A DNA stretch of 55,672 bases from Lachnospiraceae bacterium. GTDB lineage: Bacteria; Bacillota; Clostridia; Lachnospirales; Lachnospiraceae. Under the pieces are notes generated by a model. The model had not been told where the DNA came from, did no database searches, and worked only from the letters and a program-made list of their open reading frames with translations. The position numbers and the translations under genes are program-made. The DNA lies in contig JAGAMF010000003.1 of NCBI GenBank assembly GCA_017624855.1, forward strand, positions 1 to 55,672, given 5' to 3'. This document shows, piece after piece, positions 1 through 55,672 of this stretch (within the stretch, counting starts at the first letter, position 1; each line of letters opens with the position of its first letter).

Positions 1-75
1 AGGTAGATAGGGCCAAGGTGTAAGTGCAGTAATGCATTCAGCTGATGGTTACTAATAGGTCGAAAGCTTATCCAG
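1..75 (+). rRNA. 23S ribosomal RNA, 3' end (partial)
   Basis: The first bases match the universal 3' terminus of 23S rRNA: a GGTAGATAGG-type segment, then TACTAATAGGTCGAAAGCTTATCC, which corresponds to the domain VI terminal part ending in the helix that pairs with the 5' end. The rest of the gene lies upstream of the window. The exact 3' end is estimated. Confidence 0.9.
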
Positions 76-149
76 GTAAGGAGAGTGTGGAAGAATTTGA
101 TTGGTTTAGCAAGAGTCTGTGTTCGGTTTTGAAGGTTTAAAAGATCTTC

Positions 150-266
150 GTAAGTGTAACCTCGAAACATAAATGTTTCTCGGTCGCGACTGCGTCGCTT
201 ATACAATTGCAAACAATCACTTATGAAAGCAAGCTTTCAACGGATTGTTATCAATTGTGCACTTAC
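150..266 (+). other. Structured post-23S spacer (closed multi-hairpin junction)
   Basis: No gene is visible between the 23S end and the first tRNA, but the spacer folds well on inspection. A closing stem GTAAGTG/CACTTAC (150-156 with 260-266) encloses three hairpins: GAAACAT/ATGTTTC (164-179), GCGAC/GTCGC (186-198), and a long nested one, ACAATTG/CAATTGT over AACAATC/GATTGTT over GAAAG/CTTTC (203-258). The 5S core sequence (CCCATCCCGAACACGGAAG type) is absent, so this is not a 5S gene although the length is similar. It is probably part of the rRNA precursor and may serve RNase processing; that role is inference. Confidence 0.5.
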
Positions 267-283
267 TTTAGCTACGCGAATAT

Positions 284-356
284 TCCTCAATAGCTCAGTC
301 GGTAGAGCATTCGGCTGTTAACCGAAGTGTCGCAGGTTCGAGTCCTGCTTGGGGAG
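284..356 (+). tRNA. tRNA-Asn (GTT)
   Basis: A cloverleaf can be drawn: acceptor TCCTCAA pairs with TTGGGGA, and the anticodon stem TTCGG/CCGAA holds loop CTGTTAA with anticodon GTT. The T-arm contains GGTTCGAGTCC and the discriminator is G. The CCA end is not encoded. It is the first of three tRNAs behind the rRNA operon. Confidence 0.95.
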
Positions 357-398
357 CTCGGAGTAATCCGACGAAACGGGAAACCGAAAGAAACAGTT

Positions 399-470
399 GG
401 CTCCATGGTCAAGCGGTTAAGACATCGCCCTTTCACGGCGGTAACACGGGTTCGATTCCCGTTGGAGTCA
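399..470 (+). tRNA. tRNA-Glu (TTC)
   Basis: Acceptor GGCTCCA pairs with TGGAGTC (one G-U), the anticodon loop is CTTTCAC with anticodon TTC, and the T-arm has GGTTCGATTCC. The discriminator is A and CCA is not encoded. Confidence 0.95.
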
Positions 471-514
471 TTAAAACTTTTATATTGTAATATAATAGTT
501 TTAGAATTAAATAT

Positions 515-585
515 GGCGCCATAGCCAAGCGGTAAGGCGTGGGTCTGCAACACCCTGATCACCAGTTCAAATCTGGTTGGCGCCT
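515..585 (+). tRNA. tRNA-Cys (GCA)
   Basis: Acceptor GGCGCCA pairs with TGGCGCC, the anticodon loop is CTGCAAC with anticodon GCA, and the T-arm has AGTTCAAATCT. The D-arm is short, as is usual for bacterial tRNA-Cys, and the discriminator is T (U), the expected cysteine identity base. Confidence 0.95.
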
Positions 586-590
586 CTTTG

Positions 591-628
591 AAAACGATTA
601 AATGAATAAATCATTTAGTCGTTTTTTT
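591..628 (+). terminator. Intrinsic terminator of the rRNA-tRNA unit
   Basis: Stem AAAACGATTAAATGA (591-605) pairs with TCATTTAGTCGTTTT (611-625) over a 5-nt loop and runs into seven T. It closes the rRNA/tRNA transcription unit. Confidence 0.85.
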
Positions 629-732
629 ATAATTAATTTTGGTTAATTAAGTCGTATAATTAAACTATGCGATTAAGCCATAATATGAAAAATATGTTAT
701 ATTAACAATAAGCCATAAAGGGAAGTAATATT

Positions 733-1350
733 ATGAAAAGAAAGTATGGGAATGAGGATGATTACGAAGCGATTCGTCCGCCAAGAAAACATAAGTATTA
801 TTTGCGAAACAGATGGATTTTTACGGTTGCAGCGATTCTGATTGTGGCGATTTTTACTGTTGTTAAGTTTTCTTATCAAAAGCAACCGTCAGAAGACGGC
901 ACGGTTTGCGCCACGGTGTTGTATGTGGTGGACGGTGATACTGTTGATGTAGATTTAAACGGTGTAAAAGAGCGTGTAAGACTGATTGGTGTGGACGCGC
1001 CGGAAAGTGTCAGTGCAGAGGAAAGTGAGAATTCCGTGTATGGTGAATTGGCCTCGGAATATACAAGGGAGCATTTAAAAGAAGGAACGGTTGTGTATTT
1101 AATGTTTGACAGCGAGAAAAGAGACCGATATGACCGCTTGTTGGCTTATGTTTGGTTAGAAGATGCATTGGATAATACGGATCACCTTTTTCAAAAGCAA
1201 CTGGTAGAAGATGGGTATGCCAGGGCGGTTTCATATGAACCGAATACATTATACAGGCATGTTTTCGAGGAATCCATGGGTGAAGCAATTGTGGAACGAA
1301 ATGGTCTGTGGGCTTATGAAGATTTTTATAAAATGTATTATGACGATTAA
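733..1350 (+). CDS. Membrane-anchored thermonuclease (SNase family)
   Basis: This 205-residue protein has a basic N-terminus, one membrane segment (about residues 30-46) that probably acts as an uncleaved anchor, and an extracytoplasmic staphylococcal-nuclease domain (about 58-200). The family cleaves DNA and RNA with Ca2+. The catalytic pattern is visible: the DGDT strand, an Arg-x-Leu-Ile-Gly-x-Asp-Ala-Pro-Glu segment carrying the first Arg, Asp and Glu, and a later Asp-Arg-Tyr-Asp-Arg with the second Arg. The ribosome site is weak (GGGAAG). Extended -10-like sequences (TATAAT at 655, TGTTATATT near 695) lie upstream. It stands alone between the tRNA terminator and the ftsH promoter; the substrate (environmental DNA or nutrients) is unknown. 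Confidence 0.85.
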   Translation: MKRKYGNEDDYEAIRPPRKHKYYLRNRWIFTVAAILIVAIFTVVKFSYQKQPSEDGTVCATVLYVVDGDTVDVDLNGVKERVRLIGVDAPESVSAEESENSVYGELASEYTREHLKEGTVVYLMFDSEKRDRYDRLLAYVWLEDALDNTDHLFQKQLVEDGYARAVSYEPNTLYRHVFEESMGEAIVERNGLWAYEDFYKMYYDD

Positions 1351-1444
1351 TTTGAACCGGCAAACAGCTGATACGATACTTGTTAAAAGTGTTAAAAATA
1401 CGGTTTAGTAAAGTTTGTATGCAGTTTTTTCACAATTAATAATA

Positions 1445-1473
1445 TTGATTTATCTTGTAGGGAACACTATAAT
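1445..1473 (+). promoter_or_regulatory. SigA-type promoter of ftsH
   Basis: TTGATT (1445-1450), 17-nt spacer, perfect TATAAT (1468-1473). The start codon follows 47 nt later, after a short A-rich leader. Confidence 0.7.
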
Positions 1474-1520
1474 GGATAATGATTTAATATACTATTTTAA
1501 TAAAAAGAAAGTGATGTAAA

Positions 1521-3881
1521 ATGGAAAATAATAATTACGAAAATAATAATAGAAATCGTATGCCGGAGGAACCTGACAACAGAAACTCAAATAAAAACAA
1601 CGGTAACGGCGGAAATAATAACAATAAGGGAAATGGGTCCGGGGGATTTTGGACTTTTCTTTTAATGGGAAGTATTTTCCTGTTTTTGATTTTTACCATG
1701 TTCCGTACGCTGATTCCTTCGGACATGAATGTAATTGAATACAGTGAATTCGTAAGAATGATTGAAAGCGGTGAAGTATCGGAAGTAGTAATCGGTAATG
1801 ACCGCATTACCATTGTGCCCGTAAAAGAAGAAGGTACAATCAATAATCCGTTTTTGCCGAAGGATGCAGATTATTTATATACCGGTAAAGTGGAAGAGGA
1901 TGAAACACTTACAGCCCGTTTATTGGAAAATAATATAAAAGTAAGCGGCGAAATTCCCGATAATTCCGGAGAAATCTGGTATTTTCTTCTTACTACCGTT
2001 TTGCCCATCGGTTTGATGGTGATTTTAACAATCATGTTAATCCGTAAAATATCCAAGAGCGGTGGCATGGGCGGCTTTATGAGCGTAGGCAAAAATAATG
2101 CCAAGGTATATGCTCAGAAAGAAACCGGCATCACTTTTAAGGATGTTGCAGGCGAGGATGAGGCCATTGAATCTTTGCAGGAAGTGGTTGATTTCCTCCA
2201 TAATCCCGACCGCTATGTTAAAATCGGTGCCCGCTTACCCAAGGGTGCTTTGTTGGTGGGACCTCCCGGTACAGGTAAAACATTGCTTGCCAAAGCTGTT
2301 GCGGGAGAGGCCAAAGTGCCGTTCTTCTCATTGACAGGTTCGGACTTTGTTGAATTGTATGTTGGTGTGGGTGCTTCCCGTGTAAGAGATTTGTTCCAGG
2401 AAGCAGAGAAAAATGCCCCTTGTATTATTTTTATCGATGAAATTGACGCAATCGGTCGCAGTCGTGATTCCAAGTACGGCGGCGGTAATGAAGAGCGTGA
2501 GCAGACATTGAATCAGTTACTTGCGGAAATGGATGGATTTGACGGCAAGAAGGGTATCATTATTCTTGCGGCAACAAACCGCCCTGAAATTTTGGATAAG
2601 GCGTTGCTTCGTCCCGGCCGTTTTGACCGTAGAATCATTGTTGAGAAGCCTGATTTAAAAGGTCGTGTGGAAATCCTTAAAGTACATGCCAAAGATGTGC
2701 TTATGGATGAAACCGTGGATTTGGAAGAAATCGCTCTTGCTACCAGCGGCGCGGTAGGTTCCGATCTTGCCAATATGATTAACGAAGCTGCCATTAACGC
2801 AGTTAAAAACAAAAGAGAATATGTAAGCCAGAAAGACCTTTTCAATGCGGTAGAAATCGTATTGGTGGGTAAGGAGAAAAAAGACCGTATTTTAAGCGAG
2901 CAGGAGCGTCGTATTGTATCTTATCATGAAGTTGGTCATGCGTTGGTAAGTGCATTACAGAAAAATTCCGAGCCCGTGCAGAAGATTACCATTGTGCCCA
3001 GAACCATGGGAGCTCTTGGCTATGTTATGCATGTCCCTGAGGAAGAGAAGTATTTGAATTCCGAGGCTGAATTAAAAGACATGCTGGTGGGCTTATTGGC
3101 CGGTCGCGCGGCAGAGGAGCTGGTATTTGATTCGGTAACCACCGGTGCTTCCAATGACATTGAAAAAGCCACATCCATTGCCCGTTCCATGGTTACTCAG
3201 TACGGTATGAGCGATAAATTCGGTCTCATTGGTTTGGAAACCGTAGAGAGCAGATATTTGGACGGTCGCGTGGTAATGAATTGCGCCGATGTAACTGCGG
3301 CTGCGGTTGATGAAGAAGTAATGCGTATTTTAAAAGAAAGCTACGCAGAAGCTACAAATCTTTTAAAAGACAATCGCGAAATTATGGATAAATTGGCTGA
3401 GTACCTTATTCAGAAGGAAACCATTACAGGCAAAGAATTTATGGAGATTTACTGTAAGGAAAAAGGAATCCCCGTGCCGGAGCCTAAGGCAGAATCTATG
3501 AGAAAAAATAAAAAGGTTCAGGAAGAGGCTGAGGCTCAGGAGGCGGAAACCGAAGAAAAGAGCGAAGCAATTGAAGGTGTAGAACCGGCAGAAGTTGCCA
3601 CCACAGAAGCGGAAGATGTAATCGAGGATACCGCTTCGCAGGCTGAAAGCGCGGAAGTCGAGGAGACAACCGAAGTCGAGACGACAGACGAAAACGATGG
3701 TGAAACGGTTGCCGAAGAGGAGTCTCATCAGGAAGAACCCAAGGGAGCATCTATGGAAGATGTGCAGGATGATGACGATTCTGAAGACGGAGATTCCGAT
3801 TCTGAGGACTCAACATCTGAAACATCGTCTTCAGCGGAGAATGATTTTGCGAAGGAACTGAAAAAGAGAATTTATAAATAA
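1521..3881 (+). CDS. ftsH: ATP-dependent zinc metalloprotease FtsH
   Basis: FtsH is a membrane-bound hexameric AAA+ protease that degrades unassembled membrane proteins and regulators. In order: an Asn/Gly-rich cytoplasmic leader (1-42), membrane segment 1 (about 43-62), an extracytoplasmic domain, membrane segment 2 (about 151-173), then the AAA+ module with Walker A GPPGTGKT (about 247-254), Walker B IIFIDEID (about 301) and the LRPGRFDR second region of homology, and the M41 domain with zinc site HEVGH (about 469-473). At 786 residues it is some 130 longer than usual because of a very acidic Glu/Asp/Ser/Thr-rich tail (about 650-786) ending in a basic cap. It lies close upstream of uvrC (34 nt to the preferred uvrC start), which may be cotranscribed. 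Confidence 0.98.
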
Positions 3882-3915
3882 CCAGGTGGGGCAAACGCCC
3901 CGTAGCGGAGTATGC

Positions 3916-5784
3916 ATGGAACATTTTGATGTAGAAGCCGAATTAAAAAAACTCCCGGGAAAACCGGGAGTGTATATCATGCATGATGCCAAAGATGCCA
4001 TCATTTATGTGGGTAAGGCCGTAAGTCTGAAAAACAGAGTGCGGTCTTATTTTCGTGCAAGCACAAAGAAAACCGCCAAGATACAAAAGATGGTATCGCT
4101 GATTGCCCGATTTGAGTACATAGTTACGGATTCGGAGCTGGAAGCTCTTGTGTTGGAGAATAACCTCATAAAAGAGCATTCTCCCAAATACAATACCATG
4201 CTGAAAGACGATAAAACCTATCCTTACATTAAGGTTACGGTTGCGGAAGCTTTTCCCCGCATTCTTTTTTCGCGGCAGATGAAGAAGGACAAAAGCAGAT
4301 ATTTTGGCCCTTATACCAGTGCGGCTGCGGTAAAAGATACCATAGAGCTTATGAATAAAATATATAAGCTTCGCACCTGCAATCGCAGCCTGCCTCAGGA
4401 AGAGGGCAAGGGGCGTCCTTGCTTAAACTATCACATAAAGCAGTGTACCGCGCCCTGTCAGGGCTATATCGACAAGGAAGCGTATCGTGAAAGCGTCAAT
4501 AAGGCCTTAGAGTTCCTAAACGGTAATTACGGTCCGGTCATAAAAGATTTGGAAGAAAAAATGTACGCGGCCTCCGAAGCCTTGGAGTTTGAGGAAGCCG
4601 GTAAGTATAAGGAACTTTTATACAGCGTAAAAAGCGTTGCCCAGAAGCAGAAGATTACGGAAAGCGATGGTGAAAATAAGGATTATATCGCCCTTGCACG
4701 AAATGAAAGGGATGTGATCATCCAGGTCTTTTTTGTGAGGGAAGGCAAATTGATCGGTCGCGAACACTTTTATATGAAGCAGGCAACGCAGGATACCGAC
4801 GGCGAGATTTTACAATCGTTTTTAAAACAGTATTACGCAGGAACTCCTTTTATTCCCAAGGAAATATTCCTGGCGGAAGCTATAGAAGAGCAGGAATTGT
4901 TGGAAGAATGGCTGGGGCGTAAAAGAGAAAACCGCGTATATATCCGCGTGCCTCAAAAGGGACAAAAAGAAAAGATGCTGGAACTTGCGAGACAAAATGC
5001 GGAACTGGTGTTAAGTCGCGATGCGGAAAAAATCAAGCGGGAAGAATTGCGTACCATCGGTGCGGTAAAAGAAATCGAAGCACTTTTACAATTAAGCAAT
5101 ATTCAAAGAATGGAAGCCTTTGATATTTCCAACATCAGCGGATTTGCCAATGTAGGTTCCATGGTAGTTTATGAAAAAGGAAAACCCAAGCGCAGCGACT
5201 ATCGTAAATTTAAGATAAAATCAGTGGCAGGGCCGGATGATTATGCCTGCATGAAAGAAGTGCTGACCCGCCGTTTTGTACATGGATTGGAAGAGCGGGA
5301 GAGTACGGATGCCGCATATGGAAGCTTTACCAGATTTCCGGATTTGCTTATGATGGACGGTGGTAAAGGACAGGTGAATATTGCGTTGCAGGTGTTGGAA
5401 GAGTTGAATCTGAACATTCCGGTGTGCGGCATGGTTAAGGATGATAACCATCGCACCAGAGGTTTGTATTATAATAATTGCGAAATTCCTATTGATACCC
5501 GGTCGGAAGGTTTTCATCTGATTACCCGTATTCAGGACGAAGCCCATCGTTTTGCTATTGAGTATCATCGTTCGTTGCGGTCTCAGGCGCAGGTACATTC
5601 CGTGCTGGATGAAATTCCCGGTGTGGGTCCCACCAGACGAAAGGCGCTGATGAAGAGTTTTTCTTCCATAGAGGATTTAAAAAAAGCAGATGCCGCAACC
5701 ATTGCGGAAAAAGCCGGAATGCCTTTGCATATCGCGGAAGGGATTGTGTCGTTTTTTGCAAACAAAGAAGAGAAAAAAGTGTAA
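3916..5784 (+). CDS. uvrC: Excinuclease ABC subunit UvrC
   Basis: UvrC makes both incisions around bulky DNA lesions after loading by UvrA and UvrB. Visible parts are the GIY-YIG nuclease (GVYIMHD ... IYVGKA, about 14-40), a UVR helix pair that binds UvrB (about 200-230), the RNase H-like second nuclease (FDISNISG region), and tandem helix-hairpin-helix motifs ([12 protein letters not shown]) near the C-terminus. A GTG at 3886 would add ten residues, but the ATG at 3916 has GGAG five bases upstream and gives the normal family N-terminus, so it is preferred (622 residues). uvrB and uvrA lie together about 12 kb downstream. Confidence 0.97.
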
Positions 5785-5823
5785 TAAGCCGTTGAAAGTA
5801 GGGGAATTTTGGGAGCGGCGTAG

Positions 5824-5852
5824 TTGATTATAAAATTCAACTATGATAAAAT
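5824..5852 (+). promoter_or_regulatory. Promoter of hprK
   Basis: TTGATT (5824-5829), 17-nt spacer, TAAAAT (5847-5852) with an extended TG element directly before the -10. It lies in the 121-nt gap between uvrC and hprK. Confidence 0.6.
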
Positions 5853-5905
5853 ATTTGTAATTACGCGCTTTTGCCGGAAAAATAATGTTTTAGGAGGGCT
5901 TATTT

Positions 5906-6856
5906 ATGTCCAGTGTAAGTTTGGCAAAAATCATTGATAAAATGAAATTGGAGCCTTTGACTCCGGAAATCGATATTAAAGGAATTAAAATTAAGCAGCC
6001 GGATATTAACCGTCCTGCGCTTCAGCTTGCAGGTTTCTTCGACCATTATGAAGCAACCCGTTTGCAGATCATCGGTTTCGTTGAGTATAAGTATATGATG
6101 TCGCTCAGCGAGGAGAGAAAAGAAGAAATCTATACAAAGCTTTTAAGCTTCCCCATTCCCTGTATTGTATTCTGCAGAGAATTGGAACCGGACGAATTGT
6201 TTATGAAGAAAGCTGTTGAAAACAATGTCCCTCTTTTTAAAACGAAGAAGACCACTTCTGCTTTTATGGCGGAAATTATTCGTTGGTTAAACGTAAAATT
6301 GGCTCCCTGCATTTCTGTGCACGGTGTATTGGTGGATGTTTACGGCGAAGGTGTTTTAATCGTAGGTGAGAGCGGTATCGGTAAAAGTGAGGCTGCTTTG
6401 GAATTGGTTAAGAGAGGTCACCGTCTGGTTACGGATGATGTGGTAGAGATTCGCAAAGTAAGCGATGACACCATTATCGGTACGGCACCGGATATTACCA
6501 AGCATTTTATTGAAATTCGCGGTGTAGGTATTGTAGACGTGAAAACCTTGTACGGTGTTTCCAGCGTTAAGGATACCCAGAGCATTGACTTGGTAATTAA
6601 GTTGGCTGACTGGAACAAGGATGTGGAATACGACCGCCTCGGTTTGGAGGAAGAGTATACGGAGTACTTGGGTAAAAAGGTAGTATGCCACAACATTCCC
6701 ATTCGTCCCGGTCGTAACCTCGCGGTTATCTGTGAGTCGGCAGCGGTTAACCATCGTCAGAAGAAGATGGGTTATAACGCAGCTCAGGAATTGTATCAGC
6801 GCGTGCAGAACTCTTTGGCGAAGAAACGCGACGAAGAGGATGATGACGAAGAATAG
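5906..6856 (+). CDS. hprK: HPr kinase/phosphorylase
   Basis: This enzyme phosphorylates and dephosphorylates Ser46 of HPr and Crh, and so sets carbon catabolite repression through CcpA in Firmicutes. The 316-residue protein has the N-terminal domain (to about 130), the conserved HGV segment, Walker A GESGIGKS (about 154-161), and the family signature EIRGVGIVDV (about 204-213). It has a charged Asp/Glu-rich C-terminus. The start has a strong AGGAGG site. Both targets are in the window: a Crh-type protein at 10.8 kb and HPr at 35.2 kb. Confidence 0.97.
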   Translation: MSSVSLAKIIDKMKLEPLTPEIDIKGIKIKQPDINRPALQLAGFFDHYEATRLQIIGFVEYKYMMSLSEERKEEIYTKLLSFPIPCIVFCRELEPDELFMKKAVENNVPLFKTKKTTSAFMAEIIRWLNVKLAPCISVHGVLVDVYGEGVLIVGESGIGKSEAALELVKRGHRLVTDDVVEIRKVSDDTIIGTAPDITKHFIEIRGVGIVDVKTLYGVSSVKDTQSIDLVIKLADWNKDVEYDRLGLEEEYTEYLGKKVVCHNIPIRPGRNLAVICESAAVNHRQKKMGYNAAQELYQRVQNSLAKKRDEEDDDEE

Positions 6857-6915
6857 AATCGCATGAACGATTTTAGTATAAGATGCAGAAATAAAATAAT
6901 AGGAGAATAAATAAA

Positions 6916-7851
6916 ATGAGTAAATATATTTTTGGTGTGGATTTAGGCGGAACAACAGTAAAAATGGGTCTTTTTGATGCAGAAGGTACTGTGCTTGACA
7001 AGTGGGAAATCGTAACCGTAACCGAAAACAACGGTTCAAAGATTTTGCCTGATATTGCAGACAGCATTCTTGCAAAAATGAGCGAGAAGAACATTGTAAA
7101 AGACGATGTAGTCGGTGTTGGTATCGGTGTTCCCGGTCCCGTGGATTCACAGGGCGTTATTCACAAGGCAGCCAACTTGGGCTGGGGTGTGTTCAATGTA
7201 AGCGAAACTTTAAGCGGATTGGTTGGTATGCCTGTTAAGTCCGGTAACGATGCCAATGTAGCTGCCCTTGGTGAAATGTGGAAAGGCGGCGGACAGGGTT
7301 ACACCAATATGGTAGCAGTAACCTTGGGTACCGGTGTGGGCGGCGGAATCATTATCGATGGTAAGATTCTTGCAGGCGCAACAGGTTCCGGCGGAGAAAT
7401 CGGTCACATGTGTGTTAACGAAGCTGAAACAGAAGTTTGCGGCTGCGGTAAGAAGGGATGTTTGGAGCAGTATGTATCTGCTACCGGTATTGCAAGACTT
7501 GCAAATATCAGACTTGCAAAGGATGATAAAGCAAGCGTTCTTCGCGGTCAGGAGATTTCTGCAAAATCCGTATTCGATGCCGTAAAAGAAGGTGACGAAC
7601 TTGCCATTGAAGTTGCGGAACAGTTTGGTGAAATCCTTGGTAAGGCAACTGCTACCATCGCTTGTGTGGTAAATCCCGAAGCGTTTGTTATCGGCGGTGG
7701 CGTAAGTAAGGCAGGCCCTGTATTATTGGATTATATTGTTAAAAATTATACTCCCAATGTATTCCACGGAAGTCGCGATACCAAGTTTGCATTGGCAACT
7801 TTAGGCAATGATGCGGGAATCTACGGTGCAGCTAAATTAGTATTGGAATAA
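6916..7851 (+). CDS. glcK: ROK-family glucokinase
   Basis: It phosphorylates glucose at C6 with ATP in the cytoplasm. The 311-residue protein shows the N-terminal phosphate-binding motif DLGGTTVKMG, the ROK glycine-rich segment TLGTGVGGG, the substrate-binding GGEIGHMCV with its Glu and His, and the zinc cluster CGCGKKGC (about 174-181). GlcK is the usual annotation for this clostridial type; a different hexose or an N-acyl amino sugar cannot be excluded. It follows hprK by 59 nt, and a terminator lies just after it. Its place in the HPr-control cluster fits sugar-entry metabolism. Confidence 0.9.
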   Translation: MSKYIFGVDLGGTTVKMGLFDAEGTVLDKWEIVTVTENNGSKILPDIADSILAKMSEKNIVKDDVVGVGIGVPGPVDSQGVIHKAANLGWGVFNVSETLSGLVGMPVKSGNDANVAALGEMWKGGGQGYTNMVAVTLGTGVGGGIIIDGKILAGATGSGGEIGHMCVNEAETEVCGCGKKGCLEQYVSATGIARLANIRLAKDDKASVLRGQEISAKSVFDAVKEGDELAIEVAEQFGEILGKATATIACVVNPEAFVIGGGVSKAGPVLLDYIVKNYTPNVFHGSRDTKFALATLGNDAGIYGAAKLVLE

Positions 7852-7860
7852 GAGTAAAGG

Positions 7861-7897
7861 AAGGAAAGGTGGAAGTATTTTCACCTTCCTTTTTGTG
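7861..7897 (+). terminator. Intrinsic terminator after the glucokinase gene
   Basis: AAGGAAAGGTG pairs with CACCTTCCTT with one bulge, followed by five T. It would separate hprK-glcK from murB. Confidence 0.65.
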
Positions 7898-7991
7898 GAA
7901 GGACGATAGTGGAAAATCGGTTATATTTCCCCTGTTGTCCACATAAAATAAAAAAGATGCCGGCAGTAGTACATGCAGAAAGAGGAACGGT

Positions 7992-8909
7992 GTGAGTAAA
8001 GAATATTTCGATGAAATATCCAAGCTGATTCCTGCGGCAGAAATCGTGTGTGATGAGCCTATGAGCAAACATACCACTTTCAGAATCGGCGGTGTGGCGG
8101 ATGTTTTTATAAAAATATCTCAGCCGGAGCAATTGCAGTTGCTGATTCCGAAGTTGGCTGAAAAAAAGATTCCTTACTATGTAATCGGTAAAGGAAGCAA
8201 TTTGCTGGTAAGTGACGCGGGATTTCGTGGCGTAGTAATTCAATTGGAAGACGCATTTGACGAAATACAAGTAAATAATAATGTAATTACCGCCCGTGCC
8301 GGTGCAAGCATGGCAAAGGTGGCCAAGGTTGCGTTGCAGAATAAATTAACCGGTTTGGAGTTTGCGGCAGGGATTCCCGGAACCGTAGGTGGCGGAGTGA
8401 TTATGAATGCAGGTGCCTACGGCGGCGAAATGAAGGATATCGTGACCAAAGTGCGTTATCTGAATACTGACGGAACCGTGGCAGAGCATACCGGTGAGGA
8501 GATGCAGTTTGCTTATCGTAACAGCATTTTAAAAAGTAAGCCGGAGTGCATTGTACTGGAAGTGGAGATGGAGTTACAACCCGGAGATGAAGCGGAAATT
8601 CTTGCTACAATGCAGGATCTTGCAAAACGGCGAAAGGACAAACAGCCTCTGGAGTATCCCAGTGCAGGCAGTACTTTTAAAAGGCCGGAAGGCTATTTTG
8701 CAGGAAAGTTAATCGGCGATGCAGGGTTTGGCGGATATTGTGTGGGTGATGCCAGCGTATCCGAAAAACATAACGGTTTTGTGATTAACACCGGTAATGC
8801 CAAAGCTGCCGATGTTAAGAAATTGATTGATGAAGTCCGACAGGGCGTAGAAAAACAATTTGGAGTAATATTAGAGCCTGAAGTGATTTTCCTCGGAGAG
8901 TTTGAGTAA
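7992..8909 (+). CDS. murB: UDP-N-acetylenolpyruvoylglucosamine reductase MurB
   Basis: MurB reduces UDP-GlcNAc-enolpyruvate to UDP-MurNAc with NADPH, using bound FAD. The 305-residue sequence has the FAD-site GKGSNLLVSD, the GIPGTVGGGVIMNAGAYG segment, the catalytic serine region SAGSTFKRP, and the C-terminal EPEV-type glutamate. It begins with GTG behind AGAGGAA. It precedes rapZ and whiA in the order common in Firmicutes. Confidence 0.97.
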   Translation: MSKEYFDEISKLIPAAEIVCDEPMSKHTTFRIGGVADVFIKISQPEQLQLLIPKLAEKKIPYYVIGKGSNLLVSDAGFRGVVIQLEDAFDEIQVNNNVITARAGASMAKVAKVALQNKLTGLEFAAGIPGTVGGGVIMNAGAYGGEMKDIVTKVRYLNTDGTVAEHTGEEMQFAYRNSILKSKPECIVLEVEMELQPGDEAEILATMQDLAKRRKDKQPLEYPSAGSTFKRPEGYFAGKLIGDAGFGGYCVGDASVSEKHNGFVINTGNAKAADVKKLIDEVRQGVEKQFGVILEPEVIFLGEFE

Positions 8910-8964
8910 AAGAAGGCGTAAGCTAAAATACAGCGTATCCTAAGGGTGCGGAAAGGAGTAATCC

Positions 8965-9816
8965 ATGCGATTTGTAATTGTGACGGGTATGAGTGGGGCA
9001 GGTAAACTGACTGCTCAGAAAATGATGGAAGATATGGGATATTATTGTGTGGATAATTTGCCGGTTCCGCTGATTGCCAAATTTGTGGAGTTGATTTTGG
9101 AACCCAGCCAGGAAATCACCAAGGTGGTACTGGGTATTGATGTGCGTGCAGACCAGTCTTTTGATGATGTCATGAAGGCGTTGGATGATTTAAAAAGCAA
9201 GGGATTTGCATATGAAATTCTTTTTATGGAATCCAGCGATGCGACATTGATGAAGCGATACAAAGAAACCCGAAGAATGCATCCTCTTGCCATAGGCGGC
9301 AGAGTGGCAGACGGTATCGAAAGAGAGCGTAAAATCCTTGAAAAAATGAAGGCGGATGCCAACTATGTTATAGATACTTCTCATCTTTTAACAAGAGAGT
9401 TAAAAGAAGAACTGGATCGTATTTTTATGAAAAATGAAGACTATAACAGCCTCATGGTTAACATTGTATCTTTCGGTTTTAAGCATGGAATTCCTGCGGA
9501 TGTGGATTTGGTTTTTGATGTGCGCTTCCTGCCGAATCCCTTTTATATCGACGAATTAAAACATAAAACGGGAAATGACCATGAAGTAAGGGATTATGTA
9601 ATGAGTTTTCCGGAGGCGGAAGAATTTTTGCAGAAATTAACAGACATGATTTCTTTCCTGATACCCAATTATATAAAAGAAGGTAAGAATCAGTTGATTA
9701 TAGGAATCGGTTGTACCGGAGGAAAGCACAGAAGTGTAACCCTTGCGAATAAATTATACGAGCAGTTGAAGGATCAGGGAAATTACGGCTTGACGGTTTC
9801 CCATCGTGATGCGTAG
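8965..9816 (+). CDS. rapZ: RapZ/YvcJ-family nucleotide-binding protein
   Basis: RapZ proteins bind nucleotides and GlcN6P; in E. coli RapZ steers decay of a small RNA controlling glmS, and in B. subtilis YvcJ has GTPase activity and affects competence. The 283-residue sequence matches the family throughout: an N-terminal P-loop, DNLPVPL, the GGRVADGIERE segment, and the C-terminal GIGCTGGKHRS motif. The P-loop is unusual: it reads GMSGAGKL-T, with Leu15 (codon CTG at 9007) where the family has Ser. The gene is 55 nt after murB and 14 nt before whiA, so it is probably cotranscribed with whiA. Confidence 0.95.
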   Translation: MRFVIVTGMSGAGKLTAQKMMEDMGYYCVDNLPVPLIAKFVELILEPSQEITKVVLGIDVRADQSFDDVMKALDDLKSKGFAYEILFMESSDATLMKRYKETRRMHPLAIGGRVADGIERERKILEKMKADANYVIDTSHLLTRELKEELDRIFMKNEDYNSLMVNIVSFGFKHGIPADVDLVFDVRFLPNPFYIDELKHKTGNDHEVRDYVMSFPEAEEFLQKLTDMISFLIPNYIKEGKNQLIIGIGCTGGKHRSVTLANKLYEQLKDQGNYGLTVSHRDA

Positions 9817-9830
9817 CGGGAGTTGGATTT

Positions 9831-10769
9831 ATGTCATTTTCACAGGAAGTTAAAGAAGAGCTTGAGAAGCAAATCGGACAGGCAAGACACTGCCGAATTG
9901 CGGAACTTGCAGCGATTATATGGTGTTACGGACATTTGTCGGTGGGTGAAAACGGACAAAAAACACTGGTTGTGGCCACGGAACACGAAACAATTGTAAG
10001 AAAATGCTTTACTTTGTTGAAAAAAACCTTTAATATAGACAATGGCGTGTTAAAAACTGTTTTTCCGACAGAAAGCGCGGGGCGCTTGTATGAAGGAATT
10101 TTACAGGATGAAACTTGCGTGGAATCTGTTTTAAAAGCAGTAAAAATGTGGGATGAAGAGAAGGGGACCATGTCTAAGCATTCCGCAGTGTCCAAGGTGC
10201 TTTTAAAATCGGCTTGTTGTAAAAGAGCGTACCTTCGAGGTTGCTTTTTATGCTCCGGTTCCATGAGCGATCCACAGAAGGGATATCATTTGGAATATCT
10301 CTGTACCAATGAAGAAATGGCGGGACAGCTTGTGGATGTGATCGGAGATTTTGAGGTGGAAGCCAAAACGGTGCAACGTAAGAAATACTATGTTGTATAT
10401 GTTAAAGAAGGATCATCCATTGTAGAGTTGCTTAATGTCATGGAGGCTCATGTGAGTCTTATGAATTTGGAGAATACCCGCATCTTAAAAGAAATCGGAA
10501 ACAGAACAAACCGTAAAGTAAATTGTGAGGCCGCCAATATTATTAAAGCGGTGAATGCGGCGAATAAGCAGATTGCAGATATCGAAAAGATTCGCGATAC
10601 AAGAGGCTTGGATTCTTTGCCTGCGCCTTTAAGAGATATGGCAGTGGTTCGTTTGCAGTATCACGATACACCTTTGGGTGAGCTGGGTAAATATTTGGAC
10701 CCGCCCATCGGTAAATCAGGTGTAAATCACAGACTAAGAAAATTAGGGGAGATAGCCCGGGAACTATAA
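9831..10769 (+). CDS. whiA: DNA-binding protein WhiA
   Basis: WhiA has a degenerate LAGLIDADG homing-endonuclease fold followed by a C-terminal helix-turn-helix. It controls sporulation genes in actinomycetes and division and nucleoid functions in Firmicutes. The 312-residue sequence shows the CCKRAYLRGCFL segment of the N-terminal fold, the ETNCEAANIIKA-like helix (NCEAANIIKAVN) and the terminal DPPIGKSGVNHRLRKL recognition helix. GGGAG lies nine bases before the ATG. The yvcK/mgfK gene often found between rapZ and whiA is absent. Confidence 0.95.
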   Translation: MSFSQEVKEELEKQIGQARHCRIAELAAIIWCYGHLSVGENGQKTLVVATEHETIVRKCFTLLKKTFNIDNGVLKTVFPTESAGRLYEGILQDETCVESVLKAVKMWDEEKGTMSKHSAVSKVLLKSACCKRAYLRGCFLCSGSMSDPQKGYHLEYLCTNEEMAGQLVDVIGDFEVEAKTVQRKKYYVVYVKEGSSIVELLNVMEAHVSLMNLENTRILKEIGNRTNRKVNCEAANIIKAVNAANKQIADIEKIRDTRGLDSLPAPLRDMAVVRLQYHDTPLGELGKYLDPPIGKSGVNHRLRKLGEIAREL

Positions 10770-10835
10770 TGATAAGTTTAATGCTTTGTTGGGGGACAAA
10801 GTGACGATCATGTGTAAAAATAAGGAGGAATGGAC

Positions 10836-11093
10836 ATGATTCAAAAGGAAATTAAAATCAAATTGTCCGGTGGTCTTGAGGCAAGACCGATTGCTGTGCT
10901 TGTTCAGGTTGCAAGCCAGTACGACAGCTCGGTTTATCTTCAGATTGATAACAAGAAGGTAAATGCAAAAAGTATCATGGGCATGATGAGTCTTGGTTTG
11001 AATGCCGGTGAAAATGTAACTGTATTGGTAGACGGTGCTGATGAGAAGGAAGCATTGGAAAGTATCGAAAAGTATTTAAGCGGTGAAGAATAA
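10836..11093 (+). CDS. crh: Crh-type HPr paralogue (Glu15, Ser46)
   Basis: This 85-residue protein has the HPr fold but lacks the phosphotransfer histidine. Residues 13-18 read GLEARP, with Glu (GAG at 10878) where HPr has His15 and B. subtilis Crh has Gln. The regulatory site is intact: NAKSIMGMMSLG with Ser46. It should therefore be a substrate of HprK and a CcpA partner, but not a PTS carrier. An ATG at 10830 sits one base from the AGGAGG (10823-10828); the ATG at 10836 has proper spacing and gives canonical HPr numbering, so it is used. It follows whiA, as crh does in B. subtilis. A short hairpin (10784-10801) lies in the gap. Confidence 0.92.
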   Translation: MIQKEIKIKLSGGLEARPIAVLVQVASQYDSSVYLQIDNKKVNAKSIMGMMSLGLNAGENVTVLVDGADEKEALESIEKYLSGEE

Positions 11094-11098
11094 AGATA

Positions 11099-11135
11099 AG
11101 AGAAAAGGACACATTTCGTGTTCTTTTTCTCTTTG
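11099..11135 (+). terminator. Intrinsic terminator after crh
   Basis: AGAGAAAAGGACAC pairs with GTGTTCTTTTTCTCT over a TTTC-type loop. It ends in a short T-run and closes the murB-rapZ-whiA-crh unit. Confidence 0.7.
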
Positions 11136-11226
11136 AGAAGAATAAAGATTCAACATTTTTATCATTATTTTTTCATAATTAGAACATAATTTGTTTTTAT
11201 GATACCATAAAAGCAGGAGGAAAATT

Positions 11227-12144
11227 ATGGATCGAAAGAAGCTTTTATTAATATATAATCCCAAATCCGGTACAGGAAAAATTAAAGGAAAATTATCCGA
11301 TGTCATAGATATGTGCGTAAAAGAAGGGTATGAAGTAACCATTCGCCCTACGCAGGGAAAACTGGATGCCATGGAATACCTGAGAGAGAATGCGGCAAGA
11401 TATGACAAGGTAATTTGCAGCGGCGGTGACGGTACTTTGGACGAGGTGGTAAAAGGAATTCTCGCAAGCGGCGAGCACCTTCCCATCGGATATATTCCCG
11501 CCGGCAGCACCAATGATTTTGCCAACAGTCTGGGCATATCTTCAATGACCATGAAGGCCGCCAAGGCAGCTGTATACGGAGAGCCTTTTGCCTGTGATAT
11601 CGGTAAATTTAACGATGATTATTTTGTCTATGTTGCAGCCTTTGGTATTTTAACGGATGTTTCATACGAAACCAGCCAGAAGACCAAGAATGTGCTGGGG
11701 CACATGGCTTATGTATTGGAAGGAATCAAGAGTTTTGGCTTAAACAGCATGAAGTCCTATTCCATGAGCGTCATAGCAGACGACAGAATCATAAAAGACG
11801 AATTCATTTACGGTATGGTATCCAATTCCGCAACCGTAGGCGGTTTTAAGGCATTGCCCCAGGGGGATATCTGCTTAAATGACGGAGAGTTTGAGGTGTT
11901 ACTGATCAAATATCCTCACAGCCTGGAAGAAGTGAATATAATTACTTCGTCTTTGCTTGCGCAGGATCCCGATCCGGAATATATGTATTACTTAAAAACA
12001 TCCCATCTTGAGTTCCATTCGGAAGAAGGAATTTCATGGACTTTGGATGGAGAAAACGGCGGCGTGCACAATGATGTGGAGATTATAAATTGTAATAAGG
12101 CTTTTACGATTTGTGTGCCGGAGAAGAAAAAGAAACGAGTATAA
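11227..12144 (+). CDS. Diacylglycerol kinase family lipid kinase (DgkB/YegS type)
   Basis: Members transfer phosphate from ATP to diacylglycerol or related lipids at the inner membrane face. The 305-residue sequence has the N-terminal NPKSGTGK loop, the signature SGGDGTLDEVVKG with the GGDGT nucleotide site, IPAGSTNDFANSLG, and the C-terminal DGE segment. The ATG has a strong GCAGGAGG site. It is bracketed by terminators, so it is probably a single-gene unit. The exact lipid substrate cannot be read from the sequence. Confidence 0.9.
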   Translation: MDRKKLLLIYNPKSGTGKIKGKLSDVIDMCVKEGYEVTIRPTQGKLDAMEYLRENAARYDKVICSGGDGTLDEVVKGILASGEHLPIGYIPAGSTNDFANSLGISSMTMKAAKAAVYGEPFACDIGKFNDDYFVYVAAFGILTDVSYETSQKTKNVLGHMAYVLEGIKSFGLNSMKSYSMSVIADDRIIKDEFIYGMVSNSATVGGFKALPQGDICLNDGEFEVLLIKYPHSLEEVNIITSSLLAQDPDPEYMYYLKTSHLEFHSEEGISWTLDGENGGVHNDVEIINCNKAFTICVPEKKKKRV

Positions 12145-12185
12145 ACGGAAGTTTCAACAAAATTGAAGAGTAACCGATTGAATTT

Positions 12186-12216
12186 AAAAACTCCCTTTTG
12201 GGAGTTTTTATTTTTT
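12186..12216 (+). terminator. Intrinsic terminator after the lipid kinase gene
   Basis: AAAAACTCCC pairs with GGGAGTTTTT over TTTT, followed by ATTTTTT. Confidence 0.85.
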
Positions 12217-12397
12217 GTCACATTTATACAATGCATTTATGGCTACATTAACCAAAAAATAAAATAAAAAATAACAAATATGCATAAAAAACTTGTAATA
12301 TCATATAGATTTTACTGTGAAAATGTATTAAAATGTAGATTAGAATTTGGGGAAAACAGCGAAGATGGGTTCGCATGTTATATGGGAGGTTATTTTT

Positions 12398-13486
12398 ATG
12401 ATTTCTAATCAGATTTTACAGAGTACCATCGACGGTATCAAGGGGATTACCAGAGTGGACTTAACGGTTGCGGATGTAGACGGTAAGGTATTGGCTACAA
12501 CCATGTTGGGTCAGCCCAATTTGGGAAATACGGTTTTGGATTTTGCCAATTCGCCTGCGGATAGCCAGGAAATTCAGAACAGTCAGTATATTAAGATTTA
12601 TGATGAACAGCAGGTGGAATACATTCTTATTTCTGCGGGGGCGGGAGAGAATGCATATACTGTGGGCAAGATGGCGGCATTTCAGATTCAGACTTTGCTG
12701 GTAGCTTATAAAGAGCGTTTTGATAAAGATAATTTTATTAAAAACCTTCTTCTTGATAACCTGTTGTTGGTGGATATTTACGGTCGTGCCAAGAGACTGC
12801 ACATTCAGACCGATGCCAAGCGTGTGGTTATGATTGTGGAAACCGAAAGCGGAAGAGACAGCAATACCTTGGAATTGGTTAAAGCCGTTTTAGGTAACAG
12901 CAGTAAAGAATTCGTTACTGCCGTTGATGAAAACAATGTGGTCATTGTAAAAGATTTGGCGGATGAGCAGACCAACAAAGATATCGACAAAACAGCCAAG
13001 GGAATTGTGGCTTTCCTTCAGAAGGAAGGCTTAAGAGATATACATATTGCATACGGAACCTGTGTAAACGAAATCAAGGATGTCAGCCGTTCTTACAAGG
13101 AAGCCAAGATGGCTTTGGATGTAGGCAAGATCTTCTTTAACGAAAGAGGCGTTATTGCTTACAGCGAGTTAGGAATCGGCCGTTTGATTTACCAGTTGCC
13201 CATCCCGCTGTGCAAGATGTTTATCAAGGAGATTTTTGACGGCAAGAGCCCCGATGACTTTGATGAGGAAACATTGGTTACCATTCACAAGTTTTTTGAA
13301 AACAGTCTGAATGTGTCCGAAACTTCAAGACAGCTTTTTATCCACAGAAATACTTTGGTATATCGTTTGGATAAGTTGCAGAAGAGTACCGGACTTGATT
13401 TGCGTGTTTTCGAAGATGCCATCACTTTTAAAATTGCGTTGATGGTTGTTAAGTACATGAAGTACATGGAAAGCTTTGAATATTAG
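12398..13486 (+). CDS. PucR/CdaR-family transcriptional regulator
   Basis: This 362-residue protein starts at the ATG eight bases after GGGAGG (12384-12389). An upstream in-frame ATG at 12347 would add 17 residues but has no ribosome site. The N-terminal half resembles the putative sugar-diacid recognition region of CdaR proteins. The C-terminus (about 305-355) is the PucR-type helix-turn-helix, with ETSRQLFIHRNTLVYRLDKL. Such proteins activate uptake and use of sugar acids or purines, but no such genes are adjacent; the next gene is ftsE. The ligand is unknown. Confidence 0.8.
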   Translation: MISNQILQSTIDGIKGITRVDLTVADVDGKVLATTMLGQPNLGNTVLDFANSPADSQEIQNSQYIKIYDEQQVEYILISAGAGENAYTVGKMAAFQIQTLLVAYKERFDKDNFIKNLLLDNLLLVDIYGRAKRLHIQTDAKRVVMIVETESGRDSNTLELVKAVLGNSSKEFVTAVDENNVVIVKDLADEQTNKDIDKTAKGIVAFLQKEGLRDIHIAYGTCVNEIKDVSRSYKEAKMALDVGKIFFNERGVIAYSELGIGRLIYQLPIPLCKMFIKEIFDGKSPDDFDEETLVTIHKFFENSLNVSETSRQLFIHRNTLVYRLDKLQKSTGLDLRVFEDAITFKIALMVVKYMKYMESFEY

Positions 13487-13526
13487 AATTTTAAGGCTAA
13501 GTATAAAGTTTTAAGAGGAGAACATA

Positions 13527-14273
13527 ATGGCGAAGGATATAAAGAAAAAGCGTGGGAGCAAAACCGGCTCCGAGACAGAGAAATATGCAATCTGTCTGGA
13601 GAATGTGAATAAAGCTTACGAGGACGGCGTTCCTGCGTTAACGGATGTGAATTTAAAAATTACACCCGGAGAGTTTGTCTTTATTGCGGGAGAAACCGGT
13701 TCCGGTAAGTCTACATTGATTAAATTGTTACTGAGAGAATTAAAAGCAGACAGCGGTAAAATTAATGTATGCGGATACGATTTGATCAGAATTAAAAGAA
13801 GGGATGTTCCGAAATTCCGTAGAAATTTGGGCGTTGTATTCCAGAACTTCCGTCTTTTAAAAGAACGCAACGTATATGACAATGTTGCGTTTGCCCAGAG
13901 AATTATTCAGAAGTCGGAGAAGGAAATCCGTAAAAATGTGCCCAGTATTTTATCCGCAGTAGGTTTGGCAGGTAAATACAAAGCAAAGCCCAAGCAGTTA
14001 TCCGGTGGTGAACAGCAGCGTGTGGCATTGGCCAGAGCATTGGTAAACAAGCCCAGTATTCTCTTGGCGGACGAGCCTACCGGTAATTTGGATCCTAAGA
14101 ATACAAATGAAATTATGCACCTGCTGGAGAAGATTAATGAGAACGGCACCACCGTAGTTGTGGTAACTCATAATCGTGAAATCGTAAATGCTATGCAGAG
14201 ACGAGTAATTACCCTTCGAAAAGGTGTTATTGTAAGTGATGAGGAGAAGGGTGGATATATAGATGAAGATTAG
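13527..14273 (+). CDS. ftsE: Cell-division ATP-binding protein FtsE
   Basis: FtsE is the ABC ATPase that with FtsX forms a membrane complex activating peptidoglycan hydrolases at the septum. The 248-residue sequence has Walker A GETGSGKS (about 55-62), Q-loop VVFQNFRLL, signature LSGGEQQR (about 158), Walker B ILLADEPTG and the H-loop VVTHN. A basic N-terminal extension of about 15 residues (KKKRGSKTG) precedes the domain. It overlaps ftsX by 11 bases, so the two are translationally coupled. Confidence 0.96.
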   Translation: MAKDIKKKRGSKTGSETEKYAICLENVNKAYEDGVPALTDVNLKITPGEFVFIAGETGSGKSTLIKLLLRELKADSGKINVCGYDLIRIKRRDVPKFRRNLGVVFQNFRLLKERNVYDNVAFAQRIIQKSEKEIRKNVPSILSAVGLAGKYKAKPKQLSGGEQQRVALARALVNKPSILLADEPTGNLDPKNTNEIMHLLEKINENGTTVVVVTHNREIVNAMQRRVITLRKGVIVSDEEKGGYIDED

Positions 14274-15156
14274 TACGTTTTTTTATACATTAAGACAGGG
14301 AATCATAAATGTTTTCCGTAATAAATGGTTCACTTTGGCATCGCTTGCCACCATCGGAGCCTGCCTTTTTATCTTTGGTATTGCGTATTCGCTGTTGGTG
14401 AATTTTCAGCATATGATTAAAACGGCGGAAGAAGGAGTTTCCATTACCGTTTTTTATGATGAAGGTTTACCTCAGGAAGAAATTGATAAAATCGGTAGCC
14501 AGATTGAGGCCAGAACAGAAGTATCCAAAGTAGTGTTTATTTCGGCAGAGGAAGCGTGGGAAGACTTTTCTGCGGAGCTTGGTGAAGCGGCAGAAGGAAT
14601 CACGGAGAATCCATTGGTGAACTCGGCAAATCATGAGGTGTATCTGAATGATGTGGCCGCGCAGTCTTCCTTGGTAAAATATATCGAGAGTATTGAAGGT
14701 GTGCGTAAGGTAAATCAGTCAGAGTTTACAGCCAATATGTTTACCGGTATTAATGCGTTGGTAACTTATGTATCCATCGGTATGATTGCCATCTTATTGG
14801 CAGTATCCATCTTTTTGATTAACAATACGGTTACCATCGGTATTTCCGTACGTAAAGAAGAGATTACCGTTATGAAATATATCGGAGCTACGGACTTCTT
14901 TGTTCGTGCGCCTTTCGTGTTTGAAGGCATGATTATCGGTCTTATCGGTTCTGCGTTGCCTTTGGTACTTTTATATTATATTTATACCGTGGCGTTACAG
15001 TTTCTTGCGGAGAAATTTGCATTTTTATCCAGCCTTTTGGTAACACTTCCTGCATGGGATGTGTTTAAGGTTTTAATTCCGGTTTCCCTGATTATCGGTG
15101 TGGGAATTGGTTTCTGCGGTAGCTTCTTTACCGTAAGAAAGCATTTAAAAGTTTAA
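14263..15156 (+). CDS. ftsX: Cell-division protein FtsX
   Basis: FtsX is the permease-like partner of FtsE; its external loop contacts a murein hydrolase or its activator. The 297-residue protein has four membrane segments (about 22-45, 165-190, 218-242 and 265-288) and a large extracytoplasmic domain between the first two (about 46-160). The next gene encodes an M23 enzyme with a coiled coil, the expected FtsX partner. Confidence 0.96.
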   Translation: MKISTFFYTLRQGIINVFRNKWFTLASLATIGACLFIFGIAYSLLVNFQHMIKTAEEGVSITVFYDEGLPQEEIDKIGSQIEARTEVSKVVFISAEEAWEDFSAELGEAAEGITENPLVNSANHEVYLNDVAAQSSLVKYIESIEGVRKVNQSEFTANMFTGINALVTYVSIGMIAILLAVSIFLINNTVTIGISVRKEEITVMKYIGATDFFVRAPFVFEGMIIGLIGSALPLVLLYYIYTVALQFLAEKFAFLSSLLVTLPAWDVFKVLIPVSLIIGVGIGFCGSFFTVRKHLKV

Positions 15157-15177
15157 TATTAGGATAAGTATATAAGA

Positions 15178-16407
15178 ATGAAAAACAGTGTAAAAAGATA
15201 TTTAATCAAAGGAATTCTTTTCTGCTTTGTACTTTTTGCTCTTGTTTCTCTTCCGGAACAAAAGGTTTCCGCAAACAGAATTTCTGATTTGGAGGCCAGC
15301 ATTCAGGAAAAAGAAGAAGCCATTGATGCGGCTGAAAAGGAGAAAAAAGAACTGGCAGCAGGCCTTACCAGTGTAGAGAATGTTAAAAAAGAGCTGGAAA
15401 AGAGCAAAGCAAATTTAACTGCATATGTTCAGGAATTGGATGCCGCTGTGGCAGAAATCCAAACCAAGATTGAGAATCTGAATACGCAGATTGCGGATAA
15501 GGAAAAAGCCATTGCCGAAACCAAGGCTGAGTTGAAGGAAGCCGAACAGGATGAGGCGGACCAGTATGAAGCTATGCAGAATCGTATGCAGAGCATCTAT
15601 GAACAGGGAGACAATTATTATTTGGAATTGTTATCCGATTCCGGAAGCTTTGCAGATTTTTTAAATAAGTTGGATTATATTGAACAGCTTTCGCAGTATG
15701 ATAACAATCTGCTGTTAGAGTATAAAAGCGTTGTAGAATATGTAAGCTTATGTAAGACTCAGCTGGAAGTCGAGCAGGAAGTTCTGAATGAAACCAAAAA
15801 AGCGGCGGAAGCCGAGCAGGCTGCCATGGAAACGCTGATTGGTGAAAAAGAAGCAGAAATTCTTGCATACGAGAAAGACATCACACAGAAGGAGCAGGTA
15901 ATTGCAGCTTATGAGGCTGAAATAGCGGAGCAGACTTCGGTAATTGAGGCCTTGGAAGCAGCGGTGGCAGCAGACAGAGCAAGTCTCTGGGGCGAGCGCG
16001 TATATAACGGCGGTATGTTTTGTTGGCCGGCGCCTTCTTATACCCGTATATCTGACGATTACGGTTATCGTAACCATCCGATTCTTAATGTGCAGCAGTT
16101 CCATACAGGAGTGGATATGGCGGCACCGGGAGGAACCCCGATTCTTGCGGCTTATGACGGCGTGGTGGTGCAGGCGGCTTACAATGCCTCCATGGGTAAT
16201 TATGTTATGATTGACCACGGAAGCGAATTGTACACTATTTACATGCATGCTCAGAAGTTAATGGTAAGTCCCGGAGATGAAGTTGCCCGAGGGGAACAGA
16301 TTGCTACGGTGGGTACTACCGGAAGAAGTACCGGTAATCACTTGCATTTCAGCGTACGATTAAACGGAAGCTATGTCAGTCCTTGGGGATATATTTCCAA
16401 ACCCTGA
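15178..16407 (+). CDS. Secreted M23 peptidase with coiled coil (EnvC/PcsB-like partner of FtsEX)
   Basis: This 409-residue protein has an N-terminal signal peptide (hydrophobic about 9-24, cut probably near VSA-N), a long Glu/Lys/Ala-rich coiled coil (about 34-265), and a C-terminal M23/LytM domain. The zinc site is intact: HTGVDMA gives the first His and Asp, and HLHFS gives the HxH pair. It is therefore predicted to be an active endopeptidase, unlike E. coli EnvC, which is a degenerate activator. The gene lies 21 nt after ftsX, so FtsEX probably moves its coiled coil to open the active site. Confidence 0.92.
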   Translation: MKNSVKRYLIKGILFCFVLFALVSLPEQKVSANRISDLEASIQEKEEAIDAAEKEKKELAAGLTSVENVKKELEKSKANLTAYVQELDAAVAEIQTKIENLNTQIADKEKAIAETKAELKEAEQDEADQYEAMQNRMQSIYEQGDNYYLELLSDSGSFADFLNKLDYIEQLSQYDNNLLLEYKSVVEYVSLCKTQLEVEQEVLNETKKAAEAEQAAMETLIGEKEAEILAYEKDITQKEQVIAAYEAEIAEQTSVIEALEAAVAADRASLWGERVYNGGMFCWPAPSYTRISDDYGYRNHPILNVQQFHTGVDMAAPGGTPILAAYDGVVVQAAYNASMGNYVMIDHGSELYTIYMHAQKLMVSPGDEVARGEQIATVGTTGRSTGNHLHFSVRLNGSYVSPWGYISKP

Positions 16408-16537
16408 TGTGAGTGTGTTTTATTATGGCTGATTAAAAACATTTATCGGTGTTACAATTAAAATACCGCTATCATAATGTGGCAAAAAGAATAATAGATT
16501 AAAAAAGATGAGTGTATCTTTTAGAAGGTAAATTGTT

Positions 16538-17740
16538 ATGGATAATAAGGGAAAAGCAAAATATTTCGGACTGGGAGTCTTGGTTTCCGCACTTTGGTTT
16601 CTTGTGCTGATCGCAATCATTTTATTGATTGGCGGCGGCATGTCCTTATTTAAAAAAGATAAGGATACCGGTGCGGTAACGGAAGAAAACATTGAAAAAA
16701 TCGAACATTTTCAGACTTTGTTAGAAACCTATTATTACGAGGATGTTCCCGAGGAAGAGTTGGCGGACGGCGTACTGTACGGCTTAATGGAAACGGTAGG
16801 AGATCCTTATACATGTTACTATTCCGTAGAAGAAATGAAAGAACTTACCGCAGATATTGAAGGTATTTTTCATGGAATCGGTGCTTATCTTGAAATGGAC
16901 TACGATAAGGGTTATGCCAAGATCAGCGGAGTAATCGACGGTACTCCGGCGAGCCAGTCGGATATTCAGGTGGGCGATTATGTGGTGGAAGTAGACGGTC
17001 AGGATGTTTATGAAATGACCCTGACGGATGTTGTGTCCATGATTCGAGGTGAAGCAGGAACGCAGGTAACATTAACATTAAACCGAAACGGAAGTGAACT
17101 TGAAGTTACGGTTACAAGACAGAATATCGAAACACCTACCATAAAATACGAAATGCTGGAAGGCAAAATTGCCCATATTACCATTGTGGAATTTGACGAT
17201 GTCACTACTTCTCAATTTATGGAAGCCATGGATCAGATGGAAAATGACGGAGCAAAGGGATTGATTCTGGATGTGCGTGGCAATCCCGGCGGAAGTTTGG
17301 CTACCGTTGTTGAGATTTGCCAGTTATTGTTGCCGGAAGGTATGATTGTTTATACCGAAGATAAATACGGTGAGCGCAACGAATATTTTAGTGACGGAAC
17401 CAATGAATTTAAATTGCCCCTGGTATTGCTGATTGACGGCAGTTCAGCCAGTGCTTCCGAAATTCTTGCGGGTGCCATTAAGGATTATGAGTTGGGTACT
17501 CTTGTGGGCACCACAACATACGGAAAAGGCATTGTGCAGAAGATTTTCTCTTACGAGGACGGTTCTGCGGCAAAGATTACGGTAAGTAAATATTATACCC
17601 CCAATGGTTATAATATTCACGGCGTAGGAATTGCACCGGATGTGGAAGTTCCTTTTGATGCGGATTTGTATCTGGAGGAAGAAATCGATAATCAGTTGCA
17701 GGAAGCAATTGAAATTATCACGAAAGAAATTGAGGGATAA
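16538..17740 (+). CDS. Carboxy-terminal processing protease (S41, CtpA/CtpB-like)
   Basis: This 400-residue serine protease is anchored by one N-terminal membrane segment (about 12-33). It has a PDZ domain (about 110-190, around ISGVIDGTPASQSDIQVGD), followed by the S41 domain with VRGNPGGSL, the nucleophile region DGSSASASEIL and the catalytic lysine in TTYGKGIVQ. S41 proteases trim or degrade secreted and membrane proteins. It follows the M23 gene by 130 nt; the cluster ftsE-ftsX-M23-S41 recurs in clostridia, suggesting that it controls the hydrolase or divisome. Confidence 0.93.
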   Translation: MDNKGKAKYFGLGVLVSALWFLVLIAIILLIGGGMSLFKKDKDTGAVTEENIEKIEHFQTLLETYYYEDVPEEELADGVLYGLMETVGDPYTCYYSVEEMKELTADIEGIFHGIGAYLEMDYDKGYAKISGVIDGTPASQSDIQVGDYVVEVDGQDVYEMTLTDVVSMIRGEAGTQVTLTLNRNGSELEVTVTRQNIETPTIKYEMLEGKIAHITIVEFDDVTTSQFMEAMDQMENDGAKGLILDVRGNPGGSLATVVEICQLLLPEGMIVYTEDKYGERNEYFSDGTNEFKLPLVLLIDGSSASASEILAGAIKDYELGTLVGTTTYGKGIVQKIFSYEDGSAAKITVSKYYTPNGYNIHGVGIAPDVEVPFDADLYLEEEIDNQLQEAIEIITKEIEG

Positions 17741-17758
17741 TCCAAAATAGAGGAAATG

Positions 17759-17789
17759 AGCAGCATCGGAGAGAATCCGATGCTGTTTT
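17759..17789 (+). terminator. Intrinsic terminator after the S41 protease gene
   Basis: CAGCATCGGA pairs perfectly with TCCGATGCTG over a five-base loop, followed by TTTT. Confidence 0.85.
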
Positions 17790-17847
17790 GGTATAAAAGT
17801 TTTTATAAAAACCCACACTTTTCACTATACATTTTAAAAAAATATGA

Positions 17848-17872
17848 TATACTATATTAGAATGTATGTTCG
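17848..17872 (+). promoter_or_regulatory. Candidate -10 and LexA (SOS) box upstream of uvrB
   Basis: TATACT (17848-17853) is a plausible -10; the -35 is poor. Directly downstream, AGAATGTATGTTCG (17859-17872) matches the Firmicute SOS operator GAAC-N4-GTTC with one mismatch (GAAT). Its position over the transcription start and before uvrBA, a classical SOS operon, supports LexA repression. Confidence 0.6.
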
Positions 17873-17896
17873 ATAAAATTGCGAGAGGAGTATGGC

Positions 17897-19882
17897 ATGG
17901 ACCGTTTTGTTTTACATTCTGAATATCAGCCTACCGGAGACCAGCCTCAGGCGATTGAGAAACTTGTAAAAGGTTTTCAGGACGGCAATCAGTTTCAGAC
18001 GCTTTTGGGTGTTACCGGGTCGGGTAAAACTTTTACAATGGCTAATGTCATTGCGGCATTGAACAAGCCTACATTGGTGATTGCTCATAATAAAACCCTG
18101 GCTGCTCAGCTTTACGGCGAATTCAAGGAATTCTTCCCTGAGAACGCAGTAGAGTATTTTGTGTCCTACTACGATTATTATCAGCCGGAAGCTTATGTGC
18201 CTTCCAGCGATACTTATATTGCCAAGGACTCCTCTATTAACGAAGAAATAGATAAACTGCGTCTGTCAGCCACGGCATCATTGGCAGAGCGTAAGGATGT
18301 GATTGTAATCGCATCGGTTTCCTGCATTTACGGCTTGGGTAGCCCGGAAGATTATTTGGATATGATGGTATCCCTTCGCCCCGGCATGAATAAAGACAGG
18401 GATGAAGTGGTGAAGGAATTGGTACAGATTCAGTATGACCGCAATGATATGGATTTAAATCGCGGTTGTTTTCGTGTGCGTGGAGATGTGCTGGAGATTG
18501 CTCCGGCCCAGGGCGGACAGTACATTATCCGCATTGAATTTTTCGGTGATGAAATTGACCGTATTTCGGAAGTGGATCAGTTGACCGGCAAGCCTCATGC
18601 CACTTTGGAGCATGTGGTGATTTTTCCGGCGTCTCATTATGTTGTGGCTCCGGAGAAGATGCAGAAAGCCTGCGAGAATATTGAGCAGGAGTTAAAAGAA
18701 CGGGTGGAATTTTTTAAGGGTGAGGATAAACTTTTGGAAGCCCAGAGAATATCCGAGCGCACCAATTTCGACATTGAGATGTTGAGAGAAACCGGCTTTT
18801 GCTCCGGTATAGAGAATTATTCCAGACATTTAAGCGGTGCGGCACCGGGAGAACCTCCTCATTGTTTGCTGGATTATTTTAAGGATGATTTCTTAATGAT
18901 TGTGGATGAGTCCCACATTACCATTCCTCAGGTTGGAGGTATGTTCGCCGGGGACCGCTCCCGTAAAACAACGCTGGTGGATTATGGTTTCCGTCTGCCT
19001 TCGGCGTTGGATAACCGTCCTTTGTGTTTTGAAGAGTTTGAGAATCGAATCGATCAGATTCTCTGCGTATCCGCTACGCCTGCAGAGTATGAAAAAACCC
19101 ACGAGATTCTTCGGGCGGAGCAGATTATCCGTCCTACGGGACTTTTAGATCCTATCATTGATGTAAGGCCGGTAGAAGGACAGATTGATGATTTGGTTAG
19201 CGCGGTAAATGCAGAGATTGCCAAGAAGAATAAAGTTCTCATTACCACATTGACCAAGCGTATGGCGGAGGATTTAACGGATTATCTGAAAGAGGTAGGC
19301 ATCCGCGTAAAATACTTGCATTCCGATATCGATACGCTTGAGAGAGCGCAGATTATTCGAGACATGCGATTGGATGTGTTTGATGTACTGGTGGGAATCA
19401 ACCTTTTACGAGAGGGATTGGACATCCCCGAGATTTCTCTGGTGGCAATTCTGGATGCGGACAAGGAAGGCTTCCTTCGTTCCGCAACTTCCCTGATTCA
19501 GACCGTGGGTCGTGCTGCTCGTAACGCGGAAGGTCATGTTATTATGTATGCGGATACGATTACGGATTCCATGAGAGCCGCTATCGACGAGACCAATCGA
19601 AGAAGAGCTATTCAGCAGGCCTATAACGAAGAGCACGGCATTACGCCTCAGACCATTAAAAAGGCAGTGCGCGATTTGATCAGTGTCAGCAAGGTAATTG
19701 CCAAGGAAGAACTGCGCTTGGAGAAGGACCCGGAATCCATGAGCGACAAGGAATTGGATGCGCTGATTGCCAAGGTAGAGAAGAATATGAAAAAGGCTGC
19801 TGCAGAGTTGGATTTCGAAACTGCCGCCGAATTGCGTGACAAGATGGCAGAGTTAAAGAAAATCCGTCATAACAGAGCCTAG
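17897..19882 (+). CDS. uvrB: Excinuclease ABC subunit UvrB
   Basis: UvrB is the DNA-damage verification helicase that receives DNA from UvrA and recruits UvrC. Visible motifs are Walker A GVTGSGKT (about 38-45), the beta-hairpin [14 protein letters not shown], the helicase motif SATP, the VGRAARN motif and a C-terminal UVR domain (last 45 residues). The ATG at 17897 has GAGGAG six bases upstream; an upstream TTG at 17879 would add six residues and is not preferred. uvrA follows after 46 nt, so the two form an operon. Confidence 0.98.
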
Positions 19883-19928
19883 GACAGGAAAAAAGCAGAA
19901 AAGTAAAAGAAAGGGAAGGCAGTTTTTA

Positions 19929-22817
19929 TTGGAATTGCCTGATGTAAAAGAAATGGCACAGAAAATGTTACCCCGCGGAGAATGCATCCGCATAAAAGGG
20001 GCGGCTGAACATAATTTGAAAAATATTGATTTGGAGATTCCCAGAAACCAATTTGTGGTTTTAACCGGTTTGTCCGGTTCCGGCAAATCTTCGCTGGCGT
20101 TTGACACCATTTATGCGGAAGGACAGCGTCGTTATATGGAGTCGCTGTCTTCCTACGCAAGGCAGTTCTTGGGACAGATGGAGAAGCCCAATGTGGAAAG
20201 CATTGAAGGCTTGTCTCCTGCAATCAGTATCGACCAGAAATCCACCAATCGTAACCCTCGTTCCACGGTGGGAACCGTGACGGAGATATATGATTATTTT
20301 CGATTGCTGTATGCAAGAATCGGTACCCCTCATTGCCCCGAATGCGGTAGGGAAATCCGTCGCCAAAGTGTGGATGAAATGGCCGAGCAGATTCTGGAAT
20401 TGGAAGAAGGAACCAAAATTCAGTTGCTGGCACCTATGGTAAGAGGTCGTAAGGGCGAGCATGTTAAGCTTCTGGACCGTGCCCGTAAAAGCGGCTATGT
20501 GCGCGTTCGTGTGGACGGCAACATGTATGATTTGAGCGAAGAAATCAAACTGGATAAAAATATCAAGCATAATATCGAGATTGTTGTGGACCGTCTTGTG
20601 GTAAAACCGGAAATCAGAAGCCGTTTGACAAGTTCTTTGGAAACCGTGTTGGATTTGGCAGAGGGGCTTTTGACCGTAGATGTAATCGGAGGAGAAGAGC
20701 TGCATTTCAGCCAGAGTTTTTCATGCCCCGATTGTGGCGTGAGCATTGAAGAAATTGAACCGAGAAGCTTTTCTTTTAACAATCCTTTCGGTGCTTGTCC
20801 GGAGTGCTTCGGTATCGGTTATACCATGGAATTCGTGGAGGATTTGATTATACCGGATCGGAGTTTAAGTATCAATCAGGGAGCCATTGCGGTAATGGGT
20901 TGGCAGTCCAGCAAGGATAAAGGCAGTTTTAGCAATGCGTTGCTTCGGGCCTTGGCAGAACGGTTCCAATTCAGTCTGGATACACCTTACGAAGAATTGT
21001 CCGATGAAGTGCGACATATTTTGATTCACGGTACGGAAGAGGAAGTGGATGTGTATTACGAAGGACAGCGTGGCAGAGGTGTATATCCCATTGCCTTCGA
21101 GGGCATTATCCGCAATTCCCAGAGAAGATATCGGGAAACTGCATCGGATACAATGAAGCAGGAGTATGAGACTTTTATGAGTATTACTCCTTGTCAGTGT
21201 TGTAAGGGAATGCGACTGAAAAAATCCTCTTTGGCGGTTACGGTATGCGATAAAAATATCTATGAAGTCACCAATATGTCCGTAACGGATTTGCAGGAAT
21301 TTTTGCGGGAGATGAAGCTGACAAAGCAGCAGGAGTTAATCGGTAAGCAGATATTAAAAGAAATCAATGCCCGTGTAGGTTTCCTTGCGGAAGTGGGCTT
21401 GGATTATCTGTCCTTGGGTCGAGCTACATCATCTCTGTCCGGCGGTGAAGCGCAGCGTATCAGACTGGCAACTCAGATTGGTTCCGGTTTGGTTGGTGTG
21501 TGCTATATTTTGGATGAACCCAGTATCGGTTTGCATCAGAGAGATAATGATAAGTTAATCGGAGCATTGCGCAATCTGAAGGATCTGGGCAACACATTGA
21601 TTGTGGTAGAGCATGACGAAGATACTATGTACGCGGCGGACTACATTGTGGATATCGGCCCCGGTGCCGGAGAGCACGGCGGCGAAGTAATTGCCACCGG
21701 TACGGCAGAAGATATCATGAAGGTAAAAGAATCCGTAACAGGTCAGTATCTAAGCGGCGAGAAGTTCATTCCCGTGCCGAGTGAGCGTAAGAAATCGACC
21801 GGCTGGTTAAAGATTCAGGGAGCACAGGAGAATAACTTAAAAAATGTCGATGTAGATATTCCCTTAGGCGTTATGACCTGCGTAACCGGTGTGTCCGGTT
21901 CCGGCAAGAGTTCGCTGATTAATGAGATTCTTTATAAAAAACTGGCAAGAAAATTAAATCGGGCAAGAACCATTCCCGGCAAACACAAAACCATCAAGGG
22001 AATCGAACAACTGGATAAGGTCATTGATATCGACCAGTCCCCCATCGGACGAACACCCCGTTCCAATCCTGCAACTTATACCGGCGTATTCGATCAGATT
22101 CGTGATTTGTTTGCTTCTACCGTGGATGCCAAAGCCAAAGGTTATACAAAGGGGCGTTTCAGCTTTAATGTAAAAGGCGGTCGTTGTGAAGCCTGCAGCG
22201 GTGACGGTATCATCAAGATAGAGATGCACTTCCTGCCGGATGTGTATGTTCCCTGCGAAGTGTGCGGCGGCAAGCGTTACAACAGAGAAACCCTGGATGT
22301 ACATTACAAGGGCAAGAATATCTATGATGTATTGGATATGACTGTGGAAGAAGCACTTACCTTCTTTGAAAACGTGCCTTCTATTCATCGTAAGATACAG
22401 ACCCTTTATGATGTGGGACTTTCTTATGTGCGTCTCGGTCAGCCTTCCACAACTTTATCCGGAGGTGAGGCTCAGCGAATTAAACTGGCAACGGAATTAA
22501 GCCGTAAAAGTACCGGTAAGACCATATATATTTTAGATGAACCCACCACGGGCTTGCATTTTGCGGATGTACACAAGCTGGTTGATATTCTGAAACGTTT
22601 GGCAGACGGCGGTAATACGGTTGTGGTAATCGAGCACAATCTGGATGTAATCAAAACGGCGGACTATATTATCGATATGGGGCCGGAAGGCGGCGATAAA
22701 GGAGGAACACTTTTATCCAAGGGAACTCCGGAAGCGGTGGCCAAGGACAAGGCATCTTATACGGGACACTATATTGCCAAGATGCTGGCACGGGATAAAG
22801 CACTGAAAGCAAAATGA
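19929..22817 (+). CDS. uvrA: Excinuclease ABC subunit UvrA
   Basis: UvrA is the dimeric ABC ATPase that finds lesions and loads UvrB. Both ATPase modules are present: Walker [10 protein letters not shown] near residue 40 and GVSGSGKSS near 660, and signatures LSGGEAQR near 500 and 840. Zinc-binding CxxC pairs are present (CPEC, CPDC, CPEC, CEAC, CEVC). A TTG start at 19929 is used because GGGAAGG lies about ten bases upstream; the ATG at 19953 has no ribosome site. The full length of 962 residues is normal. Confidence 0.97.
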
Positions 22818-22901
22818 TATTTTATCCGAGTGTGATTTTTAACCAAATGAATAATCCGGGTGGAAAGGGTTAAGATTTAAGAATTTTTACCGATATAAAT
22901 T

Positions 22902-22974
22902 ACAGAAACAAGGACGTAGTATAAGGTCGGAAGGAGCCGACGGTTTGGTTTACTGCGTTCTTTTTCTGTTTTTA
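22902..22974 (+). terminator. Large two-tier terminator after uvrA
   Basis: An outer stem (ACAGAAACAAGGACGTAGTA with TACTGCGTTCTTTTTCTGT) surrounds an inner hairpin GTCGG/CCGAC, and a T-run follows. The arm length is longer than in a plain terminator. It closes uvrBA. Confidence 0.65.
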
Positions 22975-22987
22975 TTATAAAAACTCT

Positions 22988-23015
22988 TTGATTTTCCTAC
23001 GCTTTGGGTTATAAT
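22988..23015 (+). promoter_or_regulatory. Promoter of mreB/mbl
   Basis: TTGATT (22988-22993), 16-nt spacer, TATAAT (23010-23015). The start codon is 50 nt downstream of the -10. Confidence 0.65.
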
Positions 23016-23065
23016 TACTTAGATTAGGTAAAAATGTAAATATAATCCTCGGAAGGAGAAGAGAT

Positions 23066-24061
23066 ATGCAATATACAGATATAGGAATTGACTTGGGAAC
23101 AGCCAGTATTCTGGTTTATATAAGAGGTAAGGGTGTTGTGTTAAAAGAGCCCTCAGTGGTAGCTTTTGACCGTGATACCAACAAGATTAAGGCAATCGGT
23201 GAAGATGCAAGATTGATGCTTGGTAGAACCCCCGGAAATATTGTAGCGGTAAGACCTTTGCGTCAGGGTGTTATCTCCAACTATACCGTTACGGAAAAGA
23301 TGATGAAGTATTTTATCCAGAAGGCACTTGGAAAGAAAACTTTCCGTAAGCCCCGCATCGCGGTGTGCGTGCCCAGTGGTGTTACTGAAGTAGAGCGTAA
23401 GGCGGTAGAGGATGCTACTTATCAGGCAGGAGCAAGAGAAGTAGCCATTATCGAAGAACCTATAGCAGCAGCAATCGGTGCGGGTATCGATATCGGCAAG
23501 CCTTGCGGTAACATGATTGTAGATATCGGTGGTGGTACTTCCGATATCGCGGTTATTTCTCTCGGCGGAACGGTAGTCAGCGAATCCATCAAGATCGCAG
23601 GTGATGATTTTGACGAAGCACTGATTCGTTACATGAGAAAGAAACACAATCTTATGATTGGTGAAAGAACCGCAGAAGATATCAAAATCAAAATCGGTTC
23701 TGCGTTTAAGCGTGCCGAAGTTGACTATATGGATGTAAGAGGTCGTAACCTGGTAACAGGTTTACCCAACACTGTTAAGGTTTCTTCCGAAGAAACAGAA
23801 GAAGCGTTGCGTGAGACTACATCCCAGATTGTAGAAGCAATTCATAGCGTATTGGAGAAAACTCCTCCCGAGTTGGCAGCGGATATTGCCGACAGAGGTA
23901 TTGTTTTAACCGGCGGCGGCAGTATGTTAAGAGGTTTGGAAGATTTGATTGAATCCAAAACCGGAATTAACACCATGACTGCAGAAGAACCTATGACTTG
24001 CGTGGCAATCGGTACAGGTAGATATGTAGAATTCCTTGCAGACAACAGAGAGGAGCCCTAG
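23066..24061 (+). CDS. mreB: Rod-shape actin homologue MreB/Mbl
   Basis: It polymerises at the membrane and guides the elongation machinery of the side wall. The 331-residue sequence has the actin-fold phosphate loops GIDLGTASILVY and DIGGGTSDIAVISLGG, IIEEPIAAAIG, and the adenosine segment LTGGGSMLRGL. It is followed by two flagellar rod genes as in the B. subtilis mbl-flhO-flhP locus, so it may be the Mbl paralogue; sequence alone does not decide. The GGAAGGAG site is strong. Confidence 0.93.
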   Translation: MQYTDIGIDLGTASILVYIRGKGVVLKEPSVVAFDRDTNKIKAIGEDARLMLGRTPGNIVAVRPLRQGVISNYTVTEKMMKYFIQKALGKKTFRKPRIAVCVPSGVTEVERKAVEDATYQAGAREVAIIEEPIAAAIGAGIDIGKPCGNMIVDIGGGTSDIAVISLGGTVVSESIKIAGDDFDEALIRYMRKKHNLMIGERTAEDIKIKIGSAFKRAEVDYMDVRGRNLVTGLPNTVKVSSEETEEALRETTSQIVEAIHSVLEKTPPELAADIADRGIVLTGGGSMLRGLEDLIESKTGINTMTAEEPMTCVAIGTGRYVEFLADNREEP

Positions 24062-24106
24062 AAGGCAACATATCGTTGATGCAAGGTACAGAAAGGTCAG
24101 AGACTT

Positions 24107-24898
24107 ATGTTAAAAGGATTGTACACTGCATACAGCGGTATGGTAAATGAACAGAACAGAATGGATGTCCTTACCAATAACCTTGCCAATTCGGCAACCA
24201 CAGGTTATAAAGCGGAAGGTGCAACCAGCCAGACCTTTGATGCCATGCTTGCCTATCGTATCAAGGACGAGCAGGACGGATACGCAGGTGGCGTATACTT
24301 AGGTCGCAATAATCCCGGTGTAAAAATCGGAGAAACCTATACGAATTATTCTCAGGGTTCTTTCCGTGAAACCGGTAATCCCTACGATATTGCATTGTCG
24401 GGAGAAGGTTTTTTTACCATCGAATATACCAATCGTGCCGGAGAAACATCCACCATGTATACAAGAGACGGTTCCTTTACCTTAACCAAGGAAGGCTATC
24501 TTGTTACCAAAGACGGTGATTTTGTTCTCGGTAGAGGTGCCAACGGTGAGTTGGGTCATATTCAGATTGACCCCAACCATGAAGCATCTATTGATACTTC
24601 CGGAAGAATTGTTCAGAACAATCAGGTAATCGGTAATTTGCAGATTACGGATTTCGAGGACTACAATTATCTGGAGCATTACGGCGAGAACTTTTATCGT
24701 CCCGTGGAAGGCGCTGAAATTGTTGAGTCCTCTGCCAAGGTGCAGGCAGGATATCTGGAAGCGTCCAATGTACAGGTTGTGCGCGAAATGGTTGAGTTAA
24801 TCAGTGTAACAAGACAGTATGAATCCAATCAGAAAATTTTGCAGGCATATGACAGTACGCTGGATATTTCGGTAAATCAGCTTGGTAAGTTATACTAG
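24107..24898 (+). CDS. flhO: Flagellar basal-body rod protein (FlhO/FlgF-like)
   Basis: This 263-residue rod protein is exported by the flagellar type III system. The N-terminal motif (LYTAYSGM..EQNRMDVLTNNLANSATTGYK) and the C-terminal helix ending in VSVTRQYESNQKILQAYD-type sequence belong to the FlgBCFG family. The first of two such genes in tandem after mreB/mbl, it corresponds by position to flhO. It shows the flagellar lifestyle of the organism. Confidence 0.9.
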   Translation: MLKGLYTAYSGMVNEQNRMDVLTNNLANSATTGYKAEGATSQTFDAMLAYRIKDEQDGYAGGVYLGRNNPGVKIGETYTNYSQGSFRETGNPYDIALSGEGFFTIEYTNRAGETSTMYTRDGSFTLTKEGYLVTKDGDFVLGRGANGELGHIQIDPNHEASIDTSGRIVQNNQVIGNLQITDFEDYNYLEHYGENFYRPVEGAEIVESSAKVQAGYLEASNVQVVREMVELISVTRQYESNQKILQAYDSTLDISVNQLGKLY

Positions 24899-24910
24899 GA
24901 GGGATAGCAG

Positions 24911-25726
24911 ATGGTAAGATCACTTTGGACAGCTGCATCAGGAATGATAGCACAGCAGAATAATGTGGATACAATTGCCAACAACCTGGCAAATGTAAAT
25001 ACAAACGGATATAAAACAGAAGTAGCGGAATTTAAGTCCCTTTTATATCAGGACATCAATGCGAAGTCTACTTCAGCCAATTCAGAGCAGAAACCCATAC
25101 CTTCTCAGGTAGGTTTGGGCGTGCGTAACTCCGCAATTACATCTATTTTTACTCAGGGAGCATTCTTTGATTCCACCAATGATTTGGCATTTGCCATTAA
25201 CGGTGACGGTTTCTTTGGGGTAAAAGGGCAGGACGGCAATACATATTATACGAGAAACGGTAACTTCGTTCTGGCAACGGATACCAACGGTTTGGCATTG
25301 ACCACTACCGACGGTTTGAAGGTGTTGGATGCGGACGGTAATCCTATTGTTTTGGATAAAAATTATGTTGCAAGCCAGATTACGGTAACCGGTGACGGCC
25401 AGATTTGTTATCCTGATGAGGCAAACAATCCTCAGCCTATCGGTATCGAAATCGGACTTTGGCAGTTCAATAACCCTTCCGGTTTGGAAAAAACCGACAG
25501 CAGTCTCTATTCCGAATCGGCAGCCAGCGGCGCGGCAATGAACGAATACACCAACAATAACCTGGTGCGCAGTGATTTAAGACAGGGCTATTTGGAAGGT
25601 TCCAATGTTCAGGTTGCGGATGAAATGGTTAATATGATTGTTGCACAGCGAGCATACGAACTGAATTCCAAGGCAATTCAGGCATCGGATGAAATGATGC
25701 AGCAGGCAAACAATTTAAGAAGATAG
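24911..25726 (+). CDS. flhP: Flagellar basal-body rod protein (FlhP/FlgG-like)
   Basis: This 271-residue paralogue of the preceding gene starts with the family motif (SLWTAASGMIAQQNNVDTIA, then NNLANVNTNGYK) and ends with MVNMIVAQRAYELNSKAIQA, the FlgG-type distal-rod signature. The gap to flhO is only 12 nt, with an AGGAGG site, so they are cotranscribed. It corresponds by position to B. subtilis flhP. Confidence 0.92.
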   Translation: MVRSLWTAASGMIAQQNNVDTIANNLANVNTNGYKTEVAEFKSLLYQDINAKSTSANSEQKPIPSQVGLGVRNSAITSIFTQGAFFDSTNDLAFAINGDGFFGVKGQDGNTYYTRNGNFVLATDTNGLALTTTDGLKVLDADGNPIVLDKNYVASQITVTGDGQICYPDEANNPQPIGIEIGLWQFNNPSGLEKTDSSLYSESAASGAAMNEYTNNNLVRSDLRQGYLEGSNVQVADEMVNMIVAQRAYELNSKAIQASDEMMQQANNLRR

Positions 25727-25752
25727 TAGTGCATGAAAGGATGCGTGGTTAA

Positions 25753-26106
25753 ATGGATATTAACGGTTTAACATCAGCATACTCTCAGTATGCGGAGAAT
25801 CTTTCGGGAAACGCCAAGGCTGAAGCACTTACAAACAAAGTATCCGGTGCGGATTATTCCAAAGCTACCGATGAAGAGCTGATGGAAGTATGTAAGGAGT
25901 TCGAAGCGTATTTTCTGGAGCAGATGTACAAAGAAATGATGAAGACCATACCCGAGTCAGAGTTGACATCAAGTGCCAATTCTACACTGGTAGATTACTA
26001 TAAAGATGAGATGATTAAGAAAGTGTCGGCAGAAACCGCCGAGCAGAGTAATATGGGTCTTGCACAAACTTTGTATGAGCAGATGAAGCGTAACTACCAA
26101 GTATAG
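25753..26106 (+). CDS. FlgJ-type rod-binding protein (rod-binding domain only)
   Basis: This 117-residue protein matches the N-terminal rod-cap domain of FlgJ, with FEAYFLEQMYKEMMKTIPES and the C-terminal GLAQTLYEQM helix. There is no muramidase domain, as is usual in Firmicutes, so peptidoglycan cutting must come from another enzyme. It closes the flagellar rod group and is followed by a terminator. Confidence 0.88.
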   Translation: MDINGLTSAYSQYAENLSGNAKAEALTNKVSGADYSKATDEELMEVCKEFEAYFLEQMYKEMMKTIPESELTSSANSTLVDYYKDEMIKKVSAETAEQSNMGLAQTLYEQMKRNYQV

Positions 26107-26137
26107 TTTTATTAAAATATGATACAAAGAGTTTCTC

Positions 26138-26178
26138 ACAGGCCTGTAAGCAATGTGCAGGCCTGTTCTATTTTTTAT
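26138..26178 (+). terminator. Intrinsic terminator after the flagellar rod genes
   Basis: ACAGGCCTG pairs with CAGGCCTGT over 11 bases, followed by TCTATTTTTTATT. Both arms contain the palindrome CAGGCCTG. Confidence 0.8.
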
Positions 26179-26236
26179 TCGGATTTTATCAGTAAAATTA
26201 TTTTCCGTTTTTAATTTGTGTATATCGGGAGTGTTT

Positions 26237-28480
26237 ATGAATATAAAAGGGTATATAGACAATTTTAAATTTCGCAGCCCTGAGAATCATTATGGCGTCT
26301 TTTGGCTTGTTACCGAAGATATGGAAGAGGGCGAAGTGATCTGCGCCGGTTTAAGTAAGGGCATGGAAAAAGGCGATTACGTGGAACTGGAAGGCCGTAT
26401 GGTGGATCATCCCAGCTATGGACCGCAGTTTAAGTACAGTAGCTATAAAATACTTCCTCCTGCCGACAATATTTCCGTGGAGCGCTATCTTGCTTCCGGT
26501 GCCATAAAAGGAATCGGCCCCGCGCTGGCGGTTCGTATTGTAAAAAAATTCGGTGATGAAACTTTTCGCATTATGGAAGAACAGCCGGAGCGCCTGGCAG
26601 AGATTAAAGGCATCAGTGAGCGTATGGCCAGAGAAATCGCTGTCCACATGGCAGAAAAGAAGGATGTAAGGGATGCCATGCTTTTTTTACAGGAATACGG
26701 TGTGGGGAATGCAATGGCAGTGCGCATTTACGAGAAGTACGGAATTGCCATGTATTCCATTTTAAAAGAGAATCCCTATCGTCTGGCAGAAGATGTAAGA
26801 GGCGTCGGTTTTAAAACGGCAGACGATATTGCTATTAAGATGGGGATGGCGGGGAATTCCCCCGAGAGAATGGAAGGCGGCTTGGTTTATAGCCTTCAGG
26901 CTGCATCCGGAGAAGGACATACCTATCTTCCCAAGGCGGAGTTGCTCTACCGCAGTGCGGAACTTTTGGGTGTAGAGAGCGAAGATTTGGAAACACCTTT
27001 ATCCAACCTTGTTTTGGAAGCCAAGATCATTATAAAGAGGGAAGAAGACGGTGGAAAAGCGTTCCTTCGTCACTTTTACTATGCCGAGTTGAATTGTGCC
27101 AATAAGTTGCAGGAGTTGTCGGAAGCTTATGATAAGGTAACATTGAATGAGGAAGAGGAGGAAGCCTGTTTGTACGCCATTCGTATGATTGAAAGGGAAC
27201 AGGATTCCGAACTGGACGAGTTGCAGAGGCAGGCGGTTTTGTCCTGCATTACCAACGGCGTATTTATTCTTACGGGCGGACCCGGAACGGGAAAGACAAC
27301 CACCATCCGTACCATTATCGATTTTTTTGTAAAAAGAAATTGCGATGTGCTGTTGGCGGCACCTACCGGAAGAGCAGCTAAAAGAATGGAAGAAGCGACC
27401 GGGTATGAAGCCAAAACCATTCATCGCCTGTTGGAAGTAAACGGTGCCATGGACGGCGAAGAGGAGCGCCCTCGTTTTAATCGAAATTCTTATAATCCGT
27501 TGGAAGCGGATGTGATTATCGTGGATGAGATGTCCATGGTGGACATTTTCCTTTTCCATGCGCTTTTGTCCGCAATTACGCCCGGAACGAGGCTTATTAT
27601 GGCTGGAGATGCCAACCAGTTGCCTTCCGTAGGGCCGGGAAATGTTTTAAAAGATTTGTTGCGAAGCAAAGCATTCGAGGTGGTAGAGCTGGAACGAATT
27701 TATCGCCAGAATGTGGAAAGTGATATTATTATAAATGCACATAAAATTAATCGCGGCGAGGAGATTTCTTTTGATAATAAGAGCAAGGATTTCTTTTTCC
27801 TGGAGAGAAAGGATATTCCCCTTATTTACAGAGATACCGTCCTTTTGGTGCGGGATAAAACCCCGAAATACATAAATGTAAAACCTTTCGATGTGCAAGT
27901 GCTGACGCCCATGCGCAAGGGTAACTTAGGCGTGGAACAGCTCAATCACATATTGCAGGAGCAACTGAATCCACCGTCTCCCGAGAAAAAGGAGGTAAAA
28001 AGAGGTGAGCAGGTGTTCCGTCAAGGCGATAAGGTGATGCAGATCAAAAACAACTACGAGACCAAGTGGAGCATTCGCGGTAAAAACGATATAAAAGCAG
28101 TTGAAGGCGAAGGTGTGTTCAACGGTGATGTGGGAATCATTACCGCAATGGATGATTATGGCAAGAATCTTACGGTGACCTTTGAAGACGGTCGGCAGGT
28201 GGAATATCCCTATTCTCAGTTGGAGGAGTTGGAGTTGTCTTACGCCATCACCATTCACAAATCTCAGGGTAGCGAATATCCTGCGGTTATTATGCCGTTA
28301 TTGGAAGGACCGCGCATGCTTTTTAACCGTAATCTGCTGTATACGGCAGTGACCCGTGCGACAGGTTGTGTGGTGATTCTCGGAAGTAAAGAAACCGTGA
28401 AACAGATGATTTTAAGAGAAGATGAGCAGAAGCGGTTTACCGGCTTATTAAACAGAATAAAAGAGGTGAAAGAAGATTAA
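26237..28480 (+). CDS. recD2: ATP-dependent DNA helicase RecD2
   Basis: RecD2 is a superfamily 1B 5'-3' helicase used in replication-fork and recombination repair in bacteria that lack RecBC. The 747-residue protein has an N-terminal OB-like domain, helix-hairpin-helix repeats (IKGIGPALAVRIV, EIKGISERMAREI, VRGVGFKTADDIA), Walker A GGPGTGKTTT, Walker B VDEMSMVD, and the C-terminal motif TIHKSQGSEYP. The ATG at 26237 has GGGAG upstream; an in-frame ATG at 26153 would add a hydrophobic leader inside the preceding terminator and is rejected. Confidence 0.96.
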   Translation: MNIKGYIDNFKFRSPENHYGVFWLVTEDMEEGEVICAGLSKGMEKGDYVELEGRMVDHPSYGPQFKYSSYKILPPADNISVERYLASGAIKGIGPALAVRIVKKFGDETFRIMEEQPERLAEIKGISERMAREIAVHMAEKKDVRDAMLFLQEYGVGNAMAVRIYEKYGIAMYSILKENPYRLAEDVRGVGFKTADDIAIKMGMAGNSPERMEGGLVYSLQAASGEGHTYLPKAELLYRSAELLGVESEDLETPLSNLVLEAKIIIKREEDGGKAFLRHFYYAELNCANKLQELSEAYDKVTLNEEEEEACLYAIRMIEREQDSELDELQRQAVLSCITNGVFILTGGPGTGKTTTIRTIIDFFVKRNCDVLLAAPTGRAAKRMEEATGYEAKTIHRLLEVNGAMDGEEERPRFNRNSYNPLEADVIIVDEMSMVDIFLFHALLSAITPGTRLIMAGDANQLPSVGPGNVLKDLLRSKAFEVVELERIYRQNVESDIIINAHKINRGEEISFDNKSKDFFFLERKDIPLIYRDTVLLVRDKTPKYINVKPFDVQVLTPMRKGNLGVEQLNHILQEQLNPPSPEKKEVKRGEQVFRQGDKVMQIKNNYETKWSIRGKNDIKAVEGEGVFNGDVGIITAMDDYGKNLTVTFEDGRQVEYPYSQLEELELSYAITIHKSQGSEYPAVIMPLLEGPRMLFNRNLLYTAVTRATGCVVILGSKETVKQMILREDEQKRFTGLLNRIKEVKED

Positions 28481-28562
28481 TCTCACGCATAAAAGTGATA
28501 CCAAGGAGAAACGCGGGAGAGAATTACGAAATACAATTTCAATAAAAGAAAAGATAAAAGAT

Positions 28563-29246
28563 GTGTTTTTTCCGTTACATTGCCCGGTGTGCGACAGTGT
28601 GGTTGTGAGGAAAAAAGGCCTGATTTGCCCGGAATGTATAAGTATTCCCCGTCTTGTGGAAGAACCCAGATGCGTATGTTGCAGCAAGCATTTGCAGAGC
28701 AGGGAAGCGATTCGGTGCAGGGACTGTTCCGGTCTGAAAAGGCATTTTGAGAGAGGAATCGCGTTGTATGAGTATGCATCGGTACATGATTCGATTCACG
28801 CTTTTAAAAATATGGGGCGGGCGGATTATGCGCACTTTTATGGAGAAGAGATGCGGCGCGAGCTGATGCCGACAATTCGTGGGATGAAAGCGGACGCTTT
28901 GGTGCCCATTCCTTTGCATCCCGGCAAGTTAAACAAGCGAGGATATAATCAGGCGGCGCTTCTTGCAGGGGAAATTTCCAAGGGCTGTGGTGTGCCTGTA
29001 CGAGAGGATATACTGAAAAGGGTTCGCAAAACAGAGGCACAAAAAAAGATGAACCATGAAAGCAGACAAAATAATATGAAAAAAGCTTTTCATATGGTCA
29101 AAAATGATGTAAAATTAAAGACGATTATACTGGTGGATGATGTATTCACTACCGGAAGCACATTGGAGGCTGCTGCGGAAGAATTGAAGCGGGGCGGTGT
29201 TGAAAAAGTATATTTTGTGGCCCTGGCAATCGGAAAGGGCTTATAG
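28563..29246 (+). CDS. comFC: ComF-family phosphoribosyltransferase-like protein (ComFC)
   Basis: ComFC is needed for DNA uptake steps in transformable Firmicutes; many non-competent species keep it. The 227-residue protein has an N-terminal zinc finger of CxxC pairs (CPVC, CPEC, CVCC, CRDC), a PRTase-type fold, the VPIPLHPGKLNKRGYNQA motif, and the phosphate loop VDDVFTTGST. The start is uncertain: GTG at 28563 has no good ribosome site, and the frame stays open upstream to about 28470 with KEKIKDV just before, which resembles the usual family N-terminus. It follows recD2 and precedes yvyF. Confidence 0.85.
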   Translation: MFFPLHCPVCDSVVVRKKGLICPECISIPRLVEEPRCVCCSKHLQSREAIRCRDCSGLKRHFERGIALYEYASVHDSIHAFKNMGRADYAHFYGEEMRRELMPTIRGMKADALVPIPLHPGKLNKRGYNQAALLAGEISKGCGVPVREDILKRVRKTEAQKKMNHESRQNNMKKAFHMVKNDVKLKTIILVDDVFTTGSTLEAAAEELKRGGVEKVYFVALAIGKGL

Positions 29247-29281
29247 TGATGTTTAAAAACAGTTAAAGGGAGGGCAAAAGC

Positions 29282-29689
29282 ATGGATGTAAGAAATTGTA
29301 GAAAGTGCGGAAAAGTATTTAACTATATTTCGGGAGTGCCTATTTGTCAGGCTTGTCGTGAATTGGAAGAAGCTAAATTCCAGGAAGTAAAGAAATTCGT
29401 TCAGGACAGTAAGGAAGCAGGAATCAACGAAATCGTGGAAGCCTGTGGTGTCAGCCATGCTCAGGTAAACAACTGGATTCGTCAGGAGCGTCTGGTATTT
29501 GCGGAAGATTCGCCCATCGGAATTAACTGTGAAGGTTGCGGAACCATGATTAAGACCGGTCGTTTTTGCGAAAAGTGTAAGACTGATTTGGCAAGAGGCA
29601 TTAACAATATGATTAAGCCTAAGGCTGCCGATCCTGCGCCTGTAAGAAAGGATCCCAGGGATAATCCCAGAATGCGCTATTTGGATTAA
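29282..29689 (+). CDS. Flagellar-operon protein YvyF-like (zinc-ribbon/HTH)
   Basis: This 135-residue protein has two CxxC zinc pairs at each end (CRKC with CQAC, and CEGC with CEKC) around a MerR-like helix-turn-helix (INEIVEACGVSHAQVNNWIRQERL). It resembles the YvyF family found beside comFC and flgM in Bacillus. The comFC-yvyF order is kept here, but no flgM or flgK follows. A role in flagellar regulation is likely but unproven. Confidence 0.8.
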   Translation: MDVRNCRKCGKVFNYISGVPICQACRELEEAKFQEVKKFVQDSKEAGINEIVEACGVSHAQVNNWIRQERLVFAEDSPIGINCEGCGTMIKTGRFCEKCKTDLARGINNMIKPKAADPAPVRKDPRDNPRMRYLD

Positions 29690-29715
29690 TCCCATGAAAC
29701 GAAACAGAGGTTATT

Positions 29716-30123
29716 ATGATTAGTGAACAGCGAGTAAAGTTAATGACAAGACTTGCGGCTTATGAACAGAAGGAAGGTAAGCAAAACGAAGAAATAGGCT
29801 CCTATTTCCGAGATGATTATATCGGCCTTCAGATTCTTAAGTCTGTTATTTATGCGACAATTGCATTTGTGTTGATTTTGGCACTGTTTGTTTTATATGA
29901 TTCCGAACTTTTTATGACGGATATTTATAAAATCGACATTATGGAATATGCCAAAAAATTAGTTTTCTATTATTTGGGATTTACGGGAATCTATGTGATT
30001 ATTTCGTATATAGTGTATGCAATCAAATATCGGAAGGCAAAAAAGCGCCTGAAGGTATATTTTAATAATTTAAAGAGACTCCAGATTCTCTACCAAAGAG
30101 AAAGAAAGGATAAAATGCAGTAA
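29716..30123 (+). CDS. Uncharacterised two-pass membrane protein
   Basis: No family is recognised. The 135-residue protein has an N-terminal charged helix, two strong membrane segments (about 42-62 and 82-103), and a basic, Lys/Arg-rich C-terminal tail. The stop overlaps the start of the next gene (TAATG), so the two are translationally coupled and probably act together. The next gene is also a membrane protein with a basic tail. Confidence 0.75.
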   Translation: MISEQRVKLMTRLAAYEQKEGKQNEEIGSYFRDDYIGLQILKSVIYATIAFVLILALFVLYDSELFMTDIYKIDIMEYAKKLVFYYLGFTGIYVIISYIVYAIKYRKAKKRLKVYFNNLKRLQILYQRERKDKMQ

Positions 30124-31412
30124 TGACACAATTGTTGGTTATAAGAGAACAACTGAAGAAGTTATGCGGAAAATATGAAGTATATCTGATTCCCATCGGA
30201 AAGTTCTTAAGCGCCATGATTACCTTTTTGGTGATAAACGGTAATTTGGGATATATGGAAAAAATAGCAAAGTTTCCCATCGTATTGATTTTAGCGCTTT
30301 TATGTTCTTTCCTACCCATTAATTTTATTATTATCTGTGGTGCCCTTTTGTCGTTGGCACATGTGTATGCATTATCGATGGAATGTGCCATAATCGTGGC
30401 GGTTATTTATTTCCTTATGTTCCTTTTATATTTTCGTTTTTCGCCGAAGGATACGTTTGTGGTGATTTTAACACCGATTTGCTGCGCATTGCAGATTCCC
30501 TATGCAATTCCGTTGTCACTGGGCTTGGTAGGAACTCCGGCATCGGCAGTGTCTGTAAGTTGCGGTGTGATTGTATATCATATTCTCGGATACATCAAAG
30601 AGTCTGCAAATGCCTTAACCGCATTGGATGCCGACGGTATGATGTCTAAGTTTAAATACCTGATAGACGGTATTTTAGGCGACAAAGAAATGTTTGTTAT
30701 GGTAATCGCTTTTGCGGTAACGGTTGTTTTAGTATATATTATTCGACGCATGAATATCGATTATGCTTGGACCATTGCCATTATTGTAGGTGGTCTTGCG
30801 GATATTTTAATCCTTTTAATCGGTGATTTGATGTATACCACCAATATTTCCATTATCGGAATTATTTTGGGAAGCGTAGTTGCTTTTGCGGTGGTAAAAG
30901 TGTTGCAATTCTTTGTGTTCAATGTGGATTATGCCCGTACGGAGCGTGTGCAGTTTGAAGACGATGAATATTATTACTATGTAAAAGCTGTTCCCAAAGT
31001 GACGATTTCCACGCCGGAAGTTAAGGTAAAAAAGGTTTCCGGTAAAAGTTCGGAGACGAAGAACAGTGCCGAAAGAAATCGTGAGCGTGCGGCATCAACC
31101 GGCGCTAATGCAGGTGTGCAGTCTGCTGCAAGAGAAGCGGTGGCAAGATCATCCGCTGCGCAGGGTACGGTAAGAAGCAGTGCTACAGGCACAAGAACAG
31201 CGGGAACCGTATCAAGAACGGTAGGAACGACACCTCAGGGTACAAGAACCGTTTCGGGCAGTACGATGTCTCAGGGTACAAGAAGCGTTTCTTCCGGTAC
31301 AATGCCTCAGAGCACAGCCGGTGTGCAGAGAACCACGGTTCGTCCGGGAACGACAGGAACGACTCCTACATCGGGAGTTAGAAGAACTTATACTTCTGAT
31401 GATAATAAATAA
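30123..31412 (+). CDS. Uncharacterised multi-pass membrane protein with low-complexity tail
   Basis: This 429-residue protein has about nine hydrophobic segments between residues 20 and 275, then a soluble stretch and a Ser/Thr/Gly/Arg-rich tail (about 300-429). The tail has imperfect repeats of the type QGTRxVSxGTM (SGSTMSQGTRSVS, SSGTMPQSTAGVQ). It resembles permease-like proteins often named hypothetical in Lachnospiraceae, but no transporter signature is seen. It sits directly upstream of cdaA, so it may belong to the c-di-AMP operon or to the preceding coupled gene. Function unknown. Confidence 0.7.
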   Translation: MTQLLVIREQLKKLCGKYEVYLIPIGKFLSAMITFLVINGNLGYMEKIAKFPIVLILALLCSFLPINFIIICGALLSLAHVYALSMECAIIVAVIYFLMFLLYFRFSPKDTFVVILTPICCALQIPYAIPLSLGLVGTPASAVSVSCGVIVYHILGYIKESANALTALDADGMMSKFKYLIDGILGDKEMFVMVIAFAVTVVLVYIIRRMNIDYAWTIAIIVGGLADILILLIGDLMYTTNISIIGIILGSVVAFAVVKVLQFFVFNVDYARTERVQFEDDEYYYYVKAVPKVTISTPEVKVKKVSGKSSETKNSAERNRERAASTGANAGVQSAAREAVARSSAAQGTVRSSATGTRTAGTVSRTVGTTPQGTRTVSGSTMSQGTRSVSSGTMPQSTAGVQRTTVRPGTTGTTPTSGVRRTYTSDDNK

Positions 31413-31449
31413 AACGTGTTGTTGATTATTACGCGGGATTGGAAAGAAT

Positions 31450-32346
31450 ATGCTTGATCGTATTGGCGAGTTTATAAATGAATATATGTCAGCGTTTAGA
31501 ATTCCGCATATCGGAATCCTGGATATTCTTGAGATTTTTATTCTTGCATTTTTGATTTATCAGGCAATGGTTATGATTAAAAATACAAGAGCATGGGCAT
31601 TCTTGAAAGGTATCGCAGTTGTGCTGATTTTCCTTGTAGTGGCGGTTATGCTTAACATGACTACCATTATTTGGATTGCAAAAAATCTCTTGTATTTGGT
31701 GGCGGTAGCGGTCATTGTAGCGTTGCAGCCCGAGATTCGTCGCGTTATCGAAACCATCGGCCAGAAGAATTTGCTGGCGGCTTTTAGAATTTCTTTTGAT
31801 GATAAAAAGGGCGAAGGTTTATTTTCCGATAAAACTTTAAATGAAATTGTTAATGCAAGTTTTGAAATGGGCAAGGTGAGAACCGGTGCCCTTATTGTAG
31901 TTGAACAGAATGTTCCTCTGGGAGAATATGAGAGAACGGGTATTGCGGTGGATGCCATTGTGAGCAGTCAGTTGCTGATTAACATTTTTGAACACAATAC
32001 TCCTTTGCATGACGGTGCTGTAATTATTCGCGGCGACCGTGTGATTTCTGCGACTTGTTATCTCCCTTTAACGGATACCAGAACTTTGAGTAAGGATTTG
32101 GGAACCAGACATCGTGCAGGTGTGGGAATCTCTGAACTTACAGATTCCATGACCATTATTGTTTCGGAAGAAACCGGTAAGGTCAGCGTGGCCTACAAGG
32201 GACAGTTGTATCGCAACTTAAATGCGGACGGTTTGCGCGAGCAGCTTGCAATTGTTCAGAATAAGCCGCAGGAAGAGAAGAAAACCAGATTTTGGCAGAA
32301 AGGACGGGGCAAGAAGAAAAAAGATGAAAAAGAAAATAAAGAATAA
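31450..32346 (+). CDS. cdaA: Membrane diadenylate cyclase CdaA
   Basis: CdaA makes c-di-AMP from two ATP; this messenger controls potassium and osmolyte transport and wall balance. The 298-residue protein has about three N-terminal membrane segments (about 27-95) and the DAC domain with HDGAVIIRG (about residue 186) and TRHRAGVGIS (about 219), the DGA and RHR catalytic motifs. A basic C-terminal tail ends the protein. It overlaps the next gene, a YbbR regulator, by 23 bases, followed by glmM, as in the conserved cdaA-cdaR-glmM operon. Confidence 0.96.
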   Translation: MLDRIGEFINEYMSAFRIPHIGILDILEIFILAFLIYQAMVMIKNTRAWAFLKGIAVVLIFLVVAVMLNMTTIIWIAKNLLYLVAVAVIVALQPEIRRVIETIGQKNLLAAFRISFDDKKGEGLFSDKTLNEIVNASFEMGKVRTGALIVVEQNVPLGEYERTGIAVDAIVSSQLLINIFEHNTPLHDGAVIIRGDRVISATCYLPLTDTRTLSKDLGTRHRAGVGISELTDSMTIIVSEETGKVSVAYKGQLYRNLNADGLREQLAIVQNKPQEEKKTRFWQKGRGKKKKDEKENKE

Positions 32347-33613
32347 TCTTGACCTTAAAATTTTGGCTGTCCTGTTTGCCATTATTTTATGGTTAATTGT
32401 AGTAAACATTGATGACCCCATAAAAACGGTTCAGTTTAGCGGCGTTGAAGTGCAGATTTTGAATGGGGATGAGTTGGAAGCTCAAGGTAAGGTGTATGAA
32501 ATTCTTGACGGAACCGGAGAAATCACCGTTACCGTAAAAGGGCGTCGTTCTATCGTAGAGGATATTTCAAAAGAGAATATTACAGCGGTGGCGGATATGA
32601 AAGATTTGACCACCATGAATACGCTCAGCATCGAAGTATCATCCAATAAGTACGGAAACGAGCTGGATGATATTAAGGGCGATCAGGAAAATGTACGAAT
32701 CAGCATTGAAGATTTGAAGAAGGTACAGAAGGTAATCGAGATTGAGATTGTTGGCGAACCGGATGACGGATACATTCTCGGTACATTAACCACGGCATTA
32801 AATCAGATTTACTTAGAAGGGCCGGAGTCTTTAATCGCTAAAGTAAGTTCGGCTCGTGCTCAGCTTGATGTGGACGGTGTTAAGGCCAATGTCAGCTCCA
32901 GCGTACCGATTAAGCTGTATGACAAAAACGGTAAAGAAATTAATGATGAACGCATTTCCATGAATATCAGTACGGTTAGTGTTAATCAGGAAATTCTTAT
33001 GACCAAAGAAGTTCCCGTGGAATTCCGTGTGGGCGGTTCGCCTGCGGAAGGTTATGCGCTTACAGGAGAGATTACTTCTGACATAAACACCGTAGTGATT
33101 GCCGGAAGAAAGTCTGTATTGGATGATATTGACAGTATTGTAGTTCCGGAAAGTGTTCTGGATGTAGATGATTTAAGAAGTGATTTAGAGGTAAGAGTTA
33201 ATTTACAGGATTATCTTCCCGGAAATGTAATTTTTGCCGATTCTACAATGAGTGTATATACAAAAGTCAATGTTGAAGTTCAGAAGGAAACTTTTGTAAC
33301 CGTATCTTTCAGCAAGGCAGATGTACAGGTGTTAAATCTTCCTTCCGGATACAAGGCAGAGGTTTTGGCAGACGGTAATTATTTGACCAATCAGGAAACC
33401 AACCTTAAAGTATATGGTTTGGCAGCTGTTTTGGAAGAATATGATGAAGCTCATGCAGTGCCCCGATTGGATGTGTCTGCTTATATGACGCAGAACGGAA
33501 TGACGGATATTTTACCCGGAATTTATAATATTACTCCTGATTTCGGTTTGCCGGAGGGAGCTTATATTAAGGATAATTTTAAAATTCAGGTCAGAATTAC
33601 AAAAGAGTCATAA
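32324..33613 (+). CDS. cdaR: YbbR-domain protein (CdaR, regulator of CdaA)
   Basis: CdaR-type proteins are membrane-anchored and modulate CdaA in the conserved operon. The protein has a basic N-terminus, one membrane segment (about 10-27), and a long extracytoplasmic part with about four YbbR repeats (for example VKGRRSIVEDIS, LEGPESLIAKVS, IAGRKSVLDDID). The start at 32324 (MKKKIKN) lies inside the end of cdaA; an upstream in-frame ATG at 32222 would give an out-of-place basic extension and is rejected. Its ribosome site is weak, which suggests coupling to cdaA translation. Confidence 0.9.
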   Translation: MKKKIKNNLDLKILAVLFAIILWLIVVNIDDPIKTVQFSGVEVQILNGDELEAQGKVYEILDGTGEITVTVKGRRSIVEDISKENITAVADMKDLTTMNTLSIEVSSNKYGNELDDIKGDQENVRISIEDLKKVQKVIEIEIVGEPDDGYILGTLTTALNQIYLEGPESLIAKVSSARAQLDVDGVKANVSSSVPIKLYDKNGKEINDERISMNISTVSVNQEILMTKEVPVEFRVGGSPAEGYALTGEITSDINTVVIAGRKSVLDDIDSIVVPESVLDVDDLRSDLEVRVNLQDYLPGNVIFADSTMSVYTKVNVEVQKETFVTVSFSKADVQVLNLPSGYKAEVLADGNYLTNQETNLKVYGLAAVLEEYDEAHAVPRLDVSAYMTQNGMTDILPGIYNITPDFGLPEGAYIKDNFKIQVRITKES

Positions 33614-33649
33614 AATATAAAATCATGCGGGAAGGACCGGTATAAAAAG

Positions 33650-34999
33650 ATGGCAAGATTATTTGGTACAGATGGTGTAAGAGGTGTTGCAAATGAGGAA
33701 CTGACTCCTCTGTTGGCGATGCAGCTTGGTCAGGCGGGAGCATATGTTTTAACAAAAGAAACCAATCACAAGCCTACGATTATGGTAGGTTGCGATACCA
33801 GAATTTCAGGTGATATGTTGGCAAATGCGTTGATGGCGGGTGTTTGTTCCGTAGGCGCAAATGCAGTTTATGTAGGTGTGGTTCCCACTCCTGCTGTGGC
33901 ATATCTTACAAGAAAATATAAAGTAGATGCCGGCGTTGTTATTTCGGCGTCTCACAATCCGGTGGAATTCAACGGTATTAAATTCTTTGACGGAAACGGC
34001 TACAAACTTCCCGATGCAATGGAAGATGAAATTGAAGCATTGATTAACAGCAACATGGAAGGCGTGAATTTCCCTACCGGTTCCGGCGTGGGTAAAATCA
34101 AATATCGTACCGATGCCTGTGAAGAATATATCAATCACTCCATTCAGTCCGTAAACATTGATTTAAGCGGTATGAAAATCGTTGTAGACTGTGCAGAAGG
34201 TGCATCTTACTATACTTCCGTAGAGGCATTAAAAGAGTTGGGAGCCAATGTGGTTGCCATTCACAATATGCCGGACGGAACCAATATCAATGCAAACTGC
34301 GGTTCTACTCACATGCAGGAATTGTGCGCAAGAGTTGTATATGAAAAAGCTAATCTGGGTATTGCGTTTGACGGTGATGCCGACAGAATGCTTGCGGTAG
34401 ACGAAAACGGTAAATTGGTAGACGGCGATCAGATTATGTCTATTATCGGTAATTTTATGAAGCAGCAGGGTACCCTTAAGAAAGACATGATTGTTGTTAC
34501 GGTTATGAGTAACCTGGGTATGACATTGATGGCGCAGCGTGAGGGTATTGCCTTGGAGCAGACTAAGGTTGGCGACAGATATGTTTTGGAACGCATGCAG
34601 GAGATTGGTGCAAATCTGGGCGGTGAGCAGTCCGGACACATTATTATGTTGGACCGCAATACAACCGGGGACGGTTTGTTAAGTGCATTACTTCTTTTAG
34701 AAGTACTTGTAAAAACAGGTAAGCCTTTATCCGAATTGGCATCTATTATGGAAGTGTTGCCTCAGGCTCTTATAAATGCCAAGGTACCCAACCATAAAAA
34801 AGACCGTTACATGGAATATCCCGAAATTGCGGAAGCAATTGAAAAGTTAAATGCAAAGTTTGCGGGAGAGGGCCGCGTATTGATTCGTCCTTCCGGAACA
34901 GAGCCTAAGGTTCGTGTTATGATTGAAGGCAAAGATCAGGTTATGATTGAACAGGAAGCAAAGAAACTTGCTGAATTGATTCAGAACACCATGTTATAA
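33650..34999 (+). CDS. glmM: Phosphoglucosamine mutase GlmM
   Basis: GlmM converts glucosamine-6-phosphate to glucosamine-1-phosphate for UDP-GlcNAc and wall synthesis. The 449-residue sequence has the N-terminal LFGTDGVRG, the phosphoserine loop VISASHNPVEFNG, the metal site DGDADR and the C-terminal substrate loop RPSGTEPKVR. It follows cdaR after 36 nt. In this operon GlmM is known to bind and inhibit CdaA in Firmicutes, linking amino-sugar supply to c-di-AMP. Confidence 0.98.
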   Translation: MARLFGTDGVRGVANEELTPLLAMQLGQAGAYVLTKETNHKPTIMVGCDTRISGDMLANALMAGVCSVGANAVYVGVVPTPAVAYLTRKYKVDAGVVISASHNPVEFNGIKFFDGNGYKLPDAMEDEIEALINSNMEGVNFPTGSGVGKIKYRTDACEEYINHSIQSVNIDLSGMKIVVDCAEGASYYTSVEALKELGANVVAIHNMPDGTNINANCGSTHMQELCARVVYEKANLGIAFDGDADRMLAVDENGKLVDGDQIMSIIGNFMKQQGTLKKDMIVVTVMSNLGMTLMAQREGIALEQTKVGDRYVLERMQEIGANLGGEQSGHIIMLDRNTTGDGLLSALLLLEVLVKTGKPLSELASIMEVLPQALINAKVPNHKKDRYMEYPEIAEAIEKLNAKFAGEGRVLIRPSGTEPKVRVMIEGKDQVMIEQEAKKLAELIQNTML

Positions 35000-35072
35000 A
35001 ATCAAGATTGCAGAGGGGGTTGCAATCGATGAAAGCAGACATGATATGACAAGTTGCGGCAGGGGGCCGGAC

Positions 35073-35101
35073 TTGTGTAAAAATATATTATGTGCTATAC
35101 T
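35073..35101 (+). promoter_or_regulatory. Promoter of ptsH
   Basis: TTGTGT (35073-35078), 17-nt spacer, TATACT (35096-35101). The gap after glmM also holds a small hairpin (GATTGCA/TGCAATC near 35008-35029) without a T-run. Confidence 0.7.
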
Positions 35102-35153
35102 TTATTTGGGGTTAAAGTAATGTATTAAAACAGAATAGATTGGGGGAATGCAT

Positions 35154-35432
35154 ATGGTAAGTCAGAAAGTAGTTGTAAAAAATGCAACCGGATTGCATTT
35201 GCGTCCGGCAGGTGTCCTTTGTAAAGAAGCGATTCAGTTTAAGTCGCTGATTACATTTTCTTTCCGTGATACCACTGCCAATGCAAAAAGTGTTTTGAGT
35301 GTGTTGGGTGCATGTGTGAAGCAGAATGATGAAATCACTTTGTGTTGTGAAGGTGAGGATGAACAGGAAGCTTTAAAACATCTTGTGGAAGCTATCGAGA
35401 CAGGTCTCGGTGACAAACTTACGGAAGCATAA
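35154..35432 (+). CDS. ptsH: Phosphocarrier protein HPr
   Basis: HPr carries phosphate from enzyme I to PTS permeases through His15, and is regulated at Ser46 by HprK. With the ATG at 35154 (GGGGG seven bases upstream; an ATG at 35148 sits too close) the numbering is canonical: GLHLRPAG with His15 (CAT at 35196) and AKSVLSVLG with Ser46. The 92-residue protein has its own promoter and terminator; ptsI is not next to it. It is the PTS-competent partner of the Glu15 paralogue at 10.8 kb. Confidence 0.93.
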   Translation: MVSQKVVVKNATGLHLRPAGVLCKEAIQFKSLITFSFRDTTANAKSVLSVLGACVKQNDEITLCCEGEDEQEALKHLVEAIETGLGDKLTEA

Positions 35433-35450
35433 AACAGAATATAAAAGATA

Positions 35451-35483
35451 AAAGAGCAATTGCAGATGCGATTGCTCTTTTTG
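35451..35483 (+). terminator. Intrinsic terminator after ptsH
   Basis: AAAGAGCAAT pairs with ATTGCTCTTT around an inner TGC/GCG stretch, followed by five T. The convergent fliD-like gene ends 22 nt further on, and the structure may serve it too. Confidence 0.8.
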
Positions 35484-35504
35484 TATGGAAAATATTATAA
35501 AATT

Positions 35505-36809
35505 TTAAACATAACTGTTAAACATCATACCGCTGTACTGGCTCGTAATATATGCGGGTGCATAATTTTTGCCGGGATTCTTATATGCCACAATGGTTTT
35601 ATTTACATAGTCCATAGGGTTTAAAGAAATAGCGTTGGTTTTGTTTAACACGGCATTGGCAAAACGCTTGATTCCGTTTAAGGATTCTTTGGCACCGTTT
35701 TCATCAATGCCTGCTTTTAATACAGAGTCATCTACCTGTATAATACCGCTCTCGTCTAAGGAAATTCCAAGCGAACCCAATTCGTTGTTGTATAATCCTG
35801 AGATGCGTGACATTTCGCGGATTAACTGACTGCTCTTGGGCTGGGAATTCCGGTATTCCTGAGCTGCTTTTATGAAATCGTTGTATCCGCCGATAAAGCG
35901 ATGAATGTTTTCTGTTAAGGATTCGGTATCAGGTTTCAATCCTATGGTTACGGTTTCGCCCTGGGTGGCAGGAAGACCCTGCAAATTAAGTTCATATTTA
36001 CCTTCCACAGTAAAGTGGTTGGTATAAGAAACTCTTTTATCTCCGTTTAAGGTGAAGACCGCATTCTGAGGATGGCGGCTTACTTCATTTAAGCCTAAGT
36101 AATCTACAATGCCGGAATGTTTGCTGGTATTATCGTCGGTTATGTCAAATATGGTGGCGTGACCTAAGTCAATACCGGTAGCGGTAGACTCTAATGATAA
36201 TGCCGCATGTGAATTATCATATTCTTTTACCTCGGCCTTGATTCCAACATTGGCATTGTTAATCAACCGTGACAATTTATTCTGCAAATCAAAATTAGTA
36301 TCCCCGGGATTAATATTAAACTGAAACTCATAAGCGGTATTGTTAATGGATATATCAAAGGAGTAGGTGCCGGAGGGCATTGCCATGGCTTCCTTCCTAA
36401 GATAGTTTCCGGTGTTAATCTGTGACTGCGCCAGCTGTTCAACGCCGAGTTCCAAACTTTCGTTTTCATCCTGAACGGATATATCGCCGATGAATTTTGC
36501 ATCAACCACGGACGCATCACTGCTGTATGCAATCTTACGATTTAAAAGCTCTGTTTCATCGGAACCGCTTAATGAAGTAATAGTATTACGCAATTCACGC
36601 GCATTTTCTTTTATGCCTACGACATACTTCTGGGCGGCCTCGCTGGTATCCACAATGGACAGAGGGGATTCTTTATTCAATTTAACAATGGAATTATAAA
36701 CATCACGAAGATCGCTTTTCTTATGTGCATCATAGCGCGTAGCACTTTTGGGCGCATAAGTGGTCAGATAATGATTATAGATGTTGCTTAACGCGTACTG
36801 ATATGCCAT
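35505..36809 (-). CDS. FliD-like flagellar filament cap protein
   Basis: This 434-residue protein matches the general layout of FliD: an N-terminal helix region, a central beta-rich part (about 105-310, with YSFDISINNTAYEFQFNINPGDT), and a C-terminal helical FliD_C-like end (LGSLGISLDESGIIQVDD). Its N-terminus is not the usual GLASGLDTD type, so it may be a divergent cap or a related secreted appendage protein. It is one of only two minus-strand genes. GGAGGGGG lies next to the start codon. No fliS or flagellin gene is adjacent. Confidence 0.7.
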   Translation of the reverse strand: MAYQYALSNIYNHYLTTYAPKSATRYDAHKKSDLRDVYNSIVKLNKESPLSIVDTSEAAQKYVVGIKENARELRNTITSLSGSDETELLNRKIAYSSDASVVDAKFIGDISVQDENESLELGVEQLAQSQINTGNYLRKEAMAMPSGTYSFDISINNTAYEFQFNINPGDTNFDLQNKLSRLINNANVGIKAEVKEYDNSHAALSLESTATGIDLGHATIFDITDDNTSKHSGIVDYLGLNEVSRHPQNAVFTLNGDKRVSYTNHFTVEGKYELNLQGLPATQGETVTIGLKPDTESLTENIHRFIGGYNDFIKAAQEYRNSQPKSSQLIREMSRISGLYNNELGSLGISLDESGIIQVDDSVLKAGIDENGAKESLNGIKRFANAVLNKTNAISLNPMDYVNKTIVAYKNPGKNYAPAYITSQYSGMMFNSYV

Positions 36810-36916
36810 CGTCCCCCTCCTTTCTTCCTTGAAATCGCCGTTGTCGAAACGAATCGACCCGGAGCAACCGTGCTCCTTGACATGGGTATAGCATAAAATG
36901 ATTCTATCCTAAGTTA

Positions 36917-36945
36917 AATGTATCACGATTTTTTGTCATATGCAA
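36917..36945 (-). promoter_or_regulatory. Promoter of the FliD-like gene
   Basis: On the minus strand, TTGCAT (36945-36940), a 17-nt spacer and TACATT (36922-36917). The leader to the start codon (36810-36916) carries two short hairpins, GGAGCA/TGCTCC and GTCGA/TCGAC. No flagellar sigma-28 site (TAAA-N15-GCCGATAA) was recognised. Confidence 0.5.
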
Positions 36946-37115
36946 TACTATTTTTGTAAAAATGTTAAAAAAATATCAATCATTAATAAAAGGACGGGTG
37001 TGCGTGGTTTGGGAACGCCTCTGCAGGGTTCAACTACGAGTTGATTGGAAAACATTAAAAAACTTGCTAAGCTATGAGCACAAACAAAATGACGATGTAA
37101 AAAGGAGGAACGCAT

Positions 37116-38477
37116 ATGAATGAAAAAAATACGGTTAGCAAGAAGGTAACAAAGATGAAAGATCTCACATGCCTGGCAGACGGTCAGGTGTTTCCTGCAA
37201 GTTTCGAGGAAACGGGAATCAATTGTAACGAATTAATTATAGGCCCCACCGGAGCCGGTAAGACTTACTCCATATCTCTTCCCAGAATAGTTCATACTTA
37301 TAATAAGAGCCTTGTGGTGCCCATCGCAAAGAAGGCTCTTCGTGAAAAGTGCGGAAAACTCCTTGAAGAAAGAGGATACAGAGTAATCAACCTGGATTAT
37401 GCATACCCTGAAAATTGTGTTGTAGGGTATGACCCCATGGATTATATACACAGTGCGGCGGATGTAGTGCAGACGGCTAAAAACCTTATAGGGATGAATG
37501 AGAGTCAGTCCAGAACCGGTGGAATTGATCCGTATTGGAACGATAGCGCCGCCAGTGTATTGGCAGCAATCATTGCCCTTGTAAGGCTGAAGGCAGAGTA
37601 TTACGGAGAAAAGCCCAGTTTTGTAGAGGTTATTGAAATCTACAGAAGCATGAAAATTGAAGATAATGTAGGGCACTTTAAGTCGAATCTTGACCCCAAA
37701 TTCGACCGCTTGGAAAGTCTGTACCCCGGAAATCAGGCATCAGAGCTTTGGAAAACCATCAAAGGCCTTGCATCAAGAACTGCGAGCTGTATCATTTCCA
37801 TTGTAAATAACGCTTTGGATAAAATCTTTTCCGAGAACATCATCGAGATGATGAGAAAGAAGGAGCGTATCAACTTCGCCGATTTGGGAAAAGAAAAAAT
37901 TGCACTTTTCGTAACAACTTCGCCTGTGAATCTTACATTGCAGAACTTCGTCAACCTTATGTATGCCGATATGTTCCGTACGCTCTTCGAGACAGCGGAA
38001 ATGAACGAAGAAAGCTGCTTGGATGTGCCTGTGCACATTATATGTGACGACTTTGCCTGCGGCAGTAAAATCAACAAATTCGAAGATTACATCAGTATCT
38101 TCAGAGCGGCAGGTATCAGTGTAACGCTTCTTTTACAGAGCGAGTCACAGCTTAGCGGAATGTACGGACAGACCGCAGCAACCACCATTATCAACAACTG
38201 CGACACCTATGTGTACATGGGTGGCAGAGATGTGGAAACTTGCAAGAGTATCTCTTGCCGCGTAAACAAGCCCGTCAATGTCATCATGGATATGCCTTTG
38301 GAGCAGGTTATGGTGTTCCGCCGCGGCGCGGCACCGGTAATATCACGCCGCTACCAGATATTGGATGACCCCTTTTACATCCATATGGAAGAGCTTGCTA
38401 AGCCGCCCGTGAAAAAAACTCGCAAGAGTAACGCCAATAAGGCAAAAGAAACTGTCCCCCCTAAGGACAGAGAGTAA
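37116..38477 (+). CDS. Soluble VirD4/TraG-type coupling ATPase (paired with ClpP)
   Basis: This 453-residue RecA-type ATPase belongs to the VirD4/TraG/TraM coupling-protein family that pumps DNA or protein in conjugation. Walker A is GPTGAGKT (43-50). The late motifs match the family: a Walker B-type strand HIICDDFACG (Asp311, Asp312), then LLLQSESQLSGMYG and NNCDTYVYMG. Unlike typical VirD4 it has no N-terminal membrane segment, and the second acidic residue is Asp instead of Glu. No relaxase, VirB4 or other conjugation gene is near. The downstream neighbour, 67 nt after, is a ClpP-type peptidase with a strong ribosome site, so the two probably form an operon. Function is unknown; it may be a substrate-feeding motor for the peptidase. 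The start has AAGGAGG seven bases upstream. Confidence 0.85.
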   Translation: MNEKNTVSKKVTKMKDLTCLADGQVFPASFEETGINCNELIIGPTGAGKTYSISLPRIVHTYNKSLVVPIAKKALREKCGKLLEERGYRVINLDYAYPENCVVGYDPMDYIHSAADVVQTAKNLIGMNESQSRTGGIDPYWNDSAASVLAAIIALVRLKAEYYGEKPSFVEVIEIYRSMKIEDNVGHFKSNLDPKFDRLESLYPGNQASELWKTIKGLASRTASCIISIVNNALDKIFSENIIEMMRKKERINFADLGKEKIALFVTTSPVNLTLQNFVNLMYADMFRTLFETAEMNEESCLDVPVHIICDDFACGSKINKFEDYISIFRAAGISVTLLLQSESQLSGMYGQTAATTIINNCDTYVYMGGRDVETCKSISCRVNKPVNVIMDMPLEQVMVFRRGAAPVISRRYQILDDPFYIHMEELAKPPVKKTRKSNANKAKETVPPKDRE

Positions 38478-38498
38478 CCCGACAATAACATATTAACA

Positions 38499-38524
38499 CC
38501 CTTGAGGCCTACGGGTCTCAAGGG
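38499..38524 (+). promoter_or_regulatory. UNCG-capped hairpin before the ClpP gene
   Basis: CCCTTGAGGCC pairs with GGTCTCAAGGG (one G-U) with the loop TACG closed by C-G, an exceptionally stable UNCG tetraloop. There is no T-run, so it is not a normal terminator. It ends 7 nt before the AAGGAGG of the next gene, where it could protect the mRNA or tune translation. Confidence 0.55.
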
Positions 38525-38544
38525 CTTATAAAAGGAGGTACAAT

Positions 38545-39183
38545 ATGAATTTTTATAATAACGAAACTATGAACGACAGCACAGTTACACATGTATCCCG
38601 TTGGTCGCCCACCATTGAAGTGGAATCTTACAACGGCGTGAGAGAAATCTCCCTTATGACCAAGCATTTCGGGAACCGCAAGCTTTTCCTTAACGGCGAA
38701 GTGACAGACGAAATGGCAAACAGCTTTGTGTCAGAGCTTCTTTACCTTAGCCAGAGTAACGAGCCTATCGATATCTACATCAACAGCCCCGGCGGTTCGG
38801 TAAATGCCGGCCTTGTAATCTATGATGTGATTCAGGCCTGCGAAGGTAAATTACCTATAAATATGTACTGCACCGGTATGGCGGCTTCCATGGGGGCGGT
38901 GCTTCTTGCAGGCGGCCAGAAGGGAAGGCGCTACATTTTACCTCATAGCAAGGTCATGATTCATGAACCCTTGATTTCCAGAGGCATGGGTGGCTCGGCT
39001 ACCACCATTAAGAAGACGGCGGAATCCATTTTGGAAACCAAGGCCATTACCAATGGTATTCTTGCAAAACATACGGGTAAAACCGTGGAAGAGATTGACG
39101 AAGCTACGGCTTTTGACAACTACATGAATGCCGAAGAAGCCATTGCTTTCGGTCTCTGTGATGAAATTAAGAATATCTTTTAA
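38545..39183 (+). CDS. ClpP-family serine peptidase (non-canonical partner of VirD4-like ATPase)
   Basis: The 212-residue protein is a ClpP-type peptidase with a complete triad: Ser115 in GMAASMGA, His140 in MIHEPL, and Asp191 in AFDNYMN. INSPGGSVNAG, the oxyanion strand, is also present. Standard ClpP works with ClpX, ClpA or ClpC; here no Clp ATPase is adjacent, and the gene is behind a VirD4-like ATPase. The N-terminus (about 30 residues, to SLMTKH) differs from ordinary ClpP, in which this end forms the axial gate. It is therefore probably a paralogue dedicated to its neighbour, while the housekeeping ClpP lies outside the window; it could still be the general ClpP. A strong terminator follows. 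Confidence 0.85.
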   Translation: MNFYNNETMNDSTVTHVSRWSPTIEVESYNGVREISLMTKHFGNRKLFLNGEVTDEMANSFVSELLYLSQSNEPIDIYINSPGGSVNAGLVIYDVIQACEGKLPINMYCTGMAASMGAVLLAGGQKGRRYILPHSKVMIHEPLISRGMGGSATTIKKTAESILETKAITNGILAKHTGKTVEEIDEATAFDNYMNAEEAIAFGLCDEIKNIF

Positions 39184-39193
39184 CTAAGCCTAA

Positions 39194-39224
39194 AAGGCTC
39201 CCTACTATGTGGGGAGTCTTTTTT
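39194..39224 (+). terminator. Intrinsic terminator after the ClpP-like gene
   Basis: AAGGCTCCC (39194-39202) pairs with GGGAGTCTT (one G-U) over nine bases, followed by six T. It closes the two-gene unit. Confidence 0.85.
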
Positions 39225-39371
39225 ATGTGGAAAATTGTAGAATTTTCAACTTTTCGGTTCTTTTTGTTTTCGCATTTGTTGACTTAAGGCATTTTGTATC
39301 AAAATTTAATGAAAAAAAAGGTGATTTTCTTTTTGGTAATATACAATAGCAAAACGGTAAAAGGGTTTGTT

Positions 39372-39636
39372 CCGACTAAAACGAAGAAAAGCATAAAAAG
39401 TCGGACTGCAAACGAAAAGAATGCCCGACTAAAACGAGAAAATATGTAAAAAGTCGGACTGCGAACGAAAAGAGTGCCCGACTAAAATGAAGAAAAGCAT
39501 AAAAAGTCGGACTGTGGACGAGAAGAGTGCCCGACTAAAGTGAAGAAAAACATAAAAAGTCGGACTGCAAACGAGAAGAGTGCCCGACTAAAACGAAGAA
39601 GAGCATAAAAAGTCGGACCGCGGACACATAGAATGC
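39372..39636 (+). repeat. Five-copy 53-bp tandem repeat with alternating hairpins
   Basis: The unit starts CCGACTAAAA and repeats at 39372, 39425, 39478, 39531 and 39584, exactly 53 bases apart; the last copy decays at its end. Each unit contains CCGACT and AGTCGG, which are reverse complements. Each AGTCGG can pair with the CCGACT before it (A-rich loop of about 20 bases) or the CCGACT of the next unit (loop with GCA/TGC), so the array can form two alternating hairpin ladders. The part between the pairs is also conserved, unlike CRISPR spacers. The surrounding 39225-39704 has no gene. Confidence 0.9.
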
Positions 39637-39704
39637 GTGACATAGATGGGAAACAGTGTTTTTCTATCCAATGTGCATGTAAAATAATTTCCTCAAAATA
39701 CTTC

Positions 39705-39738
39705 TTGACACATAATACTATGCGTTATATAGTATTAT
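39705..39738 (+). promoter_or_regulatory. padR promoter with operator palindrome
   Basis: TTGACA (39705-39710), 17-nt spacer, TATAGT (39728-39733). A perfect 10-bp inverted repeat, ATAATACTAT / ATAGTATTAT separated by seven bases (39712-39738), covers the spacer and -10. ATACT/AGTAT half-sites are known for PadR-like regulators, so autorepression is likely. Confidence 0.8.
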
Positions 39739-39755
39739 GCAAAGGAAGGTATTTG

Positions 39756-39855
39756 TTTGAGAAAATGTATTGATATGACGATTTTTCAAACGGCTATTTG
39801 TTTATGAGCGAAAGCAAATAGCCTTTATGGCAGACGCAAATTTGATGTTTGCGTC
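39756..39855 (+). other. Three-hairpin 5' leader of padR
   Basis: The leader contains hairpins TTTGAGAAAA/TTTTTCAAA (39756-39790), GGCTATTTG/CAAATAGCC (39792-39822, followed by TTT) and GACGCAAA/TTTGCGTC (39833-39855). The middle one could work as a weak terminator. No known riboswitch motif was recognised. Confidence 0.5.
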
Positions 39856-39893
39856 GCCTCTTCTCGATAAAACGCTCAGAAAAGAGGAATGAA

Positions 39894-40214
39894 ATGGATA
39901 TTCAGTTAAAAAGAGGACTTTTGGATGTCTGCGTACTGGCGGCGATAAAGGATGAAGATTCTTACGGTTACCAAATTATAAAAGATATGAAGCCTTATGT
40001 AGAGATTTCGGAATCTACATTGTACCCTATTCTTCGAAGACTGGAAGCTGCAAAGATGCTTACGGTGCGCTCGGCGGAACATAACGGGCGACTTCGCAAG
40101 TATTACCACATTGAAGAGGTCGGGTTGAAGAGAATTGAAGATTTTAAGGAAGAATGGAAGGAAATTATGTCTATTTACAGCTTTGTGACAAGGGAGGAGA
40201 AGAAGGATGAATAA
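39894..40214 (+). CDS. PadR-family transcriptional repressor
   Basis: This 106-residue protein is the short PadR type: a winged helix with DSYGYQIIKDM, SESTLYPILRRLE and NGRLRKYYHIEEVG, ending in a dimerisation helix. The ATG at 39894 has GAGGA five bases upstream; a TTG at 39849 in frame would extend it into the leader hairpin and is rejected. It overlaps the next gene by 8 bases. The operator palindrome upstream fits autoregulation. PadR-DUF1700-DUF4097 is a recurrent module in Firmicutes thought to answer envelope stress. Confidence 0.93.
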   Translation: MDIQLKRGLLDVCVLAAIKDEDSYGYQIIKDMKPYVEISESTLYPILRRLEAAKMLTVRSAEHNGRLRKYYHIEEVGLKRIEDFKEEWKEIMSIYSFVTREEKKDE

Positions 40215-40797
40215 GAATGAATTCCTTGCGGCACTTCGCGAAAGGTTAAACGGGTTGCCGGAAGAAGATATTATAAAATCGGTAGATTTTTATGGCGAAA
40301 TGATTGATGACAGAATGGAAGATGGCATGAGTGAAGCGGAAGCTGTGAATGATCTGGGCAGTATAGAAGTGATTATGTCGCAGATTTTATCGGAAGTATC
40401 TTTACCGAAACTGGTAAAAGAGAAAGTAAAGCCCAAAAGAGCATTAAAGGCTTGGGAAATTGTGCTTCTGATTCTTGGAGCACCGCTTTGGATTCCCTTG
40501 TTGTTCGCGGCGGTTTTAACGGTTCTGGCAATTTATATTTCAATCTGGAGCATTATTATTTCATTGTATGCTGTGGACTTATCCGTTGCAATAAGCGGAC
40601 TTGCTTGCATTGGAGTTGCGGTGGCACTTTTAATTGACGGACAGTTCATACCTTGCGGAGTGGTGTTTGGAACCGGACTGGTGTGTATGGGGCTGGCAAT
40701 TCTGCTGTTCTTCGGTTTTAACCAAGTGACAAAGGGTATTCTTTGGCTCAGTAAGAAGGCATTGAACGGTATTAAGGGATTGTTTGTCGGGAAGTAA
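40207..40797 (+). CDS. DUF1700 membrane protein
   Basis: This 196-residue protein starts with a short helical domain of the type NKNEFLAALRERLNGLPEED, seen at the N-terminus of DUF1700/HAAS proteins, followed by a linker and three to four membrane segments (about 82-105, 110-128, 130-150 and 155-175). It is translationally coupled to padR. It probably senses or transduces an envelope signal, by family context only. Confidence 0.88.
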   Translation: MNKNEFLAALRERLNGLPEEDIIKSVDFYGEMIDDRMEDGMSEAEAVNDLGSIEVIMSQILSEVSLPKLVKEKVKPKRALKAWEIVLLILGAPLWIPLLFAAVLTVLAIYISIWSIIISLYAVDLSVAISGLACIGVAVALLIDGQFIPCGVVFGTGLVCMGLAILLFFGFNQVTKGILWLSKKALNGIKGLFVGK

Positions 40798-40929
40798 AAT
40801 AATATAGACGGCATGGATTTTTATCTTAATCTGTTCTGTGGAAATCATATCGTAGAAACAACGAAATTCGCGGATGAAATGTAGCGAATAAATATCAAAT
40901 ATAAAAATGTAATACGAGGAGTATATAAA

Positions 40930-42012
40930 ATGAAGAAAGCAAAAAAAATTGTGATTATAGTGGCTGTATCCATGATGGCAGTAGGGCTTATTATGGTTAT
41001 CGGTAGCTTGGCTTTTGTTAGATTTGATGCGACAAAATTAAACACAAAGGAATGGGAAACCAAAATTTATGAGGTTGAGGATTCTTTTACAAATATAACT
41101 ATTCATGGTAAAGACGCAGCGGTATTTCTTGTGCCCGCAACGGATGGGAAGTGCAAAGTAGTATGTACGGAAAACGAAGTCATTTATGATAAAGTTGCAG
41201 TTGTTGATGATACCTTAACCATTGAAAGAGTGGATGAGAGTAAATGGTATAACAACATTGGAGTGCATTTTGGAGAAATTGAAATTACGGTGTATTTGCC
41301 AGAAAATGAGTATGAGGCGCTTTTTATTGATAATAGTGGCGGAAGAATTGATGTACCGGGAGATTTTACGTTTTCAGAAGCAGAAGTAAAGAGTTCCAGC
41401 GGAAAAATCAATTTTATGGCAGATGCCACCGGCGCGTTAAAAGTAGAGAATACCAGTGGCGGAATTTATGTAGGTGATAATAGTGTCGGTAGTTTATCGG
41501 TGAACGGAACCAGCGGAAGCATTGAGGTAATGTCGGTGATTGCAACGGGAGATGTGGAAGTGACCGGTAGTAGCGGTGGAATCAGTGTTACCGAAGTGGA
41601 GTGTGCAAATCTGTCCGCAGAGAATATCAGTGGAACTATGCGTCTTTATAAAATTGCTGCTACCGGTGATGTAAGTGTAAACGGGACCAGTGGCAGTTTG
41701 AATATTGAGAGCGTAGAGTGTAAGAATTTAACCGGAAGTGATTCCAGCGGGAAAATATATTGTACCAATGTGGTTGCATCGGGGGATATGAAGCTGGAGA
41801 ATATCAGTGGCGGTATTTCTTTGTCGGCCTGTGATGCTGCGAATTTGAAACTCAATACAACCAGTGGCAGTATTAGAGGAACCCTGCTGAGTGAGAAGAT
41901 TTTTATGGCAAATTCGGTTAGCGGAAGTGTGGATGTTCCGAAGACAACAAGCGGCGGTGTGTGCGAGGCATCGACAACCAGCGGAAGCATCAACTTGAGT
42001 ATTGTGGAGTAA
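40930..42012 (+). CDS. DUF4097-family secreted beta-repeat protein
   Basis: This 360-residue protein has an N-terminal membrane segment (about 7-32), then a surface region (about 60-360) rich in short Ser-Gly-Gly/Ser-Gly-Ser turns (SGGRI, SSGKI, SGGIY, TSGSI, SSGGI, SGTMR, TSGSL, SSGKI, SGGIS, TSGSI) spaced about 18-20 residues. Such turns are typical of beta-helical or adhesin-like folds; DUF4097 is the matching family. It is the third gene of the padR group, 132 nt after DUF1700 with its own GAGGAG site. Confidence 0.85.
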   Translation: MKKAKKIVIIVAVSMMAVGLIMVIGSLAFVRFDATKLNTKEWETKIYEVEDSFTNITIHGKDAAVFLVPATDGKCKVVCTENEVIYDKVAVVDDTLTIERVDESKWYNNIGVHFGEIEITVYLPENEYEALFIDNSGGRIDVPGDFTFSEAEVKSSSGKINFMADATGALKVENTSGGIYVGDNSVGSLSVNGTSGSIEVMSVIATGDVEVTGSSGGISVTEVECANLSAENISGTMRLYKIAATGDVSVNGTSGSLNIESVECKNLTGSDSSGKIYCTNVVASGDMKLENISGGISLSACDAANLKLNTTSGSIRGTLLSEKIFMANSVSGSVDVPKTTSGGVCEASTTSGSINLSIVE

Positions 42013-42119
42013 GTGTATGGGAAAGCATAGGTTTATTCACTTGAAACAGCAACACAACATATGTATGATAAAAGAAATATTAAATTGTAAATAAAATAAA
42101 TCAAAAAAGGTAAGATGTC

Positions 42120-42611
42120 ATGAATATTATAATAAGAAAACACACCGAAACCGATCTCCCTGAAATGATTCAAATCTGGAACGAAATCGTAGAAGAAGGC
42201 ATTGCCTTTCCGCAGGAAGAAACTTTGACGATAGAGACAGGCAGGGAATTCTTTACATCCCAGACTTATACGGGCGTGGCAGTGGATGCTGAAACGGGAC
42301 AAATCTACGGGCTTTATATTTTACACCCTAATAATATAGGAAGATGCGGACATATCTGTAATGCAAGTTATGCGGTGGCTCCGGGCAGTCGCGGATTGCA
42401 TATCGGTGAGAAATTGGTAAAAGATTGCATGGAGCAGGGAAAAGCGCATGGCTTTAAGGTGCTACAATTCAATGCCGTTGTCGCAACAAACATTCATGCA
42501 AGACATTTGTATGAAAGATTGGGCTTTGTACAGCTGGGCACAATTCCCGGCGGATTTCGTATGAAGGATGGAAGGTATGAGGATATTTGCCCGTACTACA
42601 TAACATTATAG
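42120..42611 (+). CDS. GNAT-family N-acetyltransferase
   Basis: This 163-residue GNAT protein shows the HTETDLPEMIQIWNE N-terminus, a strand with YAVAPGSRGLHIGEKLV (the acetyl-CoA site, similar to QxxGxG), and AVVATNIHARHLYERLGF near the end. It resembles PhnO or bar-like acetyltransferases of small amines. The substrate cannot be predicted. It is followed by a bidirectional terminator facing the XRE gene. Confidence 0.9.
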   Translation: MNIIIRKHTETDLPEMIQIWNEIVEEGIAFPQEETLTIETGREFFTSQTYTGVAVDAETGQIYGLYILHPNNIGRCGHICNASYAVAPGSRGLHIGEKLVKDCMEQGKAHGFKVLQFNAVVATNIHARHLYERLGFVQLGTIPGGFRMKDGRYEDICPYYITL

Positions 42612-42644
42612 GCGGGATGCTTTTTAAACGAAGTGATTCATTAT

Positions 42645-42680
42645 AAAAAGACAGTTATTCAAGGAAGTAACTGTCTTTTT
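42645..42680. terminator. Bidirectional terminator between GNAT and XRE genes
   Basis: AAAAAGACAGTTA (42645-42657) pairs with TAACTGTCTTTTT (42668-42680). A- and T-runs on both sides serve the convergent genes. Confidence 0.85.
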
Positions 42681-42696
42681 CATTTTGTCAAAAAGC

Positions 42697-42942
42697 TTAA
42701 TCTATGCCAAGCAGCTCATTGGGGCTTATATCAAAAATCTTTGCAAAAGCAATGATTTCAATGTCCGTAACAAAGCGCTTGCCCGCTTCAATGCGTTGGA
42801 TGGCATTTTTGTCTACATCCAAACCGATAATTTGAAGGCGGTCTGCCAATTCTCTTTGGGAGATTTTAAGATTGGTTCGTAACTCGGAGATTTTTGCTCC
42901 GCAAATATTGTTTTTGCCGTCAGATGTTTTATTAATGAACAT
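42697..42942 (-). CDS. XRE-family transcriptional repressor
   Basis: This 81-residue HTH_3 regulator has the helices ISQRELADRLQIIGLDVDKNAIQRIEAGK. The ATG at 42942 follows AGGAGA; an upstream ATG at 42966 would start inside the operator palindrome and has no ribosome site. It probably represses itself and the divergent gene through the twin operators. Confidence 0.9.
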   Translation of the reverse strand: MFINKTSDGKNNICGAKISELRTNLKISQRELADRLQIIGLDVDKNAIQRIEAGKRFVTDIEIIAFAKIFDISPNELLGID

Positions 42943-42959
42943 GGGTATTCTCCTATTAT

Positions 42960-43028
42960 TTGACATTCACTGCTTGTCAATAAGTATATGGTGTGCTAAA
43001 ATATGTTTGACATTCACTAGATGTCAAA
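42960..43028. promoter_or_regulatory. Twin operators and divergent promoter region
   Basis: Two palindromes TTGACA-N9-TGTCAA lie at 42960-42980 and 43007-43027; both start TTGACATTCACT. For the minus gene, the -35 GTCAAA (43011-43006) and -10 TATACT (42988-42983) with a 17-nt spacer lie between the operators, so repressor binding would block it. The forward promoter is less clear; the second operator may overlap it. Confidence 0.75.
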
Positions 43029-43055
43029 TGTGCACAGATGAAGGGAGAAGTTGTT

Positions 43056-44732
43056 TTGAAAGAGATGAAGGAAAAGAATAACAAAAAAACATCAAAAGCA
43101 CTTATACCAATTATAATTGGCGCAGGTGTTTTGGTTATTGGTTGTGTAGTGGCGGTGTTGTTGATTTTTAGTAATCCGCAAAATCGCCTTGAAGCAAAAT
43201 TAGACCAAGCAGAAAAGTTGTTAAGTGAACAGAAGTATGAGGAAGCATTATTGGCATATCGCGAGATTGCAAGTGAGAATGTCGATTGTGAAGCTGCATA
43301 TGCAGGCGTGTCAGAAGTGTACAGAGCACAGGCTGCAAATGCATCAACTGTGGAAGAGGCTATGGGATGTTTTGCAAAAGAAGAGTCGGAAGTGACCGGT
43401 TTTCAATATACTGAAGCCGATTTGTTGATTTTGACCGAGGTTGCATCCAAGGATATACAAAATGCTAATGTGGTATTGGATTTTATGGATACTTTAAAAG
43501 AAGAAAATCCGGAAATTACAATTCCTCAAGAGGCTTATATTTCTTTGGCGGTACAATATATGGATGAAGCCGGTGATGCATCCGTATATGAAAAATATAG
43601 TCAAAAAATATATGAAATGGATCCGACCAATCCTTACGCCATATACTATGCGTGCGTTTGTTGGTATATGGATGTTGAAGGCGTCGAATTAGATTTGTTG
43701 GAAATGGTTGATTGTGAGTATCATCTGTCTAATGCGATGAATATCATGGGAACAGTAGGAAGCACCCATTGTTCCGTACGGCATTATATTAACGATATTG
43801 CAAAAGGAAGAGAAAAAGAGGCAATATTGGAAGGGTTTGTATATAATGAACACGGTGATGATATGTATGCTACTTGGGTAGGGAATATTGTGTATCAGGA
43901 CGATGCGCATGATGTGTATTACACCTATGATGAAAGAGGAGAGGTATTAACTATCGATGCGGCCGGTTATACTTGGGGCGGTGGCGATAATGAAATTTTG
44001 GAAGTAAGATATACTTATCGTGAAAACGGACAGCCGGAAAATGTTATGGTGAACGGCAGTTTATATCAGGAATATAGATATGATGAATCAGACAGAATTG
44101 TTTATAAGTATGACAATTCTTTTTATGAGGCGGCTAAAACCTCATATACTTATCATGATGCAGAGGGTTATGTTGATTGCAGGACAGAATATATTCCCAT
44201 AGACTGGGATGATGACGGTGTATATGAAGAAAAGATGCATCATTGTGGTGCGATTGTGCAGAATACGGTACTGGAAGATGGAACCAAAATCAATGTGGTT
44301 GCTGATGTTCCTTCGCCGATGGGAGAATTAATCGTTGTTATGCCTGACGGAAACCGTTTGAATATGTGGATGGAGGTTCCTGTGGACGGTACATTTGCAG
44401 TAGAACATACCGAAGGAGAATTTGTATCACCGAAAGCTATCGCTCCCGGATATGCAGGGGATACTTACACTGTAACAGTTAGTGATGCAAAGGGTAGAGT
44501 GAAACAGGTTTATACTTATATATATGATGAGTACGGATTGTTGCAACAATATCGTATAGAAGTACCCACGGAGAGCGGGGAACTGAGACTGGAACAGGGA
44601 CTGTGTTATTTGACGGAAGTTTCAGAGGATGAAAGTTATATTATCAGAGTAGAAATGTATTATTATAATGGCGTTGGTAATAAGTTAGGCGCAAGTTTCG
44701 GAGAAATTTGCGAAATTATTTATTTTAAGTAG
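43056..44732 (+). CDS. Membrane-anchored protein with TPR-like and YD-like repeats
   Basis: No family is recognised with certainty. The protein of about 558 residues has a lysine-rich start, one membrane segment (about 13-37), a TPR-like helical region (about 45-190, around AEKLLSEQKYEEALLAYREI) and a C-terminal half rich in YTY/YRY motifs of the Rhs/YD type (YTYDERGEV, YTYRENGQ, YRYDESDR, YTYHDAEGY). DWDDDGVYEE resembles a calcium loop. The start is likely TTG at 43056, eight bases after AGGGAG; an upstream ATG at 43038 lacks a ribosome site. It is divergent from the XRE gene. Confidence 0.7.
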   Translation: MKEMKEKNNKKTSKALIPIIIGAGVLVIGCVVAVLLIFSNPQNRLEAKLDQAEKLLSEQKYEEALLAYREIASENVDCEAAYAGVSEVYRAQAANASTVEEAMGCFAKEESEVTGFQYTEADLLILTEVASKDIQNANVVLDFMDTLKEENPEITIPQEAYISLAVQYMDEAGDASVYEKYSQKIYEMDPTNPYAIYYACVCWYMDVEGVELDLLEMVDCEYHLSNAMNIMGTVGSTHCSVRHYINDIAKGREKEAILEGFVYNEHGDDMYATWVGNIVYQDDAHDVYYTYDERGEVLTIDAAGYTWGGGDNEILEVRYTYRENGQPENVMVNGSLYQEYRYDESDRIVYKYDNSFYEAAKTSYTYHDAEGYVDCRTEYIPIDWDDDGVYEEKMHHCGAIVQNTVLEDGTKINVVADVPSPMGELIVVMPDGNRLNMWMEVPVDGTFAVEHTEGEFVSPKAIAPGYAGDTYTVTVSDAKGRVKQVYTYIYDEYGLLQQYRIEVPTESGELRLEQGLCYLTEVSEDESYIIRVEMYYYNGVGNKLGASFGEICEIIYFK

Positions 44733-44761
44733 AATATAAAATATATTTTTTTCAACACCGA

Positions 44762-44903
44762 GCAGGGCGTAGGAATTTCTTCGAGGACCGTTTCGGCTCG
44801 TCGGCGCTTAATGAGAAGACTTGTTTACAAGGCTTCGAATTTAGCGTCCGCTACGTAGATGAACCGAGCGAGAGCGTGTCCGAGAAGAAATCCTACGCCC
44901 TGC
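44762..44903. repeat. 142-bp imperfect palindromic element
   Basis: The ends match for 12 bases (GCAGGGCGTAGG with CCTACGCCCTGC), and the arms go on matching with small gaps for about 38 bases. The interior contains GGCGCT/AGCGTCC and CTTGT-TT-ACAAG hairpins. No T-run, coding frame or transposase is present. It could be a MITE-like repeat or a structured RNA; a duplicated target cannot be decided. Confidence 0.75.
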
Positions 44904-44933
44904 GACCGTATAAAAATAATTTTAAAAAACCCA

Positions 44934-44962
44934 TTGACGAAAATAACCTCATGTGCTATTCT
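44934..44962 (+). promoter_or_regulatory. Promoter of rpmG-secE-nusG
   Basis: TTGACG (44934-44939), 17-nt spacer, TATTCT (44957-44962), 110 nt before the rpmG start. Confidence 0.7.
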
Positions 44963-45071
44963 ACTATGGCAAGATTGGTTTTTAGGCCTTTTTTTTATGC
45001 GCTTAAATTTCATTAAATCAAGCAAAAGATTCAACAAGAAAATAGAAATAAATACGCGTGGAGGTGGGAAA

Positions 45072-45221
45072 ATGCGTACAAGAATTACTTTAGCATGTAC
45101 AGAATGCAAGCAGCGTAATTACAACACAACTAAGGATAAGAAGACACATCCTGACAGAATGGAAACAAAGAAGTATTGTAGATTCTGCAAGGCTCATACA
45201 ATGCACAAAGAAACTAAATAA
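45072..45221 (+). CDS. rpmG: 50S ribosomal protein L33
   Basis: This 49-residue protein starts [12 protein letters not shown] and has four cysteines (CTEC and CRFC), so it is the zinc-binding C+ form. The ATG follows GAGGTGGG. An upstream frame extension to 44859 runs through the palindrome and promoter and is not coding. It leads the secE-nusG group, as is usual in Firmicutes. Confidence 0.95.
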
Positions 45222-45254
45222 TTTGTCTTTTTTGTATGAAAGGAAATTAGAATT

Positions 45255-45470
45255 ATGGCAAATGCGTCAAATACAGAGAAACCGAACAAGACAAGTTTCT
45301 TTCGTGGCGTAAAACAGGAATGGAAGAAAATTACCTGGCCCTCTAAAAATGATGTAGTAAAGCAGACGGCAGTTGTTCTCGTTGCGATTATTTTACTTGG
45401 TGCACTTATTTTTGGTGTAGATGCACTTGTAAAAACCGGCATGAACTTTTTGTCAAATTTAACTTTTTAA
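45255..45470 (+). CDS. secE: Preprotein translocase subunit SecE
   Basis: SecE is the essential clamp subunit of the SecYEG channel. The 71-residue protein has the amphipathic helix motif GVKQEWKKITWPSKNDV (about 20-36) and one C-terminal membrane segment (about 40-62). It sits between rpmG and nusG. Confidence 0.95.
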   Translation: MANASNTEKPNKTSFFRGVKQEWKKITWPSKNDVVKQTAVVLVAIILLGALIFGVDALVKTGMNFLSNLTF

Positions 45471-45485
45471 GGTGAGGGTGGACGT

Positions 45486-46055
45486 ATGGAAGAAAATAAA
45501 GAATTCGACATTGGCCAGAGCGATAACAAAAGCGGCAAAGGTATGGGTTGGTATGTTGTTCACACTTATTCCGGTTATGAGAATAAGGTAAAAGCCAACA
45601 TTGAGAAAGCAATTGAGAACCGTCACCTTGAGAATGAAATCTTAGAGGTAAGAGTTCCCATGCAGGAAGTTGTTGAAGTTAAGAACAATGTCAAAAAGGT
45701 TGTTCAGAAGAAACTTTTCCCCGGATATGTATTACTTCATATGGATGCGGACAATAATGATGCATGGTATGTTGTAAGAAATACCAGAGGTGTTACAGGT
45801 TTCGTAGGACCGGGAAGCAAGCCGGTGCCCTTGACGGAAGCAGAAATGAAGATGATGAACATAGGCGAAAGCAATACAGTTCATATCGATGTAAAAGAAG
45901 GCGATTCCATCACCGTTGTTTCAGGTGTTTGGGAAGGTACCGTGGGCATGGTTAAGCGCGTTGATGAAGGTAAGCAGGTTGTTACCATCAATGTTGAAAT
46001 ATTCGGTCGTGAGACACCGGTTGAAATCGGTTTCGCAGATATCAAGAAAATGTAA
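45486..46055 (+). CDS. nusG: Transcription antitermination factor NusG
   Basis: NusG binds RNA polymerase and couples it to the ribosome or Rho. The 189-residue sequence has the NGN domain (GWYVVHTYSGYENKV, then the VRNTRGVTGFVGPGSKP loop) and the C-terminal KOW domain (about 135-189: VKEGDSITVVSGVWEGTVG). An N-terminal extension of about 18 residues precedes the NGN domain. It is followed by the rplK leader. Confidence 0.97.
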   Translation: MEENKEFDIGQSDNKSGKGMGWYVVHTYSGYENKVKANIEKAIENRHLENEILEVRVPMQEVVEVKNNVKKVVQKKLFPGYVLLHMDADNNDAWYVVRNTRGVTGFVGPGSKPVPLTEAEMKMMNIGESNTVHIDVKEGDSITVVSGVWEGTVGMVKRVDEGKQVVTINVEIFGRETPVEIGFADIKKM

Positions 46056-46060
46056 AAATG

Positions 46061-46155
46061 CTTGTTCATAGGATTTTATCCTATTTTAGCAACAGTAATG
46101 TTGTTATATGAACAGTGGGAGCCGTTGCATAGGGCGCGGCGCCGAACCACAATTT
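46061..46155 (+). promoter_or_regulatory. Structured leader before rplK-rplA (candidate L1 control site)
   Basis: The 117-nt gap can fold into an outer stem TGTTCATA/TATGAACA around small hairpins (ATAGGAT/ATCCTAT; CAACA/TGTTG), then GTGGGAG...CCAC enclosing GCCG/CGGC. rplK-rplA mRNAs are commonly repressed by L1 binding a leader that mimics 23S rRNA; the GTGGGAG element is compatible but this match was made by eye. Confidence 0.4.
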
Positions 46156-46172
46156 ATTAGGAGGTAGCCAAA

Positions 46173-46598
46173 ATGGCAAAGAAAGTAACAGGTTATATCA
46201 AATTACAGATTCCTGCCGGAAAAGCAACACCGGCACCGCCTGTAGGTCCTGCACTTGGACAGCACGGCGTTAACATCGTTGAATTCACAAAGCAGTTCAA
46301 CGCTAAGACAGCAGATAAGGGTGACTTAATCATCCCTGTTGTAATCACAGTTTATGCAGACAGAAGCTTTAGTTTCATTACTAAGACTCCTCCCGCTGCA
46401 GTTCTTTTAAAGAAGGCTTGTAACCTTAAGACAGCATCTGCTAAGCCTAACAAGCAGAAGGTTGCAACAATTTCTAAGGATAAGGTTCGTGAAATCGCAG
46501 AAATGAAGATGCCGGACTTAAATGCAGCAAGTATCGAAGCAGCTATGAGCATGATCGCGGGTACAGCTCGCAGTATGGGTATCGTAGTAGAAGATTAA
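46173..46598 (+). CDS. rplK: 50S ribosomal protein L11
   Basis: L11 builds the GTPase-associated centre with 23S rRNA and binds the RelA/thiostrepton region. The 141-residue protein has the normal family length, starting [20 protein letters not shown] and with the [11 protein letters not shown] loop. The ATG follows AGGAGG. Confidence 0.98.
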
Positions 46599-46651
46599 TT
46601 TTAGAAGGTGGGAGCACATTGTGCATTGAACCACAAGGAGGTAAATAAGTT

Positions 46652-47341
46652 ATGAAACATGGTAAGAAATATAACGAAGCAGCTAAGCTTGTTGATAGAG
46701 CTACACTCTATGATCCCGCTGATGCAGTTGCTTTGGTAAAGAAGACTGCTGGTGCTAAATTTGATGAAACAGTAGAAATTCACATCAGAACAGGTTGTGA
46801 CGGACGTCACGCTGAAGAACAGATCCGTGGTGCGGTAGTATTACCCAACGGAACAGGTAAGACTGTAAAAGTTCTCGTATTCGCTAAGGGCGACAAGGTT
46901 AATGAGGCAGAAGCAGCAGGCGCAGATTATGTAGGCGGCGAAGAACTCATTCCCAAGATTCAGAACGAAGGTTGGTTAGATTTTGATGTTGTTGTAGCAA
47001 CTCCCGACATGATGGGTGTTGTAGGTCGTCTTGGTAAGGTTTTAGGACCTAAGGGCTTAATGCCTAACCCCAAGGCAGGTACTGTAACAATGGATGTTAC
47101 CAAGGCTATTGCTGATATCAAAGCAGGTAAGATCGAATACAGACTTGACAAGCAGAACATCATTCACTGCCCTATCGGTAAGGCTTCTTTCACAGAAGAG
47201 AAGTTAAACGAAAACTTCGAAGCTTTAATGGAAGCAATCAAGAAGGCAAAACCCAGCTCATTAAAGGGACAGTATTTAAGAAGCGTAACCCTTTCAAGCA
47301 CAATGGGCCCCGGCGTAAAAGTAAATGTAATGAAGCTTTAA
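46652..47341 (+). CDS. rplA: 50S ribosomal protein L1
   Basis: L1 forms the mobile stalk at the ribosomal E site and represses its own operon. The 229-residue sequence has the family signature near residues 120-140 ([21 protein letters not shown]) and the [12 protein letters not shown] end. It follows rplK after 53 nt and is closed by a terminator. Confidence 0.98.
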
Positions 47342-47351
47342 TTTCATGTAT

Positions 47352-47384
47352 AAAAGACAGCAGCGCAAGTTGCTGTCTTTTTTA
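47352..47384 (+). terminator. Intrinsic terminator after rplA
   Basis: AAAAGACAGCA pairs with TGCTGTCTTTT over GCGCAAGT-type loop bases, followed by a T-run. Confidence 0.85.
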
Positions 47385-47451
47385 TATGTTAAGGTTAGAG
47401 AGTTAAGAAACAACTTAATCCTACTGTTCAAATAAAAAAGAACATGGTAAA

Positions 47452-48705
47452 ATGGCAACTATGAGAGATTCATTGGATGTAAATGCAGGAAAAAACAGAA
47501 TAGGAAGCGTTTTGGCATGGACAGGCGGCGTGCTGCTTTTGGTGGCATTGTTCGTATTTTTAATTATGCGTAAAAACGGGTTACGGGAAGCGGAACTTCT
47601 TGCTGAACAGGAGAATAAGCCCCTGCCTCAGGTAAGCGGTGAAGAATTGTTTGGAATTACAAGCGAAGAGGAAGATGTGCCGCCGTCCGAAGAAGAAAGC
47701 GTCGAAACTATGCCTGAGAATACATATGCTTTGCCGGATAAGGATACCGTGACTTTTACCTTCGCCGGTGATGTGCTTTTGGATGAAAACTATGCGGTAA
47801 TGAGTACCTATCGGGCAAACGGCAGCGTGCTGGAAGAATGTATCGATCCGCAGTTATTAGAGATTATGCAGGGATCGGATGTTTTTATGATTAACAACGA
47901 GTTTACTTTTACCGACAGAGGAACGCCTCTGGCGAACAAAGCATATACTTTCCGGGCGGATCCGCAGAGCGTGCATATTCTAAAAGACATGGGCGTAGAC
48001 ATTGTATCACTGGCTAATAACCATGTAACGGATTATGGCGAAGTCTCTCTTTTGGATACCATGGATACCTTAAACGGTGCGGGTATCCCCTATGTGGGAG
48101 CGGGTGCGAATATAGAAGAAGCATCCAAGGTGGTCTTTTACGAAAACGAAGATATGCGTATCGGAATTGTGGCCGCGACGGAAGTAGAGCGACTGGCTTC
48201 GCCGGATACCAAAGGCGCTACCGAGAATACGCCGGGAACTTTCCGCTGTTTTCGAAACGATGACTTGGAGGAAGTAATCCGTGAGGCAAAGAAGGAGTGC
48301 GACTTCCTGATTGTAGTGGTGCATTGGGGAACGGAAAGTACCGATGAAATTGATTGGAGCCAGCCCGGTCAGGCAGAAGATTTTACTGCGGCGGGTGCGG
48401 ATGTCATTATCGGAGCCCATCCCCATGTATTGCAGGAGATAGCCTATGTCAATGATGTACCCGTCTTTTACAGCCTCGGTAACTTCTGGTTTAATTCCAA
48501 GACCGGCAACAGCTGTCTTGTGACACTGGAAATCGGAGAAGAAGGTCTGGTTTCGTCGCAATTCATTCCCTGTCGTACGGAAGGAAGCAAAACTTATCTT
48601 GCAACGGAAGGTGAAGGCGAAAGAATTTTAGAGTATATGCGGGATTTATCTCACGGCGTTAAAATTGACGAAAACGGATATGTTATAAAAGAAGCAGAGG
48701 AGTAG
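47452..48705 (+). CDS. CapA-family metallophosphatase-like protein
   Basis: This 417-residue protein has one N-terminal membrane segment (about 21-42), a Glu-rich linker, and a CapA domain (about 97-390) beginning with TFTFAGDVLLDEN. It continues with SLANNHVTDYGE, WGTE and GAHPHVLQ, the family's metal-binding His/Asp motifs. The family includes poly-gamma-glutamate synthesis proteins, but no capB/capC is nearby, so the substrate is unknown. It is an unusual insert between the rplKA and rplJL operons. The ribosome site is weak. Confidence 0.85.
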   Translation: MATMRDSLDVNAGKNRIGSVLAWTGGVLLLVALFVFLIMRKNGLREAELLAEQENKPLPQVSGEELFGITSEEEDVPPSEEESVETMPENTYALPDKDTVTFTFAGDVLLDENYAVMSTYRANGSVLEECIDPQLLEIMQGSDVFMINNEFTFTDRGTPLANKAYTFRADPQSVHILKDMGVDIVSLANNHVTDYGEVSLLDTMDTLNGAGIPYVGAGANIEEASKVVFYENEDMRIGIVAATEVERLASPDTKGATENTPGTFRCFRNDDLEEVIREAKKECDFLIVVVHWGTESTDEIDWSQPGQAEDFTAAGADVIIGAHPHVLQEIAYVNDVPVFYSLGNFWFNSKTGNSCLVTLEIGEEGLVSSQFIPCRTEGSKTYLATEGEGERILEYMRDLSHGVKIDENGYVIKEAEE

Positions 48706-48776
48706 GCGTAAAATGACCGGATTTGCCGGCGCATACATCTGCTTTGCAATAAATGATAAATATAAAAGAATTTTGC

Positions 48777-48805
48777 TTGACAATCTAAAAAACATGTGAT
48801 AAGTT
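48777..48805 (+). promoter_or_regulatory. Promoter of rplJ-rplL
   Basis: TTGACA (48777-48782), 17-nt spacer, TAAGTT (48800-48805) with an extended TG element. The L10 leader begins just downstream. Confidence 0.75.
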
Positions 48806-48810
48806 TATCT

Positions 48811-48947
48811 AGGTTGTGAGAACAACTATGCCGAAGACAGTAGGTGCCGCTAAGCGGCGTAAGCAGACAACGCCTACCGAGGACGAGTAAGTTTTATGAT
48901 GTAAATTTGCCCTCTTGTCTTCTGCGAAGATAAGAGGTTTTTCTTTT
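48811..48947 (+). ncRNA. L10 leader (autoregulatory ribosomal-protein leader) with attenuator
   Basis: The leader has the Firmicute L10-leader core: hairpin GTTGT/ACAAC, TGCCGAAGACAGTAGGTGC, and ACGCCTACCGAGGA, which folds with it. It is followed by an attenuator terminator, CCTCTTGTCTTC with GAAGATAAGAGG and TTTTT (48910-48944). L10 (with L12) binding is known to favour termination in this class. Confidence 0.85.
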
Positions 48948-49069
48948 ATACGCACCCTGCGAAACGGTAATCGGTCGCAAGCGACATCGCGGGGCGTGGT
49001 GAGTTTCCTGTTGGAAACTCTCATCAGAAATACTCTTTCGGCACGAAATAAAGAAGGAGGTAAAACAAA

Positions 49070-49570
49070 ATGGCAAAAGTTGAATTGAAGAAACCCATCG
49101 TGGAAGAGATTTCAGCAAATATTAAGGATGCGCAGTCAGTTGTTATCGTTGATCACCGCGGACTTACCGTAGCTGAAGATACCGAACTTCGTAAGCAGCT
49201 TCGTGAAGCTGGTATTACTTATAAGGTATACAAGAACACCATGATGAATTTTGCATTCAAGGGAACAGATTGCGAAGGACTTGCACCTTACTTAGAGGGA
49301 CCCAGCGCAATTGCAATTTCCAAGGATGACGCTACAGCTCCTGCAAGAATTCTTTGCAAGTTCGCTAAGAACGCTAAGGCACTTGAAATCAAGGGCGGTG
49401 TTGTTGAAGGAACTGTATATGACAGCAAGGGCATCGAAGCAATTTCCAATGTACCTTCAAGAGAAGAATTACTTGGCAAATTACTTGGAAGCATCCAGTC
49501 ACCTATTACAAACCTTGCACGCGTTCTCAATCAGATTGCAGAACAGCAGGGCGCTCCCGCAGCAGAGTAA
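49070..49570 (+). CDS. rplJ: 50S ribosomal protein L10
   Basis: L10 holds the L7/L12 stalk and represses its own leader. The 166-residue sequence has KKPIVEEISANIKDAQSVVI at the N-terminus and the C-terminal LLGSIQSPITNLARVLNQIAE helix that binds L7/L12. A strong AAGGAGG site precedes the ATG. Between the attenuator and start, extra hairpins (GAGTTTCC/GGAAACTC at 49001-49020) are present. Confidence 0.98.
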   Translation: MAKVELKKPIVEEISANIKDAQSVVIVDHRGLTVAEDTELRKQLREAGITYKVYKNTMMNFAFKGTDCEGLAPYLEGPSAIAISKDDATAPARILCKFAKNAKALEIKGGVVEGTVYDSKGIEAISNVPSREELLGKLLGSIQSPITNLARVLNQIAEQQGAPAAE

Positions 49571-49664
49571 TTGCTGCATGAATGTCGGTTTTTATAATCG
49601 GCGATGAGACACTTTTAAAAGAAACTTTTAAAACAAACATTATTATTAAATGGAGGAAAATAAA

Positions 49665-50045
49665 ATGGCAAAGTTAACAACTCAGGAATTTATCGACGCT
49701 ATCAAAGAGTTAAGCGTACTTGAATTAAACGAATTAGTAAAAGCATGTGAAGAAGAATTTGGTGTATCTGCAGCAGCAGGTGTTGTTGTGGCAGCAGGCG
49801 CTGTTGGTGGTGCAGCTGAAGCAGCAGAAGAAAAGACTGAATTCGATGTTGAATTAACAGAAGTTGGTGCTGAAAAGGTTAAGGTTATTAAGGTTGTTCG
49901 TGAAGCTACCGGCCTTGGCTTAAAGGAAGCAAAGGACTTAGTAGACGCTGCTCCTAAGATGATCAAGGAAGGCGCTTCTAAGGAAGAAGCTGATGACATC
50001 AAGGCTAAGTTAGAAGCTGTTGGTGCAAAGGTTACATTAAAGTAA
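49665..50045 (+). CDS. rplL: 50S ribosomal protein L7/L12
   Basis: L7/L12 is the multimeric stalk protein that recruits translation GTPases. The 126-residue sequence has the N-terminal dimer domain, an Ala/Gly/Val-rich hinge (about 38-55) and the C-terminal domain with [23 protein letters not shown]. The ATG at 49665 follows GGAGG; the ATG at 49650 precedes the ribosome site and is rejected. Confidence 0.97.
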
Positions 50046-50064
50046 TTTAAACCCGAGAGTTAAC

Positions 50065-50098
50065 AAACCGCGAAGGAGAAATTCTTCGCGGTTTTTTC
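50065..50098 (+). terminator. Intrinsic terminator after rplL
   Basis: AAACCGCGAA pairs perfectly with TTCGCGGTTT over ten bases, followed by a T-run. It separates rplJL from rpoBC, which have their own promoter. Confidence 0.85.
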
Positions 50099-50179
50099 TT
50101 TTATATAAAAGATAAAATCAAACCGGGAGTCGCCTAAAAAGGGCATAATAAAATTTTTTAAACAAATGGAAAAAAATGT

Positions 50180-50208
50180 TTGACATGCAGTACTATTTCT
50201 GCTATCAT
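50180..50208 (+). promoter_or_regulatory. Promoter of rpoB-rpoC
   Basis: Perfect TTGACA (50180-50185), 17-nt spacer, TATCAT (50203-50208). The start codon lies 151 nt downstream, after a structured leader. Confidence 0.8.
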
Positions 50209-50235
50209 ATAGAATGCTTTATTGTGGTTTAGTGT

Positions 50236-50286
50236 CCCTTTTTGTCTTCTGATAAAGAGGCCTGATTTTGTGCGGACAAAAACGGG
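50236..50286 (+). other. rpoB leader hairpin
   Basis: CCCTTTTTGTC (50236-50246) pairs with GACAAAAACGGG (50275-50286) with one bulge; the loop is about 28 nt. No T-run follows. It may control rpoBC expression; no known RNA family was recognised. Confidence 0.4.
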
Positions 50287-50359
50287 TAAAAATGAGACAT
50301 GTATCCCTCAATAAGCAGAAATGTCTATATAAAATTTAAGAACGGAGTGGAGTGCTATA

Positions 50360-53300
50360 ATGGAAAAGAACAGAATCCGACCGGTGATTAACGGCAACAG
50401 TATGCGTATGAGCTATTCACGCCAGAAAGAAGTTCTGGAGATGCCCAATCTCATCGAGGTTCAGAAGAATTCCTACAAGTGGTTTCTTGAGGAAGGATTA
50501 AAAGAAGCTTTCGATGATATTTCTCCCATTACTAATTTCGGCGGCGATCTTCGTATGGAATTCGTGAATTTCGAATTGGCGGAAAACGAAATCAAGCATA
50601 CGATTGAAGAGTGTAAGGAAAGAGACCTTACTTACGAAGCGCCTTTGAAAGTGACAGTTCGTCTTTTCAATAAGAACGACAAGGAAAATGTAAAGGAACA
50701 TCCCATTTTTATGGGTAATTTCCCTTTGATGACAGAAACCGGTACTTTTGTTATTAACGGTGCTGAGCGTGTTATCGTTAGCCAGTTGGTACGTTCACCC
50801 GGTATTTACTATACAATCGGTCATGACAGAATTGGTAAAGAGCTTTTCTCTTCAACGGTTATTCCTAACCGTGGTGCATGGTTAGAGTACGAAACCGACT
50901 CTAACGATGTGGCATATGTTCGTGTGGACAGAACCAGAAAAGTGCCTATTACCGTATTTATCAGAGCTCTTGGTCTGGGAACGGACGAAGAGATTCTTGA
51001 GGTGTTCGGAGACGAGCCCAAGATTCATGCAAGTTTCACAAAAGACCCTTCCAAGAATTATGTGGACGGTTTAAAAGAATTATATACCAAGGTACATCCC
51101 GGCGAGCCTTTTAGTGTAGATAGCGCTGAAAGCTTCCTTGCGTCTATGTTCTTTGATGCAAGAAGATATGATTTGGCTAAGGTTGGACGTTATAAGTTCA
51201 ACAAGAAGCTTATGCTTAAGTACAGAATCCGCAATCAGATTCTTGCAAAAGACGTTGTCAATGAATATACAGGTGAAATCATTGCGAAAGCAGGTGAAGT
51301 TGTTACCGCAGAAATCGCTGACGCTATTCAGAATGCAGCGGTTACATCCGTAATGATTCAGACTGAAAAGAAGAATGTTGTTGTTCTTTCCAATATGATG
51401 GTAGACATCAATGAATGGGTTGACTGCGATGCGGCAGAATTAGGTATTACTGAATTGGTATACTTCCCCGTTCTTCAGCGTATTCTCGAAGAATACCTTG
51501 ATAAGCCGGAAGAGATGGCAGCTGCAATTGCGCGTAATGCACATGAATTGATGCCGAGACATATCACAAAAGAAGATATTCTCGCTTCCATTAACTATAA
51601 CATTCATTTAGAGTATGGCATCGGTAACAGCGATGATATCGACCACTTAGGAAACAGACGTATCCGTGCGGTTGGTGAATTGTTACAGAACCAGTACAGA
51701 ATCGGTCTTTCCAGAATGGAACGTGTTGTTCGTGAAAGAATGACAACACACGATTCAGAAGATATCACTCCTCAGAGTTTAATCAATATTAAGCCTGTGC
51801 AGGCTGCAATCAAAGAATTCTTTGGTTCATCACAGCTTTCACAGTTCATGGACCAGAACAACCCTCTTGGTGAGTTGACACATAAGAGACGTTTGTCTGC
51901 ATTGGGACCCGGTGGTCTTTCAAGAGACCGTGCAGGTTTCGAGGTACGAGACGTACACTATACTCACTACGGAAGAATGTGTCCTATTGAGACTCCTGAA
52001 GGTCCCAACATCGGTTTGATTAACTCCCTTGCATCTTATGCAAGAATTAACGAATACGGTTTTGTAGAGGCTCCTTATCGTCGCATCGATAAGTCAGACC
52101 CTCAGAATCCCCGTGTAACCGATGAAGTTGTTTACATGACTGCGGATGAAGAAGATAACTATCATGTAGCACAGGCAAACGAAGAACTTGATGAGAACGG
52201 TTGCTTTGTGAAAAACATGGTATCAGGTCGTTATAGAGAAGAAACACAGGAATATCCTAAGGCGAAGTTCGATTTTATGGACGTATCACCGAAGATGGTA
52301 TTCTCAGTTGCAACAGCGTTGATTCCTTTCTTGCAGAACGACGACGCGAACCGTGCCCTCATGGGATCTAACATGCAGCGTCAGGCAGTGCCCCTTCTTT
52401 TCACAGAAGCTCCTGTTATCGGTACAGGTATGGAAGTGAAGACTGCGGTTGACTCCGGTGTATGTGTGGTTGCCAAGAAGGCAGGTACCGTAACTTATGT
52501 ATCTTCCGAATTGATTAAGATTACCGCTGATGACGGCGAAAAGATGGAATACCGTCTTTCTAAGTTCGTAAGAAGTAACCAGAGTAACTGCTACAACCAG
52601 AAGCCTATTGTATTCAAGGGCGATCATGTAGCAGAAGGTCAGGTTATCGCTGATGGTCCTTCTACAGCAGAAGGTGAACTTGGTCTTGGTAAGAACCCTC
52701 TTATCGGTTTCATGACCTGGGAAGGTTACAACTACGAAGATGCTGTCCTTTTAAGTGAAAGACTTGTACGTGAAGATGTTTATACATCTGTTCACATTGA
52801 AGAATATGAAACCGAAGCCCGCGATACCAAGCTTGGTGCAGAAGAAATTACAAGAGACGTACCCGGTGTAGGTGAAGAAGCGTTGAAGGATTTGGATGAC
52901 AGAGGTATCATCCGTATCGGTGCGGAAGTTCGTGCCGGAGATATCCTTGTTGGTAAGGTTACTCCCAAGGGAGAAACAGAGCTTACCGCAGAAGAAAGAT
53001 TGCTTCGTGCGATTTTCGGTGAAAAAGCAAGAGAAGTGCGTGATACTTCATTGAAGGTTCCTCACGGCGAGTACGGTGTTGTTGTGGATGCTAAGGTATT
53101 CTCAAGAGCAAACGGCGACAGCGAATTATCTCCCGGTGTAAACCAGAAGGTTCGTATCTATATTGCACAGAAGAGAAAGATTTCCGTTGGTGACAAGATG
53201 GCTGGTCGTCATGGTAACAAGGGTGTTGTTTCCCGCGTATTACCTGTAGAAGATATGCCTTACTTACCGAACGGTCGTCCTTTGGATATCGTATTGAATC

Positions 53301-54244
53301 CTTTGGGTGTACCTTCCCGTATGAATATCGGTCAGGTGCTTGAAATCCACTTGTCATTGGCAGCTAAGGCTCTCGGCTTTAACATTGCCACACCTGTATT
53401 TGACGGTGCAAATGAAGCTGACATCATGGATACTCTCGATCTTGCAAACGATTATGTTAATACAACTTGGGAAGAATTTGAGGCGAAACACAAAGATACA
53501 CTTCGTCCCGAAGTTCTCGAGTACTTATATGAAAACAGAGCTCACAGAGAGCTTTGGAAAGGTGTAGAAATTTCCAGAGACGGTAAGGTAAAACTCCGTG
53601 ACGGTAGAACCGGCGAATATTTTGACAGCCCGGTAACCATCGGTCACATGCATTATCTGAAACTCCACCACCTGGTAGACGATAAGATTCATGCTCGTTC
53701 AACCGGACCGTACTCACTGGTAACACAGCAGCCTCTGGGTGGTAAAGCTCAGTTCGGTGGACAGCGTTTCGGTGAAATGGAAGTTTGGGCTCTGGAAGCA
53801 TACGGAGCATCTTACACCTTGCAGGAAATCCTGACAGTGAAGTCAGACGACGTGGTTGGTCGTGTGAAGACTTACGAAGCTATCATTAAGGGCGAAAACA
53901 TTCCTACACCCGGTATTCCTGAGTCCTTCAAGGTATTGTTGAAGGAATTACAGTCACTGTGTCTGGATGTAAAAGTTCTTGACGAAAATGGCGAAGAAGT
54001 CGAAATCAAAGAAAATGTTGAGCCGCCCACCAATAACTATCGCTTCGAAATCGAAGGCGAAACAAGAAATGTGGATTACGAGCGTGACAACATGGCAAGC
54101 TATGGCTATCAGGAGCAGGAATTCAATGAATCCGGCGAACTTACCGAGGTATATGACGAATATGCCGATGATGATGATTTTTCAGGCGGATATGATAGCG
54201 ATATGAACTTTGATGATTCATATGATGATGACGAAGATAACTAA
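50360..54244 (+). CDS. rpoB: DNA-directed RNA polymerase subunit beta
   Basis: The 1294-residue catalytic subunit is complete, from the N-terminal [20 protein letters not shown] to an acidic C-terminal tail. The rifampicin region [32 protein letters not shown] keeps the wild-type Asp, His and Ser positions, so no resistance change is seen. The [13 protein letters not shown] and [20 protein letters not shown] motifs are present. The last 40 residues are Asp/Glu/Tyr-rich, as in several clostridia. Confidence 0.99.

Positions 54245-55672
<1,428 letters not shown>

Follow-up and report, generated by a model that had tools for sequence, protein, structure and literature searches.

A soluble VirD4-like ATPase encoded beside a divergent ClpP peptidase in Clostridia: a candidate compartmental protease

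The gene pair and its chromosomal site

The window, the whole stretch of 55,672 nucleotides analysed here, is part of a host assembly that comprises 14 contigs and 1.95 Mb at a completeness of 74.5 %; the closest relatives with a name are metagenome assemblies of Lachnospiraceae. On its plus strand a gene for a VirD4/TraG-type ATPase precedes a gene for a ClpP peptidase by 67 nt, each behind a GGAGG ribosome-binding site (Table 1). Both open reading frames lie where the original prediction, made from the sequence, had placed them, and the terminator proposed for the end of the pair was recovered as a hairpin with a T run, which is absent from the list of a terminator consensus scan. Another hairpin, situated between the genes, could tune the expression of clpP. 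Ten neighbouring genes were scanned and were housekeeping, regulatory or without match: CdaA, a PGM/PMM enzyme (glmM), HPr, a FliD-like protein, PadR, HAAS, DUF4097, GNAT, an HTH gene and one matchless frame. No type IV secretion gene was among them, and no AAA+ Clp ATPase was present beside the unit in the window; the pair had been expected to stand apart from both. Farther from the pair, nusG, ribosomal protein genes and rpoB were read from the open reading frames, and on this reading the window is otherwise core chromosome.

Table 1 Features of the gene pair in the window
Feature	Position	Strand	Basis
GGAGG ribosome-binding site of the ATPase gene	37104..37108	+	sequence
Soluble VirD4/TraG-type ATPase, 453 aa, without membrane anchor	37116..38477	+	ORF, Pfam/NCBIfam profiles, AlphaFold model
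Walker A GPTGAGKT (residues 43-50)	37242..37265	+	sequence, alignment
Walker B DDF (residues 311-313)	38046..38054	+	sequence, alignment
Intergenic hairpin, 11-bp stem, UACG loop, just 5' of the clpP ribosome site	38499..38524	+	z -3.9
GGAGG ribosome-binding site of the clpP gene	38534..38538	+	sequence
Partner ClpP peptidase, 212 aa, Ser115/His140/Asp191	38545..39183	+	ORF, profile, alignment
Terminator-like hairpin and T run, closing the unit	39192..39222	+	z -4.1

The unit is an accessory block at this site, since it is absent, present or decayed depending on the relative. In a genome of the same genus (G027, 97 % complete) the region corresponding to window positions 36979-39695 has shrunk to about 270 bp, flanked by the same FliD-like and PadR genes, and the unit is absent. 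A second relative (G006) carries the unit at this position, and in a third (G001) it is decayed: window positions 37577-38711 have no counterpart, thus parts of both genes are gone. The FliD-like protein (window 35505-36809), with a partial match only to FliD_C, adjoins HPr and flanks the variable site. The genome of the window has a second pair on another contig, C13, with the ClpP gene at 463-1050 and the ATPase gene at 3930-5192; the gap of about 2.9 kb contains other open reading frames.

Linkage of the two genes in relatives

A search for co-occurrence as adjacent genes had been proposed as a check of the pairing. The linkage is nearly complete: after clustering at 90 % identity, a ClpP gene on the same strand within 4 kb accompanied 96 of 98 clusters of ATPases with the Walker B motif DDF, versus none of the 34 clusters with DEF. 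It is confirmed that the VirD4-ClpP pairing is not a matter of chance. Among 81 loci from genome and viral collections, 78 had a ClpP gene on the same strand, in 77 cases within 1.4 kb and in one at 3.2 kb. Two of the remaining loci (L051, L053) end inside the ATPase gene at a contig end; the third (L050) is an orphan ATPase in a 17-kb locus without ClpP, and its genome has a unit elsewhere that comprises a DDF ATPase, a soluble DEF ATPase of 694 aa and a ClpP. The 79 genome loci, the best 80 of 273, were found with patterns that include DDF, and this motif is therefore enriched among them.

Profile searches with hidden Markov models were free of this pattern; they took the best four to six candidates per genome and at most the best 30 loci each, so that the counts of genomes are lower bounds. 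In 299 genomes of the family sample, which yielded more matches than the 30 loci examined, ClpP was present at all 19 DDF loci (one partial) and at none of the 11 DEF loci. The phylum sample gave five DDF loci with ClpP, 23 further loci without it, and L213, which is the second pair of the window's genome, its ClpP lying outside the short locus. The class sample gave ClpP at five DDF loci and 25 DEF loci without it, some of these repeating earlier loci. ClpP was also near one decayed unit without motif and near a soluble DEF protein of 694 aa beside a DDF ATPase at L245. This last locus (594-5567) comprises two soluble VirD4-like ATPases (422 aa with DDF; 694 aa with DEF and the Walker A sequence GATGSKKT), a 250-aa protein and ClpP. 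Thirteen duplicate loci were dropped before counting; L121 and L152, with a partial ClpP, were dropped from what became 94 pairs, and the DEF class was counted without L007 and L040, which are a single decayed unit. A fusion of the two genes was not found in the frames of 123 loci (L034-L156).

The unit was carried by at least 19 of 299 genomes in the family sample, at least 5 of 391 in the class sample and at least 5 of 398 in the phylum sample, the window's own included each time. Named hosts were mainly Lachnospiraceae, Oscillospiraceae and other Clostridia, some were labelled Veillonellaceae, Schwartzia or Solobacterium, and one short contig with the unit was labelled Bacteroidales. Genomes not marked as metagenome-derived also have it (e.g., L059, L068, L084), as do two IMG/VR contigs (L125, L126). 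Matches to the ATPase in plasmid and phage collections were all below 60 % identity, reaching at most about 31 % among the matches listed, beyond which there were 1008 and 8 further records, respectively. Among those listed, the annotated plasmid matches were VirD4-like or type IV secretion coupling proteins, and the phage matches were unannotated or hypothetical.

A VirD4-like ATPase without membrane anchor

Pfam profiles and hydropathy supported the earlier assignment of the first gene product as a VirD4-family P-loop protein with a Walker A motif and no membrane anchor. It matched T4SS-DNA_transf (4.6e-36) and TraG-D_C of Pfam. Against the NCBIfam equivalog for CD1115 VirD4 it scored 233 bits, under the cut-off of 250 bits; all 94 members of its class match this profile at 1e-10, and the best-scoring member (9.4e-106) is probably above the cut-off. 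Walker A Lys49 is kept in 94 of 94 relatives. In Walker B, aspartate occupies the position in 94 of 94 class members, a count that follows from the definition of the DDF class by this residue, versus glutamate in all 28 coupling proteins retained for comparison after low-scoring ones had been dropped. The exchange of glutamate for aspartate could render the ATPase slow or altered. A hydrophobic stretch before Walker A, defined as 19 residues with a mean hydropathy of at least 1.6, was found in none of 93 DDF proteins versus 25 of 31 DEF proteins. The DDF proteins form one clade against the DEF proteins with a FastTree support of 98 for all 132 sequences and IQ-TREE supports of 100/99 for a sample of 72, from which L024, L031, L032 and L033 were left out. 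The ATPase of the unit differs from the CD1115 coupling proteins, TrwB and Cag-beta in the missing anchor, the Walker B aspartate and its separate clade; within the CD1115 family, the window protein stands apart by its score below the cut-off and by having no tie to a secretion system where this was tested.

The sequence family, that of CD1115 coupling proteins, could be taken as the sign of a conjugation remnant or accessory, with an ATPase that continues to work for a type IV secretion channel and a ClpP that only tidies up. A CD1110-type VirB4 was indeed matched in two of seven unit-bearing genomes, strongly in G182 and weakly in G341. This reading is largely refuted, and we consider it very improbable. 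The ATPase has no anchor, ClpP is linked to none of the 34 coupling-protein clusters, and the other five genomes gave no match to a CD1110-type VirB4; three of these five are at least 96 % complete (G162 and G266, 99 %; G091, 96 %), the others being G077 and the window's own genome. The original prediction had named a complete integrated conjugative element around the ATPase as a finding that would speak against it, and none was present in the window. No conjugation family was among the 25 listed of 86 Pfam families obtained from 148 of 228 flanking proteins. Where tested, the unit thus lies outside conjugation elements.

The AlphaFold model of the window ATPase (pLDDT 92.7) contains the VirD4 core fold with its nucleotide-binding and all-alpha domains. 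In the fold comparison it matched Cag-beta and TrwB end to end, with the two tied. TrwB is a DNA-transfer protein and Cag-beta a protein-transfer ATPase, thus the fold leaves protein versus DNA as cargo undecided. A ring moving along DNA in the manner of FtsK or HerA and handing DNA-bound proteins over to ClpP would suit a fold that is common to DNA translocases and has TrwB as a tied best match, and the same genome has a tepA-like gene of the ClpP superfamily directly before an FtsK/SpoIIIE gene. Against such a DNA-tracking protease, which we hold to be improbable, Cag-beta fits the model equally well. An IGF-like docking loop was not seen in the ATPase in an unsystematic look.

An additional ClpP with altered gate and sensor residues

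The second gene product matched PF00574 at 7.5e-55, and its Ser115, His140 and Asp191 fall on the triad columns when it is aligned with the hosts' canonical ClpPs, which agrees with the intact triad reported earlier. Across the partner ClpPs the serine and the histidine are kept in 94 of 94 and the aspartate in 88 of 94. The original prediction would have been refuted by a ClpP that is the sole one of the genome and works with ClpX. In all 14 unit-bearing genomes checked, picked because they were at least 92 % complete, clpX adjoins a canonical clpP, thus the partner ClpP is an extra one there and the unit is separate from ClpXP. Neither this condition nor the two others, missing linkage in relatives and a complete conjugative element, refuted the prediction. 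In the window's own genome (74.5 % completeness) only the two partner ClpPs were found, along with a TepA-like protein, and a canonical clpP was not seen. One branch (support 100) unites the canonical ClpPs of the hosts and two further copies, and all partner ClpPs fall outside of it. Rooted with TepA as outgroup, which has a very long branch, the tree does not unite the partner ClpPs in a single clade (two changes); the root is uncertain.

Several positions that are constant in the canonical proteins have changed in the partner ClpPs. Glu15 was retained in none, Arg16 in 13, Gln132 in one and Arg171 in six of the 94, versus 14 of 14 canonical ClpPs for each; Tyr83 was found in none versus 12 of 14. 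The window protein has Val, Arg and Phe at the positions of Glu15, Arg16 and Arg171, hence one of the three is kept. The position of Tyr63 is largely conserved (Tyr in 58 and Phe in 18 of 94), as is Leu115 (87 of 94). By our own mapping onto the reference numbering, we take Tyr63, Tyr83 and Leu115 to form the docking pocket and Arg171 to be the sensor. Glu14 and Arg15 of E. coli ClpP, one number lower than in the reference used here, staple adjacent gate loops (PMC12383707). Another source describes an Asp(Glu)/Arg pair as the oligomerization sensor and hydrophobic pockets as the docking site for the Clp-ATPase (PMC6773864). The partner ClpPs have also changed at many other canonical-invariant positions beyond gate and sensor, and the triad and most core glycines are retained. 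These losses would fit a change of partner, short of proof; loss of the sensor arginine could alter the assembly of ClpP.

Shared descent and order of the genes

The distances among the ATPases and among the ClpPs are correlated (Mantel r 0.776, a value reached in none of 2000 permutations), the two gene trees have 30 of 91 splits in common versus a mean of 0.2 in shuffles, and the nearest neighbour is identical in both genes for 44 of 94 pairs. ClpP comes first in 77 of the 94 pairs and the ATPase in 17. By parsimony, the order changed at least 14 times on either tree with the linkage kept, which is hard to explain without a joint function. Two unrelated neighbours, joined by chance or shared expression, with a ClpP working with ClpX or ClpC of the host, would be in line with the ordinary ClpP family and triad and with the pocket positions that were kept. 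We regard this as very unlikely in view of the linkage through these order flips, the congruent trees and the divergence of ClpP at canonical-invariant sites.

Covariation between the two proteins was considered as a contact signal and rejected. For all 94 pairs the top z was 11.4 versus 8.4 or less in five shuffles, with the ClpP residues 39, 27 and 108 recurring. Within clades the top z was 7.9 versus shuffles up to 7.4 (clade of 58) and 7.5 versus shuffles up to 7.6 (clade of 34). As the within-clade values are near the shuffle level, the signal over all pairs was treated as shared ancestry.

Accessory genes and the resemblance to conflict systems

A universal third gene of the unit was not found. 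A first accessory family had 36 matches in 32 of 93 representative loci, all on the strand of the unit, with 18 upstream of the pair, 10 between its genes and 8 downstream. Its members evolve fast and have an N-terminus resembling SLxERLxR (e.g., L079 6634-7011 and L112 10173-11276). The 1394 control frames gave no match, a small control with most control loci of about 4 kb. A second family occurs in eight representative loci related to that of the window. The frames up to about 1.5 kb from the window pair contained no match to either family, and ten members (seven of the first family, three of the second) had no Pfam match over the cut-off. That these proteins act as adaptors is a guess. In one locus (L037 3019-11893) the unit is surrounded by FHA, Hsp70 and two protein kinase genes, a setting that points to a connection with chaperones or signalling for this lineage.

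Below the VirD4 proteins, the fold matches listed for the ATPase model include many HerA-SIR2 and HerA-DUF4297 complexes, some of them titled antiphage. Like the unit, and in a comparable operon layout, these systems pair a motor of the FtsK-HerA type with an effector enzyme. The main rival to a protease with a feeding motor is a conflict system in which the VirD4-like ring would act as sensor or as scaffold and ClpP would be a gated effector that, once triggered, digests host or phage proteins. Besides the fold matches, the patchy distribution of the unit, which at least 5 of 391 genomes of the class sample carry and which close relatives lack or have in decayed form at the window's site, and the fast evolution of the accessory proteins would suit a conflict system. 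No model of the PADLOC database (2023 version) matched any of the 94 partner ClpPs at 0.001, however, and the window ATPase gave weak matches only (mad8, 1.3e-4; DinG, 0.03). Matches in the flanks of the unit were scattered, no model occurring in more than three of 148 proteins, a count made without a control set, and the window unit resides among core genes. Altogether we judge a conflict system unlikely.

The proposed protease and its relation to known systems

The simplest reading, and in our view a rather probable one, is a compartmental protease dependent on ATP, whose ClpP barrel would receive its substrates from a dedicated VirD4-like ring. Linkage, joint descent, the divergence of ClpP with its catalytic residues kept, and the separation from conjugation (where tested) and from ClpXP are computed results, which support the original prediction in part; hexamer formation, docking on ClpP, protein translocation and the choice of substrates are inferred. 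A soluble hexamer of the ATPase would replace the Clp unfoldase, sit on the apical face of the dedicated barrel and pull unfolded protein into it. The substrates would probably be a narrow set, and in some lineages the small, fast-evolving proteins encoded beside the pair may help to choose them. The wider proposal, a new class of compartmental proteases in which a VirD4-class FtsK-HerA motor derived from conjugation replaces the AAA+ unfoldase and is served by clade-specific adaptors, is in our estimate only marginally more probable than its negation.

The unit resembles ClpXP, ClpAP and ClpCP in its serine peptidase of the ClpP family with the triad kept and in the P-loop motor encoded beside it, as clpX lies beside the canonical clpP. 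In contrast to these systems, the motor belongs to the VirD4 (FtsK-HerA) class instead of being an AAA+ Clp ATPase, the gate-staple and sensor residues are mostly lost in the partner ClpPs, and in addition to the unit all 14 hosts examined have an ordinary clpP-clpX pair. To our knowledge, the ATP-driven feeders of ClpP, HslV and the proteasome are all AAA+ rings, and the proposed machine would be the first compartmental protease with a non-AAA+ ATPase as unfoldase. No description of a VirD4-ClpP unit was found in the literature searched; subscription journals were mostly outside of it and a prior mention is possible. Passages of PMC12419801, PMC7824862, PMC6773864 and PMC12383707 describe no such unit. 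If the proposal is true, a DNA or protein pump of the FtsK-HerA superfamily would be re-usable as a protein unfoldase, the extra ClpPs in these gut and rumen Clostridia would be explained, and a soluble VirD4-like motor would be available that is easier to study than the membrane coupling proteins. With two genes only, the unit is directly testable.

The TepA-like protein of the window's genome (G000:C2:181583-182062; L035 9451-13085) is a distant relative of ClpP, with 69 bits to PF00574. Its gene directly precedes that of the FtsK/SpoIIIE protein, assigned by Pfam, so that this genome offers another instance, unrelated to the unit, of a motor of the FtsK-HerA type next to a protein with the ClpP fold. 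Unlike the ATPase of the unit, this neighbour is membrane-anchored; FtsK/SpoIIIE proteins are DNA translocases.
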